A stretch of 64,000 nt of DNA from Lysobacter enzymogenes (lineage in GTDB: Bacteria > Pseudomonadota > Gammaproteobacteria > Xanthomonadales > Xanthomonadaceae), in contig NZ_FNOG01000001.1 in the NCBI RefSeq assembly GCF_900106525.1, positions 62,001-126,000 on the forward strand, in the 5' to 3' direction. Below, piece by piece: positions 1 to 64,000 of this stretch. A program made the translations under genes and the position numbers. Position 1 is the stretch's first letter; each line of letters starts with the position of its first letter. The notes beneath the pieces are model-generated. The model was not told where the DNA came from. It was given only the letters and a program-made list of their open reading frames with translations, and did not search any database.

Positions 1-1
1 A

Positions 2-445
2 CTGCGCCGCGAGATGTGGGCGATGGTGTCGCGCCTGCGCGAGAACGGCACGACCATCATCCTGACCACGCACTACATCGAGGAAGCCGAGGAAATGGCC
101 GACCGGGTCGGGGTGATCAGCAAGGGCGAGATCGTGCTGGTCGAGGAGACCCGCGCGCTGATGCGCAAGCTCGGCAAGAAACAGCTGACCTTGCAACTGC
201 AGGCGCCGCTGGCCGCGCTGCCGCCCGGGCTGGCCGGCGACGCGCTGACCCTGTCGGCCGACGGCAACGAACTGGTCTACACCTTCGACGCGCAAGCCGA
301 GGACACCGGCATCGCCGCCTTGCTCAAGCGGCTGGCCGAGCACGGGATCGAGTTCAAGGACCTGCGCACCGCGCAGAGCTCGCTGGAAGAGATCTTCGTC
401 GAACTGGTCAAGCAGCCGCGCGCGGCGCAGGAGGCGCGGGCATGA
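2..445 (+). CDS. ABC transporter ATP-binding subunit, C-terminal part (YadG-like), 5' truncated by window
   Basis: This is the last ~147 residues of an ABC nucleotide-binding protein; the Walker A and signature motifs lie before the window. The visible part begins just after the signature/Walker B zone and contains the H-loop segment [15 protein letters not shown], followed by the ISKGEIV segment usual for drug/polysaccharide-type ATPases and a C-terminal extension ending in a short acidic helix ([11 protein letters not shown]). Its stop overlaps the start of the permease gene (ATGA at 442-445), so the two are translationally coupled and form a two-gene exporter. The substrate cannot be read from the sequence. 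Gene order and permease length match the E. coli YadG/YadH arrangement. Confidence 0.93.
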
Positions 446-1203
446 ACGTGCATGCGATCAAGGCGATCTATTTCTTCGAGATGCACCGCACCTTCCGCAC
501 CCTGATGCAGTCCATCGCCACGCCGGTGCTGTCGACCTCGTTGTACTTCATCGTGTTCGGCTCGGCGATCGGTTCGCGCATGGTCGAGATCGGCGGGATC
601 AGCTACGCGGCCTTCATCGTGCCGGGCCTGATCATGATGTCGCTGCTGACCGAGAGCATCTCCAACGCCTCCTTCGGCATCTACCTGCCCAAATGGTCGG
701 GCACGATCTACGAACTGCTGTCGGCGCCGGTGTCGTTCATCGAGGCGATCTGCGGCTACGTCGGCGCGGCGGCGACCAAGTCGGTGATCCTGGGCACGCT
801 GATGCTCATCACCGCGCGCTGCTTCGTCGATTTCGAGATCGTGCATCCGGTGTGGATGGTCGTGTTCCTGGTCCTGACCGCGGTCACCTTCAGCCTGTTC
901 GGCTTCATCATCGGGGTGTGGGCGGACGGGTTCGAGAAGCTGCAGATGATTCCGATGATGATCGTGATGCCGCTGACCTTCCTCGGCGGCAGCTTCTACT
1001 CCATCGACATGCTGCCGCCGTTCTGGCGCTCGGTGTCGCTGTTCAACCCGGTGGTGTACCTGGTCAACGGCTTTCGCTGGAGCTTCTACGGCAAGTCGGA
1101 TGTGGACATCGGGCTGAGTGTGGGGATGACGGCGGGGTTCATGGTGCTGTGCCTGGTGGTGGTGTGGTGGATCTTCCGGACCGGGTACAAGCTCAAGAGC
1201 TGA
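442..1203 (+). CDS. ABC-2 type transporter permease (YadH-like)
   Basis: A 253-residue integral membrane protein with about six hydrophobic segments, beginning [19 protein letters not shown]. The conserved ABC-2 features are a first helix around residues 30-50, the central '[18 protein letters not shown]' region, and the C-terminal '[33 protein letters not shown]' type signature. It would dimerise in the inner membrane and pair with the ATPase encoded immediately upstream, whose stop codon overlaps this start. The length is typical for the family. The substrate is unknown. No gene follows on the same strand for 340 bases. Confidence 0.93.
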
Positions 1204-1220
1204 GGCGCCGAGGAACTGTT

Positions 1221-1413
1221 CCCTCTCCCGCTGGCGGGAGAGGGCTAGGGTGAGGGGATGAGCGCCGCAGGCGCGAATTTCGCTGTTGACGGATACCGCG
1301 CGCCCTCACCCCAACCCGCACCTCGGCCCGAACGCAGAGCGTTCGGGCGTTCGGCGCTGCGCGAGCCGATGGCTCGCAAGCGCAGCCCCTCACCCCACAA
1401 GCGGGAGAGGGGC
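1221..1413. repeat. Intergenic palindromic repeats with cctctcccg/cgggagagg cores
   Basis: The 343-base gap between the ABC permease and the amino-acid permease holds no credible gene. It holds an imperfect set of REP-like pieces. A cctctcccgctggcgggagagg hairpin lies at 1222-1243 and is followed by a gtgaggg tail. An inverted partner (ccctcacccc) begins near 1301, and a second cgggagagg piece lies at 1403-1411. The same core recurs at 22394-22431 and several times at 47359-47640, so this is a dispersed family. A GGAG ribosome-binding site for the next gene lies at 1534-1537. Confidence 0.7.
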
Positions 1414-1546
1414 TTCAAAGCCTAGTGTTCGATACCTGCAAACCCTGCCGTATACCGAGCCCCCGGAGTATGCTGCGCCGGTCCCGGCCCGGCCGCGCTG
1501 AGCGCAGTGCGGTCGTCGCGCCGGACCGCAGCCGGAGTTCCCGCGG

Positions 1547-2917
1547 ATGCCCAACGACCACCAGCAACTCCACCGCGGCCTCAGCGAGCGCCACATCCGC
1601 TTGATGGCGCTGGGCGCCGCGATCGGCGTCGGCCTGTTCCTCGGCTCGGCCAACGCGATCAAGCTCGCCGGTCCGGGCATCCTGCTGGCCTACCTGCTCG
1701 GCGGCGGCGCGATCTTCATCATCATGCGCGCGCTCGGCGAGATGGCGGTGCACAACCCGGTCGCCGGTTCCTTCAGCCGCTACGCACGCGATTATCTGGG
1801 CCCGCTGTCGGGCTACCTCACCGGCTGGAACTACTGGTTCCTGTGGCTGGTGACCTGCGTGGCCGAGATCACCGCGGTCGGCGTGTACATGCAGGTCTGG
1901 TTCCCCGGCTCGCCGCAATGGGCGTGGGCGCTGGCGGCGCTGGTGGCGATGGGCTCGGTCAACCTGATCACGGTCAAGGCCTACGGCGAGTTCGAATTCT
2001 GGTTCGCGATGATCAAGGTGGTGACCATCGTCGCGATGATCCTCGGCGGCCTGGCGATGATCGTGTTCGGCCTGGGCAACGGCGGCGTGGCCATCGGCAT
2101 CTCCAACCTGTGGGCGCACGGCGGCTTCTTCCCCAACGGCGCGCAGGGCGTGCTGATGTCGCTGCAGATGGTGATGTTCGCCTACCTGGGCGTGGAGATG
2201 ATCGGCCTGACCGCGGGCGAGGCGACCAATCCGGCCAAGTCGATTCCCGACGCGATCAACTCGGTGTTCTGGCGCATCGTGATCTTCTACGTCGGCGCGC
2301 TGTTCGTGATCCTGTCGCTGTACCCGTGGAACGAGCTGGGCACCACCGGCAGCCCGTTCGTGCAGACCTTCGAGCGCCTGGGCATCCGCGAGGCCGCCGG
2401 CATCATCAACTTCGTGGTCCTGACTGCGGCGCTGTCCTCGTGCAACGGCGGCATCTTCAGCACCGGGCGCATGCTCTACAACCTGGCCCAGCAGAAGCAG
2501 GCGCCGGCGCTGTTCGCCCACACCTCGCCCGGCGGCGTGCCGCGCGCGGCGATCCTGGTGTCGGTGGCGGCGCTGCTGATCGGCGTGGCGCTGAACTACC
2601 TGGCCCCGGCCAAGGTGTTCGTGTGGGTGACCTCGATCGCCACCTTCGGCGCGATCTGGACCTGGGGCGTGATCCTGGTGGCGCACATGAAGTTCCGCGC
2701 GCGCCTGAGCGCGGCCGAGCGCGATGCGCTGGCGTTCAAGGCGCCGATGTATCCGGTGGGTTCGTGGATCGCGCTGGCGTTCCTGGTGTTGGTGATCGGG
2801 TTGATGGCCTACTTCCCCGACACTCGCATGGCCTTGATCGTCGGCCCGGCGTTCCTGGTCCTGCTGACGGTGCTGTTCTATGCGCTGGGGTTCCAGCGGC
2901 GCGAAGCGACGGCTTGA
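1547..2917 (+). CDS. Amino-acid permease, APC superfamily (AAT/ProY-like)
   Basis: A 456-residue, 12-helix transporter of the amino acid-polyamine-organocation superfamily. The N-terminus 'LSERHIRLMALGAAIGVGLFLGSANAIKLAGPG' is the diagnostic first helix with the unwound glycine-rich substrate site. It is followed by 'RALGEMAVHNPVAGSFSRYA' in helix 2, typical of the AAT subfamily (proline-, GABA- and aromatic-specific permeases). It would drive proton-coupled amino-acid uptake across the inner membrane; the exact substrate is not readable. The start is set by GGAG at 1534-1537. The gene is monocistronic and is followed by a strong intrinsic terminator. Confidence 0.92.
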   Translation: MPNDHQQLHRGLSERHIRLMALGAAIGVGLFLGSANAIKLAGPGILLAYLLGGGAIFIIMRALGEMAVHNPVAGSFSRYARDYLGPLSGYLTGWNYWFLWLVTCVAEITAVGVYMQVWFPGSPQWAWALAALVAMGSVNLITVKAYGEFEFWFAMIKVVTIVAMILGGLAMIVFGLGNGGVAIGISNLWAHGGFFPNGAQGVLMSLQMVMFAYLGVEMIGLTAGEATNPAKSIPDAINSVFWRIVIFYVGALFVILSLYPWNELGTTGSPFVQTFERLGIREAAGIINFVVLTAALSSCNGGIFSTGRMLYNLAQQKQAPALFAHTSPGGVPRAAILVSVAALLIGVALNYLAPAKVFVWVTSIATFGAIWTWGVILVAHMKFRARLSAAERDALAFKAPMYPVGSWIALAFLVLVIGLMAYFPDTRMALIVGPAFLVLLTVLFYALGFQRREATA

Positions 2918-2945
2918 GCGCGGCTCAGCGACAAGGCAAGACGCA

Positions 2946-2976
2946 AACGGCGCGGACCAAGGTCCGCGCCGTTTTT
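2946..2976 (+). terminator. Rho-independent terminator of the amino-acid permease gene
   Basis: A perfect 13-bp GC-rich stem (2946-2958 with 2961-2973) closed by a tiny loop and followed by TTTT sits 28 bases after the permease stop. Confidence 0.9.
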
Positions 2977-3005
2977 CGTTGCACGGCTGGTTTGCACAAA
3001 CGCTT

Positions 3006-3660
3006 TTGCCGTTGCCCTTGCTTTTCGCTCCCCCCGCCTCCCCGAACTCGCCACAGGCAATCAGAGACCCGAAGGGCGGCGCGCAGGACGCGCGCCGTGC
3101 GCCACCCAGGCCATGGATGGCCTGTGTGGCGCATCCCCGCGAAAGCACCGAACCCTAGTGGCTCTTGATCCGAAAACAAGGAAAGCGCCTTTCTTTGGTT
3201 ACTTTCTTTGGCAAGACAAAGAAAGTGACCCGGCCGCTTGCGGACGGAAGCTTTGGATTGCCGCTTGTCCTCACTCGTCATCCGAGTCACGACGAAAGCC
3301 CCCGCGGAACGCTCGCTGTAGGAGCGACGCAAGTCGCGACCGCGCCAACCCACCTACGACAAACTTCGCCTAAGTTCGTTGGTTGCGCCTGACGACAAGC
3401 GCAAGATCAACAGCTTCCGTCCGCAAGCGGCCGGGTCACTTTCTTTGTCCAAAGCAACAAAGAAAGTAACCAAAGAAAGTGCTTTTTCCTGTTTCGAATC
3501 AAGAGCCACTATCGTTCGGAGCTTGCGCAGGGATGCGCCACCCAGGCCATCCATGGCCTGGGTGGCGCACGGCGCGCGTCCTGCGCGCCGCCCTTCGGGT
3601 CTCTGATTGCCTGTGGCGAGTTCGGGGCGGCGGGGGGAGCTAAGGCAACGGCAACAGCAA
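3006..3660. repeat. Large (~650 bp) imperfect inverted repeat
   Basis: Two arms of about 265-275 bases (roughly 3006-3273 and 3384-3660) are near reverse complements of each other. Shared blocks are cgaactcgccacaggcaatc, the cgcgcaggacgcgcgcc segment, a gccacccaggccat block, the ctttctttggttactttctt block and the aagtgacccggccgcttgcg block. The ~110-bp spacer carries another dispersed repeat (tgtaggagcgacgcaagtcg at 3317). No ORF in any frame looks coding. The ctttctttggttactttctt motif is, from general knowledge, a common intergenic repeat of Xanthomonadaceae. Nothing indicates a transposase. Confidence 0.85.
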
Positions 3661-3863
3661 CGGTAAGCGCGGCCTTCTCGCCGCTTGGGGCGGAGCCATG
3701 CGGAGTCGGAACGGCATCGCCAGGGCCGGCCTTCGCCTCGTTATGACGCAAGTCGTTTTTCCCCACCCGCCGCCACGGCACAATGACCGCCCCGAATCCG
3801 CAACCGCGCGCAGGGGAGCGCGCGGTCGGATCCCCGATGCACTCCCGCCGCCTTTCCCGTCGT

Positions 3864-4349
3864 ATGTCCGAACCCAGTCCCGACCTGCCCGCGCTGCTCA
3901 AGCGCGCCCACGCCGCCATCGCCGATGCGCGCGATGTCGAAGCCGTGCGCCTGCTGCAGCAGGTGCTCGAATGCGATCCGGGCAACCTGCACGCGCAGTA
4001 TCTGCTGGCGATCCAGCACGCCCAGCTCGGGCTGTACGAGCGCGCCGAAGAGCGCCTGCGCGCGGTGCTGGCACGGGTGCCGCAGTTCGTGGTGGCGCGG
4101 TTCCAGTTGGCCCAGTTGCTGCTGATGCGCGAAACCGCCGGCGACGCGCGCGAGTGGCTGCAGCCGGTGCTGGACGCGCCGGCGCCACTGGGCGATTACG
4201 CCCGCGCCTTGCACGCGGCCGCCGGCGGCGACACCGCGGGCGCGTGCGCGCTGATCGAATCGGCCCAGCGCCTGCCGCAGCCAGTGCCGGAGCTGGCCGC
4301 CGACATGCGCCGCCTGCTCGGCCGCTGGCGCGCCGACGCCGCGGCCTGA
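3864..4349 (+). CDS. Small TPR-repeat protein
   Basis: About 161 residues from the start used here. It is an alpha-helical protein of two to three degenerate tetratricopeptide units (e.g. 'AVRLLQQVLECDPGNLHAQYLLAIQHAQLGLYERAEERLRAVLARVPQFVVARFQLAQLLL'), with the alternating small/large hydrophobic pattern and Pro at unit ends. There is no signal peptide or membrane segment, so it is probably a cytoplasmic scaffold. The same frame is open from ATGs at 3783 and 3837, but the extra N-terminus is basic and looks non-conserved, and none of the three starts has a convincing Shine-Dalgarno. The gene converges on the minus-strand membrane gene that follows 6 bases later. Confidence 0.75.
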   Translation: MSEPSPDLPALLKRAHAAIADARDVEAVRLLQQVLECDPGNLHAQYLLAIQHAQLGLYERAEERLRAVLARVPQFVVARFQLAQLLLMRETAGDAREWLQPVLDAPAPLGDYARALHAAAGGDTAGACALIESAQRLPQPVPELAADMRRLLGRWRADAAA

Positions 4350-4355
4350 GCCGCG

Positions 4356-4832
4356 TCAGCCGCGCAGGTTCACCACCAGCATCGCCGCCGCGGCCACGCC
4401 GATCAGGACGAAGTGCAGCAGCTGCACGTTGTCCTGGCGGATGTAGTAAGCGAACCAGCTGCCGCCGATCAGCATCAGGAAACAGGTGGCCATGAACGCG
4501 GCCAGGGCCAGGTTCGCCCACGCCGCCGGCTCGGTCGCCAGCCCGGCGAAGCCGGCCGCGGCGGCCCACAGCAGCAAGGCGCTGACGATTTCGGCGGCGA
4601 GCACTACGGCCAGCACCGCGCGGTGCCAGAACGCGGATTCGACCTTGCGCGCCAGCAGCGGCGTCTGGATCGTCGGCGCCTGCTGCAGCGGCGCCATGCG
4701 CATGATCTGGCCGAGCGCGAACGCGCCGTTGCCGAACGCGATCAGGTTGTTGAGCGCGACCAGGCTGAGCCAGCCGGCCAGGCCGGCGAGCAGGACGATC
4801 TTGAACACGGCGAGGCTGAGGGCGAGGGACAT
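4356..4832 (-). CDS. Four-helix small integral membrane protein, DUF2165 family
   Basis: 158 residues from the ATG at 4832, preceded by AGGAG. Four hydrophobic helices are visible: residues ~5-28, ~62-85, ~95-115 and ~135-155. A conserved 'ALNNLIAFGNGAFALGQIMRM' stretch follows helix 1 and 'GSWFAYYIRQDNVQLLHF' precedes helix 4, which fits the DUF2165 predicted membrane protein family. Function is not known. It is monocistronic and converges with the TPR gene. A longer frame to 4916 adds a basic N-terminus without a ribosome-binding site and was not used. Confidence 0.8.
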   Translation of the reverse strand: MSLALSLAVFKIVLLAGLAGWLSLVALNNLIAFGNGAFALGQIMRMAPLQQAPTIQTPLLARKVESAFWHRAVLAVVLAAEIVSALLLWAAAAGFAGLATEPAAWANLALAAFMATCFLMLIGGSWFAYYIRQDNVQLLHFVLIGVAAAAMLVVNLRG

Positions 4833-5066
4833 GGCGGGCTCCTGGAGATCGAACGTCCCGCGACGGTGCGGGCGTGTGTCTTGGGTTCGACGATCCAGGC
4901 GCGCGGTTTTGGACATCGCGCGGCGAAACCTTGGCGCGGCCGTCCGCAGGCCGCAAACGCAGCGGGAGAGGCCCGGGCCCCGACGCTCGCGCTGCCGGCC
5001 ATCGCGGCCGCAACTGAAACGCCGGGGCCCGGGCCCCTCCCGCGGGATTACGCTCGCCGCAAGGGC

Positions 5067-5321
5067 TTACTCGGCTTCGGGCGCCGCGGTCAGGTAATAG
5101 GCCTCGACCGTGCCCTTGTGCTTCATCGTCATCGGATTGCCGCGGCGGTCGAGCGCCTTGCCTACCGGCAGACGCACCCAGCCCTCGCTGATGCAGTATT
5201 CCTCGACGTTGCTGCGCTCCACGCCGTTGAAGCGGATGCCGATGCCGCGTTCGAGCACGGACGGGGCGTAGAACGGGCTGCGCGGATCGTTGGAGAGGCG
5301 GTCGGGCGGGGTATCGGTCAT
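5067..5321 (-). CDS. DUF3297 family protein
   Basis: An 84-residue soluble protein starting MTDTPPDRLSNDPRSPFY. Its conserved motifs 'ERGIGIRFNGVERSNVEEYCISEGWVRLP' and 'DRRGNPMTMKHKGTVEAYY' are hallmarks of the DUF3297 family of small proteobacterial proteins of unknown function. The much longer open frame upstream on this strand is a shadow of the SIMPL gene on the other strand. The 234 bases between this gene and the DUF2165 gene show GC-rich repeats (gggcccgggcccc) but nothing coding. Confidence 0.85.
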   Translation of the reverse strand: MTDTPPDRLSNDPRSPFYAPSVLERGIGIRFNGVERSNVEEYCISEGWVRLPVGKALDRRGNPMTMKHKGTVEAYYLTAAPEAE

Positions 5322-5486
5322 GGTGGCGCTCGTGCGGTGAGGATTGCGCGCCGGCGCGGACGCGGCCGGCGCGGCGCCTAGGATACGCGCGCGCGCCGGC
5401 ACGGCCCAGCCCGCGCCGCGGCGGCGGCTTCGGCGGCGCGGGCCGGGCGGCCTAGAATGGGCGCCTCGTCCATGAGGGCAGGGCCC

Positions 5487-6173
5487 ATGAACACGGCGGC
5501 GGCCTGGATTCTGGCGTTGGGGCTGGCGCTGCCGGCCGCGGCGGCGCAGAGCGCGGACAGCGGCGGACGCTTCCGTGTCGCCGGTTTCGGCCGTGTGGCC
5601 TGGCAGCCGGACTTGTACGAACTGGCCTTCGCCGCGGTCGGCGACGGCGCCGACGCCAAGATCGCGCGCGAGCGTTTCGAACCGGCGCTGGCGGCGGTGC
5701 AGCGCGTCGTCGACGCGCATGCCGGCGCGCTCAGCGAGCGCTCGCAGGACGCGCCGCGCCTGCATTCGCGCGGCAGCGAGCAGGCGCCGGCGTGGCGCTA
5801 TTCCAGCCGCTTCGTCGTGCGCGTGCGCGGCGACGCCGAACTGGCGCGGATGCAACAGGAACTGGCCGAGGCCGGCGTCGCCGAATTCGAGCTGCGGCCG
5901 TTGTCGCAACGCCTGCCCGAGTACACCGAACAGGCGCAACGGCTGGCGCTGCAGGACGCGCAACGCCGCGCCCGCGCGACCGCGCAGGAACTGGGCTGGC
6001 GCCTGCGCGGCGCGCGCGCGGTGAAGTTCCTCGACGAACGCCCGTGGTGGCTGCCGCAGGCGCCGACCGCGCGCCAGTACGGCGCGCGCGCCTACGACTA
6101 CGCGGCCGAGGCGCCGGCGCAAAGCGGCGAGGTCACCGCGCAGGCGGAGGTCGAGTTCGAGTACTCGCCGTAA
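5487..6173 (+). CDS. Periplasmic SIMPL (DUF541) domain protein
   Basis: 228 residues from the ATG at 5487 (AGGGCAG upstream). A signal peptide (MNTAAAWILALGLALPAAAAQS) is followed by the SIMPL fold: 'RFRVAGFGRVAWQPDLYELAFAAVGDGADAKIARERFEPAL' near the N-terminus and 'QRLALQDAQRRARATAQELGWRLRGARAVKFLDE' near residue 165, ending in a beta strand 'TAQAEVEFEYSP'. The family is found in envelope proteins of unknown or stress-related role. The gene looks monocistronic. ATG codons 6 and 10 codons upstream are in frame but would lengthen the signal peptide's N-region. Confidence 0.85.
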   Translation: MNTAAAWILALGLALPAAAAQSADSGGRFRVAGFGRVAWQPDLYELAFAAVGDGADAKIARERFEPALAAVQRVVDAHAGALSERSQDAPRLHSRGSEQAPAWRYSSRFVVRVRGDAELARMQQELAEAGVAEFELRPLSQRLPEYTEQAQRLALQDAQRRARATAQELGWRLRGARAVKFLDERPWWLPQAPTARQYGARAYDYAAEAPAQSGEVTAQAEVEFEYSP

Positions 6174-6297
6174 ACGCGACGCAGCGCGCGGTGGCTGCGC
6201 GCGATTGCGGCATCGGCGCACGGAACGCCAAACCCGGTGCTTGGTCGATCGCCGCGATTGAGGCAGCATCGGTCCTTCGCGCCTACCGGAGCCGTCG

Positions 6298-7464
6298 ATG
6301 TCCCTGCGTTCCGCCCTGCTTGCCTGGAGCCTGATCATGAGCGCCGCCGCCGCGCACGCCGCCGAACCGACCGAACTGCTGGTGGGCTGCTACACCGGCG
6401 CGCAGTGCAAAGGCATCGGCCGCTACCGTTTCGACCCGGCCGCCGGCCGGATCGATCCGCACGCGTTGGAAACCATCACCACCGACAACCCGTCGTGGCT
6501 GACCTTCTCGGCCGACGGCGCGCACCTGTTCGCGGTCAACGAGAACGGCCCGGCCTCGCCCGATCCGGTCGGCCGCGCCAGCAGCTTCGCGCTCGGCCGC
6601 GGCGCGAAGCACAGCCGGCAGTTGTCGCAGGCCAACACGCTCGGCGACGATCCCGCCCATGCCTTGGCGAGCCTGGACGGGCGCTATCTGTTCGTGTCGA
6701 ACTATTCCGGCGCGCAAAGCCCCGGCGGCAGCCTGTCGGTGTTGCCGGTCGGCGCCGACGGCCGCCTCGGCGCGACGGTGCAGGTACTCGGCCATCGCGC
6801 CAGCCAGGCCGACCGCGAACGCCAGCTCGGCCCGCACGTGCATGCCGCGGCGCAATCGCCCGACGGCCGCTACGTGTTCGCCGCCGACCTGGGCGCCGAC
6901 AAGGTCTATGCCTATCGCTACGATCCCGCGCGCAGCGCCGAGCGGCCGTTGCAGGCCGCAGCGACGCCGTGGTTGGAACTGCCGGCCGGCAGCGGGCCGC
7001 GCCATCTGCTGTTCGCCGCCGACGGGCGCCACGCGTATCTGACCTTGGAGATGAGCGGCGAGATCGTCGTGCTCGATCACGACGAGGGCCGGCTGACCGC
7101 GACGCAGACCTTGGCGCTGGATCCGGGCCGCCGCGACGGCAACGCCGCTGCCGCGCTGCACCTTTCCGCCGACGGACGTTTTCTGTACGTCAGCAATCGC
7201 GGCGAAGACAACCATATCGCCGCATTCGCGGTCGACCCCGGCGACGGTCGCCTGCGCCCGCTGCAACGCCGCGCCAGCGAAGGCCGCGGCCCGCGCGAGT
7301 TCGCGCTGGCGCCGGACGGACGTTTCGTAGTGGTGGCCAATCAGCACAGCGGAAACCTGGTGGTGATCGCGCGCGACCCGGCCAGCGGCGAGCTCGGCGA
7401 AACGGTGCAGACCTTGCCGATGGTGTCGCCGTCGGATGTGAAGTTCGTACCGGCGCGGCGGTAG
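6298..7464 (+). CDS. Secreted seven-bladed beta-propeller lactonase (6-phosphogluconolactonase-like)
   Basis: 388 residues. A signal peptide (residues ~1-21, ending AHAAEP) is followed by a lactonase-family propeller: LLVGCYTGAQCKGIGRYRFD, 'NPSWLTFSADGAHLFAVNE', a 'LGPHVHAAAQSPDGRYVFAADLGADKVYAYRYD' blade, 'SGPRHLLFAADGRHAYLTLEMSGEI', 'FLYVSNRGEDNHIAAFAVD' and 'GPREFALAPDGRFVVVANQHSGNLVV'. The H in the GPHVH and GPRH segments matches the usual active-site crown of YbhE-type enzymes. Export makes a role in the pentose-phosphate pathway less likely than action on an extracellular lactone. It has no operon partners. Confidence 0.85.
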   Translation: MSLRSALLAWSLIMSAAAAHAAEPTELLVGCYTGAQCKGIGRYRFDPAAGRIDPHALETITTDNPSWLTFSADGAHLFAVNENGPASPDPVGRASSFALGRGAKHSRQLSQANTLGDDPAHALASLDGRYLFVSNYSGAQSPGGSLSVLPVGADGRLGATVQVLGHRASQADRERQLGPHVHAAAQSPDGRYVFAADLGADKVYAYRYDPARSAERPLQAAATPWLELPAGSGPRHLLFAADGRHAYLTLEMSGEIVVLDHDEGRLTATQTLALDPGRRDGNAAAALHLSADGRFLYVSNRGEDNHIAAFAVDPGDGRLRPLQRRASEGRGPREFALAPDGRFVVVANQHSGNLVVIARDPASGELGETVQTLPMVSPSDVKFVPARR

Positions 7465-7566
7465 CGGCGATAGCAGCGGTAGCGACGGTCTGGCGGTGTG
7501 GCGTTTGCAGCGCTGAGCCTCACCGTAGCGTTTTCGAAGTCGGTTTCGCTGCGACTCTCCCAGATC

Positions 7567-8205
7567 GTCATCCCCGCGAAGGCGGGGATCCAGAGACTTC
7601 AGAGCCATGCCTCGGTGAAGCCTTGGATGTTCGGCTTCGCCGAAGTACAGCGGAGCCCGCGTTCGCGGGAATGACGGTAGGCGGGATTCGCCGCGTCTCT
7701 CTCAGATCGTCATCCCCGCGCAGGCGGGGATCCAGAGACTTCGGAGCCATGCCTCGGTGAAGCCCTGGATTCCCGCGTTCGCGGGAATGACGGTAGGCGG
7801 GATTCGCCGCGTCTCTCTCAGATCGTCATCCCCGCGAAGGCGGGGATCCAGAGACTTCAGAGCCATGCCTCGGTGAAGCCTTGGATGTTCGGCTTCGCCG
7901 AAGTACAGCGGAGCCCGCGTTCGCGGGAATGACGGTAGGCGGGATTCGCCGCGTCTCTCTCAGATCGTCATCCCCGCGAAGGCGGGGATCCAGAGACTTC
8001 AGAGTCATGTCGCGATGGAGCCCTGGATTCCCGCATCCGCGGGAATGACGGTAGGTGGGTTTCGCAGCGTCTCTTTCCAGCCGTCATCCCCGCGAAGGCG
8101 GGGATCCAGAGACTTCAGAGTCATGCCTCGGTGAAGCCCTGGATGTTCGGTTTCGCCGAAGCACAGCGGAGCCCGCATCCGCGGAAATGACGATAGGCGG
8201 GTTTC
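7567..8205. repeat. Tandem array of five palindromic units alternating 142 and 116 bp
   Basis: Units start at 7567, 7709, 7825, 7967 and 8083. Each opens with gtcatccccgcgaaggcggg and closes with a cccgcgttcgcgggaatgac-type inverse, so each can fold into a hairpin. Units 1, 3 and 5 carry a 26-bp insert around gttcggcttcgccgaagtac that units 2 and 4 lack, giving spacings of 142/116/142/116. The array fills nearly all of the 867-base gap between the lactonase and the aldo/keto reductase; no gene is present. A related single copy lies at 17379-17404. Confidence 0.92.
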
Positions 8206-8331
8206 GCCACGTCGATAACCGCCACACCCCAGCTTCCACCCCACCCAGCAACGCATCATCCCGCCCGCGCGGTTGAGCCGAGGCCGGCGATGGCGTGCAA
8301 TGGCCGCCTCCCCCTCAATCAGGAGTGCGGC

Positions 8332-9360
8332 ATGGAACACCGTTATCTCGGCCGCTCCGGCCTGCGCGTGCCGGTGCTGAGCTTCGGCACCGGCACCTTC
8401 GGCGGCCAGGGCGATTTCTTCAAGGCCTGGGGCCAGACCGATGTGGCCGAAGCGCGGCGCTTGCTCGATGTCGCGCTGGACGCCGGCGTCAACCTGTTCG
8501 ACAGCGCCGACATCTATTCGCACGGCGCGGCCGAGTCGATCCTCGGCGAAGCGCTCAAGGGCCGCGCGCGCGACAGCTATCTGATCTCGACCAAGGCCAC
8601 CTTCCGTTTCGGCGACGGCGAGAACGAAGTCGGTTCCTCGCGCCAGCATCTGCTGCGCAGCGTCGACGCCTCGCTCAAGCGTCTGGGCACCGACTACATC
8701 GACCTGTTCCAACTGCACGGCTTCGACGCGCGCACGCCGATCGAAGAAACCCTGTCGACCCTCGACGACCTGGTCCGCGCCGGCAAGCTGCGCTATCTGG
8801 GCGTGTCGAATTTCTCCGGCTGGCATCTGATGAAGTCGCTGGCGCTGGCCGAGCGCTACGGCTGGAGCCGCTACGTCGCCCATCAGGCCTATTACTCGCT
8901 GATCGGCCGCGACTACGAATGGGAGCTGATGCCGCTGGGCCTGGACCAGGGCGTCGGCGCGGTGGTGTGGAGCCCGCTGGGCTGGGGCCGGCTGACCGGC
9001 AAGATCCGCCGCGGCCAGCCGCTGCCGGAGACCAGCCGCCTGCACGTCACCGCCGACAAGGGGCCGCCGGTGGATGGGGAATATCTGTATCGCGTGGTCG
9101 ACGCGCTCGACGAGATCGCCGCCGAAACCGGCAAGACCGTGCCGCAGATCGCGTTGAACTGGCTGCTGCAACGGCCGACGGTGGCGACCGTGGTGATCGG
9201 CGCGCGCAACGAGGAGCAACTCAAGCAGAACCTCGGCGCGGTCGGCTGGAATCTGAGCGCGGAACAAGTGGCCAAGCTCGACGCAGCCAGCGCGCGCGAC
9301 AAGGCCTATCCGTACTGGCACCAGAGCGGATTCGCCGAGCGCAATCCTTCGCCGGTCTAA
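8332..9360 (+). CDS. Aldo/keto reductase
   Basis: 342 residues starting MEHRYLGRSGLRVPVLSFGTG, preceded by CAGGAG. It is an NADPH-dependent (beta/alpha)8 barrel oxidoreductase. Visible signatures are the N-terminal hairpin, 'NLFDSADIYSHGAAESILGEAL' (catalytic Asp and Tyr), 'YLISTKATF' (catalytic Lys), 'YIDLFQLHGFD' (catalytic His) and the C-terminal cofactor-binding 'VVIGARNEEQLKQNLGAVGW'. The length is usual for the YajO/Tas-type subfamily. The physiological carbonyl substrate is unknown. It is monocistronic. Confidence 0.93.
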   Translation: MEHRYLGRSGLRVPVLSFGTGTFGGQGDFFKAWGQTDVAEARRLLDVALDAGVNLFDSADIYSHGAAESILGEALKGRARDSYLISTKATFRFGDGENEVGSSRQHLLRSVDASLKRLGTDYIDLFQLHGFDARTPIEETLSTLDDLVRAGKLRYLGVSNFSGWHLMKSLALAERYGWSRYVAHQAYYSLIGRDYEWELMPLGLDQGVGAVVWSPLGWGRLTGKIRRGQPLPETSRLHVTADKGPPVDGEYLYRVVDALDEIAAETGKTVPQIALNWLLQRPTVATVVIGARNEEQLKQNLGAVGWNLSAEQVAKLDAASARDKAYPYWHQSGFAERNPSPV

Positions 9361-9386
9361 GCTGCGACCAAACTGCGCGATCTACC

Positions 9387-9595
9387 TGTAGGAGCGGCGC
9401 AAGCCGCGACCGCGGGGCGTCCGCTCGCAGCGCAAGTTTCGGCGCAGTTCGATTGTCGCGGTCGCGGCTCGCGCCGCTCCTACAGCGAGCTACGGTGACT
9501 GTGCGATGCGAACCGGTGCAACCACTGGACCACGTTCGCGCTGCAAGGTTCGCCGTAGTTGCGTTATCGCGGTCGCGACTCGCGTCGCTCCTACA
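9387..9595. repeat. Three copies of a ~28-bp dispersed palindromic repeat (tgtaggagcg...)
   Basis: Copies lie at 9387-9414 (plus) and at 9457-9484 and 9568-9595 (inverted), each built on tgtaggagcggcgcaagccg with its own internal dyad. Further copies occur at 3317-3344, 45809-45836, 45878-45905 and 55162-55189. The element occupies most of the 300-base gap before the shared terminator. Confidence 0.85.
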
Positions 9596-9610
9596 GGGGC
9601 TTCGGCGAAA

Positions 9611-9644
9611 ACGAAAACGCCCGGCTTGCACCGGGCGTTTTCGT
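9611..9644. terminator. Bidirectional terminator between converging genes
   Basis: A perfect 14-bp stem (9611-9624 with 9631-9644) with A-tract on one side and T-tract on the other serves both the aldo/keto reductase unit and the minus-strand polyproline-protein gene. Confidence 0.88.
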
Positions 9645-9664
9645 TGGAGAGCGTGCGACGAACC

Positions 9665-11788
9665 TCAGCCCGCGTCCTTCATCTTGAACGTCCCGGGCAG
9701 CGCGGTGTTGCGCTGGTCGCCCCACATCATCATCGACACGAAATCCTCGCAGCCGGCCTGGCCGCTGCGCGAGATCGCGGCGAACACTTCGTCCGGGGTC
9801 TTGGCGATGGCGATCTGCTCGGTCACATCGTTGGGGAACGGCGTCACCCGGCCCGAATCGAGGTCGCGCAGGCGCTCGCCGCCGTGCTCGTCGCCGCCGA
9901 GATTGCCCACGCTCTCGCGGGCGCGGTCGCGCAGGGACAGCAACTGCGAATCGGTGAATTCGAACTGCAGGTGCTGGTCGCCGTCGAACTTCTTGTTGAG
10001 CTGGTCGGGGTGGAACGACGAGTTGAAGTAGGACGCGGCGACGTCGCTGGTGTTGGGCAGCACCAGGGTCCACTGGGTGGAGTCCTTGACCGGCTTGCCG
10101 TCGGCGCCGACCTGGAACTGCACGTCGGTGGTCTGGCCCATCGACTGATAGCTGTTGGTCTGGTCGACCGTGCCGTCCTGCCAGACGTTGCGGGTGATGG
10201 TCAGCTGGCTGCTGTTGCCGATGCCCAGCGAGATCGGGCCGGCGTCGATGCCCAGGCGCGCGGCGTGTTCGGCGTTGAAGACTTCGGTGGTGCCCGAGCG
10301 CTGCACGCCCGGCGGATTCCAGTCGGGTACCTTGCCGCCGCTGATGAAGGTCTGGTACGCGTCGCGGCCTTCCTGCGTGGACAGATCGATGCGCGCGGTC
10401 TGCAGCGAACGGTTCTCGGAACTGGTCTCCACGCTCAGGCCGACCGACAGCGTGCCGACCTTGCCCAGGCCGAACATGGTCGCGTTCTCCACCGTCTGCA
10501 TCGGGCCGGCGTAGACCTCGACCACCGAACCTTCCATCTTGCGCACGCCGAAGCCGGCGCCGTCGAGTTCGGTGTGGGTGCCGCCGATGCCGGCGATGAA
10601 CTTGTAGTTGAGGGCGAAGTCCGAGCCGGTGAGGTTCTGCCCGCGCATCAGCACCGAGGTGCCTTCGGGCATCGCCAGCGGATCCAGCGGGCTCGGCATC
10701 GCGCTCATGTCGCCCTTGTCGAGCTTGGCGCCCTGCTGCGGCGTCACCGTCGCCTCATAGCTCAGGCGGGTGCCTTCGAACTCGGTGTAGTGGCCCGACA
10801 CCGGCAGGCCCTTGACCGCGTTCTTGAGCAGCGGCGAGCTTTCGATCATGTGCTTGGTTTCGTCGGACACCGCGCCCAGGCGCACGCCCCACTTGTACAG
10901 CCGGTTGAGCGGCGTCTTGCCCACGTCCACGCCGGCCTCGCCCTGCACCTGCACCGAGGCCTTGAACTGCTGGTTCTGCTGGAAATCCACGCCGGTCTGC
11001 ACGTCCGACAGTTCGACCTTGCCTTCCACGGTGACCTGCGCCTCGGCGCGCACCGGAATCATCGACGGCGTGCTGGCGCCGATCACCGGGGTGGAATAGC
11101 TCACCGACATGCCGGGATTGATCGCATAGGACAGCACGTCGTTGGGCATCGTGCCGAGCAGCTCGTAGCCGGCGGCGATCTGTTCCGGGCTCGGGTTGTC
11201 GGGCAGCTTCACGCCCAGCGTGTCCAGCGCGGTGCGCACGCTGTCGAGCTTGAGGTTGGACACCGCGCTGGCGCCGACCGGCGCGTCCTGATTAGTGAGG
11301 TAGGCCGGCACTTCGCTGGGCTTGTCGGTGGCCTCGCCGACGATGCGTTGCAGTTCCTTCACGTAAGGATTGCTGTCGAACGCGTCGCGCGACTGCTGGT
11401 ATTCGTAGTTGGCGGTGGCGCCGTTGAGGCCGCTGTTGCGGTACTCCTCGAGCTTGGGCTCCATCCGGTCCAGCGCCGCCTGCGCCTCAGTGCGGCGGGT
11501 GGTGTTGAACTCGGTCACGCGCGGGCCGTAGATCGAATCGTAGACCTGCGAAGGCATGCTCGAAGACAGGTCGCTGTTCTTCGGCAGCGGCAGCGCATGG
11601 ATCGCGCGCACCGCCTCTTCGGGCGTCTTGGCCTCCTTCGGCGGGGGCGGCGGAGGCGGGGGCGGCGGCGGAGGCGGCGGTTCCGGCGCGGGTGCGGCCT
11701 GGGTCTTGGCCGCGTCCAGGATGGCCTGCCGGTCTTCCGGCGGCAGGTTGCGCAGCATCTGGTAATTGACGCCGTCGATTCCGCTCAT
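9665..11788 (-). CDS. Uncharacterised 707-residue protein with N-terminal polyproline tract
   Basis: The start is at 11788 (MSGIDGVNYQML), with AAGGA eight bases upstream. Not recognised as a known family. Residues ~1-30 are followed by an Ala/Pro stretch and a run of about 14 prolines, then a mixed helical region (EAQAALDRMEPKLEEYRNSG) and a long beta-rich part with repeated 'VEGKVELSDVQTGVDFQQNQQFKASVQVQGEAGVDVGKTPLNRLYKWGVRLG'-like strands. The end is GCEDFVSMMMWGDQRNTALP. There is no signal peptide or membrane segment, so if it is exported the route is not Sec. It sits divergent to a cell-wall amidase with 356 bases between them. A secreted effector or surface protein is possible, but the sequence does not prove it. 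The alternative frame reaching 12223 lacks an appropriate start signal. Confidence 0.8.
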   Translation of the reverse strand: MSGIDGVNYQMLRNLPPEDRQAILDAAKTQAAPAPEPPPPPPPPPPPPPPKEAKTPEEAVRAIHALPLPKNSDLSSSMPSQVYDSIYGPRVTEFNTTRRTEAQAALDRMEPKLEEYRNSGLNGATANYEYQQSRDAFDSNPYVKELQRIVGEATDKPSEVPAYLTNQDAPVGASAVSNLKLDSVRTALDTLGVKLPDNPSPEQIAAGYELLGTMPNDVLSYAINPGMSVSYSTPVIGASTPSMIPVRAEAQVTVEGKVELSDVQTGVDFQQNQQFKASVQVQGEAGVDVGKTPLNRLYKWGVRLGAVSDETKHMIESSPLLKNAVKGLPVSGHYTEFEGTRLSYEATVTPQQGAKLDKGDMSAMPSPLDPLAMPEGTSVLMRGQNLTGSDFALNYKFIAGIGGTHTELDGAGFGVRKMEGSVVEVYAGPMQTVENATMFGLGKVGTLSVGLSVETSSENRSLQTARIDLSTQEGRDAYQTFISGGKVPDWNPPGVQRSGTTEVFNAEHAARLGIDAGPISLGIGNSSQLTITRNVWQDGTVDQTNSYQSMGQTTDVQFQVGADGKPVKDSTQWTLVLPNTSDVAASYFNSSFHPDQLNKKFDGDQHLQFEFTDSQLLSLRDRARESVGNLGGDEHGGERLRDLDSGRVTPFPNDVTEQIAIAKTPDEVFAAISRSGQAGCEDFVSMMMWGDQRNTALPGTFKMKDAG

Positions 11789-12144
11789 GACTGATCCTTG
11801 ATCGAAGATCGGGCGCCCCGAAGCGCCCAGGCGGTCACGATAAGAATCGGCGTTCAGTCGGGTAACTGGGGCCAACCCTATACGGGATCGGACGCCGGGC
11901 AGGGCGCGGCGGAACCGGCCGCTCGCGCCGCTCCCGGCGGCCCGATTCCCCATCGCCAATGACGCGCCGCACCCAAGCGCCGTCGCAGCGCGCCGCGGAC
12001 TCGCCGCATCACCCATTCCCGAAGTGATAAGCGTCGCGGAACGCGACATCCGCGGCGCAAACCGCGGCGGCCAGCACTTGCGCGACAAACAAATGCAGTA
12101 CAAGGGCGGCGCGGGAATTTTTAATTCTCTCGGGGATAAACAAC
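11789..12144. other. Divergent intergenic region
   Basis: The 356 bases between the polyproline-protein gene and the amidase gene contain no gene. The 90 bases before the amidase start are distinctly AT-richer (gacaaacaaatgcagtacaa and a ttttaattctct stretch), consistent with promoters firing outward. No clear operator is recognised. Confidence 0.5.
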
Positions 12145-14076
12145 ATGAACGAATATTCCGTGAGCGGGCCTGCGCGCCGCTCGGCGCCGTCGCGCGCTTC
12201 GTGGTTGCTGTTGCCGTTCGCACTGATCGCCGCCTGCGCCGTCGTCGCGCCCGCGGCGCACGCCGCCGACGCGGCGCAAAACCCAGATCCGGCCCTGGCG
12301 CAACGCCTGCGCCTGGAGGAATCGCTGACGCGGATCGATCGCCAGCTCTACACGCTGTACTTCCAGCAGGCGTATGCGCGTTACCCGTCGATTCCGCGCG
12401 GCACCCTGGAAGCGATGGCCTTCGTCGCCACGCGCTGGCAGAACCTGCAGCCGCCGCGCGCCAGCGATGCGCATCAGCACATGCCGCGCGCTTACGGCGT
12501 CATGGGCCTGTACCACGGCGAGGGTTTCGCCGATCAGGTCGGCGACGGCGCGCGCCTGCTCGGCGTGCCGGCGCAGCGCGTGCAGCGCGAGCCGGCGCTC
12601 AACATCCTCGCCGCGGCCGCATTGCTCGACCGCGAGCTGCGCGCCGACGGCGTCGACGCTCGCTCGCCGCTGGAAGCCAGCCGCGCAGCGCTGGAGCGCT
12701 ACGCCGGCTTCGCGCCCGGTGCGGCCAAGAGCGCGCTGCAGTCGCACGCGCGCGCCAGCTTCGCCTTCGACGTGCTGTCGGCGCAGGACAAGGGCGTGAA
12801 CGACCGCGGCATCGTCGTGCCCGAGCGCGCGGTGCGCTGGGAGCGCGCGTTCGACGCGCCGGCGTTGCTACGCCTGCGCGCGCCGTTCGTGCGCCTGGAC
12901 GCGGCCGCCGACACGGTCGAAGCCTTCGGCGCCGACGGCGGCTGGCGCATCGATCCGCGCGAGGAAACCCTGCGCGCCCCGGCCGGCTCGCGCGCCGAAG
13001 CGGCCGCGGCGGCGGAGAAGAGCACCGACTACGGCCCGGCGCTGTGGGTGGCCTCGCCCTACCACTCCGACCGCACCTCGTACGACTCGGTGACGATCCA
13101 CACCATGGAGGGCTACTACGCCGGCAGCATCTCCTGGTTCCAGAACAATCCCTACAGCGTCAGCGCTCACTACCTGATCCGCAGCTCCGACGGCCAGATC
13201 ACCCAGATGGTGCGCGAGAACCGCGCGGCCCATCACGTCGGCGTGCACAACAAGACCACGCTGGGCATCGAGCACGAAGGCTTCATCGCCAATTCGAGCT
13301 GGTACACCGCGGCGATGTACAACGCCTCGGCCGCGCTGACCCGGCACTTCTGCGCGACTTACAGCGCGATCAATTGCGCCAGCGCGTTCAAGGGCCCGGG
13401 CGGCACCGGCATCAACGTGCTGCCGGCCAGCGTCAAGGTCAAAGGCCACCAGCACTACAGCAGCCAGACCCACACCGACCCGGGCCAGTACTGGGATTGG
13501 GCGCGCTATTACGGCCTGCTCAACCCGGGCACGCCCGGCGGCGGCAGCGTGATCGACAGCTTCGAGAGCACGGTCGGCCATTTCGACAGCTCGCCGGCGT
13601 ATTCGGGCAGCACCACCGGCATCTCCGCGGCTTCCGTGGCCGAGCGCAACTGCGCCACGCGCAAGAACGGCGAGTGCTCGCTGCGGGTGCTGCTCAAGGA
13701 CGATGCCGCCAGTTCCAGCGCGTGGGCGGTGCGCTTGTTGTCCGGCGGCGGCAACCCCGGCAGCAACGCAGCGCTGACCCGCGCCGGCGGCAAGGTCGGG
13801 TTCTGGGTCTACACCGGCGCCAGCGGCATGAGCGCGGCGATCGGCGTCGACGACAGCGACGGCACCGAGCGCTCGGTGGCGCGCGCGATTCCGGCCAATA
13901 CCTGGACTTACCTGGAATGGCGCCTGGACGACGACGCGCAATGGGACGCCTGGGTCGGCGGCGCCAACGGCGCGATCACCGCCGCCACGGTCAAGCTCGA
14001 TGCGGTGTGGTTCTACCGTGAGCAGACCTCGTTCGACGTCAATCTGTACCTGGACGATGTGCAAGTGAAGAACTGA
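12145..14076 (+). CDS. Secreted N-acetylmuramoyl-L-alanine amidase (Amidase_2) with C-terminal beta-sandwich module
   Basis: 643 residues that would cleave the lactyl-amide bond between MurNAc and the stem peptide. A signal peptide (to ~residue 41, AAHAAD) is followed by a ~240-residue helical region (YFQQAYARYPSIPRGTLEAMA, MPRAYGVMGLYHGEGFADQVG) and the Amidase_2 catalytic domain at ~295-460. The zinc ligands are H319 (VTIHTMEG), H435 and D445, the last two ten residues apart as in AmpD. The last ~165 residues form a separate module (DSFESTVGHFDSSPAYSGST to [11 protein letters not shown]) that is repeated almost verbatim in the next gene. The helical region and the catalytic domain are paralogous to the amidase at 22450-24054. 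Confidence 0.92.
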   Translation: MNEYSVSGPARRSAPSRASWLLLPFALIAACAVVAPAAHAADAAQNPDPALAQRLRLEESLTRIDRQLYTLYFQQAYARYPSIPRGTLEAMAFVATRWQNLQPPRASDAHQHMPRAYGVMGLYHGEGFADQVGDGARLLGVPAQRVQREPALNILAAAALLDRELRADGVDARSPLEASRAALERYAGFAPGAAKSALQSHARASFAFDVLSAQDKGVNDRGIVVPERAVRWERAFDAPALLRLRAPFVRLDAAADTVEAFGADGGWRIDPREETLRAPAGSRAEAAAAAEKSTDYGPALWVASPYHSDRTSYDSVTIHTMEGYYAGSISWFQNNPYSVSAHYLIRSSDGQITQMVRENRAAHHVGVHNKTTLGIEHEGFIANSSWYTAAMYNASAALTRHFCATYSAINCASAFKGPGGTGINVLPASVKVKGHQHYSSQTHTDPGQYWDWARYYGLLNPGTPGGGSVIDSFESTVGHFDSSPAYSGSTTGISAASVAERNCATRKNGECSLRVLLKDDAASSSAWAVRLLSGGGNPGSNAALTRAGGKVGFWVYTGASGMSAAIGVDDSDGTERSVARAIPANTWTYLEWRLDDDAQWDAWVGGANGAITAATVKLDAVWFYREQTSFDVNLYLDDVQVKN

Positions 14077-14084
14077 GCGTCCGG

Positions 14085-14117
14085 CGCGCAGGCCGCCATC
14101 CCGCAACGGCCTGCGCG
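14085..14117 (+). terminator. Hairpin after the amidase gene
   Basis: An 11-bp perfect stem (14085-14095 with 14107-14117) lies just after the stop. The tract that follows is only moderately T-rich, so efficiency is uncertain. Confidence 0.55.
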
Positions 14118-14163
14118 TCGGCGTTCTTTGCCGACATGCTTCGAACCCGCCGATCGCCGCTCT

Positions 14164-14189
14164 TGTGGGAGGGCCTTCAGGCCCGACGC
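14164..14189. repeat. Dispersed palindrome tgtgggagggccttcaggcc
   Basis: One copy of an element seen again at 19838-19863 (inverted) and 19969-19993, with an internal dyad ggccttcaggcc. It lies in the 157-base spacer before the SpoIID-domain gene. Confidence 0.75.
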
Positions 14190-14233
14190 CTTCCGCTCCG
14201 CCGAGGCCGACCCTCCCTCACCGGAGAACGCGC

Positions 14234-16384
14234 ATGACCGCACCGCCGCCTTCCGCTCCGCGTCCGCCGCGCCGCACGCCCACCTGGCTGGCGCCGTTGG
14301 CGCTGCTGCTCGCCGCCGCCGTGTTCGCCCAATGGCTGCGCGAATACGCCGCCGCCGACACCCGCGCCGCATCCGCTTCGCCGCCGTCGCGCGCCGCGGT
14401 CGCGGCCGGCCCGGCCGAACGCCTGCTGCGCATCCGCGTGCGCGACAGCGTCGACGGCCATGCGCTCGACGCCCGCCTCAGCGCAGTTCCGCTGGACGCT
14501 TCAGCGCGAGTGCGCGCGCTCGCCGCCGACCCGACCCTGCGTGGCGCCAGCAACGCCGTGCTCGCCGCAGGCGACTACGAACTGCGCATCGGCGCCGACG
14601 GCCACCGCAATATCAGCACGCGCCTGCGCATCGACGCCGCGCCGCTGTTGCCGATGACCGTGTGGCTGCCGCCGACCGCGTCGTCCGACGCGCTCGACCG
14701 CCTCGCGCTGAAGGCCGCGGCCTGCGCACGCTGCGCCGTGTTCGCCGGCCGCGTGTTCGATGCCGCCAGCGGCCGGCCGCTGGCCGGCGCGACGGTGCGC
14801 GACAGCCAGCGCGGCCGCGCGACCACCGATGCCGATGGCCGTTTCGAACTGCAGACGCGGCTGCCCGCCGCGCGCGCCGCCGGCGACGATGCGCTGCCGG
14901 CCACGATCGACCTGCGCATCGAAGCGCCCGGCTACCGCGGCCGCGAACTCGCCGGCCTGCCGCTGCTCAACGATGCGCGCGCGCTGATCGTCGATCTCGA
15001 ACCCGGGCACGGTCTGACTCGCAGCGACCGTCGTCACGTGCAGCAACGCGCGCGGCAGCGCGAAGACCAGCAACGGCCGATGTCCGCTGCCGACGCCATG
15101 CAGGCGCAGGCCGATGCGCGCGCGGCCGCCGGCGCTGGCTTTGACCCCGCGCGACCGGACACGGTGGCGCGGGCCGCGGCGCTGGCCGCGCGCTCGGCCG
15201 ATGTGGCGGTGCCGGCCAGCATCCGCGTCGGCACCAACTGCTCCGGGCGCTCGTGCAGTTCGGTCTCGGTGTACGCGTTCGAGGACTACGTCGGCCGCGG
15301 GCTCGACGAGGAATGGATTCCCTCGTGGAATCCGCAATCGCTTGCCGCCGGCGCGGTCGCCTACCGCAGCTACGCCGCCTATTACGTCGCCCATCCGGTC
15401 AACAGCCGCTACGACATCTGCGCCAGCACCTCGTGCCAGGCCTTCGACGGCGACAGCGTCGCGGCCACGGTCGCCGCGGCTGCGGCCACGCGCGGCGTGG
15501 TCCTGACCCGCGACGGCGCCAGCGCCGCCTTCAGCGAATACTCGTCGGAGAACAACGCCTGGGACGACCCTGGCGACGGCCTGTCCTGCGTCAACACCGA
15601 CCTGAGCTGCGGCAACGGCCGCAACGGCTCGCCGCGCAATGGCTGGCCGTGCCTGTCCGACGAAGTGGGGCGCGGGCGCGGCTGCTTCGGCCACGGCCGC
15701 GGCATGAGCCAATGGGGCAGCCAGCGCTGGGCTGCGAACAACGGCCGCGACTGGCGCTGGATCGCCAACCACTACTACAACGGCAACAACGCGCCCGGCG
15801 GCCAGCGCAACGCCTACCTGGCCAACGACGGCGCCGGCCCCGGCCCGGGCGCGGTGGTGTTCGAGGACTTCGAAACCGGCGTCGGCCGCTTCGATAGCGC
15901 GCCGACCTACTCGGGCAGCACCGTCGGCGTCTCGGCCGCATCGCTGGCGCAGCGCGACTGCGCCACCCGCCGCAACGGCGCGTGTTCGCTGCGGGTGTTG
16001 CTGAAAGACGATCCCAACGTCGCCACCGCGTGGGCGGTGCGCCTGCTGTCCGGCGGCGGCACGCCGGCGAACAACGTCGAACTGCTGCGCGCCGGCGGCA
16101 AGGTCGGCTTCTGGATCTACACCGGCGGCACCGGCCTGCGCGCCTCGCTGAGCATCGACGACAGCGACGGCACTGAACGCGGCATCGAGCGCGCGATACC
16201 CGCCAACCAATGGACTTACCTGGAATGGACGCTCGACGACCCGGCGCAGTGGAACGCCTGGGCCGGCGCCAGCAACGGCCAGATCGACGCCGCCGGCGTG
16301 CGCCTGGACGCGGTCTGGCTGCTGCGCGAGCAGACCAGCTTCGACGTCAACCTCTACCTCGACGATGTGCAGATCGTGCATTGA
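14234..16384 (+). CDS. Membrane-anchored SpoIID/LytB-domain protein with carboxypeptidase-regulatory-like domains
   Basis: 716 residues from the ATG at 14234 (GGAGAA upstream). One N-terminal helix (residues ~17-36) anchors or exports the protein. Residues ~60-290 contain two Ig-like segments, one being '[38 protein letters not shown]', a carboxypeptidase-regulatory-like signature. Residues ~315-535 are a SpoIID domain: '[40 protein letters not shown]' with the acidic site expected for glycan cleavage, and the closing '[16 protein letters not shown]'. The SpoIID family acts on denuded glycan strands as a lytic transglycosylase in spore formers. The last ~170 residues duplicate the tail of the preceding amidase. 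Together they suggest successive peptide removal and glycan cutting. Confidence 0.87.
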
Positions 16385-16433
16385 CCTTGTCTCCCCAGCC
16401 GCGCATCCGCGCCCCAACCTTGGAGTCACGCCC

Positions 16434-17210
16434 GTGATCGAACCCGGCAATCGTTTCCGCAACCGCAGCGCGTTGGCGCTGTTGGTCTTCGCCTCGCTGT
16501 TCGGCACCGCCGCCCAGGCCGCGCCGACCTTCCAGATGCCGTTCCCGTGCGGACAGGTCTGGGAAGGCCAGACCCGCACCAACCACAACCCGCAGAACTC
16601 GGTCGACTTCAACCGCGCCAACGACGAAGGCGACACCGTCGTCGCCGCCGCGGCCGGCACCGTCAGCGTGGTGCGCAACCTCGGCGACACCAGCTACGGC
16701 AAGTATGTGGTGATCGACCACGGCGGCGGCTGGAGCACGCTGTACGCGCACCTCAACAGCTACTCGGTCTCGGTCGGGCAGAACGTAGCGATCGGAAAGT
16801 CCATCGGCACCGTCGGCAGCACCGGCGGCTCCACCGGCCCGCACCTGCATTTCGAAGAACGCCTCAACGGCTCGGCGCAGAAGATCAAGTTCAACGGCGC
16901 GCAGATCACCTACTGGGGCAGCGCCAGCTACACCAGCCGCAATTCCTGCGGCGGCGGGGGCGGCGCGTCGGGCACGGTCGGCACCAACGGCACGCCGTTG
17001 AACGTGCGCTCCGGCCCGGGCACCTCGTACTCGGTGGTCGACAGCCTCGCCAACGGCGCCAAGGTGACGATCCAGTGCCAGACCACCGGCACCTCGGTCA
17101 CCGGCACCTACGGCACCAGCAACATCTGGAACCGGATCGGCAGCGGCCGCTTCATTCCCGACGCCTACACCTACACCGGCTCCGACGGCCGGGTCGCGCC
17201 GGATTGCTGA
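16434..17210 (+). CDS. Secreted M23 metallopeptidase with C-terminal SH3b domain
   Basis: 258 residues from a GTG start at 16434, chosen because GGAG lies at 16421-16424 and a clean signal peptide follows (cleavage near AAQA-APT, residue 29). The M23 domain has H51 and D58 (HNPQNSVDF, the spacing of the Streptomyces-type subgroup) and the HLH pair H137/H139 (GPHLHFEE), so the zinc site is intact. A glycine hinge (CGGGGGASG) leads to an SH3b module ([23 protein letters not shown]) that probably binds cell-wall peptide, ending VAPDC. The gene is third in a run with the amidase and the SpoIID protein and starts 49 bases after the latter's stop, so co-expression is likely. Confidence 0.92.
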
Positions 17211-17223
17211 GCGGCGCCAGGCG

Positions 17224-17251
17224 ACGCCCGCTTCGTGCGAAGCGGGCGTTC
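17224..17251 (+). terminator. Terminator after the lytic-enzyme run
   Basis: An 11-bp perfect stem (17224-17234 with 17239-17249), loop GTGC, followed by a short T pair, 13 bases downstream of the M23 gene. Confidence 0.75.
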
Positions 17252-17378
17252 GCGGCGATGCCCAAGCGCGGCTCGCTGCGACCGATGCGTCGTTCCAGTG
17301 CAGGTCGAAACTGCCCGGCACAACCGTCGCTGCGTCGTTGCGAGGCAAACCGAAACCAAACGACGCGACCATCGATCC

Positions 17379-17404
17379 GTCATTCCGGCGAAAGCCGGAA
17401 TCCA
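17379..17404. repeat. Single copy of the gtcattccggcgaaagccgg repeat
   Basis: A hairpin-forming copy of the element family that makes the array at 7567-8205. It lies in the 290-base spacer before the HEAT-repeat gene, which otherwise holds nothing identifiable. Confidence 0.7.
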
Positions 17405-17499
17405 TATTGATCCTGCTTGCGGCGACCGCTCCGTCTTTGTCGACGCGCGCCACCTCCCAGCCGCTATCCTGCCCGCATGCGACCACTCACCCGCTCCGC

Positions 17500-18417
17500 A
17501 TGAACCTCAAGCAGGCCCTGCCGATCGCCGTGGTCTCGGCGTTGATCGGCGCGCTGGCCGGCGGCGCCTTCGTTGCCCGGCGCGAGCGCGCCGAGCCCGC
17601 GCCTGCGCCGATAACCGCGCAGGCCGCGGCGCCCGTGCGCCACAACGATCAGGCCGAACCCGCGTCGCCCTATCCCCAATACCTTTCCCTCGGCGGCGCC
17701 GCACCGGTGAGCTTCGAAGCCCTGCGCAAACGCGCGCAACGCGATCCGGCGTTCCTGCAAGACCTGCTGCGCCGCTACGGCCAGGAAACCGCCGCGGACG
17801 CGCGCGGCGAACTGCTGGCGTTGCTGCACGCGGTCGGCGGCGAGGAGGTGCTGCGCTACGCGCTGTCGCGCGCGGCCAGCACCCGCGCCGAGGACGAGCG
17901 CATCGGCCTCGACCTGCTCGGCGGCTACTCGCTGCAGCGCGCCGAAGTGCGCGAAGCCTTGCTGGCCAAGCTGCGCGCCGGCGGCGAACCGCAGCGCGAG
18001 GCCGAACTGATCCGCCGGCTCACCCCGGCGACGATGCCCGAGGAAGACGCCGCGCCGGTGATCGAGCGGCTCGCCGCGCTCGCCGGCGACAGCGATGCGG
18101 AAGTGCGCGGCGATGCGGTGGCGCAACTGGCGCAGTGGGCCGAGCCGGCGCAAGCCGAGGACGCGCTGCACCGCGCCCTGCTCGATCCCGCCGCGAGCGT
18201 GCGCAGCAAGGCGATCGTCGCGGTATCGGGGGCGGCCGCGCGCAGCGAGCGGCTCAAGGACGCGCTGCTGGCTATCGCCGCCGACCCCGCCAGCAACGCC
18301 GCCGACCGCGGCGCCGCGGCGATGGCCTTGCAGGACTTCCGCCTCAACCGCGCCGAGTACGCGATCTGGCAGCGCGCCCAGGCCCGGGCCGACGCCGAGA
18401 GCGGCGAGGGCGGCTGA
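17500..18417 (+). CDS. Membrane-anchored HEAT-repeat protein
   Basis: 305 residues from the ATG at 17500 (MNLKQALPIAVVSALIGALAGGAFVARRE). One N-terminal transmembrane or signal-anchor helix is followed by a Pro/Ala linker and an alpha-helical solenoid. Segments such as 'LLAKLRAGGEPQREAELIRRL', 'VIERLAALAGDSDAEVRGDAVAQLAQWAEP' and 'ALLDPAASVRSKAIVAVSGAAARSERLKDALLAIAADP' show the HEAT pattern with Asp/Val and Arg at conserved positions. It is probably a periplasmic interaction scaffold. Upstream in-frame ATGs lack a ribosome-binding site. No operon partner is evident. Confidence 0.82.
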   Translation: MNLKQALPIAVVSALIGALAGGAFVARRERAEPAPAPITAQAAAPVRHNDQAEPASPYPQYLSLGGAAPVSFEALRKRAQRDPAFLQDLLRRYGQETAADARGELLALLHAVGGEEVLRYALSRAASTRAEDERIGLDLLGGYSLQRAEVREALLAKLRAGGEPQREAELIRRLTPATMPEEDAAPVIERLAALAGDSDAEVRGDAVAQLAQWAEPAQAEDALHRALLDPAASVRSKAIVAVSGAAARSERLKDALLAIAADPASNAADRGAAAMALQDFRLNRAEYAIWQRAQARADAESGEGG

Positions 18418-18661
18418 GCCGCCGGTTTCGCGCCATCCGCGCGCGAATGGGCGCGGATCGCAGCTCCGGCGTGATCGAAGGCCGGTTCAGTTGAGTTGGG
18501 TCGATGCGTCCGTGGCTGAACGGGTTGGCATCCGGGTGCTAGCGTTAAAAGCCATCAAAATCAATCGGCTAGTGAGCCCGTTGCAGGCGCCGATGGGCCT
18601 CTGGAGCCGGTCCGGACCCGGTCGGGCGGGGCGCGGGGATGAATTTCGCTGTCGGGACCAA

Positions 18662-18850
18662 TTGATTTTCCCCGCGGACGCCACTACGGTGTGCGTGCTG
18701 AGTTAGTCAAGGGTCACCGTAGGTCGTGACCCGATGCCGTAGATCGTCGATTCACAGATCCACTCCATCGTTCCACGCTTCCTCCTTGCGACCAGCTCCA
18801 ACGCCGCGAAAGCGGTACTTACAACGTTATGTTTCAAGGAGTTAGCAAAA
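18662..18850 (+). promoter_or_regulatory. Candidate promoter and long 5' leader of the cold-shock gene
   Basis: TTGATT (18662-18667) and TACGGT (18685-18690) are 17 bases apart and would give a leader of about 150 nt, typical of cspA-type mRNAs whose 5' UTR folds differently with temperature. AAGGAG at 18838-18843 is the ribosome-binding site. The rest of the 433-base gap (18418-18661) shows no gene. Confidence 0.45.
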
Positions 18851-19060
18851 ATGGCTGATCGTGAGAACGGCACCGTCAAGTGGTTCAACGACGCTAAGGG
18901 CTTCGGCTTCATCTCCCGCGAGAGCGGCGACGATGTGTTCGTGCACTTCCGCGCCATCCTCGGCAACGGCTTCAAGAGCCTCCAGGAAGGCCAGAAGGTC
19001 TCGTTCGTCGTGACCCAGGGCCAGAAGGGCCTGCAGGCCGACCAGGTCCAGCCGCTGTAA
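18851..19060 (+). CDS. cspA: Cold-shock protein, CspA family
   Basis: A 69-residue single cold-shock domain. Both RNA-binding motifs are intact: RNP1 KGFGFI (residues 17-22) and RNP2 VFVHF (residues 30-34), after the canonical [11 protein letters not shown]. It binds single-stranded RNA/DNA and melts secondary structure in the cytoplasm. The gene has a long leader, a strong AAGGAG site and its own terminator, so it is monocistronic. Whether it is cold-induced or constitutive cannot be judged. The symbol denotes the family only. Confidence 0.95.
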
Positions 19061-19115
19061 TAGCGGTTGCCGCCTAGGCAAGTCTGCGGCGGACCCGTCC
19101 GCCAATGCATTAGAG

Positions 19116-19142
19116 AAGCCCGGCGCAAGCCGGGCTTTTCTT
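19116..19142 (+). terminator. Intrinsic terminator of the cold-shock gene
   Basis: A 9-bp GC stem (19116-19124 with 19129-19137), a GCAA tetraloop and a TTTTCTTTT tract. Confidence 0.92.
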
Positions 19143-19264
19143 TTGTCCGCACCCAACCCGGCGCGCGCCTGCGCCGACGGCGCGCGTTGCCGCCGCCGTG
19201 CGTACTTTTCTTTGCGCCGCGCCGGCGCGACCATGATCGCCCCTCCCCGCGACGAGCGCGCGCC

Positions 19265-19813
19265 ATGCTCCCCGACAACGAATCCGACTACGAAGACGAC
19301 GGCTACGACTTCGCCGGCGGCGACGACGGCGAGGAGCTCGACGACGAGGCCCTGGTCTGGCAGTTGCTGCTGTTGATCAACCCCGGCGACGAAGACAGCG
19401 CGCTGCAGCAGTTCGCCCGCTACCGCGAAGCGCGCGAGGAAAACGGCGACGAGCGCGAACCGGCCGAGACCGTGCAGGAGGCCATCGACTGGACCTCGGG
19501 CTTCTACGTCGACTGGAAGGACACCGCCAGTTTCGTCGACGTGCTCGACCAACTCGCCGCGCGCTGGAACCTGCGCATCGAGTGGGGCGTGGAAGATCCT
19601 ACCGACGACGAGTTCCTCGACCGGGTCGACGTGCCCGAGCTGATGTCGATCGCCTACGACCGGCTGCGCGAGCACGGCTACACGCTGTGGAACTACGACA
19701 CCGGCGGCGACGCCTACGCCGGCTGGATCGCGCTGCGGCGCGACGATGAGAACATGAAGGCCGTCGCCACCGGCCTGGGCATCGATGTGCAGCCGGCCAA
19801 CGAGGCGTTCTGA
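19265..19813 (+). CDS. Acidic cytoplasmic protein, possibly DUF6630 family
   Basis: 182 residues from the ATG at 19265. The N-terminus is extremely acidic (DNESDYEDDGYDFAGGDDGEELDDE), followed by a soluble alpha/beta region: 'ALVWQLLLLINPGDEDSALQQFARYR', 'AIDWTSGFYVDWKDTASFVDVLDQLAARWNLRIEW' and the ending 'LWNYDTGGDAYAGWIALRRDDE'. The C-terminal pattern resembles DUF6630 proteins; a relation to RraB-like regulators was considered and is weaker. It has no signal peptide. Expression from its own promoter after the cspA terminator is assumed. Confidence 0.75.
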   Translation: MLPDNESDYEDDGYDFAGGDDGEELDDEALVWQLLLLINPGDEDSALQQFARYREAREENGDEREPAETVQEAIDWTSGFYVDWKDTASFVDVLDQLAARWNLRIEWGVEDPTDDEFLDRVDVPELMSIAYDRLREHGYTLWNYDTGGDAYAGWIALRRDDENMKAVATGLGIDVQPANEAF

Positions 19814-19837
19814 GTGCCGTAAGCACTGAGACAAGAG

Positions 19838-19993
19838 CGTCGGGCCTGAAGGCCCTCCCACAATCGCTGAAGGCACTTCCACAACAACGGAAGGCCTCCC
19901 TACAACTGAAGGAAGCCCTCTCAAAACCGCTGAAGGCCTTCCTGTAACAATCGGGGCCCGCCGGCTCTTGTGGGAGGGCCTTCAGGCCCGACG
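19838..19993. repeat. Inverted pair of the gggagggccttcaggcc element
   Basis: Copies at 19838-19863 and 19969-19993 face each other, with degenerate ctgaagg/ccttcag pieces between them (near 19867, 19909 and 19931). They fill the 205-base space between converging genes and may act as a bidirectional terminator-like structure. Confidence 0.7.
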
Positions 19994-20018
19994 CTCTGCT
20001 CTCAGTCGCGGCGTTCTC

Positions 20019-21029
20019 TCAGTGCTTGCAGAACGCCGCCACCCGCGGATGCCGCTGCTCGAAGGTGCCGAGCTTGCCGAACAGGCCATCGAAGTAACCC
20101 ACTGCGATCGCCACCACCTTGCGCAGCTTGTGCTGCTCGCACACCAGCACGCAGGCCACCTGGTGCAGGGTCAGCAGCTCGATCAGCCAATGGATCGACC
20201 AGCGCGAGGCGTTGGAGCGCAGCGCGTGCACGGCGTTGCGCGAGGCGTAGTAGCGGCGCCAGGCGACGTGGTTGCTGGTCGAGAAGATCCCGCGCTTGAC
20301 GTACTGGCCGACCTGCTGGCGCAGCTCGACCTCGGTGTTGACCAGCACCGGCACGCCGTTGCGGGTCGCGCGCAGGCCGTATTCGATGTCGACGTACTCG
20401 ATGAAGTAGTCCTCGCGGAACTCGCCGATGCGCGCGAACGCCGCGGCCGAGACCGCCGAGCCCGAGGAGATCACGAACAAGGTCGGCACCAGGCCTTCGC
20501 TGCGCTCGTCGATGCGCTCGGGCTTGGGCAGCCGCGCCTGCGGCGAAAACACCGGCAGGTAGCGGCCCAGGTTCACCTCGAACACTTTGGGGCCGACGAT
20601 GAAGGCCTCGTTCTCGTCCTGCGCGCGCGCGCAGGCGCGCATCATGCCGGGGAAGAAATCCGTGCCGAGCTGCGAGTCCTGATCGAGCAGGAACACCACC
20701 CGGCGGCCGGCGTCGAACAAGGCGCGCGCGCCGACGTTGTAGGCGCCGGAGATGCCGCCGCGGTTGGCGTTGTGGCGCACCTCGATGCCGTGGGCGCGCA
20801 GCCGCGCGTGCATCGCCGCGTCAGCGCTGGGCGAGTTGTCGACCGCGATCAGGTGGCGACAGGCGGCGCGCACGCGTTCGAGGTGCTCGACGTGCTCGGG
20901 CTGCGGCTGCCACAGCACCACCACCGCGCCGAAGGCGTCGGGATCGGGTTGAGGATCGGGCGGCGCGGACGCAGCGAGGGCGCTCGCTGCGTCGCGATCG
21001 TCCGCCGCGGGCAAGCCGGCCTCGCTCAT
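20019..21029 (-). CDS. Family 2 glycosyltransferase (rhamnosyltransferase-like)
   Basis: 336 residues starting MSEAGLPAADDRD at 21029. The GT2 Rossmann-like core is visible: 'GAVVVLWQPQPEHVEHLERVRAACRHLIAVDNSP', 'NANRGGISGAYNVGARALFDAGRRVVFLLDQDSQLG' (the DQDS is the nucleotide-sugar/metal motif) and 'FIEYVDIEYGLRATRNGVPVLVNTEVELRQQ', which contains the ED-like acceptor-site acid found in bacterial rhamnosyltransferases. It would transfer a sugar from an NDP or NTP donor on the cytoplasmic face. Its start overlaps the stop of the upstream acyltransferase-like gene (21026-21029), so the two are coupled and may build one acylated sugar product. Confidence 0.88.
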   Translation of the reverse strand: MSEAGLPAADDRDAASALAASAPPDPQPDPDAFGAVVVLWQPQPEHVEHLERVRAACRHLIAVDNSPSADAAMHARLRAHGIEVRHNANRGGISGAYNVGARALFDAGRRVVFLLDQDSQLGTDFFPGMMRACARAQDENEAFIVGPKVFEVNLGRYLPVFSPQARLPKPERIDERSEGLVPTLFVISSGSAVSAAAFARIGEFREDYFIEYVDIEYGLRATRNGVPVLVNTEVELRQQVGQYVKRGIFSTSNHVAWRRYYASRNAVHALRSNASRWSIHWLIELLTLHQVACVLVCEQHKLRKVVAIAVGYFDGLFGKLGTFEQRHPRVAAFCKH

Positions 21030-22351
21030 GCCGCTTCCCGCAGCGGCAGCGCCGCGGCCGGCGCGTGCGAGCGCTCGCGCAGCAGGCGCATGGCGATCTC
21101 GCGGATGCGCTCGACCTGTGCGCGCGACAGCGAAGCGGTGTCGCAGGTGAAGACGAAGTCCAGCTCGCCGGCGTAGCCCGAACTCAGGATCGCGGTGGTG
21201 CTGCGCCAGGGCAGGCGCGCGGTCGGGCTGTAGACGGTCTCCAGGCGGAAGCCCGGATAGTCCTGCGGGATGTCGATGCGGCCGATGTTGGAGATGGTGG
21301 TATCGAACTTGTCCAGGTCGGAACGGCGTTCGGCGACGAACTGGCCGAAGATCGAATGCATCATCTCCAGGCCGATGAAGTACTCGTGCACGTTGCGGCT
21401 GATCCGCTCGACCTTCTGGTTGAGCCGGCCTTTGAACACCCGCGCCTGTTCCCAGAACGCCGCGTCGTCGACGTTCTCCGGCGCGAGCTCGGTGTCGAGC
21501 GGGACGATGGTGCCCGGCGCCGCGGCGAACAATTGGTCGGGACGGATCAGGGTGAGGAATTTGCGGATGTCCACCGGCGAGAAGATCTTGCCGGTGGCTG
21601 CGGCGCCCTTGACCGTGCGGAAGGCCAGCGAGAACGCCACGCTCATCGCCGCGAACACGGTCACGCCCTCGGCCTTGGCGCGCGCGGCCAGCGCCGCGGT
21701 GTCCTCGCGCGAGAGCTTCCAGTGCAGGACGAAGAACTCGCCCTGCGGCACCGGCTTGCGCCTGCGCCGCAGGCTGAAGAACAAACGGAACGCCAGCGCC
21801 TTCCACGCCGCGCTGCGGCGCACGCGGCGGTCGCTCAACGCCTGCGCCGGCAGGATGTCCTCGAGCGCGTTGAAGCCGGTGTGCGTGCCGATGTCGAGCG
21901 CGGGGTCGGCGCACAGCGCGAGGATCTCGCGCAGCAGGGTCAGCATCGACATGCCGTCGCAGATCACGTGATGGCAGGCCAGCAGCAGTTCGCCGACCTC
22001 GCCCTGGGCGTCGCGGCCGCGCACCCAGGTCAGCCGCATCAGCGGCGCGCGGGTGGTATCGAAGCGGGTTTCGCGTTCGATGTGCGACTGGCGCTGCCAT
22101 TCCTCGTCGTCGATGCGCTCAGTGATGCGCAGCGGGATCGGCTGCGGGGCGTCTTCGAGCACCATGGTCGGCGGATCGCCGTCCTCGACCGAGCAGCGCA
22201 GCATCGGGTGCTTGCGCTGGACCCGGTCGAGCGCGTCGCGCAGCCGCCGTTCGTCGAGCGCGCCGCGCACGCGCGCGGCCTGGACGATGGTGAAGGTGGA
22301 ATCGCGATCGACGTACATGACGCGCTCGCACAGCATCATCTTGCGTTTCAT
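21026..22351 (-). CDS. Stand-alone condensation-domain acyltransferase
   Basis: 441 residues with the fold of NRPS condensation domains and PapA/alcohol acyltransferases. The active site HHVICDG lies at residues 127-133 (HHxxxDG), followed by 'MSMLTLLREI'. The C-lobe has the DFVFTCDT region that replaces the usual DFG floor motif. It starts MKRKMMLCERVMYVDRDSTF with no adjacent carrier or adenylation domain, so it is not part of a megasynthase. It most likely transfers an acyl group from a thioester to a hydroxyl or amine. Translational coupling to the glycosyltransferase suggests a glycolipid. No strong Shine-Dalgarno is seen. Confidence 0.82.
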   Translation of the reverse strand: MKRKMMLCERVMYVDRDSTFTIVQAARVRGALDERRLRDALDRVQRKHPMLRCSVEDGDPPTMVLEDAPQPIPLRITERIDDEEWQRQSHIERETRFDTTRAPLMRLTWVRGRDAQGEVGELLLACHHVICDGMSMLTLLREILALCADPALDIGTHTGFNALEDILPAQALSDRRVRRSAAWKALAFRLFFSLRRRRKPVPQGEFFVLHWKLSREDTAALAARAKAEGVTVFAAMSVAFSLAFRTVKGAAATGKIFSPVDIRKFLTLIRPDQLFAAAPGTIVPLDTELAPENVDDAAFWEQARVFKGRLNQKVERISRNVHEYFIGLEMMHSIFGQFVAERRSDLDKFDTTISNIGRIDIPQDYPGFRLETVYSPTARLPWRSTTAILSSGYAGELDFVFTCDTASLSRAQVERIREIAMRLLRERSHAPAAALPLREAA

Positions 22352-22393
22352 CGGAGGGCTCGTGTGGGGAGGTGGAAGCGGTCTGGGGTGGGG

Positions 22394-22431
22394 CCCTCAC
22401 CCCAACCCCTCTCCCGCAAACGGGAGAGGGG
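22394..22431. repeat. cctctcccg/cgggagagg palindromic repeat
   Basis: One copy (ccctcaccccaacccctctc followed by its cgggagagg arm) in the 98-base spacer between two minus-strand genes. Being transcribed, it may form a hairpin in the mRNA. Confidence 0.75.
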
Positions 22432-22449
22432 CCTTGGTTCGATCGGCGG

Positions 22450-24054
22450 TCAGCAGTCGGGAATCACCGCGCCGCTGTTGTCGCGGGCCTCGTCGTTGCC
22501 CCAGCGGCTGAGGTAATACGCCGAGACCCAGGCGCCGGCCGGGCCGACGTCGAGATCGGTCTTGAGCCAGTAGTGGTTGTAGGAATTGCCTACGCGCACT
22601 TCCTCGCCCCAGGCCTTGCAGTAGACGTAGTTGGTGCCCTGGTTCAAGGTGCCGACCGGGGTCAGCGTCGACGGCCACTTGTAGCCGGTCGCGTTGGCGA
22701 AGGTGTCGACCCAATACTTGCCGGGCGGATTCGGATTGCCGCCGCCGCCGTTGATCAGGTTGTAGTAGTTCGACCAGGGGAAGTACTTGCCGGGGTCGTA
22801 GCGGTTCTCGTTGCCCGAGAGCATGCCGTGACCCTTGACCCGCACGCTGTCGGGCACCAGGTGGAAGGTGTCGTAGCCCGGGCCCTTCCAGGCGCTGGCG
22901 CAGTTGACGCCGCGGCGCGCGCAGATGCTCTTGGTCAGCCGCGCCGAGGCGTTGACCATCGCCGCCGACCAGTTGCCGGCGTCGGCGGCGCGGCCGTCGT
23001 GCTCGATGCCGATGGTGTAGTAGTTATGGTTCTTCGCATGCCAGGCCTGATGGTATTCGCGCACCATCTGGGTGATCTGGCCGTCGGACTTGCGGATCAG
23101 GTAATGCGCCGAGACTTGCGCGCTGGGGTTCTGGAACCACGAGATCGAGCCCGCGTAAGAGCCTTCCATCGTGTGCATGATCACCGCGCTCGTCTGGTTG
23201 GAGGCGGTGCTGTAGTTGCTGGAACTGGCCGGGTTCCAAATCGCTTCGCCGAAATCGACTGCCTTGGCGCCGACGTCGGTGGCCGGCGCGGCGCTGCGCG
23301 CCAGTTCGCGGCTCAGCGCCGGATTCGCGCGCACGCTGTCGTCGGCGGCGTTCATCAGCAGCGCCGGCGCGCGCAGTTTCTGCAACTGGCCGGCGTCGAA
23401 GGCGCGTTCGAGTTCGAGCGGCTGCGCGGGAATCTTCACCCCTTGCGCGTCCACGCCTTGCTGCAGGGTCTGCATGACGCCGTAGGCGAAGCTCTGGCGC
23501 GCGTAGTCGGCGATGCCGCCGTTGCTGGCGCCGTAGCCGGCGTAGCGGGCCAGCACCGCAGCCATCGCCTCAGGTTGGGCCAGCGCGCGGCTGCGCTTGT
23601 CGGGTTGGCCGGCGGCGAGCGCGCGGTCGAGCAACGCGGCGGCGGCGAGGATGTTGCTTTCCGGATCGTCGATCACTTGCTGCGCGCTGCGCCCTATCAG
23701 GCGCGCGCCGTCGCCGACCATGTCGGCGAAGCCGCCGCCGTGATAGAGGCCCATGACGCCGTAGGAGCGCGGCATATGCAGGTCGCGCGGGTTCTGCGCT
23801 TCCGGGCGCACGTGGACCCAGTTGGTTTCGCTGTAGGCGATGGCTTCCAGCGCGCCGGCCGGAAGATTGGGATAGCGCGCGTAGGCGCGGCGGAAGTACT
23901 CGGGATAGGCCGCGCGCGCGACTTGCGCGGCGACCAGTGCGTTGCTGCGATCCAGTTCCAGGCGCAAGGCGGCGGCATCGGGCGCGGCGGCGGCGCCGAG
24001 CGAACCCAACAGCAAGGCGCCGCCGAGAGCTGCGGCGAGAGTGTGCGAATGCAT
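22450..24054 (-). CDS. Secreted N-acetylmuramoyl-L-alanine amidase with SH3-like C-terminal domain
   Basis: 534 residues from the ATG at 24054 (AAGGAG upstream). A signal peptide (to ~residue 24) is followed by the same helical N-region as the amidase at 12145 (EYFRRAYARYPNLPAGALEAIAYSETNW, MPRSYGVMGLYHGGGFADMVG) and an Amidase_2 domain with VIMHTMEG and 'VKGHGMLSGNENRYDPGKYF' providing the zinc ligands. The C-terminus differs: after a Gly/Asn/Pro linker, a cysteine-containing module 'YVYCKAWGEEVRVGNSYNHYWLKTDLDVGP..VSAYYLSRWGNDEA' ends VIPDC. This module is common on extracellular peptidases and amidases and is presumably for wall binding. The gene stands alone. Confidence 0.92.
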   Translation of the reverse strand: MHSHTLAAALGGALLLGSLGAAAAPDAAALRLELDRSNALVAAQVARAAYPEYFRRAYARYPNLPAGALEAIAYSETNWVHVRPEAQNPRDLHMPRSYGVMGLYHGGGFADMVGDGARLIGRSAQQVIDDPESNILAAAALLDRALAAGQPDKRSRALAQPEAMAAVLARYAGYGASNGGIADYARQSFAYGVMQTLQQGVDAQGVKIPAQPLELERAFDAGQLQKLRAPALLMNAADDSVRANPALSRELARSAAPATDVGAKAVDFGEAIWNPASSSNYSTASNQTSAVIMHTMEGSYAGSISWFQNPSAQVSAHYLIRKSDGQITQMVREYHQAWHAKNHNYYTIGIEHDGRAADAGNWSAAMVNASARLTKSICARRGVNCASAWKGPGYDTFHLVPDSVRVKGHGMLSGNENRYDPGKYFPWSNYYNLINGGGGNPNPPGKYWVDTFANATGYKWPSTLTPVGTLNQGTNYVYCKAWGEEVRVGNSYNHYWLKTDLDVGPAGAWVSAYYLSRWGNDEARDNSGAVIPDC

Positions 24055-24350
24055 CGGACGATCTCCTTCGGACGCGGCCGCAAGCGGCCGCGTATTGGCA
24101 TGGCAAGCATGGATCCCGTAGGTTCATTGTCTTGACCGCGCACGCGCGTTACGTGATCGCTTGCCGGAAACGGCCGCGAGATGACAGATCGATCTGTGCC
24201 CGCGTTTCCATATCCGGCGTTTGATCCGCGCCGCCGCGGGCGATTCACGCTGGTGAACGCGCGGACTGCGGCGCAAGCGCATCGCGGTCCGCGTGCGCGC
24301 TGCGCGCGAGCGGTGGCGAACGCAACGCGATATGCGCTAAAGCGCGCATG
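24055..24350. other. Intergenic region upstream of the second amidase
   Basis: Between this amidase and the MFS gene there are 376 bases without a credible gene. An imperfect dyad agatgacagatcgatctgtg lies near 24179-24198, about 125 bases upstream of the amidase start, and could be a regulatory site. The far end carries the terminator of the MFS gene. Confidence 0.4.
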
Positions 24351-24390
24351 CGCGAACGCCGCCGCCCCGCGAAGGGCGACGGCGTTCGCG
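24351..24390 (-). terminator. Terminator hairpin of the MFS transporter gene
   Basis: A 17-bp stem with one mismatch (24351-24367 with 24374-24390) lies 40 bases beyond the MFS stop on the minus strand. The following tract is not strongly T-rich. Confidence 0.6.
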
Positions 24391-24430
24391 ATCGAAAGCG
24401 ATGCGCGTCAAACCACGCGCGCGGCCGCAC

Positions 24431-25702
24431 TCACCAACTGTCTTCGAGATAGCGCGGCTGGCAGGCCATGCGCCCGCCCACGATCAACACCAGCAGGCAG
24501 GCGCCGAGCATCGCGAACGGCCACACCCAGCCGTGGCTGCGTTCGTGCAGCCAGCCGAACAGCAGCGGGCCGGCGCAGCTCAAGGTGTAGCCCAGGCCCT
24601 GCATGAAGCCCGACAGCGCGGCCGAACCGGCCGGCGTGCGCGTGCGCAGGTTGATCAGGGTCAGCGCCAACGGGAAGGTGCTCGGGCCCAGGCCGATCAG
24701 CGCCACCCACACGAAGGTCAGATGCATTGGCGCCAGCAGCAGGCCGGCGAAGCCGCCCAGGTAACACAGCACGCAGGCCAGCACGATCGGGAACGGATTG
24801 GCGATGCGCACCGCCAGCGCCGGCATGGTCAGCGCGCTGATCATGCCCAGGGTGGAGAACAGCGCCACCATCGCGCCGCCGAGCGCGGGGCTGCCGCCGG
24901 CTTCGACCAGCAGCTTGGGCAGCCAGGTGAACATCGAATAGGTCACCAGCGAAGTCATGCCGAACATCAGCGTCATGCCCCAGGCCACCGGCGAGCGCCA
25001 GACCTTGCCGCGCGCGGCGGCCGCCGGCAGTTCCGGCGCTTCGTCGCCGCCGGCGACGGCGCGGTCGTGGGTGCGCGCGAGTTCGCGCGCCTGCGCCGAA
25101 CGGCCGCGCGCTTCCATCCACAGCACGCTGAGCCACGGCAGCGCCGCCGCCACCGCCACCAGCGACCACGAGGCCAGCGACACCCGCCAGCCCGCGGCCT
25201 GGGCCAGCGGCACCGCGGTCAGCGCGGGCAGGATCGTGCCGAGCTGCAGCACGGTGATGTAGGCGGTGCTGACGGTGCCGACGCGGTCGCCGAAATAGCG
25301 CTTCACCAGCGGCGGCAGCACCACGTTGCCGATGCCCATGCCGGCCAGCGCGACCGCGTTGGCGGCAAGCAATTGCCAGGTGTCGCCGACGAAGCCGCGC
25401 GCGAGCAGGCCGAGCGCGGCCACCGCCATCGCCAGCAGTGCCGCGCGCTCCAGGCCAATGCGATGGGCCAGGCTCGGCGTGGCCACGCCGAACAGCGCGA
25501 ACGCGGCGGTGGGCACCATGCCGAACACGCCGGTCATGGTCGCGCCGAAGGCGAATTCGCGGCCCAGCGCGTCCAGCAGCGGCGTCAGCGAGGTCACCGC
25601 GGTGCGCAGGGTGAACGCCGACAGCACGATGCCGGCCAGCACCCAGGCGCGTCCCTGCCACAGCGGACGGATGGCGGAAGCGGGGGCGGCGGTGGCGCTC
25701 AT
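24431..25702 (-). CDS. MFS transporter, CynX/NimT type
   Basis: 423 residues from the ATG at 25702 (MSATAAPASAIRPLWQG). Twelve hydrophobic helices are arranged in two halves with a cytoplasmic loop around residues 190-225. Recognisable features are 'AFTLRTAVTSLTPLLDALGREFAFGATMTGVFGMVPTAAFALFG' in helices 1-2, 'NVVLPPLVKRYFGDRVGTVSTAYI' and 'LINLRTRTPAGSAALSGFMQGLGYTLSCAGPLLFGWLHE', which fit the cyanate/2-nitroimidazole (CynX/NimT) branch. It would export or import a small anion or drug; the substrate is unproven. No cyanase or regulator is nearby. Confidence 0.87.
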   Translation of the reverse strand: MSATAAPASAIRPLWQGRAWVLAGIVLSAFTLRTAVTSLTPLLDALGREFAFGATMTGVFGMVPTAAFALFGVATPSLAHRIGLERAALLAMAVAALGLLARGFVGDTWQLLAANAVALAGMGIGNVVLPPLVKRYFGDRVGTVSTAYITVLQLGTILPALTAVPLAQAAGWRVSLASWSLVAVAAALPWLSVLWMEARGRSAQARELARTHDRAVAGGDEAPELPAAAARGKVWRSPVAWGMTLMFGMTSLVTYSMFTWLPKLLVEAGGSPALGGAMVALFSTLGMISALTMPALAVRIANPFPIVLACVLCYLGGFAGLLLAPMHLTFVWVALIGLGPSTFPLALTLINLRTRTPAGSAALSGFMQGLGYTLSCAGPLLFGWLHERSHGWVWPFAMLGACLLVLIVGGRMACQPRYLEDSW

Positions 25703-26003
25703 GGGATTCGGCTTCGACGGCGGCAACAGGAGGGGGAGATACGACGAACGGCGCGGCCGCGAGGCCGCGCACAGGCGCGAAAGGCGTCGTTCGTGCGGCG
25801 CGCCGCGAAGCGCGCGGGCGGGGAAGCGGGGGAGGCTAGGCGACAGTGTGGCCACTGCGCGCGATGCGCGCCAGCATCGGCGCGGCAACGGTCAGTTGCG
25901 GCAAAGTCGCGGCCGCGCGCGTGCGGCCGGAGCTGCGCTGGTGCGGGCGGGTGCTTGCGGCGCGCGGGCCCGGGCGCGTGTTTGCGCGCCCGGGCGTGCG
26001 TTG

Positions 26004-26032
26004 CCGGGCGCGGCCGCGAAGGCCGCGCCCGG
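26004..26032 (-). terminator. Hairpin after the M48 peptidase gene
   Basis: A perfect 12-bp GC stem (26004-26015 with 26021-26032) directly follows the stop at 26041 on the minus strand. A second cgcccgggcgc dyad follows it. No T-tract is visible. The remaining ~300 bases up to the MFS start carry only similar GC palindromes. Confidence 0.5.
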
Positions 26033-26040
26033 CCTCGGCC

Positions 26041-29000
26041 TCAACCGAAGTAAGGCCGCTCGGCCGCGAACAGCAGGCGCTTGGCGCCGTCGCGCCAGGC
26101 TTGCGGGCAATCGCGGCCGAGCATCACCACCGCGGTGGCGTAGGCGATGCCGCGCGAGCGTGGGTTGATCTTGCCCAGCGCGCGCTCGGCCTGTTCGGCC
26201 GAAGCGCTGCCGCCGCGGCGCACGGCGTCGAAGAAGGCGGCGATCCTGGCCGCGTCTTCCGGATCGGCGCGCATCGCGTTCTCGCGCCGGTGCGCGGCGC
26301 CGGCATCGCGTTCGCGTTCGGCCAGCGCGGCCAACGCCCAGGCGCTGGCCGGGTCTTCCTCGGGCTGGTCGGATTGCGCCAGCGCCTGCGCCACTGCATC
26401 GGCCGGCGCGCCTTCGGACGCGGCGATCAAGCGTTGCAGGTAAGCCCGCGTGTCCCCCGCGCCGTTCGCCGCTTGCAGCGCGCGCGCCAGATCGCCGGAC
26501 TTGAGCGCGACGAACGCCCAGTGCGGCGACTCGCGCGGCACCGTGCCCTGCTCGATCGCCAGCAAGGTCTGCAATTGCCCCGAGCCGCTGGCGTCCAGTC
26601 GCGCGGCGTCGCCATCGATCGCGCGCTGGGTGCGCGCGACCTCGGTCGCCAGCCACTCGTTGGCCTGCGGCATCTTCGCGGCCTGGCGCAACAGCGGCAG
26701 CGCCTGATCCCACTGGCCGCGCTCGTTGGCGGCGTGGCCGGCGGCGAGCGCGAACCAGCCGTGCTCGGGCCAGCGCGCATGGCCGGCGGCGAAGGCGCGG
26801 TCGCGCTCGTCGTTGTCCGGCGCGCAGCGCAGCGCGATGTAGCGCAGGTCGGGCGATTGCGGCGCGCGTTCCGACAGAGCGTTGTGGCGCGCGCACACTT
26901 CGGCGCGGGCGGGCTTGCCCTCGCTCGCGTCCTGCTCGGCGCGCAGCGCGATCACCTCGGCCGGCGCGCGTTGCAGGCGCGCGCCGATCAGCGCGGCCGC
27001 ATCCGGCTGGCGCGCGGCCAGCGTCAGCCATTCGGCGATATGGCGCGAATCGCCGGCGTCCCAGCGCACGTGCGCGGCGATCAGCGCATGCTTGTCGGCG
27101 TCGTCGCGGGCCAGTTGCAACTGGTCGGACGGCGACAGCCCGGCGAAGCCCTGCAACACCCGGCGGCTGCCGCCGTTGCCCTTGGTGCTGATCTGCTTCG
27201 GCGGCTCCTCGAAGATGTGGTCGGCGCTGGAGGCGATCCAGCGCGGCGCGCCGAGCTTGTTCTCCGGCACTTCGCCGCCCGGGCCGTAGACCGCGGTCCA
27301 CTCCACCAGCGGCGCGGCCGAGGCGATGTTGTAGACGTAGTGCGAAGCATGCGTCGGGCCGTCGCTGTCGAACTCCTCTACCACCGCGCCATCGGCGGTG
27401 CGCGCGACCACGTGGTGGCGGCCGCCGTCGGCCAGCTCGACGGTGAGGTTCTGCAACGGCGGCAGGTCGTACCCGCGGCCGTCGACTTCCACCCGCATCG
27501 CCTGGGCCAGCCCGTTGAGCACGGTGAGCTTGGCCATGCCGACCGAAGCGCCGACGAACAGCACCGCGCCGACGATGCCGGCGGCCGCGGCCACGCGCGA
27601 GATCGACGGCAGCAGGCCGTCGGCGGTCTGGAAGCGATCCCACCAGCCGAGCTTGGTCTGGTGCTTGCGGCCGTTGCCGGGCTTGAGCCGGGTGTAGTCG
27701 CGCGGCGCCGCGGCCGGCGCGTCGTCCGAGGGCCGGGCGAAGCGCGCGTTGTCCGCGTCGTAATCGCTGGCGTCGTTGCCGTCGGCGGCGACGCGCTCGG
27801 CGATGGCCTGATCGAAGGCGGCCTGTTCGGACGCATCGCGTGCGACTGCGGCGATGCTCGCTTGCGCGGAGCCGGTGCGCTCCGGCGCGTCCGCATCCGC
27901 GGTGGACACTTCCACGGCCGGCGCTTCGGCGATTGCGACCATGCCGTCGGCATCCTCGCGCTCGCCCCCACGCAACGCGCGCGCGACTTCGTCTTCGGTC
28001 GCCAGCAGCGATTCCAGCGCGGCGTCGCGCAGCGCCGCCAGCGGGCCGACGGTGCCGCGCACCCAAGTGTCGATCGCGCCGAGCCACTGCTGGATGTTGT
28101 CGCGGTCGGCCACGGGCAGGCGGAACTCGCCCAGCGCCGCGGCCCAGTCGGCGGCGCCCAGGCGCGTGGCGATGCGGCTGTCCATGCGCACTTGCGCGGC
28201 ATGCGCATACAGCGCGTCGAGCGTGCGGTGCAGCTGGTTGGCCGAAGCCACCAGGCGGTTGAGTTCGTCGGAAGACACCCGGCGGTCGGCGGTCACCACC
28301 TCGTAGGTGTTGACCAGCAGGCTGTTGGCGTCCTGCAGGTCGGCGTGGCTGTGGTCGGCGTAATGCAGCACCGCCAGTTGCCCGCGCAGCAGCGCTTCCC
28401 ACGGCCCGCCCAGCGCGCGCGCCGCGGCCAGGTGCACGCTGCGGCAGCGGCGGTCGTGCCCGCGCACCTGCTCGCGCAGCGGCGCCAGTTCGGCGTCGAG
28501 TTCGGCCAGCACCTTCGGCAGTTGCTTGGCCGGAAACTCGCCGCCGCGCCAGCGCACCACGCCGCCGGGCGCGCGCAGGTGGCCGGCGCGCAGCGCGTCG
28601 AGGGTGGCGCGTTCGGCTTCCAGCTCGCGCAGGCGTTCCAGCGCGTCGCCGTGCTCGGCGGGGTACAGGCCGGCCAGCTGCGCATCGAGCGCGGCGTCGG
28701 CCACCGAGTGATAGAGCTCGTCGGGACGCTCGTAGTCGCGCACGATCGAGCGGCCGAGATAGGTGCCGCGGAAACGGCGGTCCAGGGCCAGATCGTCGAA
28801 GTCGCGGTCCACGCGTTCCAGGCTGTCGGCGATCGGCACCGGCGCCAGCGGCTCGGCGCTGTCGATCATCTCGCGCGAGATGCGCTCTTTCAGCGCCTGC
28901 GCATCGCGCAACAGCTCCAGCGCCGGGCGCGTATCGATTTCGCAGGCGATATAGCTGCGCTTGATATTGCGTTCGCGGTCGCTGTTGGCCGGATGGGTGG

Positions 29001-30078
29001 ACCACATCTGCGGCGGCTGCGCCAGCTCGCTCTTGAACACGCGGTGCTGGTCGCGGCCGGCGTCGGGTAGCCGCGGCGGCTCGCCGTACTCGGCGTCGGC
29101 GAACACCCGCTGCAGGTGTTCGATGATGCGCGTCTGCACCGCGAACAGGTCGGCGACCGGGCGCTGGTTGGCGTACTCGCGGTTGGCGAAGCTCAGGGTG
29201 CGGCTCCAGGCGTCGTCGGCGGCGCCGAGCCGGTGCAGGGCGTGCACCAGCGCGTCGCTGCCGGTCAGCGACGCGGCGACCAGATCGGCCTGGTACTCCA
29301 TCTCGCGCGACAACGCGCGCTGGGCCAGCACCACCAGCCGGAACACCATCTCCACCAGCGAGCGGATCGACCACACCACCAGCGACAGGATCCAGCCGAC
29401 CCAGGCCACGCGCAGATCGAAGCGCGACAGCGCGCGCAGGAAATCGTCGAAAGCGTCGCGCTTGGCGATGATGTGCGCGGCGATCTGCTGGGCCACGTAG
29501 ACCCAGCGGCCGACCGCCATGGTGCGCTGGGCGAAGTGGCCGAACTCGTGCGCCAGCACCGCCTTGAGCTCGCCCAGGTTGAGCACGTTGACCAGGCCCA
29601 GGCCGATTTCCAGATTCTTCTTCGACGGCAGGATCAGGTTGAGCAGGGACAGGTCGTAGAACACGCCGGCGTTGACCCGCGGCGACAGGAATACGCGGTG
29701 CGGCCGCGGCGCGCCGGCCTCGTCGGCGAGGCGGTGCAGGAAGGCGAACAGCTCGGGCTGGTCGGCCGGCTTGAGCTCCAGGTCTTCCCCGCCGGCGCCG
29801 CGGCGCTTGAAGATCAGCGCCTTGGCCATGAACAGGCACAAGAACGCGGCGCAGGCGCCGGTGATGCCGTTGCCGATCAGGTTGCCGCCGTCGCCCTGGA
29901 CCAGTGCCGCGAACAGCCGCCAGGCGGTCCAGCCGAACCAGACCAGCAGGGCGAAGTAGATCGCGACGAAGTCGAGCAGGCCAAGCATGGCCAGCCAGGC
30001 GTGGCGACGGTAAGCGGCGCTGGGCGCAGTCAGTTGCGCGGGCACGGAGGCGGGTCCGGCCGGGTACATCGAGTCCAT
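26041..30078 (-). CDS. Very large M48-family membrane metallopeptidase with C-terminal helical-repeat region
   Basis: 1345 residues, several times the length of HtpX-type M48 enzymes. Two N-terminal membrane helices (~28-60 and ~70-92) precede the catalytic domain with HEFGH at 177-181 and the third zinc ligand in the EYQAD motif (E261); a hydrophobic hairpin at ~224-252 sits between them. Residues ~300-780 are mainly helical and acidic. A further membrane helix (~822-850, SISRVAAAAGIVGAVLFVGASVG) is followed by a beta-rich part and a TPR-like C-terminus (~1000-1345, e.g. 'LPLLRQAAKMPQANEWLATEVARTQRAIDGDAARL'). It may act in membrane-protein quality control, with the tail as a substrate or partner platform. 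GGGGA precedes the start. Confidence 0.87.
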   Translation of the reverse strand: MDSMYPAGPASVPAQLTAPSAAYRRHAWLAMLGLLDFVAIYFALLVWFGWTAWRLFAALVQGDGGNLIGNGITGACAAFLCLFMAKALIFKRRGAGGEDLELKPADQPELFAFLHRLADEAGAPRPHRVFLSPRVNAGVFYDLSLLNLILPSKKNLEIGLGLVNVLNLGELKAVLAHEFGHFAQRTMAVGRWVYVAQQIAAHIIAKRDAFDDFLRALSRFDLRVAWVGWILSLVVWSIRSLVEMVFRLVVLAQRALSREMEYQADLVAASLTGSDALVHALHRLGAADDAWSRTLSFANREYANQRPVADLFAVQTRIIEHLQRVFADAEYGEPPRLPDAGRDQHRVFKSELAQPPQMWSTHPANSDRERNIKRSYIACEIDTRPALELLRDAQALKERISREMIDSAEPLAPVPIADSLERVDRDFDDLALDRRFRGTYLGRSIVRDYERPDELYHSVADAALDAQLAGLYPAEHGDALERLRELEAERATLDALRAGHLRAPGGVVRWRGGEFPAKQLPKVLAELDAELAPLREQVRGHDRRCRSVHLAAARALGGPWEALLRGQLAVLHYADHSHADLQDANSLLVNTYEVVTADRRVSSDELNRLVASANQLHRTLDALYAHAAQVRMDSRIATRLGAADWAAALGEFRLPVADRDNIQQWLGAIDTWVRGTVGPLAALRDAALESLLATEDEVARALRGGEREDADGMVAIAEAPAVEVSTADADAPERTGSAQASIAAVARDASEQAAFDQAIAERVAADGNDASDYDADNARFARPSDDAPAAAPRDYTRLKPGNGRKHQTKLGWWDRFQTADGLLPSISRVAAAAGIVGAVLFVGASVGMAKLTVLNGLAQAMRVEVDGRGYDLPPLQNLTVELADGGRHHVVARTADGAVVEEFDSDGPTHASHYVYNIASAAPLVEWTAVYGPGGEVPENKLGAPRWIASSADHIFEEPPKQISTKGNGGSRRVLQGFAGLSPSDQLQLARDDADKHALIAAHVRWDAGDSRHIAEWLTLAARQPDAAALIGARLQRAPAEVIALRAEQDASEGKPARAEVCARHNALSERAPQSPDLRYIALRCAPDNDERDRAFAAGHARWPEHGWFALAAGHAANERGQWDQALPLLRQAAKMPQANEWLATEVARTQRAIDGDAARLDASGSGQLQTLLAIEQGTVPRESPHWAFVALKSGDLARALQAANGAGDTRAYLQRLIAASEGAPADAVAQALAQSDQPEEDPASAWALAALAERERDAGAAHRRENAMRADPEDAARIAAFFDAVRRGGSASAEQAERALGKINPRSRGIAYATAVVMLGRDCPQAWRDGAKRLLFAAERPYFG

Positions 30079-30334
30079 GTTGTCCCCATCGAGCGGTGGC
30101 GGCGCGCGGCCGCGGTGTGCGCGCCCGGCCTGCCCGCAAGGGGCGCCCCGCCGGGGGCCGGCCTATTCTGCCCCGATTTTTGTGATGGAGTAAGCATCGC
30201 CAGTGCGGGTGGGGCCCGGCCCGGGCGGTGGAACGCACCGATCCGCCGGTGCGCCCGGCTTCGGCTTGATGGCGCCGGGCCGCGCCCGCATGGTGACTGT
30301 ATCCTGAGAATTGCGCGCCGCGCGGAGCTTTGCC

Positions 30335-31009
30335 ATGAGTTCGTCCAACCCGACCGCGAAGGTCAAGATCGACTTCGTCTCCGACGTGGTCTGCCCGTGG
30401 TGCGCGGTCGGCCTGAATTCGCTGGAGCAGGCCATCGCCCGGCTCGACGGCGAAGTCGAAGTGGAACTGCACTTCCAGCCGTTCGAACTTAACCCGCAGA
30501 TGGCGGCCGAAGGCGAGCGCATCGACGAGCACCTGGCGCACAAGTACGGCCTGGGCGCCGAGCAACTGGCGCGCAACCGCGAAGCGCTGCGCGAGCGCGG
30601 CGCCGCGGTCGGTTTCCAGTTCGGCGATCGCGACCGCATCTACAACACTTTCGACGCCCACCGCCTGCTGCACTGGGCCGGCACTCAGAGCGCCGATGCC
30701 GAGCGCGCGCTCAAGCACGCCTTGCTCAAGGCCTATTTCACCGATGGCCGCGATGTGTCTTCGCGCGAGGTGCTCGCGGCGGTGGCGGGCGAGGCCGGCC
30801 TCGACGGGCAGCGCGCCCGCGCCGTGCTCGATTCGGACGAGTACGCGCAGGACGTGCGCAAGCAGGAGCGTCTCTACCAGGAAGCCGGAATCAGCGCGGT
30901 GCCGTCGGTCATCATCAACGACCGTCATCTGATCCAGGGCGGGCAGCCGGTGGAGCAGTTCGAAGCGGCGCTGCGGCAGATCGCGGCGCAGGGCGGGGCG
31001 CGCGGCTGA
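30335..31009 (+). CDS. DsbA-family oxidoreductase, FrnE-like
   Basis: 224 residues from the ATG at 30335 (GGAG upstream). It has a thioredoxin fold with the catalytic CPWC (VVCPWCAVGLNSL, near residue 21), the cis-Pro segment 'GISAVPSVIINDRHLIQGGQP' and the DsbA helical insertion 'YNTFDAHRLLHWAGTQ'. There is no signal peptide, so it is cytoplasmic, as is usual for the FrnE/2-hydroxychromene-isomerase-like branch, which is linked to stress tolerance and disulfide isomerisation. It diverges from the M48 gene with ~250 bases between them. Confidence 0.9.
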   Translation: MSSSNPTAKVKIDFVSDVVCPWCAVGLNSLEQAIARLDGEVEVELHFQPFELNPQMAAEGERIDEHLAHKYGLGAEQLARNREALRERGAAVGFQFGDRDRIYNTFDAHRLLHWAGTQSADAERALKHALLKAYFTDGRDVSSREVLAAVAGEAGLDGQRARAVLDSDEYAQDVRKQERLYQEAGISAVPSVIINDRHLIQGGQPVEQFEAALRQIAAQGGARG

Positions 31010-31085
31010 TCGGCGGCGCGGTTCGCGTAGTTCAGTCCACGTAATCGGCACCGGCGCGCTTGCGCGTCGGTGCTGTGGCGATGAA

Positions 31086-31106
31086 GACGCCGCTTCGCGC
31101 GGCGTC
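31086..31106 (+). terminator. Hairpin downstream of the FrnE-like gene
   Basis: An 8-bp perfect GC stem (31086-31093 with 31099-31106), loop TTCGC. It has a weak T content after it. The next ~350 bases to 31459 hold no identifiable gene or site. Confidence 0.5.
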
Positions 31107-31459
31107 GTTGCACGACATCTTTGCCCGATCGGTTCGATCCGTTGCGCGCCGGCCGCTGCAACGCGCGAACGCGTCGCGAGCGCTTGTCCGCAGCCGGCGC
31201 CGGCCTTAGCATCCGCGCCGCGACCTCAAGCGGTCGCAACCCTCCCTTCGCCAGCCCGGCGTTCGCGCCCGCCAGCCCTTCTTTTTCGCGCGCCGTGCAG
31301 CGCAGCACGCCGCGCCGCCGGCGGTGACCGCCGCCGCATTCGCGACGAGACGGTTAGAACGAATCCGCGCACCGACCCGCCGACGCGCGCGGTCTGCCAC
31401 ATCGCTGCCATCGCCGCCGCCGCAAGCTCCTGGGTTCGCCCAACGCCAGGACCGCCGCC

Positions 31460-32467
31460 ATGCTCCGATGCTTCGCCGCCCGTCTGCGCACCGCCGTGCG
31501 CCTCGCCTGCCTCGGCACCGGCTTGCTCGCCGCCAACGCCGCCGGCGCCGCCGGCCTGTCGGCCGCCAATCCCGTCGACCGCGCCGCGCTCGCGCTGCGC
31601 TGGGCGCCGGTGCATTACCAAGACGTCGACCAGACCGGCAGCCACGCCCTCGGCGGCGCCGCCGACTACATCGCCCGCTACGACTTCGACGGCGACCTCG
31701 ACGCGCGCAACAACTGGGACCGCGCCGGCCACAGCGCCTACCCGCTGGCCGCGCACGCCTATTACTCGGTGGTGGAAACCGCGACCCACTGGTACATCAC
31801 CTACCTGTTCTTCCATCCGCGCGACTGGACCGATTCGTTCTTCGACACCGAACACGAGAACGACGCCGAAGGCGTGATGCTCGCCGTCGCCCGCGACGGC
31901 AGCGCCTACGGCAGGCTCAAGGCCGCCGTCACCGTCGCCCACACCGACTTCTTCTCGTTCGTGCCCGCCGGCAGCGACTGGACCGGCAACGCCGAAAACG
32001 TCGACGGCACGCTGTCGTTCCTGACCTACCAAGGCGCGCCGCACCCGGTCACCGCGCAGGAAGCCAAAGGCCACGGCCTCAAGGCCTGGCCCGCCTACGA
32101 CATCAAAGGCGACGGCGTGATCTATTACCCCTCGCTCAGCGTCGCCGAAGTCCCCTCCGGCCCGGACGACCGCGACGTCAAATACAAACTCATCGACATC
32201 TTCGAACCCGGCGGCCTGTGGGACCAGCGCAACACCCCGTCGCTGTTCGCCAGCTACGGCAGCTTCGCCGGCGACAAGAGCGGCGGCTGCGGCAGCGGAG
32301 CGATCGGCTGCAGCGTCAACGCGGCCAACGCTCCGTGGGGGTGGGACGACAGCAACGATGGCCCGGGGCGCGGCGCATTGGCTACGGATCCGGTGGGGCT
32401 GACGATGAATTACTTTCGGATTCCGGAGGCGGTGAGTGGGGTGTATAGCTACAACCCGTATCGGTGA
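31460..32467 (+). CDS. Secreted protein, tentatively Vps62/DUF946-like
   Basis: 335 residues. A signal peptide (about 1-32: RLACLGTGLLAANAAGAAG) is followed by a single soluble domain: 'LALRWAPVHYQDVDQTG', 'GGAADYIARYDFDGDLDARNNWD', 'AAHAYYSVVETATHWYITYLFFHPRDWTDSFFDTEHENDAEGVMLAVARDG', 'AHTDFFSF' and a C-terminal region with a Cys pair (KSGGCGSGAIGCS). The HWYITYLFFHPRDW/EHENDAEG pattern resembles Vps62-related bacterial proteins; I recall the family rather than a function. Many His/Asp residues suggest a metal-dependent enzyme, but this is not shown. It is monocistronic. Confidence 0.72.
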   Translation: MLRCFAARLRTAVRLACLGTGLLAANAAGAAGLSAANPVDRAALALRWAPVHYQDVDQTGSHALGGAADYIARYDFDGDLDARNNWDRAGHSAYPLAAHAYYSVVETATHWYITYLFFHPRDWTDSFFDTEHENDAEGVMLAVARDGSAYGRLKAAVTVAHTDFFSFVPAGSDWTGNAENVDGTLSFLTYQGAPHPVTAQEAKGHGLKAWPAYDIKGDGVIYYPSLSVAEVPSGPDDRDVKYKLIDIFEPGGLWDQRNTPSLFASYGSFAGDKSGGCGSGAIGCSVNAANAPWGWDDSNDGPGRGALATDPVGLTMNYFRIPEAVSGVYSYNPYR

Positions 32468-32876
32468 ATGGTGGCGGGAAGCGCGGCTTCTACGACGCAA
32501 TGAGCATGTGTACAAAAGCTGCGAATTTTGCGGCTTGAATCGATCCGGTCGTTGCAGAGATGATGCGGTGCGATCGCTCCTTGTTCTTTCGCCAGGGCGG
32601 AGCACCTCTCGAAAGCCAGCAAGGATGGTCGATCGGGCCCGGCAGGGCCCGTCATCAACGGATGAACAGCTCGACACACGCCCCGTTTATGATTTCTGCA
32701 CGAGCCGATGGCGACACGCGCGCCAGCCTCCTGCTATGCGTTACGGGCGCCTTGCCGATCCTGTCCACTGAGCGTCCAAGTCGAAAAGTCCGCATTGCCG
32801 GCGGGCCGGGTCCGTTCGTGTTGCCGCAAGCCCGCCTGCAGCGGGCAACCGTATGAAGTTCGGAAAAGGAATCGTG
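32468..32876. other. Intergenic region upstream of the RHS gene
   Basis: About 409 bases with no credible coding sequence and a lower GC content than the flanks, marking the left edge of the RHS region. AAGGA at 32864-32868 is the RHS ribosome-binding site. No promoter is recognised with confidence. Confidence 0.45.
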
Positions 32877-35800
32877 ATGAACGCGAAGTCATGGTGGGGC
32901 ATTGCAGCTGCTTCGGCTGCGTTGCTGTTTGCGGGCGCAGTGCAGGCTCAGGTGCCTGAATATGTGTATCGGGCTACCCGCTACATGCCTCAGGCGCAGT
33001 CGCAGGACTTCGCCACCCAGGCGGAAGCCGAGGCCTATATCCGGGCCGAGCCGTCCCCTGCCTTGGGCAACGCGTTCCTGGTCAATACCCGCGCGTTTGC
33101 GGCCAGCGACAGCGCCGTCCTGCTCGAATACAACGTGCCGTGGCGGAAGTACGAAAGCTACGAGGGTGCTTACTACGACGGACATATGTCGGGCAATGCG
33201 ACCGACTGCTACGGCCTGAAGTGCCGGACCGAAGAGGAAATGGTCGCTGCAAGCATGCGCGCCTATCCGCTCGATGGCGCTTACACCCCGACGCTGCGCG
33301 GCGCTTATCTGTCGCCCCCGTTTGCCATGTGGTCTACAACTTCGTCCGATGCTCGGAAAGTCTGGATCGCTATGAATGCGGTGCAGTACAGCGGCGGGCC
33401 GATCCCCAACGCACGGGAGATTACTGCAACCAACGCTAGCGGTAATTCTTATACCTATCGAATCAATCGGGTCGATACTTACATCTGTCCGGCGCTGTTC
33501 AATGGCACTGATAATCCCTATGGGGAAGCGCGTTACGGAACCTGGCCGATCTTCTGCGTCAATAGCGCGCAAGGTCAGATCCTTGTGCGCTTCAAGCAAC
33601 GGGCTCCGTTCTGTTCTGGCAAGACCGATCAGTCCGGCCAGGTACCCAATGACCGGCCCGGCAACCCCTGCGCCGCTGATTTCGGCAACAAGGAATACCG
33701 CGAGGGCGATTTCGCCTGGGATGGCTTCGATTTCCGCCGCGCCTATAACTCGATCGCCGATTTCCCGCTGTCTTCGGGCTTCGGCAACAACTGGTCGCAT
33801 ACGTTTTCCGACCGACTGATGTTCGACAATGCCGGCAACGCGACCTATTGGATCCGCCCCGACGGCTATGTGGAGCGCCTGTATGTGGTCGAATCCGGAA
33901 AGCAGGTCTATTACTCGCCCAACACGCCTAATCTCGCGCTGACCAAGCCAACTAGAGGCTCTCAGGATCCGGCGGACGGCGTCTGGCGGCTTTCCGCACC
34001 CGGGCAGAAAGTCACGTGGTTCGATGCCAAGGGGCGGCTGCTGCGTAAGCAGATCGCCGGCACCAAGGTCGACCTTGCCTACTGCGGCGGAACCGAACTG
34101 GGTACCGACGACTGCCCCTCCCGGGATCTGATCCGGCGCGCGACCAATTCGCGTGGCCGCACGCTCGAGTTCACCTATACCGTTCTGCCCGGCGCCACGC
34201 AGGAAGCGCGGCTGGTCTCGGTCAAGGCCGACGGCGCGGTCGCGATGCAGTACCGCTACGACGCCCAAGGGCGTATGACCGCGGCGTGGCACGACGGTGT
34301 CGAAGGCGCGGGGCGTCGCTACCTCTATGGCGAATCGGCGCAACTGTGCCGCAACGCCAGCGGCGGCACGATTGCGGGATGCGATCCGATCAAGTTTCCG
34401 AACCACATGACCGGCGTCGAGGACGAGTCCGCGACCCGCTTCGCCACCTACTCCTATGACGACAAGGGCAGGGCGACCATCAGCGAGCATGCCGGCGGCG
34501 CCGGGCGCGTCACCGTGGACTATCTCTCCGCCACCCAGAGCAAGGCGACCCTGGCGTCCGGCGCGGTCAAAACCTTCGGCTACACCAACGAACAGCTGAA
34601 GAAAATTTCGAGCGCGACCGTCTCGGGCGGAGCCGGAACCTCCACTCAGACCACTCAGGTGGGTTACGACAATCGCTGGCGAGTGGCTTACAACAGCGCC
34701 GTCGGCGGTGCGCGTACCGAGTTCGGTTACACGGGGCCGAATCTTTCCAGCCGCAAGGAAGGTTTGAGCGAAGCTGGCGCTACTACCGCAGTAACCCGAA
34801 CGACTCAGTTCGACTGGAACACCGCCTATAACGAGCCCAGCGAACAAAGAGTTTTGAACAGCAGCGGCGCAGCCGTGGCGAAACGCAAGTGGACCTACAA
34901 CGACCGGGGACAGCCGTTGGTGTCCACCGAGGTCGATCCGGCCACCAATGAAGAGCGCTCCACGACGATCGCCTACTGCGAACAGGCCGATGTGACCGCC
35001 GGCGATTGCCCGGTGATCGGCTTGGTCCGGTCCGTGGACGGTCCGCGCACCGACGTGGCGGACGTGACCCATTACGAGTACTACCCGGTCGACGCGGCAG
35101 GTTGCGCCGCGGCGCCTCCGGCGAACTGCGCCTATCGCAAGGGCGACCTGTGGATGATCACGGACGCCCTGGGCCGCTCGACCGAAATGCTGCGCTACGA
35201 CTCCGCAGGCCGCCTGCTGTCGAGCAAGGACATCAACGGCGTCGTCTCCGACAACGAGTTCTCCTCCCGCGGCTGGCTGCTCGCCACCAAGGTCCGCGGC
35301 GCCGACAACAACAGCGAAAGCGACGACCGCATTTCCCGCTTCGACTACTGGCCGACCGGCCAGCTCAAGAAGTCGACCCTACCCGACGGCGCCTCGCTGA
35401 CCTTCACCTACGACGCGGCCCAGCGCTTGACCGACGTCACCGACAACGACGGCAACACCATCCACTACACCCTGGATAACGAGGGCAACCGGACCAAGGA
35501 AGACACCAAGACTTCCACCGGCACGCTCAAGCGCACCCTGTCGCGGGTCTACAACACGCTGGGGCAGTTGCAGGCGAACAAGGACGCGTCGCAGAACGCG
35601 ACCGTCTACCGCTACGACGGCCGCGGCAACCAGGACCGCACCACCGATGCGCTCGGCCGGATCACCGACCACACCTACGACCCGCTCAACCGGTTGGTGC
35701 GGACGCTGCAGGATGTCGGTGGACTTAATGTCGAGACGAAGTTCGAGTACGACCCGCTGGATCGGGTGGCTAAGGTTACCGATCCGAAGGGGTTGGATAC

Positions 35801-37778
35801 CGTTTATAGCTACAACGGTTTTGGCGATCAGGTCCGCTTGAGCAGTCCAGATACCGGCGTAGCCACTTACACCTACAACGCGGCAGGTGGTGTTGCGACT
35901 AAACAGGACGCCAACGATGCGGTGCCGCATCGCTATGTCTACGACGCCTTGAATCGCACCAAGGCCATCTACTACTCGGCCAGCGGGGGGGCGGATGTGG
36001 AATTCGACTACGACACGGTCAATAGCGCCTGTGCAGTGGGCGAAACCTTTGCCGCTGGGCGAGTAAGTGCGATGCGTAAGGACGGAACGGAACTGAAATA
36101 TTGCTATGACAGGTTCGGGCAGGTCGTGCGCAAAGTGCAGGCGATCGATGCAGGCGTCCTGACGATGCGTTACGCCTATACCCTGGGCGGCGAGTTGAAG
36201 AGCGTGACTTATCCCGATGGATCAATTGCGGACTACACGCGCGATGGCAGAGGGCGGGTGACGGAGATCGGAGTTACACCCAGTGCTGGCGTCCGCTCGG
36301 TCGTGCTGACTGGGGTCGCTTACGAGCCCAATGGGCCGGCCAGAAGCTGGACTTATGGCAATGGAACGGTCCAGTCCCGCGTTCATGATCAGGACTATCG
36401 GGTCGCGACGGTTTCCGGCTCGGGAAATGCCGCGCTTTCCCTGCACTACGATTACAACGAAATTGGAGAGGTCGCGGCGTTGAAAGATGGGCTGCAAAGT
36501 GCGGTCCTGGCCAAGTACGACTACGACAGCTTGAGTCGGCTGACCGTGACGCGCGATGGGGCCTCGGGAGTGCCTTTGGACTCTTATGGCTATGACGCGG
36601 CGGGCAACCGTACAAGCTTCAAGCATGGTGGGGTCAATGAGGTGTACGGCTATGCCTCAACGGACCATCGTCTCGCAAGCGTTGGCGGGATTGCGAGGGA
36701 TTACGATGCCGCAGGCAACGTGACGAGTATCGGTGCGGATAAACAGTTCGAATATGGCGCCGACGACCGTTTGAAGACCGTCAAATGGAATGGCCTCGAT
36801 AAGGCCGGCTATCGGTATAACGCGCTAGGGGAGCAAGTGCGGGCTGCCGATGTGGGAGTTGCGAGCTCTAGGTTGCTGTACGACGAACGAGGCGGTTGGA
36901 TCGGAAGTTACAGCGATGCGGGTCTGCCGATGCAGCAGATCGTTTGGTGGGATGGCGTGCCGGTGGCAGTTCTGGCGAACTCGCCACAGGGACAGAAGCT
37001 CTACTACATCTACACCGATCGTCTGGCCACGCCCCGAGCGGTCGCCGATCCGCAGCGCGATGTCGCGGTGTGGTCGTGGGATGCGAAGGGCGAGGCGTTC
37101 GGCGCCACCGCGCCGAATCAGGATCCGGACTTGGACGGGACCGCATTCGTCTTCGACATGCGTTTTCCCGGGCAGCGGTTCGATCCCTGGACTGGATCTA
37201 ACTACAACTATTTCCGCGACTACGACGCTTCGGTTGGCCGTTACTTGCAGAGCGATCCGATCGGGATGTCGGGCGGGATCAATACCTTCGCCTACGTAAG
37301 CTCAAATCCGGTGTCGGGCGTCGATCCGTTCGGGCTCGAAGGGCCAGGTTCGTTCAACAACGGCGGAACGCGGTTGAGCTGGGAGAACGGTTCCGGCCGC
37401 GCTCCAGACTACGGCACCATTACGGTGAATTTCGGGCTGGGCAGCTTGCATTACACGCTTTCGCGCAGCGGGAAGCTGTTCTCGGGTGGCGGCTTTGTTG
37501 GCGACCCTCGAAATGTGGGGAAGTCTTTGAGCTCTGCAGGGGTCTCGTTCGTTGTTGGCTGGGTCAATGACTGCCCTATAACTCGTGAAGAAGCTCGTGA
37601 GAAGGTCGATGGATTCCTGAACGGCCGCTCTTTCAACGCAAGCGGCTTCAACGGTGCAGGCGGTGGAGTGACAGTAAACGGCAGCGGTTCTGCCGTAGAG
37701 ATCGGTGTCGGAACGCGTAGTGCCGGCATCGGCGTGACTTATTCTGGTGAAGCGGCCACGGTTGGCTCGGGTTGGTAA
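32877..37778 (+). CDS. Sec-exported RHS/YD-repeat protein with short polymorphic C-terminus
   Basis: 1633 residues from the ATG at 32877; the in-frame ATG at 32853 lacks a ribosome-binding site. A signal peptide (MNAKSWWGIAAASAALLFAGAVQAQ) is followed by an N-terminal domain, a segment 'YREGDFAWDGFDFRRAYNSI' typical of the start of RHS shells, and ~1000 residues of YD repeats (YDAQGRMTAAWHDG, YDALNRTKAIYYSA, YDAAGNRTSFKHGG). The core ends with 'YFRDYDASVGRYLQSDPIGMSGGINTFAYVSSNPVSGVDPFGL', the conserved RHS hallmark. The ~140 residues after it are glycine-rich with one Cys and no recognised toxin fold. Codon use and GC are lower than in neighbours, especially towards the end, suggesting transfer. 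Small genes directly downstream are immunity candidates. Confidence 0.92.
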   Translation: MNAKSWWGIAAASAALLFAGAVQAQVPEYVYRATRYMPQAQSQDFATQAEAEAYIRAEPSPALGNAFLVNTRAFAASDSAVLLEYNVPWRKYESYEGAYYDGHMSGNATDCYGLKCRTEEEMVAASMRAYPLDGAYTPTLRGAYLSPPFAMWSTTSSDARKVWIAMNAVQYSGGPIPNAREITATNASGNSYTYRINRVDTYICPALFNGTDNPYGEARYGTWPIFCVNSAQGQILVRFKQRAPFCSGKTDQSGQVPNDRPGNPCAADFGNKEYREGDFAWDGFDFRRAYNSIADFPLSSGFGNNWSHTFSDRLMFDNAGNATYWIRPDGYVERLYVVESGKQVYYSPNTPNLALTKPTRGSQDPADGVWRLSAPGQKVTWFDAKGRLLRKQIAGTKVDLAYCGGTELGTDDCPSRDLIRRATNSRGRTLEFTYTVLPGATQEARLVSVKADGAVAMQYRYDAQGRMTAAWHDGVEGAGRRYLYGESAQLCRNASGGTIAGCDPIKFPNHMTGVEDESATRFATYSYDDKGRATISEHAGGAGRVTVDYLSATQSKATLASGAVKTFGYTNEQLKKISSATVSGGAGTSTQTTQVGYDNRWRVAYNSAVGGARTEFGYTGPNLSSRKEGLSEAGATTAVTRTTQFDWNTAYNEPSEQRVLNSSGAAVAKRKWTYNDRGQPLVSTEVDPATNEERSTTIAYCEQADVTAGDCPVIGLVRSVDGPRTDVADVTHYEYYPVDAAGCAAAPPANCAYRKGDLWMITDALGRSTEMLRYDSAGRLLSSKDINGVVSDNEFSSRGWLLATKVRGADNNSESDDRISRFDYWPTGQLKKSTLPDGASLTFTYDAAQRLTDVTDNDGNTIHYTLDNEGNRTKEDTKTSTGTLKRTLSRVYNTLGQLQANKDASQNATVYRYDGRGNQDRTTDALGRITDHTYDPLNRLVRTLQDVGGLNVETKFEYDPLDRVAKVTDPKGLDTVYSYNGFGDQVRLSSPDTGVATYTYNAAGGVATKQDANDAVPHRYVYDALNRTKAIYYSASGGADVEFDYDTVNSACAVGETFAAGRVSAMRKDGTELKYCYDRFGQVVRKVQAIDAGVLTMRYAYTLGGELKSVTYPDGSIADYTRDGRGRVTEIGVTPSAGVRSVVLTGVAYEPNGPARSWTYGNGTVQSRVHDQDYRVATVSGSGNAALSLHYDYNEIGEVAALKDGLQSAVLAKYDYDSLSRLTVTRDGASGVPLDSYGYDAAGNRTSFKHGGVNEVYGYASTDHRLASVGGIARDYDAAGNVTSIGADKQFEYGADDRLKTVKWNGLDKAGYRYNALGEQVRAADVGVASSRLLYDERGGWIGSYSDAGLPMQQIVWWDGVPVAVLANSPQGQKLYYIYTDRLATPRAVADPQRDVAVWSWDAKGEAFGATAPNQDPDLDGTAFVFDMRFPGQRFDPWTGSNYNYFRDYDASVGRYLQSDPIGMSGGINTFAYVSSNPVSGVDPFGLEGPGSFNNGGTRLSWENGSGRAPDYGTITVNFGLGSLHYTLSRSGKLFSGGGFVGDPRNVGKSLSSAGVSFVVGWVNDCPITREEAREKVDGFLNGRSFNASGFNGAGGGVTVNGSGSAVEIGVGTRSAGIGVTYSGEAATVGSGW

Positions 37779-37784
37779 GGCGCG

Positions 37785-38255
37785 ATGCTTACTCGAAAAA
37801 AAGCAATCGACGGATTCGTCTATTTTTGCATTTTGGTAGCAATGGCTTACGCATTGAGCCGAGTGTCTGGCTGCTATTTCGAGAAGGCGAATGGCGCATT
37901 GGTGCAGGAGTTGAAGCAGCAACTCCTGCGGTTCTCCGTGCTCGCAGGAGATACGGATAGCGAGTCGATAGAAATCCTGAATCACGGCGGACCGGTCGCG
38001 GCAATCCGACATCTGCAATCGACGCGCACGGAAGCGGAAATCGCACAGCACTATCGTTCGCAATTGGAAGCTGAAGGCTGGAAGCTGATCGAGTCCGACG
38101 AGAAGGCCAACGCAGACCGGTCCTTCAAGTACTGCCAGAACGCCACCGGTTTCAATTTTTCGGTGTGGAAGTACGCCGGCAAGACGGGCTATCGAATCGC
38201 GTTGCTGCGCAACGGCAAGAACAGCGGAGTGGATTACTGCTCCGACAAGCGGTGA
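37785..38255 (+). CDS. Small membrane-anchored protein next to the RHS tail (immunity candidate)
   Basis: 156 residues starting six bases after the RHS stop, with an AAGG-type site inside the junction. A single N-terminal helix (residues ~8-27, IDGFVYFCILVAMAYALSRV) is followed by a soluble alpha/beta domain 'STRTEAEIAQHYRSQLEAEGWKLIESDEKANADRSFKYCQNATGFNFSVWKYAGKTGYRIALL'. The domain would face the periplasm. No family is recognised. Position, size and atypical GC fit an immunity or accessory protein for the variable RHS C-terminus. This is inference only. Confidence 0.75.
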   Translation: MLTRKKAIDGFVYFCILVAMAYALSRVSGCYFEKANGALVQELKQQLLRFSVLAGDTDSESIEILNHGGPVAAIRHLQSTRTEAEIAQHYRSQLEAEGWKLIESDEKANADRSFKYCQNATGFNFSVWKYAGKTGYRIALLRNGKNSGVDYCSDKR

Positions 38256-38464
38256 TCCATAGGCTCCGGCGAACGCTCGCTCGCCGGCGGGGTTCGCCGC
38301 CTTGTCTCAATGGCGATCTGCCGAGCATCGGCCTGGATCGATGTCGTGTCCGCGTCCCGATTAGTTCGCCTGCGGCGATTTCTATGGCTTTGTTCGGTTG
38401 GTCTGATACTGTCGGCGCAGCTTGATCTATTCCCATTACCTCGGCGCCACGCCGGGCGTATCGC

Positions 38465-39001
38465 ATGTCCCTGTCGCAAGTGCATGAAGAGATCGCGAGG
38501 CTGGACGGCTATCTCGCGGGCATCGCAGCATCCAACGGATGCATTCGGAACTACTCCGCGAACGCCTTTCTGGTCGAATCGGTCGAGCCCGAAGTCGACC
38601 TCGAGCGGGCGATAACCGGCCTCTACCCGCGACGAACCGAATTCGTTCTGGGCAAAGGCGAGCGCTTGCCACGCGGCTTCGGCAGCTTGGAGCGCGACAT
38701 CCAGCCGTTCCTGGTTCGCGAGCTTGCGTCCGCCAGCTCGACGAGCCTGACGGACCTGCGCCGTTATCTGTCTTTCCGGGTTCTGGACATGCTTTGGTAT
38801 GTCGTGGAAGTGCAGTTGGGCGTGGCCCAATGGTCGGCTACCGAAGTGTGGCGGCTGGAGTCCGAGGCCAGGCCCGACTCTCCCGATTGCGTCTACTTCT
38901 GCATTCGTCTGGAGGGAATGCTGCTCGTCCTGGAGTTCAGGGACGACCTCAAGTGGTTGGACGCGATCAACAGCGGAAGGGTCGACCCGCTGCTCGTCTG
39001 A
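38465..39001 (+). CDS. Uncharacterised soluble protein downstream of the RHS locus
   Basis: 178 residues, MSLSQVHEEIARLDGYLAGIAASNG. It is mainly helical with a C-terminal strand-rich part 'VYFCIRLEGMLLVLEFRDDLKWLDAINSGRVDPLLV'. It has no signal peptide, membrane helix or recognised family. It shares the lower GC of the RHS region and is separated from the preceding small gene by 209 bases containing a short GC dyad. It may be a cytoplasmic partner or a remnant immunity gene of the locus. The start has no strong Shine-Dalgarno. Confidence 0.68.
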   Translation: MSLSQVHEEIARLDGYLAGIAASNGCIRNYSANAFLVESVEPEVDLERAITGLYPRRTEFVLGKGERLPRGFGSLERDIQPFLVRELASASSTSLTDLRRYLSFRVLDMLWYVVEVQLGVAQWSATEVWRLESEARPDSPDCVYFCIRLEGMLLVLEFRDDLKWLDAINSGRVDPLLV

Positions 39002-39155
39002 CGAAGGCGGCGACACCGCGGGATTCGGCTGTTTTTGCCGAATGTGTCTTTTTGATGCTGCTGCGCACAAATAAACACATGCTCCGCACCCTAAACCTCC
39101 CAAAACGGCACGCCCCGAGCCTTCCCGTTGATGGAACGTTCACACTCAAAAAAAG

Positions 39156-39173
39156 AGAATGATCGTTCATTCT
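39156..39173. promoter_or_regulatory. Palindromic operator candidate for the efflux operon (TetR family)
   Basis: AGAATGATCGTTCATTCT has 7-bp perfect arms around a TCGT centre and lies 51 bases before the adaptor start, immediately after an A-rich tract (caaaaaaagag-like). Its size and symmetry fit a TetR-family dimer site, and a TetR gene closes the same operon (45075-45707). A GAACGTTC dyad lies just upstream near 39134. Confidence 0.65.
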
Positions 39174-39224
39174 ACGATCCGTCCGCAGTCCGTCCCGGCC
39201 GCACCCATACCTGAGGCTCCCCCA

Positions 39225-40418
39225 ATGCCGTCGCGCAAGTCCATGTCCTATAAGGCAATTTTCACTGTTTCCGTGCTTGCGTTGGCCCTGGCGGCCTGCG
39301 GTAAAGGCGGCGATCAACAAGGCGGGCCGGGTGGCCCCGGCGGGCAGAAGGGCCAGGTCACGGTGGTGACGCTGAAGCCCGAGACCGTGACCCTGACCCG
39401 CGAGCTGCCCGGCCGCGCCAGCGCGTCGCTGGTGGCGCAGGTGCGGCCGCAGGTGAACGGCATCGTCGAGAAGCGCTTGTTCACCGAAGGCGGCCTGGTC
39501 AAGGCCGGCCAGCCGCTGTATCAGCTCGACGACAAGACCTACGCCGCCGACGCCGAGAACGCCAAGGCGTCGCTGGCGCGCGCCGAGGCCGCGTTGAACT
39601 CGGCCCAGCTCAACGCCCGCCGTTCGACCGAACTGGTCAAGATCGACGCGGTCAGCAAGCAGGACGACGAGAACGCCACCGCCACGCTCAAGCAGGCCCG
39701 CGCCGACGTCGCCGCCGGCCGCGCCAGCGTGCAGAGCACCAGCGTGATCCTCGGCCGCGCGCGCATCGTCTCGCCGATCAGCGGCCGCATCGGCAAGTCG
39801 GCGGTCACCGCCGGCGCGCTGGTCTCGGCCAACCAGGCCGATGCGCTGGCGGTGGTGCAGCAGACCGATCCGGTGTTCGTCGACATCAGCCAGTCCAGCG
39901 CCGAACTGCTGGCGCTGCGCAAGCAGATCGCCGCGGGCACGCTCAGCGAGGCGACCACGCCGGTCGCGATCCTGCTCGAGGACGGCACCAAGTACGAGCA
40001 CGACGGCAAGCTGGCGTTCTCGGAAGTCACCGTCGACGAAGGCACCGGCAGCTTCCTGCTGCGGGTGATCGTGCCGAACCCCGACAACATCCTGATGCCC
40101 GGCATGTACGTGCGCGCGCTGGTCGGCACCGGCGTGCGCCAGAACGCGCTGCTGGTTCCGCAGCAGGGCGTGACCCGCGATCCCAAGGGCAACGCCACCG
40201 CGATGGTGGTCAACGCCAAGGGCCAGGTCGAGCCGCGCGAAGTGCAGGTCGGTCAGGCGCTCGGCGACAAGTGGCTGGTCGAAGGCGGCTTGAAGGCCGG
40301 CGACAAGGTCATCGTCGAAGGCCTGCAGAAGATCGGCCCCGGCATGCCGGTGGACGCGACCGAGAAGGGCGCCGCCCCGGCCAAGCCGGCGGCCCCCGCC
40401 GCCGCGCCGAAGCAGTAA
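39225..40418 (+). CDS. RND efflux periplasmic adaptor lipoprotein (AcrA/MexA type)
   Basis: 397 residues from the ATG at 39225 (GAGG upstream). A lipoprotein signal ends in the lipobox LAAC (ALALAACGKGG), so the mature protein is tethered to the inner membrane. A Gly-rich linker leads to the membrane-fusion architecture: barrel-sandwich hybrid 'VAQVRPQVNGIVEKRLFTEGGLVKAGQPLYQLDD', alpha-hairpin 'AKASLARAEAALNSAQLNARR..KQARADVAAGRASV', 'RIVSPISGRIGKSAVTAGALV', a beta-barrel and a membrane-proximal domain, and a low-complexity Ala/Pro/Lys tail. It links the RND pump to the outer-membrane channel. It is first gene of the operon, 12 bases before the pump gene. Confidence 0.94.
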   Translation: MPSRKSMSYKAIFTVSVLALALAACGKGGDQQGGPGGPGGQKGQVTVVTLKPETVTLTRELPGRASASLVAQVRPQVNGIVEKRLFTEGGLVKAGQPLYQLDDKTYAADAENAKASLARAEAALNSAQLNARRSTELVKIDAVSKQDDENATATLKQARADVAAGRASVQSTSVILGRARIVSPISGRIGKSAVTAGALVSANQADALAVVQQTDPVFVDISQSSAELLALRKQIAAGTLSEATTPVAILLEDGTKYEHDGKLAFSEVTVDEGTGSFLLRVIVPNPDNILMPGMYVRALVGTGVRQNALLVPQQGVTRDPKGNATAMVVNAKGQVEPREVQVGQALGDKWLVEGGLKAGDKVIVEGLQKIGPGMPVDATEKGAAPAKPAAPAAAPKQ

Positions 40419-40430
40419 TCGGAGACATTC

Positions 40431-43400
40431 ATGGCACGGTTCTTCATCGATCGCCCCATCTTCGCGTGGGTCTTGGCGATCATCATCATGCTCGGTGGCG
40501 CGATCGCGATCACCCAGCTGCCCATCTCGCAATATCCCACCATCGCCCCGCCCACGGTGGCGGTGAACGCGTCGTATCCCGGCGCTTCGGCTAAAGCCGT
40601 CGAAAACTCGGTGACCCAGATCATCGAGCAGAACATGAAGGGCATCGACGGCCTGATGTACATGTCGGCGACCAGCTCGGCCGACGGCCAGGCCTCGATC
40701 ACGCTGACCTTCGAGAGCGGCACCGATCCGGACATCGCCCAGGTGCAGGTGCAGAACAAGCTGCAGCTGGCCACCCCGTTGCTGCCGCAGATCGTGCAGC
40801 AGCAGGGCGTGAGCGTGTCCAAGGCGAACTCGTCGTTCCTGCAGGTCATCGGCTTCGTGTCCGAGGACGGCAGCATGAACGGCGCCGACATCGCCGACTA
40901 CGTGGCCGCCAACCTGGTCGACCCGCTCGCCCGCGTCAACGGCGTCGGCAGCACCCAGCTGTTCGGCACCAAGTATGCGATGCGGATCTGGCTGGACCCG
41001 GACAAGCTCAACACCTACAAGCTGACCCCGACCGACGTCATCAACGCCCTGCGCGCGCAGAACGCCCAGGTCGCGGTCGGCCAGCTCGGCGGCACCCCGT
41101 CGGTGAAGGGCCAGCAGCTCAACGCCACCATCACCGCGCAGGATCGCCTGCAGACCGCGGATCAGTTCAAGAACATCGTCGTGCGCGCCAACAGCGGCGG
41201 CGCGGTGCTGAAGCTGTCCGACGTCGCCCGGGTCGAACTGGGCCAGGAAGACTACGGCACCATCGCCCGCTTCAACGGCAAGCCGGCCACCGGTATCGCC
41301 ATCTCGCTGGCCACCGGCGCCAACGCGCTGGCCACCGCGCAGGCGGTGCAGGCCGAACTGGAACAGCTCAAGCCTTCGTTCCCGAAGGGCCTCAAGGCGG
41401 TGACGCCGTTCGACACCACGCCGTTCGTGCGCGTGGCGATCGAGGAAGTGGTCAAGACCCTGCTCGAAGCGATCGTGCTGGTGTTCCTGGTGATGTACCT
41501 GTTCCTGCAGAACTTCCGCGCCACCTTGATCCCGACGATCGCGGTGCCGGTGGTGTTGCTGGGCACGTTCGGCCTGCTGGCGCTGTTCGGCTATTCGGTC
41601 AACATGCTGACCATGTTCGCGGTGGTGCTCGCCATCGGCTTGCTGGTGGACGACGCCATCGTCGTGGTCGAGAACGTCGAGCGTGTGATGAGCGAGGAAG
41701 GCCTCTCGCCGAAGGAAGCCACGCGCAAGTCGATGGACCAGATCACCGGCGCGCTGGTCGGCATCGGCCTGGTGCTGTCGGCAGTGTTCGTGCCGATGGC
41801 CTTCCTCGGCGGCGCCACCGGCGTGATCTATCGCCAGTTCTCGGTGACCATCGTCTCGGCGATGTTCCTGTCGGTGCTGGTCGCGATCGTGCTGACCCCG
41901 GCGCTGTGCGCGACCATGCTCAAGCCGATCGAGAAGGGCCACCACGCGTCCGACAAGGGCTTCTTCGGCTGGTTCAACAACAAGTTCGACTCGGGCAACA
42001 AGAAGTACCAGGGCGTGGTGCACGGCATCGTCACCCGCGCCGGCCGCTTCATGATCGTGTTCGCGGCGATGGCTGCGCTGATGGGTGTGATGTTCTTCCG
42101 CCTGCCGTCGTCGTTCCTGCCGCAGGAAGACCAGGGCTTCTTGTTCACCATCGTGCAGACCCCGGTCGGCGCGACCCAGGAACGCACGGGCGAGACGCTG
42201 AAGAAGGTCGAGGAGCAGTTCCTCAACGACCCGGCCGTGGATTCGCTGTTCACCGTGCAGGGCTTCAGCTTCGCCGGCAACGGCCAGAACGCGGGCATGG
42301 CGTTCTCGCAGCTCAAGCCGTGGGAAGAGCGCGCCAGCACCTGGGGCGACCGCTGGCGCTGGCTGACCAGCTTCGGCAAGACCCCGATGCCCGACAACAG
42401 CGTCAACGGCGTGGTCGGCCGGGCGATGGGCAACTTCATGCAGATCAAGGACGCGTTCGTGTTCGCGCTGGCGCCGCCGGCGGTGTTCGAACTGGGCAAC
42501 TCCAACGGCTTCGTGTTCTACATGAAGGACAACGCCGCGCTCGGCCATGAAGCGCTGGTGGCCGCGCGCAACCAGTTCCTCGGCATGGCCGCGCAGAGCG
42601 AGCTGTTGCAGAACGTGCGCCCGAACGGCATGGAAGACACCCCGCAGTTCCGCGTCGACGTCGACAACCAGAAGGCCGCGGCGCTGGGCCTGAGCATCGC
42701 CGACATCAACAGCACCCTGCAGGCGGCCTGGGGCGGCCAGTACATCGACGACTTCGTCGACCGCGGCCGGGTCAAGCGCGTCTACATCCAGGCCGATGCG
42801 CCGTTCCGCATGGTGCCCAGCGACTTCAACCGCTGGTACGTGCGCAACGACAAGGGCGAGATGGTGCCGTTCTCGGCGTTCGCCTCGACCCGTTGGGAAT
42901 ACGGTTCGCCGCGTCTGGAGCGCTACAACGGCGTGTCCGCGCTGGAAATCAACGGTGAAGCCAAGCCGGGCGTGAGCTCGGGCCAGGCCATGGCCGAGGT
43001 CGAGAAGCTGGTGGCGCAGTTGCCGCCGGGCATCGGCCTGGAGTGGACCGGCCTGTCGTTCCAGGAACGCCAGGCAGGCGCGCAGACGCCGCTGCTGTAC
43101 ACGCTGTCGCTGCTGATCGTGTTCCTGTGTCTGGCGGCGATGTACGAAAGCTGGGCGATCCCGACCTCGGTGCTGCTGATCGCGCCGATGGGCATCCTCG
43201 GCACGGTGTTGGCGACGTGGCTGCGCGGCATGGAGCGCGACGTGTACTTCCAGGTGGCGATGCTCACCACCGTGGGTTTGTCGAGCAAGAACGCGATCCT
43301 GATCGTGGAGTTCGCCAAGGAGAACCTGGAGAAGGGCATGGACCTGATCTCGGGCACGCTGGCCGCGGTACGCGACCGCCTGCGCCCGATCATCATGACC

Positions 43401-43625
43401 TCGCTGGCGTTCGGCCTGGGCGTGCTGCCGCTGGCCCTGGCCTCCGGCGCGGGTTCCGGCGCGCAGCGCGCGATCGGCACCGGCGTGCTCGGCGGCATGG
43501 TCGTGGGTACGTTCCTGGGCATCTTCTTCGTCCCGCTGTTCTTCGTCGTGGTCGAGAAGATCTTCGTCCGCAAGAAACACGCGCCCGCTGAGCACAGCGC
43601 CCAAGGAGCGCAGAACCATGAGTAA
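40431..43625 (+). CDS. RND multidrug efflux permease, HAE-1 family (AcrB/MexB type)
   Basis: 1064 residues starting [23 protein letters not shown]. It is the proton-driven trimeric inner-membrane pump that expels hydrophobic drugs. The transmembrane proton relay residues D407 and D408 sit in [17 protein letters not shown], exactly at AcrB numbering, and a later '[21 protein letters not shown]' segment supplies the conserved Lys. The docking and porter domain landmarks '[21 protein letters not shown]' and '[23 protein letters not shown]' are present and the length is full. The gene overlaps the outer-membrane factor gene by 8 bases. Confidence 0.96.
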
Positions 43626-45078
43626 GTTTTCGACCCACGCCCTGGCGCTCGCCATCGCCGTGGCCGCCACCGGCTGCGTCAGTCTGGCGCCGAAGCTGCC
43701 CGAGCAGCAGGCCGGCATCCCGGCGCAGTGGCCGTTGCCGCCGACCACCCAGTCCTTCGTCGGCGCGCAACCGCTGACCTCCGATCCGGCGGCCTCGCAG
43801 GAGGCCGCCGCGACCGAAGGCGCGGCGGTGGCCGACATCGGCTGGCGCGATTTCTTCGAAGACCCGAACCTGGAGCAGTTGATCGGCCGCGCGCTGGACA
43901 ACAACCGCGACCTGCGCGTGGCGGTGCTCAACGTCGAGAAGGCGCGCGCGCAGTACCGCATCCAGCGCGCCGACCGGCTGCCTTCGGTCGGCGTCGGCGG
44001 ACAGCTGCAGCGCGTGGGCACCGACACGCCGGACCAGATCACCGACCAGTACCAGGCCGGCGCGTCCATCGCCAACTTCGAGATCGACCTGTTCGGCCGC
44101 GTGCGCAGTCTGAGCCAGTCGGCGCTGCAGCGTTACTTCGCCGAAGAGGAAGCGCGCCGCGCCGCCCAGCTGAGCCTGATCGCCGAAGTCGCCAACGCCT
44201 ACCTGACCCTGGCGGCGGACCGCGAGCTGCTGTCGGTGTCGGAGGCGACGCTGAAGAATCAGCAGTCGGCCTATGACCTGACCGCCAAGCGCCGCGAACT
44301 CGGCGCGGTGTCGGGCCTGGAACTGAGCCAGGCCCGCACCCAGGTCGAGCAGGCGCGCGCCGATGCGGCGCGCTACGCCGGACAGGTGGCGCAGGACATC
44401 AACGCGCTGAACCTGCTGGTCGGCGAGCCGGTCGATCCGGCGCTGCTGCCGCAGAAGCTCACCGCCGGCGTCACCGGCCTGGCGGCGCTGCCACAGAACC
44501 TGCCGTCGGAGGTTCTGCTGCGCCGTCCCGATGTGCTCCAGGCCGAGCACCTGCTGCGCGCGCAGAACGCCAACATCGGCGCCGCGCGCGCCGCGTTCTT
44601 CCCGTCGATCAGCCTGACCGGTTTCTTCGGCAGCGCCAGCAACGAACTGTCGGGCTTGTTCGACAGCAACACCCGCATGTGGTCGGTCACGCCGGTGCTC
44701 AACATTCCGATCTTCCAGGGCGGCCGCTTGCGCGCGGGCCTGGCCTCGGCCAAGGCCGACCAGAAGATCGCGCTGGCGCAGTACGAGAAGGCGATCCAGG
44801 CCGGTTTCCGCGATGTGTCCGATGCGTTGGCGCTGACCAAGACCCTGGCCGAGCAGCGCCAGGCGCAGGAAGCGCTGGTCGAGGCCGCCGGCCGCGCCGA
44901 GCAGTTGTCGACCGCGCGCTACAAGGCCGGCCGCGACAGCTACCTCAACCAGCTCGACGCCCAGCGCACGCTGTACGGCGCGCAGCAAGGCTTGGTGAGC
45001 ACGCGTCTGGCCGAACAGGCCAACCGCGTCACCCTGTACAAAGTGCTCGGAGGTGGCTGGAACGAGCGCAGCCAATGA
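43618..45078 (+). CDS. Outer-membrane efflux factor, NodT/OprM family lipoprotein
   Basis: 486 residues with a lipoprotein signal ([13 protein letters not shown]) and a post-Cys proline-rich stretch. The TolC-like repeats are clear: '[53 protein letters not shown]' and '[48 protein letters not shown]', each followed by a long helical hairpin. It forms the outer-membrane exit duct of the pump encoded upstream. Its stop overlaps the TetR start (ATGA at 45075-45078). Confidence 0.95.
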
Positions 45079-45707
45079 GCACCCCGGGCACCCCGACCGC
45101 CAAGCCCAGCGCCAAGGCCGCCGCACGGGCCCAGGCGCAGCGCGAGCGCATCCTGGTCGCGGCTCAGCAATGTTTCGTCGTGCACGGCTTCCACGCCGCC
45201 AGCATGGCCAACATCGCCGAGACCGCGGGCATGAGCGCCGGCCTGATCTACCGCTATTTCAAGGGTAAGAACGACATCATCCTGGCCATCATCGAGCGCC
45301 AGCTCGAAGAGGCTCGGGCCGATGTGGCCAAGCTGCATTCCAGCAGCGATCTGGTCGGCGGGATCGCCGAGGTCTTCCAGCAGTGGCAGGCCAACGATCC
45401 CAGCATCACCAGCGCGGCGCTGTTCCTGGAGCTGACCGCCGAGGCCACGCGCGATCCGGAGATCGCCGCGGCCACGCACGCGTCCGACAAGGTGTTTCGC
45501 GCCGACTTGGCCTCGTGGTTCGCGCGCAGCGCCGCCGAGGGCGGCCTGGGCGTGCCGAAGGAGCAGGTGGCCACGCGCGTGCTGATCCTGCAATCGCTGA
45601 TCGAAGGATTGGCGATGCGCGCGATCAGCCAGCCCGACCTCACCGTCGAGCAGGTCAAGGATGCGTTGAGCCAGTTCCTGCCGAGCTTGCTGACGGCGCA
45701 GGCCTGA
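45075..45707 (+). CDS. TetR/AcrR-family repressor closing the efflux operon
   Basis: 210 residues. The N-terminal helix-turn-helix (residues ~24-68: RERILVAAQQCFVVHGFHAASMANIAETAGMSAGLIYRYFKGKNDII) is a textbook TetR domain. The C-terminal helical ligand domain (SITSAALFLELTAEATRDPEI..) would bind a pump substrate. It is cotranscribed with and translationally coupled to the three pump genes, so binding to the palindrome at 39156-39173 would give autoregulation of the whole operon. That target is inferred from position. Confidence 0.93.
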   Translation: MSTPGTPTAKPSAKAAARAQAQRERILVAAQQCFVVHGFHAASMANIAETAGMSAGLIYRYFKGKNDIILAIIERQLEEARADVAKLHSSSDLVGGIAEVFQQWQANDPSITSAALFLELTAEATRDPEIAAATHASDKVFRADLASWFARSAAEGGLGVPKEQVATRVLILQSLIEGLAMRAISQPDLTVEQVKDALSQFLPSLLTAQA

Positions 45708-45743
45708 GGCGGACGAGGGCGTTGCATCGACGCCGCAATGAAG

Positions 45744-45776
45744 CGAGCCGCGATCGCAAGATCGCGGCTCGTTTCG
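45744..45776 (+). terminator. Terminator of the efflux operon
   Basis: A perfect 12-bp stem (45744-45755 with 45760-45771), GCAA tetraloop, then a TTTCGTTTC tract, 37 bases after the TetR stop. Confidence 0.88.
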
Positions 45777-45808
45777 TTTCCGGCCCAGACGAAAGCACGA
45801 TCGCCCCC

Positions 45809-45905
45809 TGTAGGAGCGACGCGAGCCGCGACTGCGGCAACGCAGCCACGACGGAACTGACGGCGTAGTTGCGTTGCCGCAGTCGCGGCTCGCGCCGCTC
45901 CTACA
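45809..45905. repeat. Inverted pair of the tgtaggagcg repeat
   Basis: Copies at 45809-45836 and 45878-45905 are in opposite orientation with complementary flanks (gactgcggcaacgc / gcgttgccgcagtc), making a ~97-base potential cruciform between converging genes. Confidence 0.85.
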
Positions 45906-45919
45906 GGGATGCTGCGCAG

Positions 45920-47341
45920 CTAGCGCATCAGCTGCTTGGCCAAATCGCCCAGCGTTTTCAACGCCGCTTCCATCGCGCGATCCCACGGCTGCCCGCAGCT
46001 CAGCCGCACGTGGTGGGTGTAGTCGCCGCGGTTGGAGAACAGATGCCCCGGCAGGATGCCGATGCCGCGCGCCAGCGCCGCTTCGAACAAGGCCTGGCCG
46101 TCGATGCGTTCGGGCAGTTCCACCCACAGCGTCATGCCGCCGGCCGGTTCGGCCACGGCGATACCGTCGGGCCAGTGATCCAGCAGCGCCTGCCGATACG
46201 CCTGGGCGTTGCCGGCCAGGGCGCGGCGCAGGCGGCGCAGGCCGCGTTCGATGTCGTGGCGGGCGAGGAAGTCGATCAGCGCCAACTGCGGCAAGGTCGC
46301 GGTGGCGACGGTGGAAAAGCTCTTGGTGCGCAGCAGTTCCGAGCGCCGGCGCCCGCCGATCATCCAGCCCACGCGCAAGCCGGGCGCGAGAATCTTCGAG
46401 TACGAGCCGCAGGTGATCACGTGCTCGCCGTCGTCGTAGCGGCGCAGCGGCGAAGGGCGTTCGCCGGAATAGGCCAGCTCGCCGTACAGATCGTCCTCGA
46501 TCAGCACCGTGCCATGCGCGGCGCAGGCGGCGACGATCTCGCGCTTGGCCGTCTCGCTGGTCAGGCTGCCGAGCGGATTGTTGAAGTTCGGCACCAACAG
46601 CGCTGCGCGTACCGCATGGCGCTCCAGCAGTTCGCGCAACTGCGCCGGGTCGAGGCCGCGGCCGGGATGGTTGGGGATTTCCAGCACGCGCAGCCCCTGC
46701 GCGGCCACCGCCTGCAGCAGGCCGTGATAGGTCGGAGTTTCCAGGATCACGATGTCGCCGGGCCGGGTCAGCGTGCGCAGGGTCAGGCTGATCGCCTCCA
46801 TCGCGCCGGCGGTGACGATGACTTCGTCCGGATCGACTTCCACCCCGCATTGCGCGTAACGCTGGGCGATGCGCTCGCGCAGCGCCGGCAGGCCCTGCGG
46901 CACGGTGTAGCCGAGCGCGACGTCGGGATCGCGGCGCATGGCCCGGGTCACCGACGCGCACAGCGCGGCGCTGGGCAGCAGCGCCGCGGCCGGGGTGGCC
47001 GCGTGCAGCGGCACTAGGTCGCGGCGCGATTGCACGTCGAGCACGCCGAGCAGGGCCGGGTTGCGCATCGGCGTCGGCGCGCGCGCGAGGTGTCGGGCGC
47101 GATGGCTGCGCGGCGCCGCCGCGGGCGCGGCGCGCACGTAGTAGCCCGAGCGCGGGCGCGCTTCGATCAGGCCTTCGCGCTCGAGCTGCTGATAGGCCTC
47201 CACGGCGGTGGCCAGGCTGATGCGCTGATCGCGGCCGAGCCGGCGCAACGACGGCAACCGCTCGCCGGCGCGCAGCACGCCGCGCTGGATCTGCCGGCGC
47301 ATGCGCTCGGCGAGGCGTTCGTAGAGCAAGTCCTGGGTCAT
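45920..47341 (-). CDS. MocR-type transcription regulator (GntR winged helix fused to PLP aminotransferase fold)
   Basis: 473 residues from the ATG at 47341 (GAGG eight bases upstream); the TTG two codons earlier is less likely. Residues ~1-70 are a GntR winged helix (YERLAERMRRQIQRGVLRAGERLPSLRRLGRDQRISLATAVEAYQQLEREGLIEARPRSGYYV). After a linker, a class I aminotransferase-like domain follows, with 'NFNNPLGSLTS', 'IEDDLYGELAYSG' and the PLP lysine in SYSKILAPGLRVGW. It should bind PLP as effector and regulate the divergent EamA transporter gene, whose upstream region carries two direct repeats. Confidence 0.93.
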   Translation of the reverse strand: MTQDLLYERLAERMRRQIQRGVLRAGERLPSLRRLGRDQRISLATAVEAYQQLEREGLIEARPRSGYYVRAAPAAAPRSHRARHLARAPTPMRNPALLGVLDVQSRRDLVPLHAATPAAALLPSAALCASVTRAMRRDPDVALGYTVPQGLPALRERIAQRYAQCGVEVDPDEVIVTAGAMEAISLTLRTLTRPGDIVILETPTYHGLLQAVAAQGLRVLEIPNHPGRGLDPAQLRELLERHAVRAALLVPNFNNPLGSLTSETAKREIVAACAAHGTVLIEDDLYGELAYSGERPSPLRRYDDGEHVITCGSYSKILAPGLRVGWMIGGRRRSELLRTKSFSTVATATLPQLALIDFLARHDIERGLRRLRRALAGNAQAYRQALLDHWPDGIAVAEPAGGMTLWVELPERIDGQALFEAALARGIGILPGHLFSNRGDYTHHVRLSCGQPWDRAMEAALKTLGDLAKQLMR

Positions 47342-47358
47342 CGCCAACCTCGCAGTGT

Positions 47359-47640
47359 CAAAGCCCCTCTCCCGCTTGCGGGAGAGGGGTTGGGGTGAGG
47401 GTGTCTGCTTGCGACGACATCCTCGATGCCCTGTTTGCCCTCACCCCGGCCCTCTCCCGCAAGCGGGAGAGGGAGCAGAGCTCGGTAGAGCAAGTCCTGG
47501 ATCACCACCAATTTCGCAATGCAAAAGCCCCTCTCCCGTCTGCGGGAGAGGGGTTGGGGTGAGGGTGTCTGCTTGCGACGACATCCTCGATGCCCTGTTT
47601 GCCCTCACCCCCGGCCCCCTCCCGCAAGCGGCAGAGGGAG
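47359..47640. repeat. Tandem duplication of a ~165-bp repeat cassette
   Basis: Two near-identical blocks each consist of a cctctcccg/cgggagagg hairpin with ggttggggtgagggtgtctg, then gcttgcgacgacatcctcga and an inverted ccctctcccgcaagcgg piece. They start near 47361 and 47524. The second lies between the MocR gene and its presumed operator. No coding potential. Confidence 0.85.
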
Positions 47641-47655
47641 CAGAGCGCGACTGAA

Positions 47656-47699
47656 ATCTGTACCGGTCGAAATTCATCCTAACTGAATCTGTATCGGTC
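47656..47699. promoter_or_regulatory. Direct-repeat operator candidate for the MocR regulator
   Basis: ATCTGTACCGGTC at 47656-47668 and ATCTGTATCGGTC at 47687-47699 match at 12 of 13 positions and are 31 bp apart (three helical turns, same face). They end 53 bases before the EamA start. Directly repeated sites two or three turns apart are what MocR dimers are known to use. Confidence 0.7.
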
Positions 47700-47752
47700 C
47701 ACAGCCCGACCCTAACCTGAGCCTCCCCTCCCTACGCCGCGCGCTCCCGCCC

Positions 47753-48673
47753 ATGAGCACCGTCGCTGCCGCCGTCCCCGCCGCCGACTCCCGCCCGGCG
47801 CTGATCCAGTTGCTGATCGCCGAACTGCTGATCGGCTCGGTCGGCGTGTTCGTTCACGAAAGCGGCCAGGACGCGATCACCGCCGTGCTGTTCCGCTGCG
47901 TGTTCGGCGTGGTCTTCCTGCTGGCTTGGGGCTGGGCGCGCGGCTTGTTCCGCGGCCTGCTCGGCGAGGGCGCGCTGATCCGCTCGGCGATCTTCAGCGG
48001 CGTGCTGCTGGTGCTGAACTGGGTGGCGCTGTTCGCCGGCATGGCGCGCTCGTCGATCGGCGTGGCGACGATGGTCTATCACTTCTTCCCGTTCGTGGTG
48101 CTGGGCCTGGCTGCGTTGTTCTACGGCGAGCGCACCCGCGCCGCCGACATCGGCTGGACCGCGATCGCCTTCGTCGGCGTGCTGTGCTCGGCCGATCCGT
48201 TCAAGCTGCTGCGCAGCGCCGACATCGGCTACCTGATCGGCGTCGGCCTGACCTTCGTCGCCGCGCTGCTGTGCGGCGCCTCGCTGCTGCTGTCGCGGCG
48301 GATCAGCCGCGAGCGGCCGTTCGCCGTGGTGTTGATCCAGTGCCTGGTCGGCGTGGCCATGCTCGCGCCGTTCGCCGACTACGCCCGGGTGATGGTGCCC
48401 GGCGCGCACTGGTACTGGCTGGCCGGGCTCGGCCTGATCCACAGCGGCGTGTGCTACGTGCTGTTCTACTCGTCTTATCCGCGATTGCAGGTGGCGACCA
48501 TCGCGGTGCTGGCCTTCATCTATCCGGTGATCGCGCTGCTGCTGGATTACGCCGTTTACGGCCACACCCTGGCGCCGGTACAGAGCCTGGGCGTGGCCTT
48601 GATCGTGGTCGGCACGCTCGGCGTCAACCTCAAGTGGCAATGGCGCCGCCGCGCGCAGCCCGCGCGCGCGTGA
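47753..48673 (+). CDS. EamA/DMT-superfamily transporter
   Basis: 306 residues with ten predicted membrane helices in two five-helix EamA repeats. Segments include 'LIAELLIGSVGVFVHESGQDAITAVLFRCVFGVVFLLAWGW', 'VLNWVALFAGMARSSIGVATMVYHFFPFVVLGLAALFYGERT' and, in repeat two, 'VCYVLFYSSYPRLQVATIAVLAFIYPVIALLLDYAVYGHTL', the usual end-of-repeat signature. It would be a metabolite exporter or importer in the inner membrane. Pairing with a divergent PLP-dependent MocR gene suggests an amino-acid-like or vitamin-B6-related substrate. That is inference. Confidence 0.9.
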   Translation: MSTVAAAVPAADSRPALIQLLIAELLIGSVGVFVHESGQDAITAVLFRCVFGVVFLLAWGWARGLFRGLLGEGALIRSAIFSGVLLVLNWVALFAGMARSSIGVATMVYHFFPFVVLGLAALFYGERTRAADIGWTAIAFVGVLCSADPFKLLRSADIGYLIGVGLTFVAALLCGASLLLSRRISRERPFAVVLIQCLVGVAMLAPFADYARVMVPGAHWYWLAGLGLIHSGVCYVLFYSSYPRLQVATIAVLAFIYPVIALLLDYAVYGHTLAPVQSLGVALIVVGTLGVNLKWQWRRRAQPARA

Positions 48674-49006
48674 CCGCCACGGCGTTGTTGCGCGCTGCGC
48701 ATCGCCCTTCGGCTTTCTCGACCCACTCCGCCCGTTCGCGGACCCGCCGGGCGATTGCGCCCGCGCGGCCGGCGCAAGGATGCGCCGGTGGGAATTTGTC
48801 GTGCTGCCCGCTGTGAATGCCGTCACGCGCGTTCAGTAGCCGGCCGGCTTCGTATACGTGAATCGCGGCGCATCTTCACGACCGACGAGCGAGCGCCGCG
48901 AAACCCCGATGCGCGTTTGCGACAGCGCTCGCGGTTTGCGCGTGCGATTCGGACTTTTGACCGTTCCCGGCGATGAAAAAAACGTTATCGTCGTGATGCA
49001 AAAGAG
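48674..49006. other. Intergenic region with no recognised gene
   Basis: 333 bases. The first 170 are GC-rich and featureless. The last 50 are AT-richer (a ttttgaccgttcccggcgat stretch, then gaaaaaaacg), and AAAGAG precedes the interrupted reading frame that follows. Confidence 0.4.
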
Positions 49007-49321
49007 ATGCCAACGGACTCGTCCATGCCGCCACGCAACGTCGACTGGCTCAGTTCCTTCATCGCCGACTAGGCCCGCGAAGCCGACGCGCCGGCGGCCG
49101 CCGCCACCGTCGCGAACGTCGTATCCCTCTCCCACCGCATCCGCGAACTGGCCATCACCTATGGCCTGGGCGCGCGCCTGCACCACGGCGAACGCCATTG
49201 GGACGACATCCGCGACGAGCTCGCGCGCGGCTGGGAACGGCTGCGCGGCGCCGAGCAGGTGCCGTGGACCCACGTCGAAGGCGAAGTGGAAGGCGCGTGG
49301 CGGCTGGTGCTGGCCGACTGA
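49007..49321 (+). pseudogene. Small gene interrupted by an in-frame amber codon
   Basis: From the ATG at 49007 (AAAGAG just upstream) the frame encodes 104 codons to TGA at 49319-49321, but codon 22 is TAG (49070-49072). On both sides the frame looks coding: before it MPTDSSMPPRNVDWLSSFIAD; after it a soluble segment with LSHRIRELAITYGLGARLHHG, DDIRDELARGWERLRG and a final VEGAWRLVLAD. No ATG or GTG restart follows the stop. The simplest reading is a recent nonsense mutation or a base-call error; amber suppression is not excluded. No family is recognised. Confidence 0.6.
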
Positions 49322-49365
49322 CGCCGGCCCCGCATCGAAACCGGCGCCTGTAAGAATGGCGCGCA

Positions 49366-49396
49366 TAAAAATGGCGCCGCCCTCGCGGACGGCGCC
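49366..49396 (-). terminator. Terminator of the rtcB operon
   Basis: On the minus strand a 10-bp stem (49387-49396 with 49373-49382, one G-U), tetraloop GCGA and ATTTTTA tract lie 20 bases beyond the rtcB stop. A smaller 6-bp hairpin (49402-49417) abuts the stop codon. Confidence 0.88.
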
Positions 49397-49416
49397 GAAA
49401 CAACGCCTTGCGGCGT

Positions 49417-50637
49417 TCAACCTTTGATGCAGACCACCTGGCGCAAGGTGTGCACCACCTCGACCAGGTCGGACTGCGCCGCCATCACCGCTTCGATCGG
49501 CTTGTACGCCGCCGGCGACTCGTCGATCACCGCCGCGTCCTTGCGGCATTCCACATGCGCGGTGGCAGCGCGGTGGTCCTTCAAGGTGATGCTGCGGCGC
49601 GCCTCGGCCCGGCTCATCACCCGGCCGGCGCCGTGGCTGCAGCTGTGGAAGCTGTCGACATTGCCCTTGCCGCGCACGATGTAGCTGCGCGCGCCCATGC
49701 TGCCGGGGATGATGCCCAGCTCGCCCTCGCGCGCGCTGACCGCACCCTTGCGCGTGACCCACAGCGATTCGCCGAAATGTTCCTCGCGCTGCACGTAGTT
49801 GTGGTGGCAGTTGACCGCGGTCTTGTCGAGCTTGAACTTCGGCAGCTGGATGCGCATGGCATGCAGCACCCGCTCCATCATCGCTTCGCGGTTGTGGCGG
49901 GCGTAGTCCTGCGCCCAACCCACCGCCTCGACGTAGTCGTCGAACAAGGGCTCGCCCTCCAGCAGGAACGCGAGATCCTTGTCCGGCAGATGGAAGCCGA
50001 GCGTGCGCTTTTCCAGCTTCATCCGCGCCAGCTCGATGAAGTAGCTGCCGATCAGGTTGCCGGTGCCGCGCGAACCCGAGTGCAGCATCACCCACACCGC
50101 GCCGGCTTCGTCGAGGCAGACCTCGATGAAGTGGTTGCCGCCGCCGAGCGTGCCGATCTGGCGGTCGAGCTTGTCGGTGCGCAGCCGGCGGTGCTTGGCG
50201 TGGATCGCGTCCAGCCGCGTCGCCAGTCCCGATTTGGCCAGCCGGGTGGCGTGGCTGTCGGGCAGGCGCCGGTGCTCGCCGCCGCGGCCGTTGCCGACCG
50301 GGACGCAGTGCTCGATCGCCGAGCGCAGCTTGGCCAGGCTGTCGGGCAGGTCGCTCGCGCGAAGCGTGGTGCGCACCGCGGCCATGCCGCAGCCGATGTC
50401 GACGCCGACCGCGGCGGGAATGATCGCGCCGCGGGTCGGCACCACCGAGCCGACGGTCGCGCCCTTGCCCAGATGCACATCGGGCATGGCCGCGACCCAG
50501 GGCCCGACGTGGGGCAGGGCGGCGATGTTGCGCAGCTGGTGTTTGGCGCTTTCGTCGACCGGCACCCCGCGGATCCAGGCCTTGACCGGTGCCACGCCTT
50601 CGTCGGCGTGGAGCAGTTCGTAGTTTGAGGTACTCAT
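49417..50637 (-). CDS. rtcB: RNA-splicing ligase RtcB
   Basis: 406 residues from the ATG at 50637 (AAGGA upstream), near the 408 of E. coli RtcB. It joins RNA 2',3'-cyclic phosphate or 3'-phosphate ends to 5'-OH ends using GTP and Mn2+. Metal and catalytic residues are visible: D80 and C83 in GVDIGCGM, H170 in GGGNHF, H187 in MLHSGSRG, HH at 279-280 and the guanylylated His at 336 in SCSHGAGR, one position from E. coli His337. It is the last gene of a minus-strand unit with an unknown basic protein and slipin, preceded by two tRNA-like RNAs. No RtcA cyclase or RtcR activator is in the window. Confidence 0.96.
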   Translation of the reverse strand: MSTSNYELLHADEGVAPVKAWIRGVPVDESAKHQLRNIAALPHVGPWVAAMPDVHLGKGATVGSVVPTRGAIIPAAVGVDIGCGMAAVRTTLRASDLPDSLAKLRSAIEHCVPVGNGRGGEHRRLPDSHATRLAKSGLATRLDAIHAKHRRLRTDKLDRQIGTLGGGNHFIEVCLDEAGAVWVMLHSGSRGTGNLIGSYFIELARMKLEKRTLGFHLPDKDLAFLLEGEPLFDDYVEAVGWAQDYARHNREAMMERVLHAMRIQLPKFKLDKTAVNCHHNYVQREEHFGESLWVTRKGAVSAREGELGIIPGSMGARSYIVRGKGNVDSFHSCSHGAGRVMSRAEARRSITLKDHRAATAHVECRKDAAVIDESPAAYKPIEAVMAAQSDLVEVVHTLRQVVCIKG

Positions 50638-50650
50638 GATGGTTCAGTCC

Positions 50651-51517
50651 TTAATTAGGTGCGCCGGTGCGCCAGGGCGAACGCCGCTTGCGGCTGTTCG
50701 CGCGAGCGGCCGCGGCGAGCGCGCGCGGGTCGAACGGATCGGGCCCGTCGCCGTTGCGCAGCCGGTGGGCGGTCAGCTCGGCCTGGCTCAGCTGGCGTTT
50801 GCGGCGCGCGTAGACGCCGCAGCGGCCGTACAGGTTCCAGCGTTTGCTTTCGCATTCGCCGATCTGCGCATGCAGCACCGCATCGAACGCGAGCCCCGGC
50901 AAAACGACGCCGGACTTGCGCTTGGAGCGGCGCGGCTCGGGCACCGGCGCGAGTTCGATCCGGTACCAGATGCCGTCCAGGCGGTGCAGTTGCACATCGC
51001 GGTCGACGATGCGGACGCCTTCGCGCCAACCCGCTTGCCGCGCATGCACCGCAAGCCGGTGCTCGTCGCGTTTGCGTACGCGGCGAACGAACGCGGCCTC
51101 GTTGCGTATCAGGCAGCCGTTGCGCGGGTCCACATACAGATCGCAATAGCTCTCGGCCAGCGCGACCGCGCCGCGCCAGCGGCGGATGGCGTAGAGCTGG
51201 CCCTCGCTTTCGTACACGTCGACCTCGACGAAATCGCGCAGATGCTCATGGATGTGTTGCTGCACGGTGTTGCGTCGATCCACGTTCTTGCACAGTTCCG
51301 CATAGACCGCGTCCCAGCGCCTGCCGGCCTGTCGATCCAGCCAGCGTTGCAGCGGGCGCAGGTTTTCGTTGAGCCATTTGCGGCTCGTGTTGAGCCGATG
51401 GCGCATGCCTTCGTGGGAAGGGCGTTCGTCGGGGTCGCGCAGTTCGCGCCCCGGCTTGGCCCAGCCGGCGCCGGTGCGCGGCCGTTCCACGATCACTTTG
51501 TACATATCGCTTCGCAT
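50651..51517 (-). CDS. Basic uncharacterised protein between slipin and rtcB
   Basis: 288 residues from the ATG at 51517 (MRSDMYKVIVERPRTGAGW); the ATG at 51505 is an equally plausible start. Its stop is 13 bases before the rtcB start, so the two are cotranscribed. Not recognised as a named family. The N-terminal half is rich in Arg/Lys/His with 'RKWLNENLRPLQRWLDRQAGRRWDAVYAELCKNVDRR', and the middle has 'LYVDPRNGCLIRNEAAFVRRVRKRDEHRL'. It ends with a 'GLAFDAVLHAQIGECESKRWNLYGRCGVYARRKRQLSQAEL' block and a basic tail. The charge and operon position suggest RNA binding as a partner of RtcB. This is inference. Confidence 0.82.
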   Translation of the reverse strand: MRSDMYKVIVERPRTGAGWAKPGRELRDPDERPSHEGMRHRLNTSRKWLNENLRPLQRWLDRQAGRRWDAVYAELCKNVDRRNTVQQHIHEHLRDFVEVDVYESEGQLYAIRRWRGAVALAESYCDLYVDPRNGCLIRNEAAFVRRVRKRDEHRLAVHARQAGWREGVRIVDRDVQLHRLDGIWYRIELAPVPEPRRSKRKSGVVLPGLAFDAVLHAQIGECESKRWNLYGRCGVYARRKRQLSQAELTAHRLRNGDGPDPFDPRALAAAARANSRKRRSPWRTGAPN

Positions 51518-51666
51518 AAGGATTCGTATCCGATAGTCGGCCGCGCGCGCGGCATGCGAGCCGCGCACGGGGCCGTTCACCGCCCCGTCGAGGGCGGCGT
51601 TCGCGTTGGCTTTGGGCTGTCGCGCTATCGGAACCCGGGCGGCGCGATGCCGCCCGGTCCTGCGTT

Positions 51667-52797
51667 TCAGCCGTGGCCCTTGAGGCTGACGAGTTGCTTC
51701 ATGACTCCCTCCAGACCGCCGAAGACGGTCAGCTTGTCGATCTTTTCGGTGATTTTTTCCAAGGCCTCGAGTTCCTTCAGGCGCATCAGCACCGGACTTT
51801 CCTCGATCAGCTTGGCGGTGTTGAGCAGGCTGCGGGTCGCGTTGGCTTCCTCGCGGCGGCGGATCACGTTGGCCTGCGCGCTCTTCTCCGCCTGCACCAC
51901 GGCGTTGAGGATGTCCTTCATCTCGCCCGGCAGGATCACGTCCTTGACGCCGACGCCGAGCACCTCCACGCCGATCCCGGCGCAGGCGCCGCGCGCGGCG
52001 GCGAGGATGTCGGCATCGAGCGAGGCCTTGTCGCCGAGCAGTTCGTCCAGGGTCTTGGACGACACCGCCTTGCGCAGGCCGTACTGCAGCTCGCGATAGA
52101 CATGCTCGGCGTACTTGGCCACGCGGGTGCGCGCAGCGACCGGGTCGGACACGCGCACGCCGGCGGCGAGGTTGACGCGCAAGGTGACCTTGTCGCGGGT
52201 CAGCAGTTCCTGGCCCGAGACCTCCACCGCCTGCACGCGCAGTTCCACGGTTTCTACCGCGACGTTCTTGCGCAGGTTCCAGAACGCATACGCGCCCGGC
52301 GCCAAGGTGCGCACGAAGGTGCCGTCGACGAACAGCAGGCCGGCCGATTCGCTCGGCACGACGCCGTGGGTGGCGACGCGGTCGAGCTGGGCGATCTGGC
52401 GCAGGCCGTCGGCGACTTCGCGCTCGATCGCCAGTCCAGGGCTCAGCGCCAGCGTACGCACCTCGATCTGCGCCAGGCCCTTCCAGTACAGGCGACGCAG
52501 ACCCGGCGCCAGCACTTCGGCGTAACGGCCGTTGCGCAGCACCAGGCCGACTTCATCGTTGCCGATGTCGGCGAGGACGAAGTGCTCGGACAGGCGCTTG
52601 CCGAAGCCGGCGATCAGCGCTTCGCTGTCGTTGCCGGCGTAGGCGCTGCTGCCGATGTCGTAGTGGCTGAGGCTCAGGCGGTTGCGCAGGTCGCGCAAGC
52701 GGTGCACGCCGGGGCCGAGCACGCGCTCGACGCGACGGTCGCGGTAAACCAGGACGCGCTCGGCATCGCCGACCACGACCTTCTTCATCCAGAACAT
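51667..52797 (-). CDS. Slipin/SPFH (band 7) family protein
   Basis: 376 residues from the ATG at 52797 (AAGGAG upstream). The N-terminal part repeats a 'VVVGDAERVLVYRDRRVERVLGPGVHRL' unit twice (also 'NDEVGLVLRNGRYAEVLAPGLRRLYW'). An SPFH core follows (VELRVQAVEVSGQELLTRDKVTLRVNLAAGVRVSDP..) and then a coiled-coil tail (EVLGVGVKDVILPGEMKDILNAVVQAEKSAQANVIRRREEANATRSLL). It lacks an obvious N-terminal membrane hairpin, so membrane attachment may be peripheral. Slipins are repeatedly found beside rtcB in bacteria. This one heads the coding part of the operon, with 420 bases of structured leader and tRNA-like RNAs upstream. Confidence 0.9.
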   Translation of the reverse strand: MFWMKKVVVGDAERVLVYRDRRVERVLGPGVHRLRDLRNRLSLSHYDIGSSAYAGNDSEALIAGFGKRLSEHFVLADIGNDEVGLVLRNGRYAEVLAPGLRRLYWKGLAQIEVRTLALSPGLAIEREVADGLRQIAQLDRVATHGVVPSESAGLLFVDGTFVRTLAPGAYAFWNLRKNVAVETVELRVQAVEVSGQELLTRDKVTLRVNLAAGVRVSDPVAARTRVAKYAEHVYRELQYGLRKAVSSKTLDELLGDKASLDADILAAARGACAGIGVEVLGVGVKDVILPGEMKDILNAVVQAEKSAQANVIRRREEANATRSLLNTAKLIEESPVLMRLKELEALEKITEKIDKLTVFGGLEGVMKQLVSLKGHG

Positions 52798-53220
52798 GGC
52801 TTTCTCCTTGAGGTTCCGGTGTGGTCCGATCCGTGGTGTGGGCCGATGCGACCGAATCGGAAGGTCGCGTCGAACGGTGGTCGCGTCGGCGACGCGAATG
52901 CAGTCGCTGCGTGGCAGCTGACGGTGAAGCGCGGCGCGCAAGCGCGCCATCGCGGAATAGGTGGGAAACGCCCCTGGCGCCGGCATCGCGGACCGCATGC
53001 GCGGCGGGCGCGGAACCCTCGCCGCCGGCTTCGCCACGTCCGTTGTGGTCGATGCCGCGCCACGCGGTGGCCTCGCCCGCCGGGCATGGAGCCGGCGGTG
53101 TCGCCGCTGCGTCGCTTCGTAGCGAACCCCATGCCGGCGGCGCACTTCGAAACGCCGCGCGGGGCGTTTCCCTGTTCGGAACCTTCGTTCCGATTTGCAA
53201 CGACTGTCGTGAAAGGACAG
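52798..53220 (-). other. Structured leader between the tRNA-like RNAs and slipin
   Basis: 423 bases without a credible gene. On the minus strand, directly after the tRNA-like RNA, come a 6-bp hairpin (ACTGTC/GACAGT), a TCGGAAC/GTTCCGA hairpin (53176-53193) and a GAAACGCC/GGCGTTTC hairpin (53149-53170). Longer GC dyads follow (e.g. gccggcatgg / ccatgcccggc). The succession suggests processing or attenuation of the transcript before slipin. No sigma-54 type promoter (GG-N10-GC) was found by eye. Confidence 0.45.
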
Positions 53221-53287
53221 TGGATAGCGGGAATCGAACCCGCGACAACAGCATCTTTTGCTGCGCTCTACCGACTGAGCTATATCC
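53221..53287 (-). ncRNA. tRNA-like RNA A (67 nt), not a canonical tRNA
   Basis: Read on the minus strand it has a 5-bp acceptor-like stem (53283-53287 with 53222-53226), TA linker, perfect 4-bp D stem (GCTC/GAGC) with loop AGTCGGTA, a 5-bp anticodon-like stem (CAGCA/TGCTG) with only a 5-nt loop AAAGA, a 5-nt variable region, and a perfect T arm (GCGGG-TTCGATT-CCCGC). The discriminator base is A. No CCA tail is encoded. A 5-nt loop cannot present an anticodon normally and the acceptor stem is two pairs short, so decoding is unlikely. The intact D and T arms mean the tRNA fold is under selection or recently lost. Confidence 0.72.
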
Positions 53288-53290
53288 GAG

Positions 53291-53355
53291 GGAAGGACCG
53301 GAATCGAACCGGCGACCCGCGCATACAACGCTGCTCTACCTCTGAGCTACCTTCC
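53291..53355 (-). ncRNA. tRNA-like RNA B (65 nt), not a canonical tRNA
   Basis: On the minus strand it has a 6-bp acceptor-like stem (53350-53355 with 53291-53296), TA linker, 4-bp D stem GCTC/GAGC with loop AGAGGTA, an anticodon-like arm of only 3 bp (GCG/CGC) with the 7-nt loop TTGTATG, variable region GGGTC and T arm GCCGG-TTCGATT-CCGGT. The loop contains GTA where a Tyr anticodon would be, but the stem is two pairs short and the RNA is shorter than a normal tRNA. It ends just 3 nt before tRNA-like RNA A begins, so the two are one tandem transcript ahead of slipin and rtcB. Confidence 0.72.
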
Positions 53356-53667
53356 CGGTACAGAGCCCCTCCACGCACCGCGGCATACGCCACGGCAAGG
53401 CCGCGCGCACCGGGCCGGTCGGAAACCGGCGCCGTTGCGGTGCGTTTCATCGGGTGCTGCCAATCGCCGCCCGTCTCCGGGCGGCAATTCGTTCGGGCGC
53501 GAACGCCCATGTCGTTGGTTTCGCGCACGCGCCGCCCGCGCCGAAGCACCGGGGCACAGCGTGGTTCACGCCTCGACGGCTTATCCCCTTCGTCTCGGAT
53601 GCTTCGGGGGTGTGCGCGAATGCTTGTTTTGCAGCGGTTTTCCAGCAGATCCTTTGCCGACGCGCGA
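53356..53667. other. Intergenic region upstream of the tRNA-like RNAs
   Basis: About 310 bases with no convincing gene. GC dyads are present (gccggtcggaaaccggc near 53414, a gccgcccgtctccgggcggc hairpin near 53466). The promoter of the tRNA-like/slipin/rtcB transcript must lie here, but no sigma-70 or sigma-54 box could be assigned with confidence. Confidence 0.35.
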
Positions 53668-53703
53668 AACGAAAACGCCCCCGGAGTGCGAGTCCGAGGG
53701 CGT
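53668..53703 (-). terminator. Terminator of the small 38-codon gene
   Basis: On the minus strand an 11-bp stem with one mismatch (53693-53703 with 53675-53685) is followed by TTTTCGTTTC. A second perfect 10-bp hairpin (53714-53723 with 53729-53738) lies between it and the ORF stop. Confidence 0.82.
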
Positions 53704-53751
53704 CTGCTTCCTCGGAAGATCGGGGCGACCGATCTTCCGTGGAGGGGAAGA

Positions 53752-53868
53752 TCAGTGCGGGCTGTGCAGGCTTTCGTCGCGACCGCGCGTCATCGGCGCG
53801 CACGCGAACGACGCGGGGCAGTAATGCCCTTGCACGTCTTTCTTGGCGGTTGCGATGTCGTTGCGCAT
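53752..53868 (-). CDS. Candidate small protein (38 residues)
   Basis: MRNDIATAKKDVQGHYCPASF then ACAPMTRGRDESLHSPH. The frame sits in a self-contained unit: a well-spaced promoter ~40 bases upstream and hairpins plus a T-tract terminator directly after the stop. The N-terminal half is charged and helical. The C-terminal half has two Cys eight residues apart and no membrane segment. No Shine-Dalgarno precedes the ATG, so either translation is weak or the transcript (~200 nt) acts as a small RNA. No family is recognised; a precursor peptide is conceivable but unsupported. Confidence 0.45.
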   Translation of the reverse strand: MRNDIATAKKDVQGHYCPASFACAPMTRGRDESLHSPH

Positions 53869-53906
53869 GGAAGGCGGTCGGTAAGAGGTAAGGAAGATGG
53901 GCGCGA

Positions 53907-53935
53907 ACTCTACGCGCGAAAAATTTCGCTGGCAA
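53907..53935 (-). promoter_or_regulatory. Sigma-70-like promoter of the small gene
   Basis: On the minus strand TTGCCA (53930-53935) and TAGAGT (53907-53912) are separated by exactly 17 bases in an AT-rich patch (gaaatttttc) that stands out from the GC-rich surroundings. Start of transcription is expected near 53900. Confidence 0.65.
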
Positions 53936-54014
53936 GACCGTTCGTCGTTTTGCGAGCGGGAAATAATTCGCGCGATCGTTCGATTCGCGGCGATCGATGC
54001 GGGCATCGAACCCG

Positions 54015-54575
54015 TCAGAGCTCGTCGAGCGCCGCCAACAATTCGGACGAATCCATCACCCGCGCGAACTCCGCGCGCAAGGTCGCCAGATGCGCGGCGC
54101 TGATCGCTTCGGCGGCGAGGGTGCCGCCGGCGCCGTCGTCGAGATCGAAGCAGAAGCACGCGTCGGCGACGACGATGGTGCGATAGCCCAGATTGCTCGC
54201 CATGCGCGCGGTCGTCGATACGCACATGTCGGTGCTCACGCCGAACACGATCACGGTGTCGACGCCGAGCCGGCGCAGGCGCAGGTCCAGGTCGGTGCCG
54301 ATGAAGGCGGAGTTGACCGACTTGCTCACCAGTGCTTCGCCGTCGCGCGGTTCGAAGCCGTCGCGGAACGCGTTGCCGGGATGATCGGGTCGCAGCGTGG
54401 ATCCGGCCTGCACCGAATCGTGGCGCACGTGGATCAACGGCCAGCCGCGTTCGCGCCAGGCCGCGAGCAGGCGCTGGCCGTTGCGTTCCATGTGCGGGTT
54501 GTTGCGGCGGCCCCACGGCGGGTAGTCGAAGCCGCGTTGCACATCGATGGGAATCAGGGCGATGGAAGAGGGCAT
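54015..54575 (-). CDS. Isochorismatase-like cysteine hydrolase
   Basis: 186 residues from the ATG at 54575 (MPSSIALIPIDVQRGFDYPPWG). The catalytic triad of the family is present: Asp in IPIDVQRGF, Lys in VSKSVNSAFIG and Cys in VFGVSTDMCVSTTARMA, with the cis-peptide segment before the Cys. It is a cytoplasmic Rossmann-like hydrolase of amides or enol ethers (nicotinamidase, isochorismatase or hydantoin-type); the substrate is undetermined. It is divergent from an Lrp/AsnC regulator gene that starts 114 bases away and may control it. Confidence 0.9.
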   Translation of the reverse strand: MPSSIALIPIDVQRGFDYPPWGRRNNPHMERNGQRLLAAWRERGWPLIHVRHDSVQAGSTLRPDHPGNAFRDGFEPRDGEALVSKSVNSAFIGTDLDLRLRRLGVDTVIVFGVSTDMCVSTTARMASNLGYRTIVVADACFCFDLDDGAGGTLAAEAISAAHLATLRAEFARVMDSSELLAALDEL

Positions 54576-54688
54576 GGCGGTTGCACCGGACGGGGACGCG
54601 CCATCGTGAGCGCTCGCCGCGGCCGGTCTCAACCCGGCACAATGCCGGTCCCGGCCGGCGCCGTGCCGGCGTGGCTGGATCGCCCGCG

Positions 54689-55123
54689 ATGAAAACGCTC
54701 GATGAGGTCGACCGCAAGCTGATCGCGCTGTTGCAGGACAACGCGCGCCTGTCGACGGTGGCCCTGGCCAAGGCGGTGGGGCTGTCGCGCAGCACCGTGC
54801 AGGAACGGCTGCAGCGGCTGGAATCGGCCGGAACCATCGCCCAATACACCGTGCGTCTGGGCAGCGGCGACGATCCGCTGCGGGCGTGGCTGTTGTTGCG
54901 TTATGCCGAGGGCTTCAGCTGCGACGATGTGGTGCCGCTGCTGGCGGAGCTGGCGCAGGTGCGGCTGGCGCACAGCGTCGCCGGCGAGACCGATCTGATG
55001 GTGCTGGTGGAAACGCGCTCGCCGGGCGAGCTGGCCGATGTGCGCGAGCGGGTCGCGGGGTTCAAGGGCGTGGACGATGTCACGACGGTGCCGGTGTTGC
55101 GGACGGTGCTGGATCGGTTGTGA
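54689..55123 (+). CDS. Lrp/AsnC-family transcription regulator
   Basis: 144 residues. The N-terminal helix-turn-helix (LDEVDRKLIALLQDNARLSTVALAKAVGLSRSTVQERLQRLESAGTIAQYTVRL) is canonical. The C-terminal RAM domain (WLLLRYAEGFSCDDVVPLLAELAQVRLAHSVAGETDLMVLVETRSPGELADVRERV) binds amino-acid-like effectors and builds the octamer. The length is slightly below Lrp's. The head-to-head layout with the cysteine hydrolase gene suggests local control of that gene. Confidence 0.93.
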   Translation: MKTLDEVDRKLIALLQDNARLSTVALAKAVGLSRSTVQERLQRLESAGTIAQYTVRLGSGDDPLRAWLLLRYAEGFSCDDVVPLLAELAQVRLAHSVAGETDLMVLVETRSPGELADVRERVAGFKGVDDVTTVPVLRTVLDRL

Positions 55124-55161
55124 GGCGCGGCGCGAAGCAGGGGCGCCGGCGGTTGTGGGCG

Positions 55162-55189
55162 CGCGGTCGCGGCTTGCGCCGCTCCTACA
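55162..55189. repeat. Single tgtaggagcg-family repeat
   Basis: An inverted-orientation copy (cgcggtcgcggcttgcgccg then ctcctaca) in the 90-base gap between converging genes, where it may help terminate transcription. Confidence 0.75.
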
Positions 55190-55213
55190 GGTAGGCCATG
55201 CGGGGTCTTCGCT

Positions 55214-56233
55214 TCATTCGGATTCGATTTGGGCCAGGTTGAGCACCCACTCGGGCACCTGCGGTTCGCCGGCGAAGAAGCTGGCCGGTTTGTTTTCGCC
55301 GATCGCCCAGCGGTGCAGCCAGCTCGGGCCGGCCGGGCCGGTGTAGGCGTCGGCGCGTTGGTAGGCCTTGTCGCGCATGGCTTCGTCCAGGCCGATGAAG
55401 CGGTAGCCGCGCTTGCGCGCCATCGCGATCAGCTCGCCGTAGGTGTCGGCGTTGAGCGCGTTGGCGTGGATCAGCCAGATCTGCGGCAGGTTGTAGCCGA
55501 GCAGGGCCTGCGACTGGCGCTCGTAGTAGTCGAGCTTGCGGCCCATGTATTTGACGTAGTCGCGGCGCAGGCGGGCCTTGACCCCTTCGGTGTGCGGCTT
55601 GCGGTGCGGGCGCGTGCCCGGATGCGGTTCGCCGGCGCGCAGGTAGGCGGCGGCCCAGATCCAGTCGGAGTTGTCGACCGTGACCGGTGCGATGCGGTAG
55701 CCGTGCTCGCCGAGGAAGCGCGCCAGCGCGGCTTTGTCCTGCGCGCTGCGCCCGGCGCGCAGGTAAGGATGGCGGAACCAGTGCGGGCTCTGGCCGCGCG
55801 CCTGCAGCAGCGGGCGCAGTTGCCGGTCGCCGCGCAGGATGTCGTCCTCATAGGCGGCCAGGCCGACCGCGTGCAGGTCGGCGTGGCTGAAGCTGTGGTT
55901 GCCCAGCTCGGCGCCGGCGTCGAGCCAGTCGCGCAGCATCGCCTCGCGTTCGGGCTGGACCCGGCCGCCGTCTTCGAGCTTGCCGGCGTTGACGAAGCCG
56001 GTCAGCGGCACGCCGGCCTTGCGGATCGCCGCGATCAGGCGGCGGTGGTCGGCGATGATCGACTCGGTGGTGACCGCGGGCAGTTGCACCCACGGCAGGT
56101 CGTCGACGGTGAGGGCGATGCGCCGGTCGGGCGGCGCGTCGGCCCGCGCCGCGGCGGCGCCGGCGAACGTGGGCAGGGCGAGCGACAGCAGCGCGCTGGC
56201 GAACAGGCAACGCAGGACGGCGAACGGGCGCAT
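55214..56233 (-). CDS. Secreted polysaccharide deacetylase (NodB domain)
   Basis: 339 residues. A signal peptide (to ~residue 26, LPTFAGAAA) is followed by a CE4/NodB barrel: RIALTVDDLPW (catalytic base and metal Asp), 'AELGNHSFSHADLHAVG' (H-x3-H metal motif) and 'HWFRHPYLRAGRS' (motif 3). Late motifs are 'VTVDNSDWIWAAAYLRAGEP' and LIHANALNADTY, which supplies the catalytic His. It would remove acetyl groups from an envelope or extracellular polysaccharide or from peptidoglycan. It is monocistronic. Confidence 0.92.
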   Translation of the reverse strand: MRPFAVLRCLFASALLSLALPTFAGAAAARADAPPDRRIALTVDDLPWVQLPAVTTESIIADHRRLIAAIRKAGVPLTGFVNAGKLEDGGRVQPEREAMLRDWLDAGAELGNHSFSHADLHAVGLAAYEDDILRGDRQLRPLLQARGQSPHWFRHPYLRAGRSAQDKAALARFLGEHGYRIAPVTVDNSDWIWAAAYLRAGEPHPGTRPHRKPHTEGVKARLRRDYVKYMGRKLDYYERQSQALLGYNLPQIWLIHANALNADTYGELIAMARKRGYRFIGLDEAMRDKAYQRADAYTGPAGPSWLHRWAIGENKPASFFAGEPQVPEWVLNLAQIESE

Positions 56234-56450
56234 GCGGGCTTCCGGTCGGGACTGCGTCGATCATCGTCCGCGCCGCCCGGCCTGACCAGCGACTTAGGTC
56301 CTAGGCCGGCGCGCGCCTTCGCTGCCGTTCAAACAGCGCTTGGGGTCGCCGCGTGCGGCCTGCGCCGGTTCGAGCCTATTCGAGCCGGTCCGCGCCTGGG
56401 GCCGGCCCTGCGGCGCGCTTCGAGCCGGCGCCCGCGGCGCCGCACCGATC

Positions 56451-56774
56451 TCAGCCGTACTTGCGCGAAATGAAGTAGTACGCCAGGTTGCCCAGGCCGA
56501 CCGCGCCGATCAGCACCGCCAGGGTACCGGCGTTGAGTTCGCGCCAGCCGGCGGCCTCGATGATGGCGAAGGCGCCCGCCAGCAGCACCATGACGATGCC
56601 CCAGCGCAGCGCGCCGTGGCGGCGGCGCAGGTCTTCGTCGCGGGCCAGCGAGCGCAGCAGTTCGTCGGCGCCGCCGGTCTGCAGCAGTTTGCTGCGGAAA
56701 CGCGCGTCCACCACGAACTTGATGGCGAAGGTGATGCAGATGAACAAGGTGATGGGAACCAAGATTCCGGGCAT
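56451..56774 (-). CDS. Small membrane protein, possibly DUF6249
   Basis: 107 residues with GAGGAGG before the ATG. Three hydrophobic segments (residues ~3-22, ~57-75 and ~80-100) flank a charged cytoplasmic stretch 'DARFRSKLLQTGGADELLRSLARDEDLRRRHGALRWG'. The layout (N-terminal helix, charged helix, helical hairpin) fits the DUF6249 type of small proteins often encoded beside ECF sigma factor genes, and here it diverges from one. Function is unknown. Confidence 0.8.
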   Translation of the reverse strand: MPGILVPITLFICITFAIKFVVDARFRSKLLQTGGADELLRSLARDEDLRRRHGALRWGIVMVLLAGAFAIIEAAGWRELNAGTLAVLIGAVGLGNLAYYFISRKYG

Positions 56775-56913
56775 GGCGGCGGCCTCCTCGGGCTAGTGCG
56801 TGACGGTCGGTACCGAACGGGAATGCGGGTGGTTCGTTCGGCGTTCGAGGCAAGAGATACGGCCCGTGCCCGCCCGGTTGCAGCCGCCGCGGCGGGGGCG
56901 GCAGGGCCACGGG

Positions 56914-56927
56914 GTGACACTCGTCAC
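56914..56927. promoter_or_regulatory. Short palindrome in the DUF6249/sigma-factor divergent region
   Basis: GTGACACTCGTCAC (5-bp arms) lies 77 bases before the sigma gene. A loosely similar gtgtcacccaagtaacag lies at 58248-58265, upstream of the second sigma gene. This could be a sigma or regulator recognition element. The match is weak. Confidence 0.3.
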
Positions 56928-57003
56928 AGCGCGGCAGGTGCGCCCGCCACTGCAACCGCGTGCGCCTTGCCCGCATCCTCGACCCGATGACCGGTTCCAG
57001 CCC

Positions 57004-57570
57004 ATGAACGACGACCGCGCCCTGGTCGAAGCCGTCCTCTCCCGCCAGCCGGGCGCGTTCGAGCGCCTGGTGCGGGAGTACCAGGGGCTGTGCTGGCACA
57101 TCATCCAGCGCATGGTCCGCCACCCGGACGACACCCGCGAGCTGTGCCAGGAGGCGTTCCTGCGCGTCCACCAGTGCCTGCACCAGTACCGCTACGAGAG
57201 CGCGCTGAAGTCGTGGATCGGCCAGGTCGCCTATTCGGTGGCCAAGCGCCATCTGGAGCGCAAGCGCATTCCGATCGTGGAGACCGCGGCCGACGAGGAC
57301 GCGCTGTCGCCGCTGGACGCGGTCAGCGACGGCTTCGACCTGGAGGCGGCCTGCGCCGACGAGGAGATCGCCGCCGGCCTGCACGCCGAGATCGAGGCGC
57401 TGCCGCCGCTGCAGCGCACCCTGCTGACCCTGTATCACCTGGAAGAAGTGCCCATCGGCGAGATCGCGCAGATGACCGGCCTGGCCGAGGGCACCATCAA
57501 GAGCCACCTGTTCCGGACCCGGGCGCGCCTGCGCCAGCGGCTGGAAGCGCGGCTGGGAGAATTCGCATGA
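57004..57570 (+). CDS. ECF-type RNA polymerase sigma factor
   Basis: 188 residues. Region 2 is 'LVEAVLSRQPGAFERLVREYQGLCWHIIQRMVRHPDDTRELCQEAFLRVHQCLHQYRYESALKSWIGQVAYSVAKRHLERKR' and region 4 'EIEALPPLQRTLLTLYHLEEVPIGEIAQMTGLAEGTIKSHLFRTRARLRQRL', joined by a short acidic linker. Its stop overlaps the start of the next gene (ATGA at 57567-57570), the usual arrangement with an anti-sigma factor. The targets may include the DUF6249 gene or the reb cluster downstream. Confidence 0.93.
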   Translation: MNDDRALVEAVLSRQPGAFERLVREYQGLCWHIIQRMVRHPDDTRELCQEAFLRVHQCLHQYRYESALKSWIGQVAYSVAKRHLERKRIPIVETAADEDALSPLDAVSDGFDLEAACADEEIAAGLHAEIEALPPLQRTLLTLYHLEEVPIGEIAQMTGLAEGTIKSHLFRTRARLRQRLEARLGEFA

Positions 57571-58049
57571 ACCGCAACAACGACCGCGACGCGCGCTTCG
57601 ACGATCCGGCCACGGCCCGCGAATGGGCCTTGCAGGAGCGCGCGCGCGAACACGAACGCGCCGGCGCGCCGATGAGCGAGGGCGACCCGCGCCTGGCCCA
57701 GTACCGCCTGCTGAGCCGGGCCTTGCGCGCGCCGCCGATGGAGCCGATTCCCTACGGTTTCGCCGAACAGGTCGCGCGCCGCGCCGCGGCCGCCGCCGAT
57801 GCCGGCGACCGGGTCGAGCGCTGGTTGCAGCAACTGCTGTTGTTCGGCCTGATCGCCGCCGGCGCGGGCATGGTCCTGGGCGGCGCGGCGAGCTGGTGGC
57901 CGCAGGCGATGGCGCAGTTGCAGCGGCTGCCGGAAGCCGGCGTGTCGTGGGGCGCGGTCGCCGTCGCGTGCTGCCTGGCGAGCTGGGGCTGGAGCGGCAT
58001 CGCGCGCGCGCTGGGCCTGGAGCCGGGCGCGCCTTCGCGTCCGGCGTGA
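57567..58049 (+). CDS. Putative membrane anti-sigma-like protein
   Basis: 160 residues, translationally coupled to the sigma gene. The cytoplasmic N-terminus (residues ~1-85) is charged and helical, with 'REWALQERAREHERAGAPMSEGDPRLAQYRLLSRALRAPPMEPIPYGFAEQVARR'. Two membrane helices follow (~93-112 and ~128-147). It lacks the zinc-binding HxxxCxxC motif of ZAS anti-sigma factors. The role is inferred from coupling and topology. Confidence 0.8.
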   Translation: MNRNNDRDARFDDPATAREWALQERAREHERAGAPMSEGDPRLAQYRLLSRALRAPPMEPIPYGFAEQVARRAAAAADAGDRVERWLQQLLLFGLIAAGAGMVLGGAASWWPQAMAQLQRLPEAGVSWGAVAVACCLASWGWSGIARALGLEPGAPSRPA

Positions 58050-58325
58050 GCGCGCACGCGCATACCGCTAACGCCGCTGCGGGACGAATGTGAGCGCCCG
58101 CATGCTTTAAACACGCTCGCGCGCGGTATCGGCCGCGCGCCTTCGCGCCGCATGGGCGCAAAAGAACTCGCGAAAAAACCCGCGGAAAACCCGATATTTC
58201 TTGGTATCGCGACGGGATGCGCAGTTGCCCGCCCGCGCGCCCGCCGTGCGTGTCACCCAAGTAACAGCCATCGCCCACCCCCCTGCCCAGACTCGCTGCA
58301 CCGCAGATGAAGGAGGGGGATCGTG

Positions 58326-58961
58326 ATGGACGCCGACGGGCGCGAACGCGCCGACTGCAACAGCTTTCACGCCATGCCGCCGGAGCGCGCGCCGCTTGCG
58401 CGCGACCGCGATGCGACCGCGCCGCGCGCGGATTTCAAGCTCGCCGACGAAATGTTCGCAGGCGCCTGGCGCGCCAATCTGCCGGAACTGGAAGCGCGCG
58501 CGCGCCGCTTCGCCGACGGCCAGCGCGACCGCGCCGAGGAACTGCTCGGCAACGCCGCGATCAAGGCGCTGCTGTTCATGCGCCGCTCGCCGCACACCAT
58601 CACCGACCCGGGCGGCTTCCTGTTCGTGGTGCTGCGCCACGTGTTCCTAGACAGCGTGCGCCGGCGCGGCCGCGACCGCGAGGTGTTCGACCGCCATCGC
58701 GAAGTCGACGGCGAGGGCGGCGGCTTCGCCCACGAAGGCCTGTCGGCGCTGCAGCAGCTGGAGCTGGACGAACAGCTCGAGCGGGTGGTGACGGCGGTGG
58801 CGCGGATGAGCCGCGAACAGCGGCGGCTGTTCGCTTACCGCTTCATCGAGGATTTGCCGTATCCAGTAATCGCCGAGCGGCTGCACATCAACCAGCCGCT
58901 GGCGCGCAAGCGGGTCGAACTGCTGCGCAACCGGCTGCGGCTGGCGGTGGGGCGCGAATGA
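58326..58961 (+). CDS. Second sigma-70-family factor heading the reb cluster
   Basis: 211 residues from the ATG at 58326, after a strong AGGAGGGGG; a GTG one codon earlier is possible. Region 2 is divergent (ELEARARRFADGQRDRAEELLGNAAIKALLFMRRSPHTITDPGGFLFVVLRHVFLDSVRRRGRDREV) but keeps the helical pattern. Region 4 is clear (LERVVTAVARMSREQRRLFAYRFIEDLPYPVIAERLHINQPLARKRVELLRNRLR). The gene starts 276 bases after the anti-sigma-like gene. R-body clusters in other proteobacteria commonly include their own sigma factor, so this is probably the cluster regulator. Confidence 0.85.
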   Translation: MDADGRERADCNSFHAMPPERAPLARDRDATAPRADFKLADEMFAGAWRANLPELEARARRFADGQRDRAEELLGNAAIKALLFMRRSPHTITDPGGFLFVVLRHVFLDSVRRRGRDREVFDRHREVDGEGGGFAHEGLSALQQLELDEQLERVVTAVARMSREQRRLFAYRFIEDLPYPVIAERLHINQPLARKRVELLRNRLRLAVGRE

Positions 58962-59064
58962 GCGGGCCCGGGCGCACCGCCGGCGCGGCCGGATTCACAA
59001 GCCTCTCGGGCTCGCGTTCCACCGCTATAGACCCGCAACGCACACTCACTCCAGGGACAGGCTC

Positions 59065-59298
59065 ATGACCGACACGCCCGTCAATTCGCAGATCACCGAC
59101 GCCGTCACACAGACCAACGTGAAGGTCGTCGCCGAGGCGCCCGCGCAGGCGATCGCCTCGCTGTACCAAGTGTCCAGCCACTCCACCGGCCTGGCGCTGC
59201 AAAACGCGGTGCACAGCCAGCAGGTGCTCAACCAGATCTCCAGCGCAGTGGTGTCCAAGGCGGTGCAGCTGATCATGGCCGTGGGCGACAAGCCATAG
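59065..59298 (+). CDS. rebB: RebB-family R-body structural protein
   Basis: 77 residues, a single RebB domain: NSQITDAVTQTNVKVVAEAP, then AQAIASLYQVSSHSTGLALQNAVHSQQVLNQISSAVVSKAV. The family forms R-bodies, polymeric protein ribbons coiled in the cytoplasm that extend telescopically (known from Caedibacter and Azorhizobium). The protein is short and hydrophobic-amphipathic with no signal peptide. It follows the sigma gene by 103 bases and precedes a second RebB-like protein. Confidence 0.92.
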   Translation: MTDTPVNSQITDAVTQTNVKVVAEAPAQAIASLYQVSSHSTGLALQNAVHSQQVLNQISSAVVSKAVQLIMAVGDKP

Positions 59299-59353
59299 CG
59301 CGCGCTGCAGTGCGGGGCGATGAGACGACGGACGCACGCTTTGGAGAACGGCG

Positions 59354-60391
59354 ATGAAATACCGATGGGACGACGATAACGCGGGCGCCGCGCCCGAGCA
59401 GGATGCGCAAACGGGCGCGGCGCAGGGCGCGGCCGATGCCGCCGCCTCGGCCGCGGCGGCCTACGCTGCGGCGCAAGGCGGGCACGCGGACGCGGCCGGC
59501 GACGGCGCCGACGACGCCGGCCGCGAAGGCTCCGGGGGACCGGGCGGCGACGGCCAGGGCGCGGCGCCGCAGGGCAGCGGCGACGCCGCTGGTGCTGCGG
59601 CGGGTACTGCGGCCACGGGAACGGCCGCGACTGCTGCAGCGGCCGCAGCGGCGGCCAATGCCGGCGGCGCCGCTGCCGGTGCTGGCGGCAGCGGCGCAGG
59701 CGGCAGCGGCGCCGGTGGAAGCGGTGGCGCCGATGGCGGCGCCGGGCAGAATCCGGGCAGCGGCGCCGGCGGCAATGGTGCGGGTAGCGGCGGTGTCGGC
59801 AGCGGTGGCACGGGTGCCGGCGGTGCAGGCGGCAGCGGTTCGGGTGGCAGCGGCGCCAACGGCAACGGCGCAGGCGGTAGCGGCACGAACAACAGCGCCA
59901 GCAACAGCACGCCGAAATCCCCGCTCGCCGCCGCGCGCGCCCTCGCCGTCGCGCGCAACGCCGCGGCCGCGCCGGCCACCGGCGCCTTGAACCAGCAGAT
60001 CGTGCAGGCGGTGCAGTTCAGCAACGCCGAGACCGCGTCCTACGCGCCGGCGCAGATCGCCACCACCGCCGACATGCTGATCAGCCAGGCCGCCGGCTTG
60101 GTGGCGCAGTCGGCCGCGGTCTACTTCGACGGCGTCACCAAGATCGCGCTGGCCAGCCAGGGCGTGCTGATGAAGCAGATGACCGAGGACATCGTCGCCG
60201 ACCAGCCCAAGAAGGCGGCCGAGGACGCGCTCGGCATCCTCGCCACCGACGTGTTCATGGCGGTGGCTGCCGCGGTCGCGGCCGGTGCGGGCGCGATGGA
60301 GGCCGAGTCGGCCAAGTTCGCCATCGACAGCATCGACCAGAGCATCGCCAAGTACGCCTCGGTGCTGCAGAACAGCGGCAGCAGCCCGTAA
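59354..60391 (+). CDS. Long RebB-like protein with glycine/serine-rich N-terminal half
   Basis: 345 residues (GGAG before the ATG). Residues ~10-190 are low complexity: Ala-rich, then GGSGAGGSG/GAGGNGAGSGG repeats. Residues ~195-345 carry a RebB-like domain: 'NQQIVQAVQFSNAETASYAPAQIATTADMLISQAAGLVAQSAAVYFDGVTKIALASQGVLMKQM', followed by 'AAEDALGILATDVFMAVAAAVAAGAGAMEAES', a small-residue-rich helical stretch. It may be a second ribbon subunit or an assembly factor with a flexible spacer. The repetitive half is likely to vary in length between strains. Confidence 0.85.
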   Translation: MKYRWDDDNAGAAPEQDAQTGAAQGAADAAASAAAAYAAAQGGHADAAGDGADDAGREGSGGPGGDGQGAAPQGSGDAAGAAAGTAATGTAATAAAAAAAANAGGAAAGAGGSGAGGSGAGGSGGADGGAGQNPGSGAGGNGAGSGGVGSGGTGAGGAGGSGSGGSGANGNGAGGSGTNNSASNSTPKSPLAAARALAVARNAAAAPATGALNQQIVQAVQFSNAETASYAPAQIATTADMLISQAAGLVAQSAAVYFDGVTKIALASQGVLMKQMTEDIVADQPKKAAEDALGILATDVFMAVAAAVAAGAGAMEAESAKFAIDSIDQSIAKYASVLQNSGSSP

Positions 60392-60498
60392 ACCGCGCCG
60401 GCGCGCCGAACCCGCGCCGGCCCCCTTTCCCGTCGTAGCGCGCGCCCGCCTGCGCGGTGTGCGCCGTCGCGCGCGGCCGAAATCCGAGGAACCCCGTC

Positions 60499-62838
60499 GT
60501 GGCTTACTTCAGCATTCCGCACCTGAGCGCGAGCGCTTATCGCTTCGAGTACCACAGCCATTTCAACGGCATCTTGCCGGTGAAGGGCGATTCGACCTCG
60601 GGCCTGCAGTTCGACCCTGCTGGTAAAGGCCCGATCGTCGCCGCCGACCAGCCGTTGTCGTTGGTGGGCTTGTACGGGCTCGCCGCCGGCCAACTCACGC
60701 CGGGCTGGCAGCGCCGTGGCACCGTGTCGCTGCTGCTCAAGGCGTTGCGGCTGATGGAGGAGCGCAATCCGCTGCAGGCCGTCGCGCAGCAGCCGCGCGA
60801 CCGCCAGGCCTATCAGCGCGGCGAATGCGTCGGCGAGAACATCTACATCGCCGCGGTATGGCTGGCCGACCGGCTCAAGCTGAGCGTCTGTTTCGACCTG
60901 GCGGCGACCGACCCGGCGCTGTACGCCGGCGTGCGCGCGCGCCTGGAGCAGCTCCAGCTGGCCTGGCGCGAGCGCGGCGCGCCGAAGGACGCCGGCGACG
61001 AGATCGAAGCGATGCTGCCGATGCTGGAGCACTTCAACGCCAAGTTCTACAGCGCCAGCAAGTACACCCCGTTCGACGACGCCTACTTCGCCCGCTCGTT
61101 CGCGCTCAAGCAGCTGGCGGTCGAGCAGAAAGATTCCGATCCGGTCCGGCGGCTGATCTACATGACCTTGATGTACCTGCAGCAGCAAGGCGTGACCAAC
61201 GCCCAGCTGGCGCTGGGGCCGGACGAGGCCAAGCAGCACGACGCCTGCGTGGAAACCTACAACGGTACCCGCGACACTCGATACAAGCTGCTGCTGCACA
61301 GCTCGCACGTCTACAGCAGCGACGAGAAATTTCTCGCCGACCTCGACAAGCTCAAGGCCTGCCTGGCCGACCAGACGTTGCGCAACGTGGTCGGGTTCGA
61401 CCTGCTCGGCGCCGAGAACAAGGTCGGCGCGTATCTGACCTATTTCGAATTCCTCAGCCGCAACCGTGCCGAGCTGACCGCGCGCTTCGGCGCGGACACC
61501 TCGCCGCCGAGCTATCCGCTCAAGTTGGCGCTGAAATTCAGCAACCACATCCACTGCGGCGAAGGCATGGGCGTGGCGATGGACAATCGTTCGGCGATCG
61601 GCTATGCCATGACCTATCTGAGCGCGCCGCTGCCGGCGTCGTTCTATCGCGCGTTCTGGCGCTACGTGCTGACCGGCATCGACGCCGCGCGCAGCCGCGA
61701 GGCCGAGCACTGGCGCGGCACCGACGGCACGCCCGACGCGCCGCGCCTGCCCGGCGAGCACGTCTCGGGCCTGTTCGACGAGCTGTTCCGCAACGATTCG
61801 CTGACCATCGACGGCTTGATGCTGCGCCGCTACGACGGCAACAGCGCGCGCACGCGGCAATTGGTGGCCTACACCGGCAAGCGCAACATGATGGCGATCA
61901 GCGAGGCCTTCGACACCGTGCCGAAGACGCCGGCGCTGCCCGGCGAGAAGGGCGAGAACTACTACCAGGTGCTGGCCCAGGGCGACCGGCCGATGGTGTT
62001 CCGGCTCGGCCACGCCTACTACTACCGCAGCTACGTCGGCGCGCGCTATCCCTACGTGGCCTTCGACACCAACCTGGGCAGCAACGCGATCACCGGCGCC
62101 TCGGGCCTGTTCGACTCCAGCGAGAGCTACCGCCTCAACCGCGGCCTGCGCCATCTGCAGGGCTATATCGACACCAATGCGATCCAGGAACTGAGCGACC
62201 GGGTGATGTACGCCGGCGTGCGCTCGCTGGACCGCAGCGATGTGCAGGCGCTGCTGGAGCTGAGCCGGACCTGCAAGGACGGCGCCGATTTCATGGACCG
62301 GGTCGGCGCGGCGCTGCCGGCGCTGCTCGGCAAGGCCATGGCGCCGATCTACGACGCGCGCGCCGCCAACGAATGGAGCGACTGTTTCGGCGTGCTGCTG
62401 GAGGCGATGATCGGCCTCAGCGCGTCGCGCGCGGTCTGGTTCGATGCGGCGACGCGGGTGCTGTCCTTGTTCGCCAACTGGCGCAGCTACCTGCTCGGCT
62501 GCGACGGCCAGGGCGTGGAGCACACCGACAGCCGCGCCGAGTACCTGCGCTGCGCGCTGTTGATGGCCTACAGCCTGATGCCGCTGGCGCCCGCCGCGGG
62601 CGAACAGGCGCCGACCGACTCGGGCACCGAAGCGGTGAACATCCCCGACGCCGATCAGGTCGCCGTGCAGTTGCAGACGCTGATCGACACGGTGTCCGGC
62701 GCCTACTGGAGCGTCACCGTCGGCCCGCCCTCGCCGGTGGCGAAGGCGCCGCCGACGCTCCAGGTGGCGGTCAATGGTTATAAAGCGCCCGATTCGGTGG
62801 TGACGGTGTTCGCATCTGCAACGGCATCGTCGGCCTGA
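60499..62838 (+). CDS. Adenosine-deaminase-like protein of the reb cluster
   Basis: 779 residues from a GTG at 60499 (GAGGA nine bases upstream). Not an annotated family to my knowledge, but ADA superfamily motifs appear in the right order: YRFEYHSHFNGILP (metal H19-x-H21), VGFDLLGAENKVG, NHIHCGEG (H352-x-G-E355, like HAGE), RLGHAYYY (H505, the catalytic base position) and DTNLGSNAITG (523-533, like CPxSN-xxTG). The usual DD pair that follows is not obvious, so the metal site may be altered. It is much longer than classical ADA (~350), with extra helical regions at ~110-250 and after 560. It has no signal peptide. Confidence 0.8.
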   Translation: MAYFSIPHLSASAYRFEYHSHFNGILPVKGDSTSGLQFDPAGKGPIVAADQPLSLVGLYGLAAGQLTPGWQRRGTVSLLLKALRLMEERNPLQAVAQQPRDRQAYQRGECVGENIYIAAVWLADRLKLSVCFDLAATDPALYAGVRARLEQLQLAWRERGAPKDAGDEIEAMLPMLEHFNAKFYSASKYTPFDDAYFARSFALKQLAVEQKDSDPVRRLIYMTLMYLQQQGVTNAQLALGPDEAKQHDACVETYNGTRDTRYKLLLHSSHVYSSDEKFLADLDKLKACLADQTLRNVVGFDLLGAENKVGAYLTYFEFLSRNRAELTARFGADTSPPSYPLKLALKFSNHIHCGEGMGVAMDNRSAIGYAMTYLSAPLPASFYRAFWRYVLTGIDAARSREAEHWRGTDGTPDAPRLPGEHVSGLFDELFRNDSLTIDGLMLRRYDGNSARTRQLVAYTGKRNMMAISEAFDTVPKTPALPGEKGENYYQVLAQGDRPMVFRLGHAYYYRSYVGARYPYVAFDTNLGSNAITGASGLFDSSESYRLNRGLRHLQGYIDTNAIQELSDRVMYAGVRSLDRSDVQALLELSRTCKDGADFMDRVGAALPALLGKAMAPIYDARAANEWSDCFGVLLEAMIGLSASRAVWFDAATRVLSLFANWRSYLLGCDGQGVEHTDSRAEYLRCALLMAYSLMPLAPAAGEQAPTDSGTEAVNIPDADQVAVQLQTLIDTVSGAYWSVTVGPPSPVAKAPPTLQVAVNGYKAPDSVVTVFASATASSA

Positions 62839-62886
62839 TCGGCGCCCTCATTGCGTATCGCATCACGTGTAAGACCGGAGTTCGCG

Positions 62887-63135
62887 ATGGACGAGAATCT
62901 CGAATACCTGCTGCATGACGAACTGGAAGGCCTGTTCGCTGCGCCGGCCGCGACCCGCGCGGGCGGCCGCGCCGCGCCGCCGCCTGCGCCTGCGGTGCCC
63001 CGGCCCAAGCCGGCGACCGCGCCGTCGCCGCGGCCCGAGCCGGTCGAGCAGGGCGAGATCGCCCGCCTGCTGGCCCAGCGTCTGCACGATCCCAAGCTGC
63101 TGGAGGCGCTGTTGCGCCTGCTGGAGGCGCGCTGA
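62887..63135 (+). CDS. Small reb-cluster protein
   Basis: 82 residues with GGAG before the ATG at 62887. An N-terminal acidic helix (MDENLEYLLHDELEGLF) and a C-terminal helix (GEIARLLAQRLHDPKLLEALLRLLEAR) flank an Ala/Pro-rich linker. No family is recognised. Its stop overlaps the start of the next gene (TGATG at 63133-63137), so the two are coupled and probably interact. Confidence 0.78.
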   Translation: MDENLEYLLHDELEGLFAAPAATRAGGRAAPPPAPAVPRPKPATAPSPRPEPVEQGEIARLLAQRLHDPKLLEALLRLLEAR

Positions 63136-64000
63136 TGTACGCCTCGCAGACCCCGCCGCAGAATTCGCCGACCAGCCCGCCGCCGCCGCCGGGCGCGTCG
63201 CCGCCCGCGTCCGCGACGACGGGGGCGGCTGAACCCGCATCCGCGCCTGCGCCCGAGCAGTCGCTGCCGGCGACCGTTGCAACTGCGCCCGTACCCGAGC
63301 AATCGCCGCCGGCGCCCGCCGCAGCTACGCCCGCACCTGAGCAATCGCAGCCGCCGGCTGCTGCTGCACCCCCAGCCGAGCAGTCGTCGCCATCGCCCGC
63401 GCCCGCACCGGCACCCGCACCGGATCCTGCGCCAGCCTCGGCGCTGTCCGAACTCGACGAGGCCGTGCGCAGCTTCGCCCGCACCCAACTCGGCCGCGCC
63501 CTGCAGGCGGAAGAGCAGCAGGTGCTCAGCGCTTACGTGGCGATGGTCGGCGCGCAATCGCAGCCGCCTGCGCCGGCCTCGCCGTCGCCTTCGCCGCCGC
63601 CCGGCGGCGCCGCCGGCGTGCTGGAGAACGGACGCCAGCAGATCGAGGCGGTGATCCGGCAGAGCCTCAACCGCGCCCAGGCCGCCGTCGACGGCAACGC
63701 CAAGGCCGAACGCGCCGCCGAAACCGCCGTGCTCGGCGCGGTCGAGCGCGCGCAATCGCTGCAGGACCTGATGCCGGCCAAGCCCGCGCCCGGCGCCGCC
63801 GCGATTCCACCCACGCCGATGGAGCAGATCGCCGCGCGCCTGGCCGATCTGGTCCGGCACGAAGTCGATGCATGTTTCCAACGCCAGATCGGCCCGCTCG
63901 CGCGCCAGTTGCAGGACGTGATCGGCGCCGCCCAGTCCAACGGCTTGCTGCCTCCCCAAACCACCGGTTCCGCGCACCCCGACGAGTCGCGCGCGACCGG
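63135..64000 (+). CDS. Proline/alanine-rich reb-cluster protein, truncated by window end
   Basis: The frame is open from the ATG at 63135 to the end of the window (288 codons, no stop). Residues ~1-95 are low complexity with repeated PEQS motifs (PAPEQSLPA, PVPEQSPPA, PAPEQSQPPA, PAEQSSPSP). Helical stretches follow: 'LSELDEAVRSFARTQLGRALQAEEQQVLSAYVAMVG' (~97-132), 'LENGRQQIEAVIRQSLNRAQAAVDGNAKAERAAETAVLGAVERA' (~155-198) and 'MEQIAARLADLVRHEVDACFQRQIGPLARQLQDVI' (~220-255). There is no signal peptide. It looks like an elongated scaffold or linker protein; function unknown. Confidence 0.75.
   Translation, partial: MYASQTPPQNSPTSPPPPPGASPPASATTGAAEPASAPAPEQSLPATVATAPVPEQSPPAPAAATPAPEQSQPPAAAAPPAEQSSPSPAPAPAPAPDPAPASALSELDEAVRSFARTQLGRALQAEEQQVLSAYVAMVGAQSQPPAPASPSPSPPPGGAAGVLENGRQQIEAVIRQSLNRAQAAVDGNAKAERAAETAVLGAVERAQSLQDLMPAKPAPGAAAIPPTPMEQIAARLADLVRHEVDACFQRQIGPLARQLQDVIGAAQSNGLLPPQTTGSAHPDESRAT

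What the first reader, a model, noticed from the sequence alone, without database searches (positions are those of the whole stretch)
49366..53355. RNA-repair island: two tandem tRNA-like RNAs ahead of slipin, a basic unknown protein and rtcB
Seen: on one strand, tRNA-like RNAs B and A (3 nt apart) are followed by a structured leader, slipin, an unknown basic protein and RtcB, closed by a terminator. Both RNAs keep intact D and T arms, but their anticodon arms (5-nt loop; 3-bp stem) and acceptor stems (5 and 6 bp) are non-canonical and no CCA is encoded. Known: RtcB reseals cleaved RNAs, including tRNAs; slipin often neighbours rtcB; enterobacterial Rtc operons carry Y RNAs with a tRNA-like domain. 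Inference: the RNAs may be decoys, guides, sensors or substrates for nuclease damage that RtcB repairs.
Basis: partly seen in the sequence, partly recalled or inferred. Interest (0 to 1): 0.87.

Follow-up and report, generated by a model that had tools for sequence, protein, structure and literature searches.

The report
tRNA-mimicking leader RNA beside RtcB
Upstream of a slipin and RNA-repair ligase gene pair lies a conserved RNA of about 540 bases carrying look-alikes of tRNAs whose anticodon loops change fast between species, possibly bait for enzymes that cut tRNAs.

Summary
The two tandem tRNA-like RNAs are real but are only part of the object. About 540 nt (53500-52963, minus strand) form one conserved structured RNA: a 5' domain, tRNA-like B, tRNA-like A, a stem-loop (H3) like a bare anticodon arm, a hairpin, and a 3' domain closed by a helix ~200 nt across; then slipin, an unknown basic protein and RtcB. 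The A element stands at 76 of 80 slipin loci kept from a species-genome scan; three of the other four are cut by contig ends. tRNA-like hits lie upstream of slipin in 12 of 14 class-level and 16 of 17 phylum-level loci. Covariation is strong. A's D and T arms are nearly invariant, while its anticodon triplet is hypervariable yet tRNA-like (29 triplets in 66 seven-base loops). H3's loop equals a host tRNA-Asp, -Glu or -Tyr loop in 38 of 61 cases. It is not a Y RNA: the same genome holds a separate rtc operon with true Y RNAs. Most likely it is bait, decoy or sensor, for anticodon-cutting nucleases whose breaks RtcB reseals. RNA family: strong evidence. Function: inferred.

The parts
53463..53488 (-). 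P0 hairpin (ATTGCCG...CGGCGAT), 5' end of the conserved RNA
   Evidence: covarying in 77 aligned loci; coordinates
53382..53437 (-). 5' domain core: covarying hairpin plus a near-invariant 11-bp hairpin, enclosed by helices P1/P2
   Evidence: alignment and pair counts over 77 loci; coordinates
53290..53356 (-). tRNA-like B: 7-bp acceptor, intact D and T arms, short anticodon arm
   Evidence: ARAGORN, Rfam 50.7 bits, fold; relatives
53222..53287 (-). tRNA-like A: 5-bp acceptor, intact D and T arms, anticodon arm with hypervariable loop (5 nt here, 7 nt in 66 of 77 loci)
53203..53221 (-). H3: stem-loop with 7-nt loop CUUUCAC, identical to the host tRNA-Glu(UUC) anticodon loop
53178..53191 (-). 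H4: covarying hairpin, GNRA-type loop (GCAA, GAAA) in many relatives, GAAG here
53161..53172 (-). 5' strand of long-range helix (GGGAAACGCCCC)
   Evidence: 76 of 77 loci pair at 9 or more of 10 positions
52963..52974 (-). 3' strand of long-range helix (GGGGCGTTTCCC)
52826..52860 (-). conserved hairpin-like stretch just before the slipin ribosome-binding site
   Evidence: seen in the leader alignment of 46 loci; covariation not counted; coordinates
51667..52797 (-). slipin (SPFH/Band 7) with a beta-rich N-terminal part, the most constant partner of the RNA
   Evidence: Pfam Band_7 4.9e-28; model and fold search
50651..51517 (-). 288-aa basic protein X288, unknown family, optional
   Evidence: no Pfam, PADLOC or PHROG match and no convincing PDB match; 13 of 80 loci
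49417..50637 (-). RtcB RNA ligase
   Evidence: Pfam RtcB 9.5e-126; 42-1037 nt downstream of slipin in 77 of 80 loci

Best explanation
One ~540-nt structured RNA, lying as the 5' leader of slipin-(X288)-rtcB, displays up to three imitations of tRNA anticodon arms (B, A, H3) beside nearly invariant D and T arms. Shown by sequence: the structure, its conservation, the hypervariable but tRNA-like anticodon loops, the linkage to slipin and mostly RtcB. Inferred: the loops are bait for nucleases that cut tRNA anticodon loops (phage, colicin-like or toxin-antitoxin nucleases). The bait either competes for the nuclease or, when cut, changes the leader and reports damage; RtcB reseals the breaks in tRNAs and possibly in the bait; slipin forms the scaffold. 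Turnover of the anticodon would follow turnover of the local nucleases.
For: Covariation: 98.2% of cells paired, 24 of 29 pairs with changes on both sides, 0 of 500 shuffles (all 97 rows of A3). A loops (77 loci): 66 are 7 nt, U33 in 47 of 66, A37 in 56 of 66, 29 distinct triplets; D- and T-stem columns carry 0-0.34 bits of entropy against 1.58-1.95 bits at the triplet columns. Distinct A loops lie closer to host tRNA loops than position-shuffled loops (mean 1.33 against 1.66 differences, 0 of 1000 shuffles); 15 of 66 are exact (null 7.5, P 0.002). H3: 61 of 77 have a 5-bp stem and 7-nt loop; 21 equal host tRNA-Asp, 12 tRNA-Glu, 5 tRNA-Tyr; 3 of 21 distinct loops exact, P 2e-5, or 0.004 given the leading CU. 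In 13 disjoint close pairs the triplet differs at 16 of 39 sites (0.41) against 0.11 at slipin 4-fold sites and 0.14 in the spacer. RtcB near slipin in 77 of 80 loci. Hughes et al. (PMC7790460, passages seen) suggest the Y RNA tRNA-like domain may competitively inhibit an anticodon nuclease.
Against: No expression, processing or cleavage data. In the window's own clade (window, L138-L141) A loops are only 4-6 nt. H3 is not a 5-bp/7-nt stem-loop in 16 of 77 loci, and absent in 7 of these. Against three other unpaired regions of the same RNA, pooled, the triplet is faster by only ~1.7-fold (16/39 against 62/265, P 0.018; with the B loop 36/90, P 0.002), so relaxed constraint explains part of the variation. 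Exact host matches among distinct A loops are not significant (7 of 48, P 0.12). Hughes et al. found no fragments of YrlA, so that RNA was not a substrate there. RNA plus slipin occurs with no RtcB found nearby, and a few related slipins lack the RNA (L107, L260, L270). No nuclease has been tied to any locus.
Confidence: 0.5

Rival explanations
1. Cis-regulatory leader without a nuclease: the tRNA-like domains are bound by RNase P/Z, a tRNA-modifying enzyme, slipin or RtcB, and this tunes termination or translation of slipin-rtcB.
For: Same-strand position directly upstream of slipin; long-range helix ending before slipin in 76 of 77 loci; conserved stretch before the ribosome-binding site. 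In E. coli and Citrobacter a related slipin has an RtcR-type sigma54 promoter and a leader with a lone T arm.
Against: Does not explain why the anticodon triplet varies while staying tRNA-like, nor the Asp/Glu/Tyr loops of H3. A T-rich stretch after the helix (6 or more T in 12) is present in only 20 of 76 loci, so a terminator is doubtful.
Confidence: 0.22
2. Scaffold RNA of a slipin ribonucleoprotein: slipin rings or cages carry this RNA as vaults carry vault RNA (recalled), and RtcB is cargo.
Confidence: 0.15
3. Ordinary tRNA genes, extra isoacceptors or decaying tRNAs.
For: Both pass tRNA models; one class-level locus (L262) sits in an array of 13 tRNAs.
Against: One conserved body carries 29 different triplets and loops of 4-8 nt, short acceptors, and its stems are kept by compensatory change over an order.
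Confidence: 0.06
4. Divergent Y RNA (YrlA/YrlB) of an rtc operon.
For: YrlA model scores 25.5 bits across B's T arm and A's D arm.
Against: Gathering score is 69; YrlA copies in the same genome score 73.0 and 56.3 and have T arm before D arm; no rsr at this locus.
Confidence: 0.04

Closest known systems
Y RNAs YrlA/YrlB of rtcR-rsr-yrlBA-rtcBA operons (Rfam RF02553)
   Same: tRNA-mimicking noncoding RNA encoded next to RtcB; D- and T-arm sequences conserved
   Different: Y RNA has T arm before D arm, ~114 nt, partner Rsr; here normal tRNA order, tandem, ~540 nt, partner slipin, hypervariable anticodon loops; both systems occur in this genome
rtc locus of Pseudomonas aeruginosa with SPFH gene PaFlo8 (PMC13086221, one passage seen)
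   Same: SPFH gene embedded with RtcA, RtcB, RtcR
   Different: the one RtcB passage shown describes no RNA; the find for 'tRNA' returned 0 occurrences in that paper
trn operon and TrcR regulon of Anabaena (PMC10272220, abstract start and passages seen)
   Same: tRNA operon and rtcB repressed by TrcR; a slipin gene is in the table of genes raised in the trcR mutant
   Different: 26 tRNA genes on a megaplasmid, rtcB and slipin at other places; no tandem tRNA-like leader in the passages seen
Large ornate RNAs GOLLD/ROOL/OLE (PMC12286853, search listing with abstract start only)
   Same: large conserved bacterial structured RNA
   Different: none of these families appears among Rfam matches to 52700-53800 at E up to 10
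Phage decoy tRNAs against anticodon nucleases (recalled, from no call)
   Same: tRNA copy used as bait
   Different: phage-borne tRNAs, not a chromosomal leader RNA beside a ligase

Membership tests
Canonical tRNA (RF00005) | Scores above gathering threshold with D, anticodon and T arms in order | tested here: met
   50.7 and 46 bits, cut-off 29
Canonical tRNA (RF00005) | Anticodon conserved among orthologues, 7-nt loop, 7-bp acceptor | tested here: not met
   for A: 29 triplets in 66 seven-base loops, 11 of 77 loops not 7 nt, acceptor 5 bp in the window; B does have a 7-bp acceptor
Canonical tRNA (RF00005) | Aminoacylation and decoding | not testable with these tools
   needs experiment
Y RNA YrlA (RF02553) | YrlA covariance model at gathering score 69 | tested here: not met
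   25.5 bits; in-genome positive control 73.0
Y RNA YrlA (RF02553) | T arm precedes D arm in one tRNA-like domain | tested here: not met
   A and B each run D, anticodon, T; YrlA alignment
Y RNA YrlA (RF02553) | rsr/Ro60 gene adjacent | tested here: not met
   the only TROVE match in the genome is at C15:434953, beside the separate rtc operon, 21.1 bits, below the cut-off of 23
RtcR-sigma54 regulated rtc operon | sigma54 site (TGGCACG-N4-TTGCA, recalled) upstream | tested here: not met
   best 9 of 12 in the window (6-10 in 77 loci); 12 of 12 at the classical operon of the same genome
RtcB ligase | full-length RtcB domain | tested here: met
   Pfam 420.9 bits over residues 34-406
Slipin/SPFH | Band 7 domain and stomatin fold | tested here: met
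Major vault protein | MVP repeats plus SPFH-like shoulder, cage assembly | tested here: inconclusive
Known Rfam large RNA | match at gathering score over the whole RNA | tested here: not met
   only tRNA reached a gathering score in 52700-53800 (E up to 10)

The most novel reading that the evidence does not exclude
A new bacterial RNA class, found with slipin across Pseudomonadota: a chromosomal anticodon display whose tRNA-like loops are swapped under selection to match whichever tRNA-cutting toxins a lineage meets, acting as a resettable fuse that is cut in place of tRNAs and resealed by RtcB inside a slipin assembly.
Probability: 0.25. Interest if true: 0.95.

Novelty: categorically new. 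Interest (0 to 1): 0.84.

Why it matters
The physiological substrates of bacterial RtcB and the function of RtcB-linked slipins are, as far as I know, open questions. A conserved RNA that imitates tRNA anticodon arms, with nearly invariant D and T arms and a fast-changing loop, names candidate substrates and candidate attackers, and makes the question testable with a single RNA and named nucleases. If the bait reading holds, it is an arms race written into a noncoding RNA. It also shows that one genome can keep two separate RNA-repair loci with different tRNA-mimicking RNAs.

Tried and rejected
Y RNA membership: rejected by score, arm order and in-genome control. Sigma54/RtcR control at this locus: no site found. 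Intrinsic terminator at the end of the RNA: weak; only 20 of 76 loci have 6 or more T in the 12 nt after the helix. X288 function: sequence and fold searches gave nothing usable (model pLDDT 74.5). PADLOC models: none for the three proteins. Phage records: no slipin relative. R1 bits alone cannot tell tRNA-like from tRNA in distant genomes: most ordinary tRNAs stay below ~75 bits, but one hit of 81.7 bits (G010, L227) has no slipin or RtcB match in its 8 kb and ARAGORN calls it tRNA-Phe; hits of 74.6 and 71.2 bits (L236, L237) likewise lack slipin. In distant genomes I therefore rely on place and strand relative to slipin. Papers: nine searches showed no paper whose listing or passages describe this RNA; the library lacks most subscription papers, and two that I recalled as relevant (10.1093/nar/gkw722, PMC4201824) are not held. 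Rows dropped before counts: from 97 rows of A3, 18 B-element rows, L181 (degenerate, 50.9 bits) and one ordinary tRNA (L212) were left out of the loop counts (77 left); one search used 37 of 46 leaders; one search dropped 3 of 16 pairs because a loop was not 7 nt; the control pooled three of the unpaired regions (P0 loop 0.275, 5' hairpin loop 0.236, linker 0.221); not pooled were the junction (0.093), the loop of the invariant hairpin (0.256), and A's D loop (0.116), variable region (0.172) and T loop (0.044), H3 loop (0.266) and H4 loop (0.135).
Full report
What is there. The window is part of a Lysobacter-like genome (closest named slipin relative kept: Lysobacter sp. yr284, 90% identity). 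On the minus strand ARAGORN and Rfam find two tandem tRNA-like elements, B (53290-53356) and A (53222-53287). They are the two weakest of 51 tRNA-model matches in the genome. Downstream lie slipin, a 288-aa protein and RtcB. Folding gives B a 7-bp acceptor and A a 5-bp acceptor, both with intact D and T arms.

Conservation. In a sample of 149 genomes of the family, 48 (window included) have a slipin match with E below 1e-70. Of these 48 loci, 46 had at least 650 nt upstream; ARAGORN found at least one tRNA-like element on the sense strand in 40 of the 46, and a recognisable A element can be read in four of the other six (L075, L095, L096, L101; only partly in L077, not in L107, whose slipin is the most distant). 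A scan of species genomes with a slipin profile gave 545 relatives, of which the tool kept the best 80; most bear names of Xanthomonadales genera, a few are binned genomes with vaguer labels. A covariance model of A plus the two following hairpins (R1) finds a full-length element above 80 bits in 76 of these 80 loci and in the window; three of the other four are cut by contig ends and one (L181) is degenerate. RtcB begins 42-1037 nt after slipin in 77 of 80; X288 is found in 13 of 80.

Wider spread. In 299 genomes of the order, R1 hits above 80 bits also appear in three other families. Fetched examples show a slipin with the R1 hit upstream but no RtcB match in the fetched stretch in G288, G226, G230, G184 and G373; the same holds for L156, L171 and L178 within their 5-kb flanks (neighbouring genes) and for L082. 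In a class-wide sample of 274 genomes, 14 others have this slipin, and R1 hits lie upstream on the same strand in 12 of 14, not in L260 and L270. In a phylum-wide sample of 398 genomes, 23 have it; of the 17 loci taken up from that search (one from a genome of the order already seen), 16 have such hits, the other having only about 100 nt upstream. In three, RtcB stands on the other side of the tRNA-like region (L259, L262, L283); in L270 RtcB is upstream of slipin and no R1 hit was found. R1 bits at these class- and phylum-level loci (46-89) overlap with ordinary tRNAs, so the argument there rests on place and strand; several ARAGORN calls have abnormal anticodon loops.

One large RNA. Aligning 77 upstream regions shows a 5' domain with a covarying hairpin P0, nested helices P1 and P2, a covarying hairpin and a near-invariant hairpin, then B with a covarying acceptor. 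After A come hairpins H3 and H4. Then a helix pairs across about 200 nt: 76 of 77 loci pair at 9 or more of 10 positions, against 3 of 77 in shuffled controls, with several compensated changes. On A-H4, 98.2% of cells pair and 24 of 29 pairs change on both sides; 0 of 500 shuffles reach any of the five measures, and slid partners give a covariation score of at most 0.047 against 0.404 (97 rows; the alignment was fitted to this structure). The window's 538 nt fold at z -5.05. In Rfam only the tRNA model reaches its gathering score.

The anticodon display. In 77 A elements the D and T stems are almost invariant (0-0.34 bits), while the anticodon triplet columns carry 1.58-1.95 bits of entropy. 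Sixty-six loops are 7 nt; U33 is kept in 47 and a purine at 37 in 60 of these; 29 triplets occur. The distinct loops resemble host tRNA loops more than position-shuffled loops do, though exact matches among distinct loops are not significant (7 of 48, P 0.12) (host loops from 43 distinct host tRNAs). H3 is a 5-bp stem with a 7-nt loop in 61 of 77 loci; 38 of these 61 loops are identical to the host tRNA-Asp, -Glu or -Tyr loop; 7 of 77 loci lack H3. In the window H3 has the tRNA-Glu loop. B often has a short, tetraloop-like capped arm, but varies as well. In 13 disjoint close species pairs the A triplet differs at 16 of 39 sites, against 0.11 per 4-fold site of slipin and 0.14 per spacer site; against three pooled unpaired regions of the same RNA the excess is about 1.7-fold (P 0.018 for A, 0.002 with B). 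So part of the variation is loose constraint, and part may be selection. The window's own clade has shorter A loops (4-6 nt), which weakens the case for this genome's A.

Not a Y RNA. The same contig carries, about 320 kb away, rtcR, an rsr-like gene (TROVE match of 21.1 bits, below the cut-off of 23), YrlA RNAs (73.0 and 56.3 bits; gathering 69), rtcB and an ORF that I take for rtcA from its place (not tested). That locus scores only 22.5 bits with R1, and the window RNA 25.5 bits with the YrlA model. In the YrlA alignment the T arm comes before the D arm; the weak YrlA hit in the window spans B's T arm and A's D arm. A Y RNA could thus be imagined as the middle of such a tandem pair, but that is speculation.

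Mechanism. Bacterial RtcB joins 2',3'-cyclic-phosphate (or 3'-phosphate) and 5'-OH ends (recalled), the kind of ends left by many anticodon nucleases (recalled). An RNA that keeps the D and T arms constant, mostly keeps U33 and A37, and changes the triplet fits bait for such nucleases. Hughes et al. raised competitive inhibition for YrlA while finding no cut YrlA (PMC7790460, passages seen). Whether the bait is a sponge or a sensor in the leader is open. I give the bait reading 0.5.

Limits. No expression data, one genome per species, function inferred, literature coverage partial.

Noticed in passing
L299 (G000:C15:430500-440500), outside the window: The same genome has a classical rtcR - rsr-like - YrlA - rtcB - probable rtcA locus, so two RNA-repair loci coexist.
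   Followed up: yes
L291:4548-6787 (E. coli), L294:3550-5781 (Citrobacter): Slipin plus a nucleotidyltransferase-domain gene behind an RtcR-type sigma54 site and a leader with a lone T arm; near copies in 1624 of 5426 complete E. coli genomes.
   Followed up: partly
L262:1-3876: End of an RtcB gene, then slipin embedded in an array of 13 tRNA genes, which suggests a link between slipin/RtcB loci and tRNA arrays.
   Followed up: no
window 53236-53345: B's T arm followed by A's D arm imitates the T-before-D order of Y RNAs and gives a sub-threshold YrlA hit (25.5 bits); a similar hit occurs in Photobacterium L293 (27 bits).
   Followed up: partly
window about 53382-53411: A near-invariant 11-bp hairpin with G-U pairs in the 5' domain; its role is unknown.
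   Followed up: no
window 51670-52797: The slipin model has a beta-rich N-terminal part and aligns partly to major vault protein; no membrane-anchor prediction was run.
   Followed up: partly
L227:5382-5505: An R1 hit of 81.7 bits, called tRNA-Phe by ARAGORN, without slipin or RtcB in 8 kb: a warning on R1's background.
   Followed up: no
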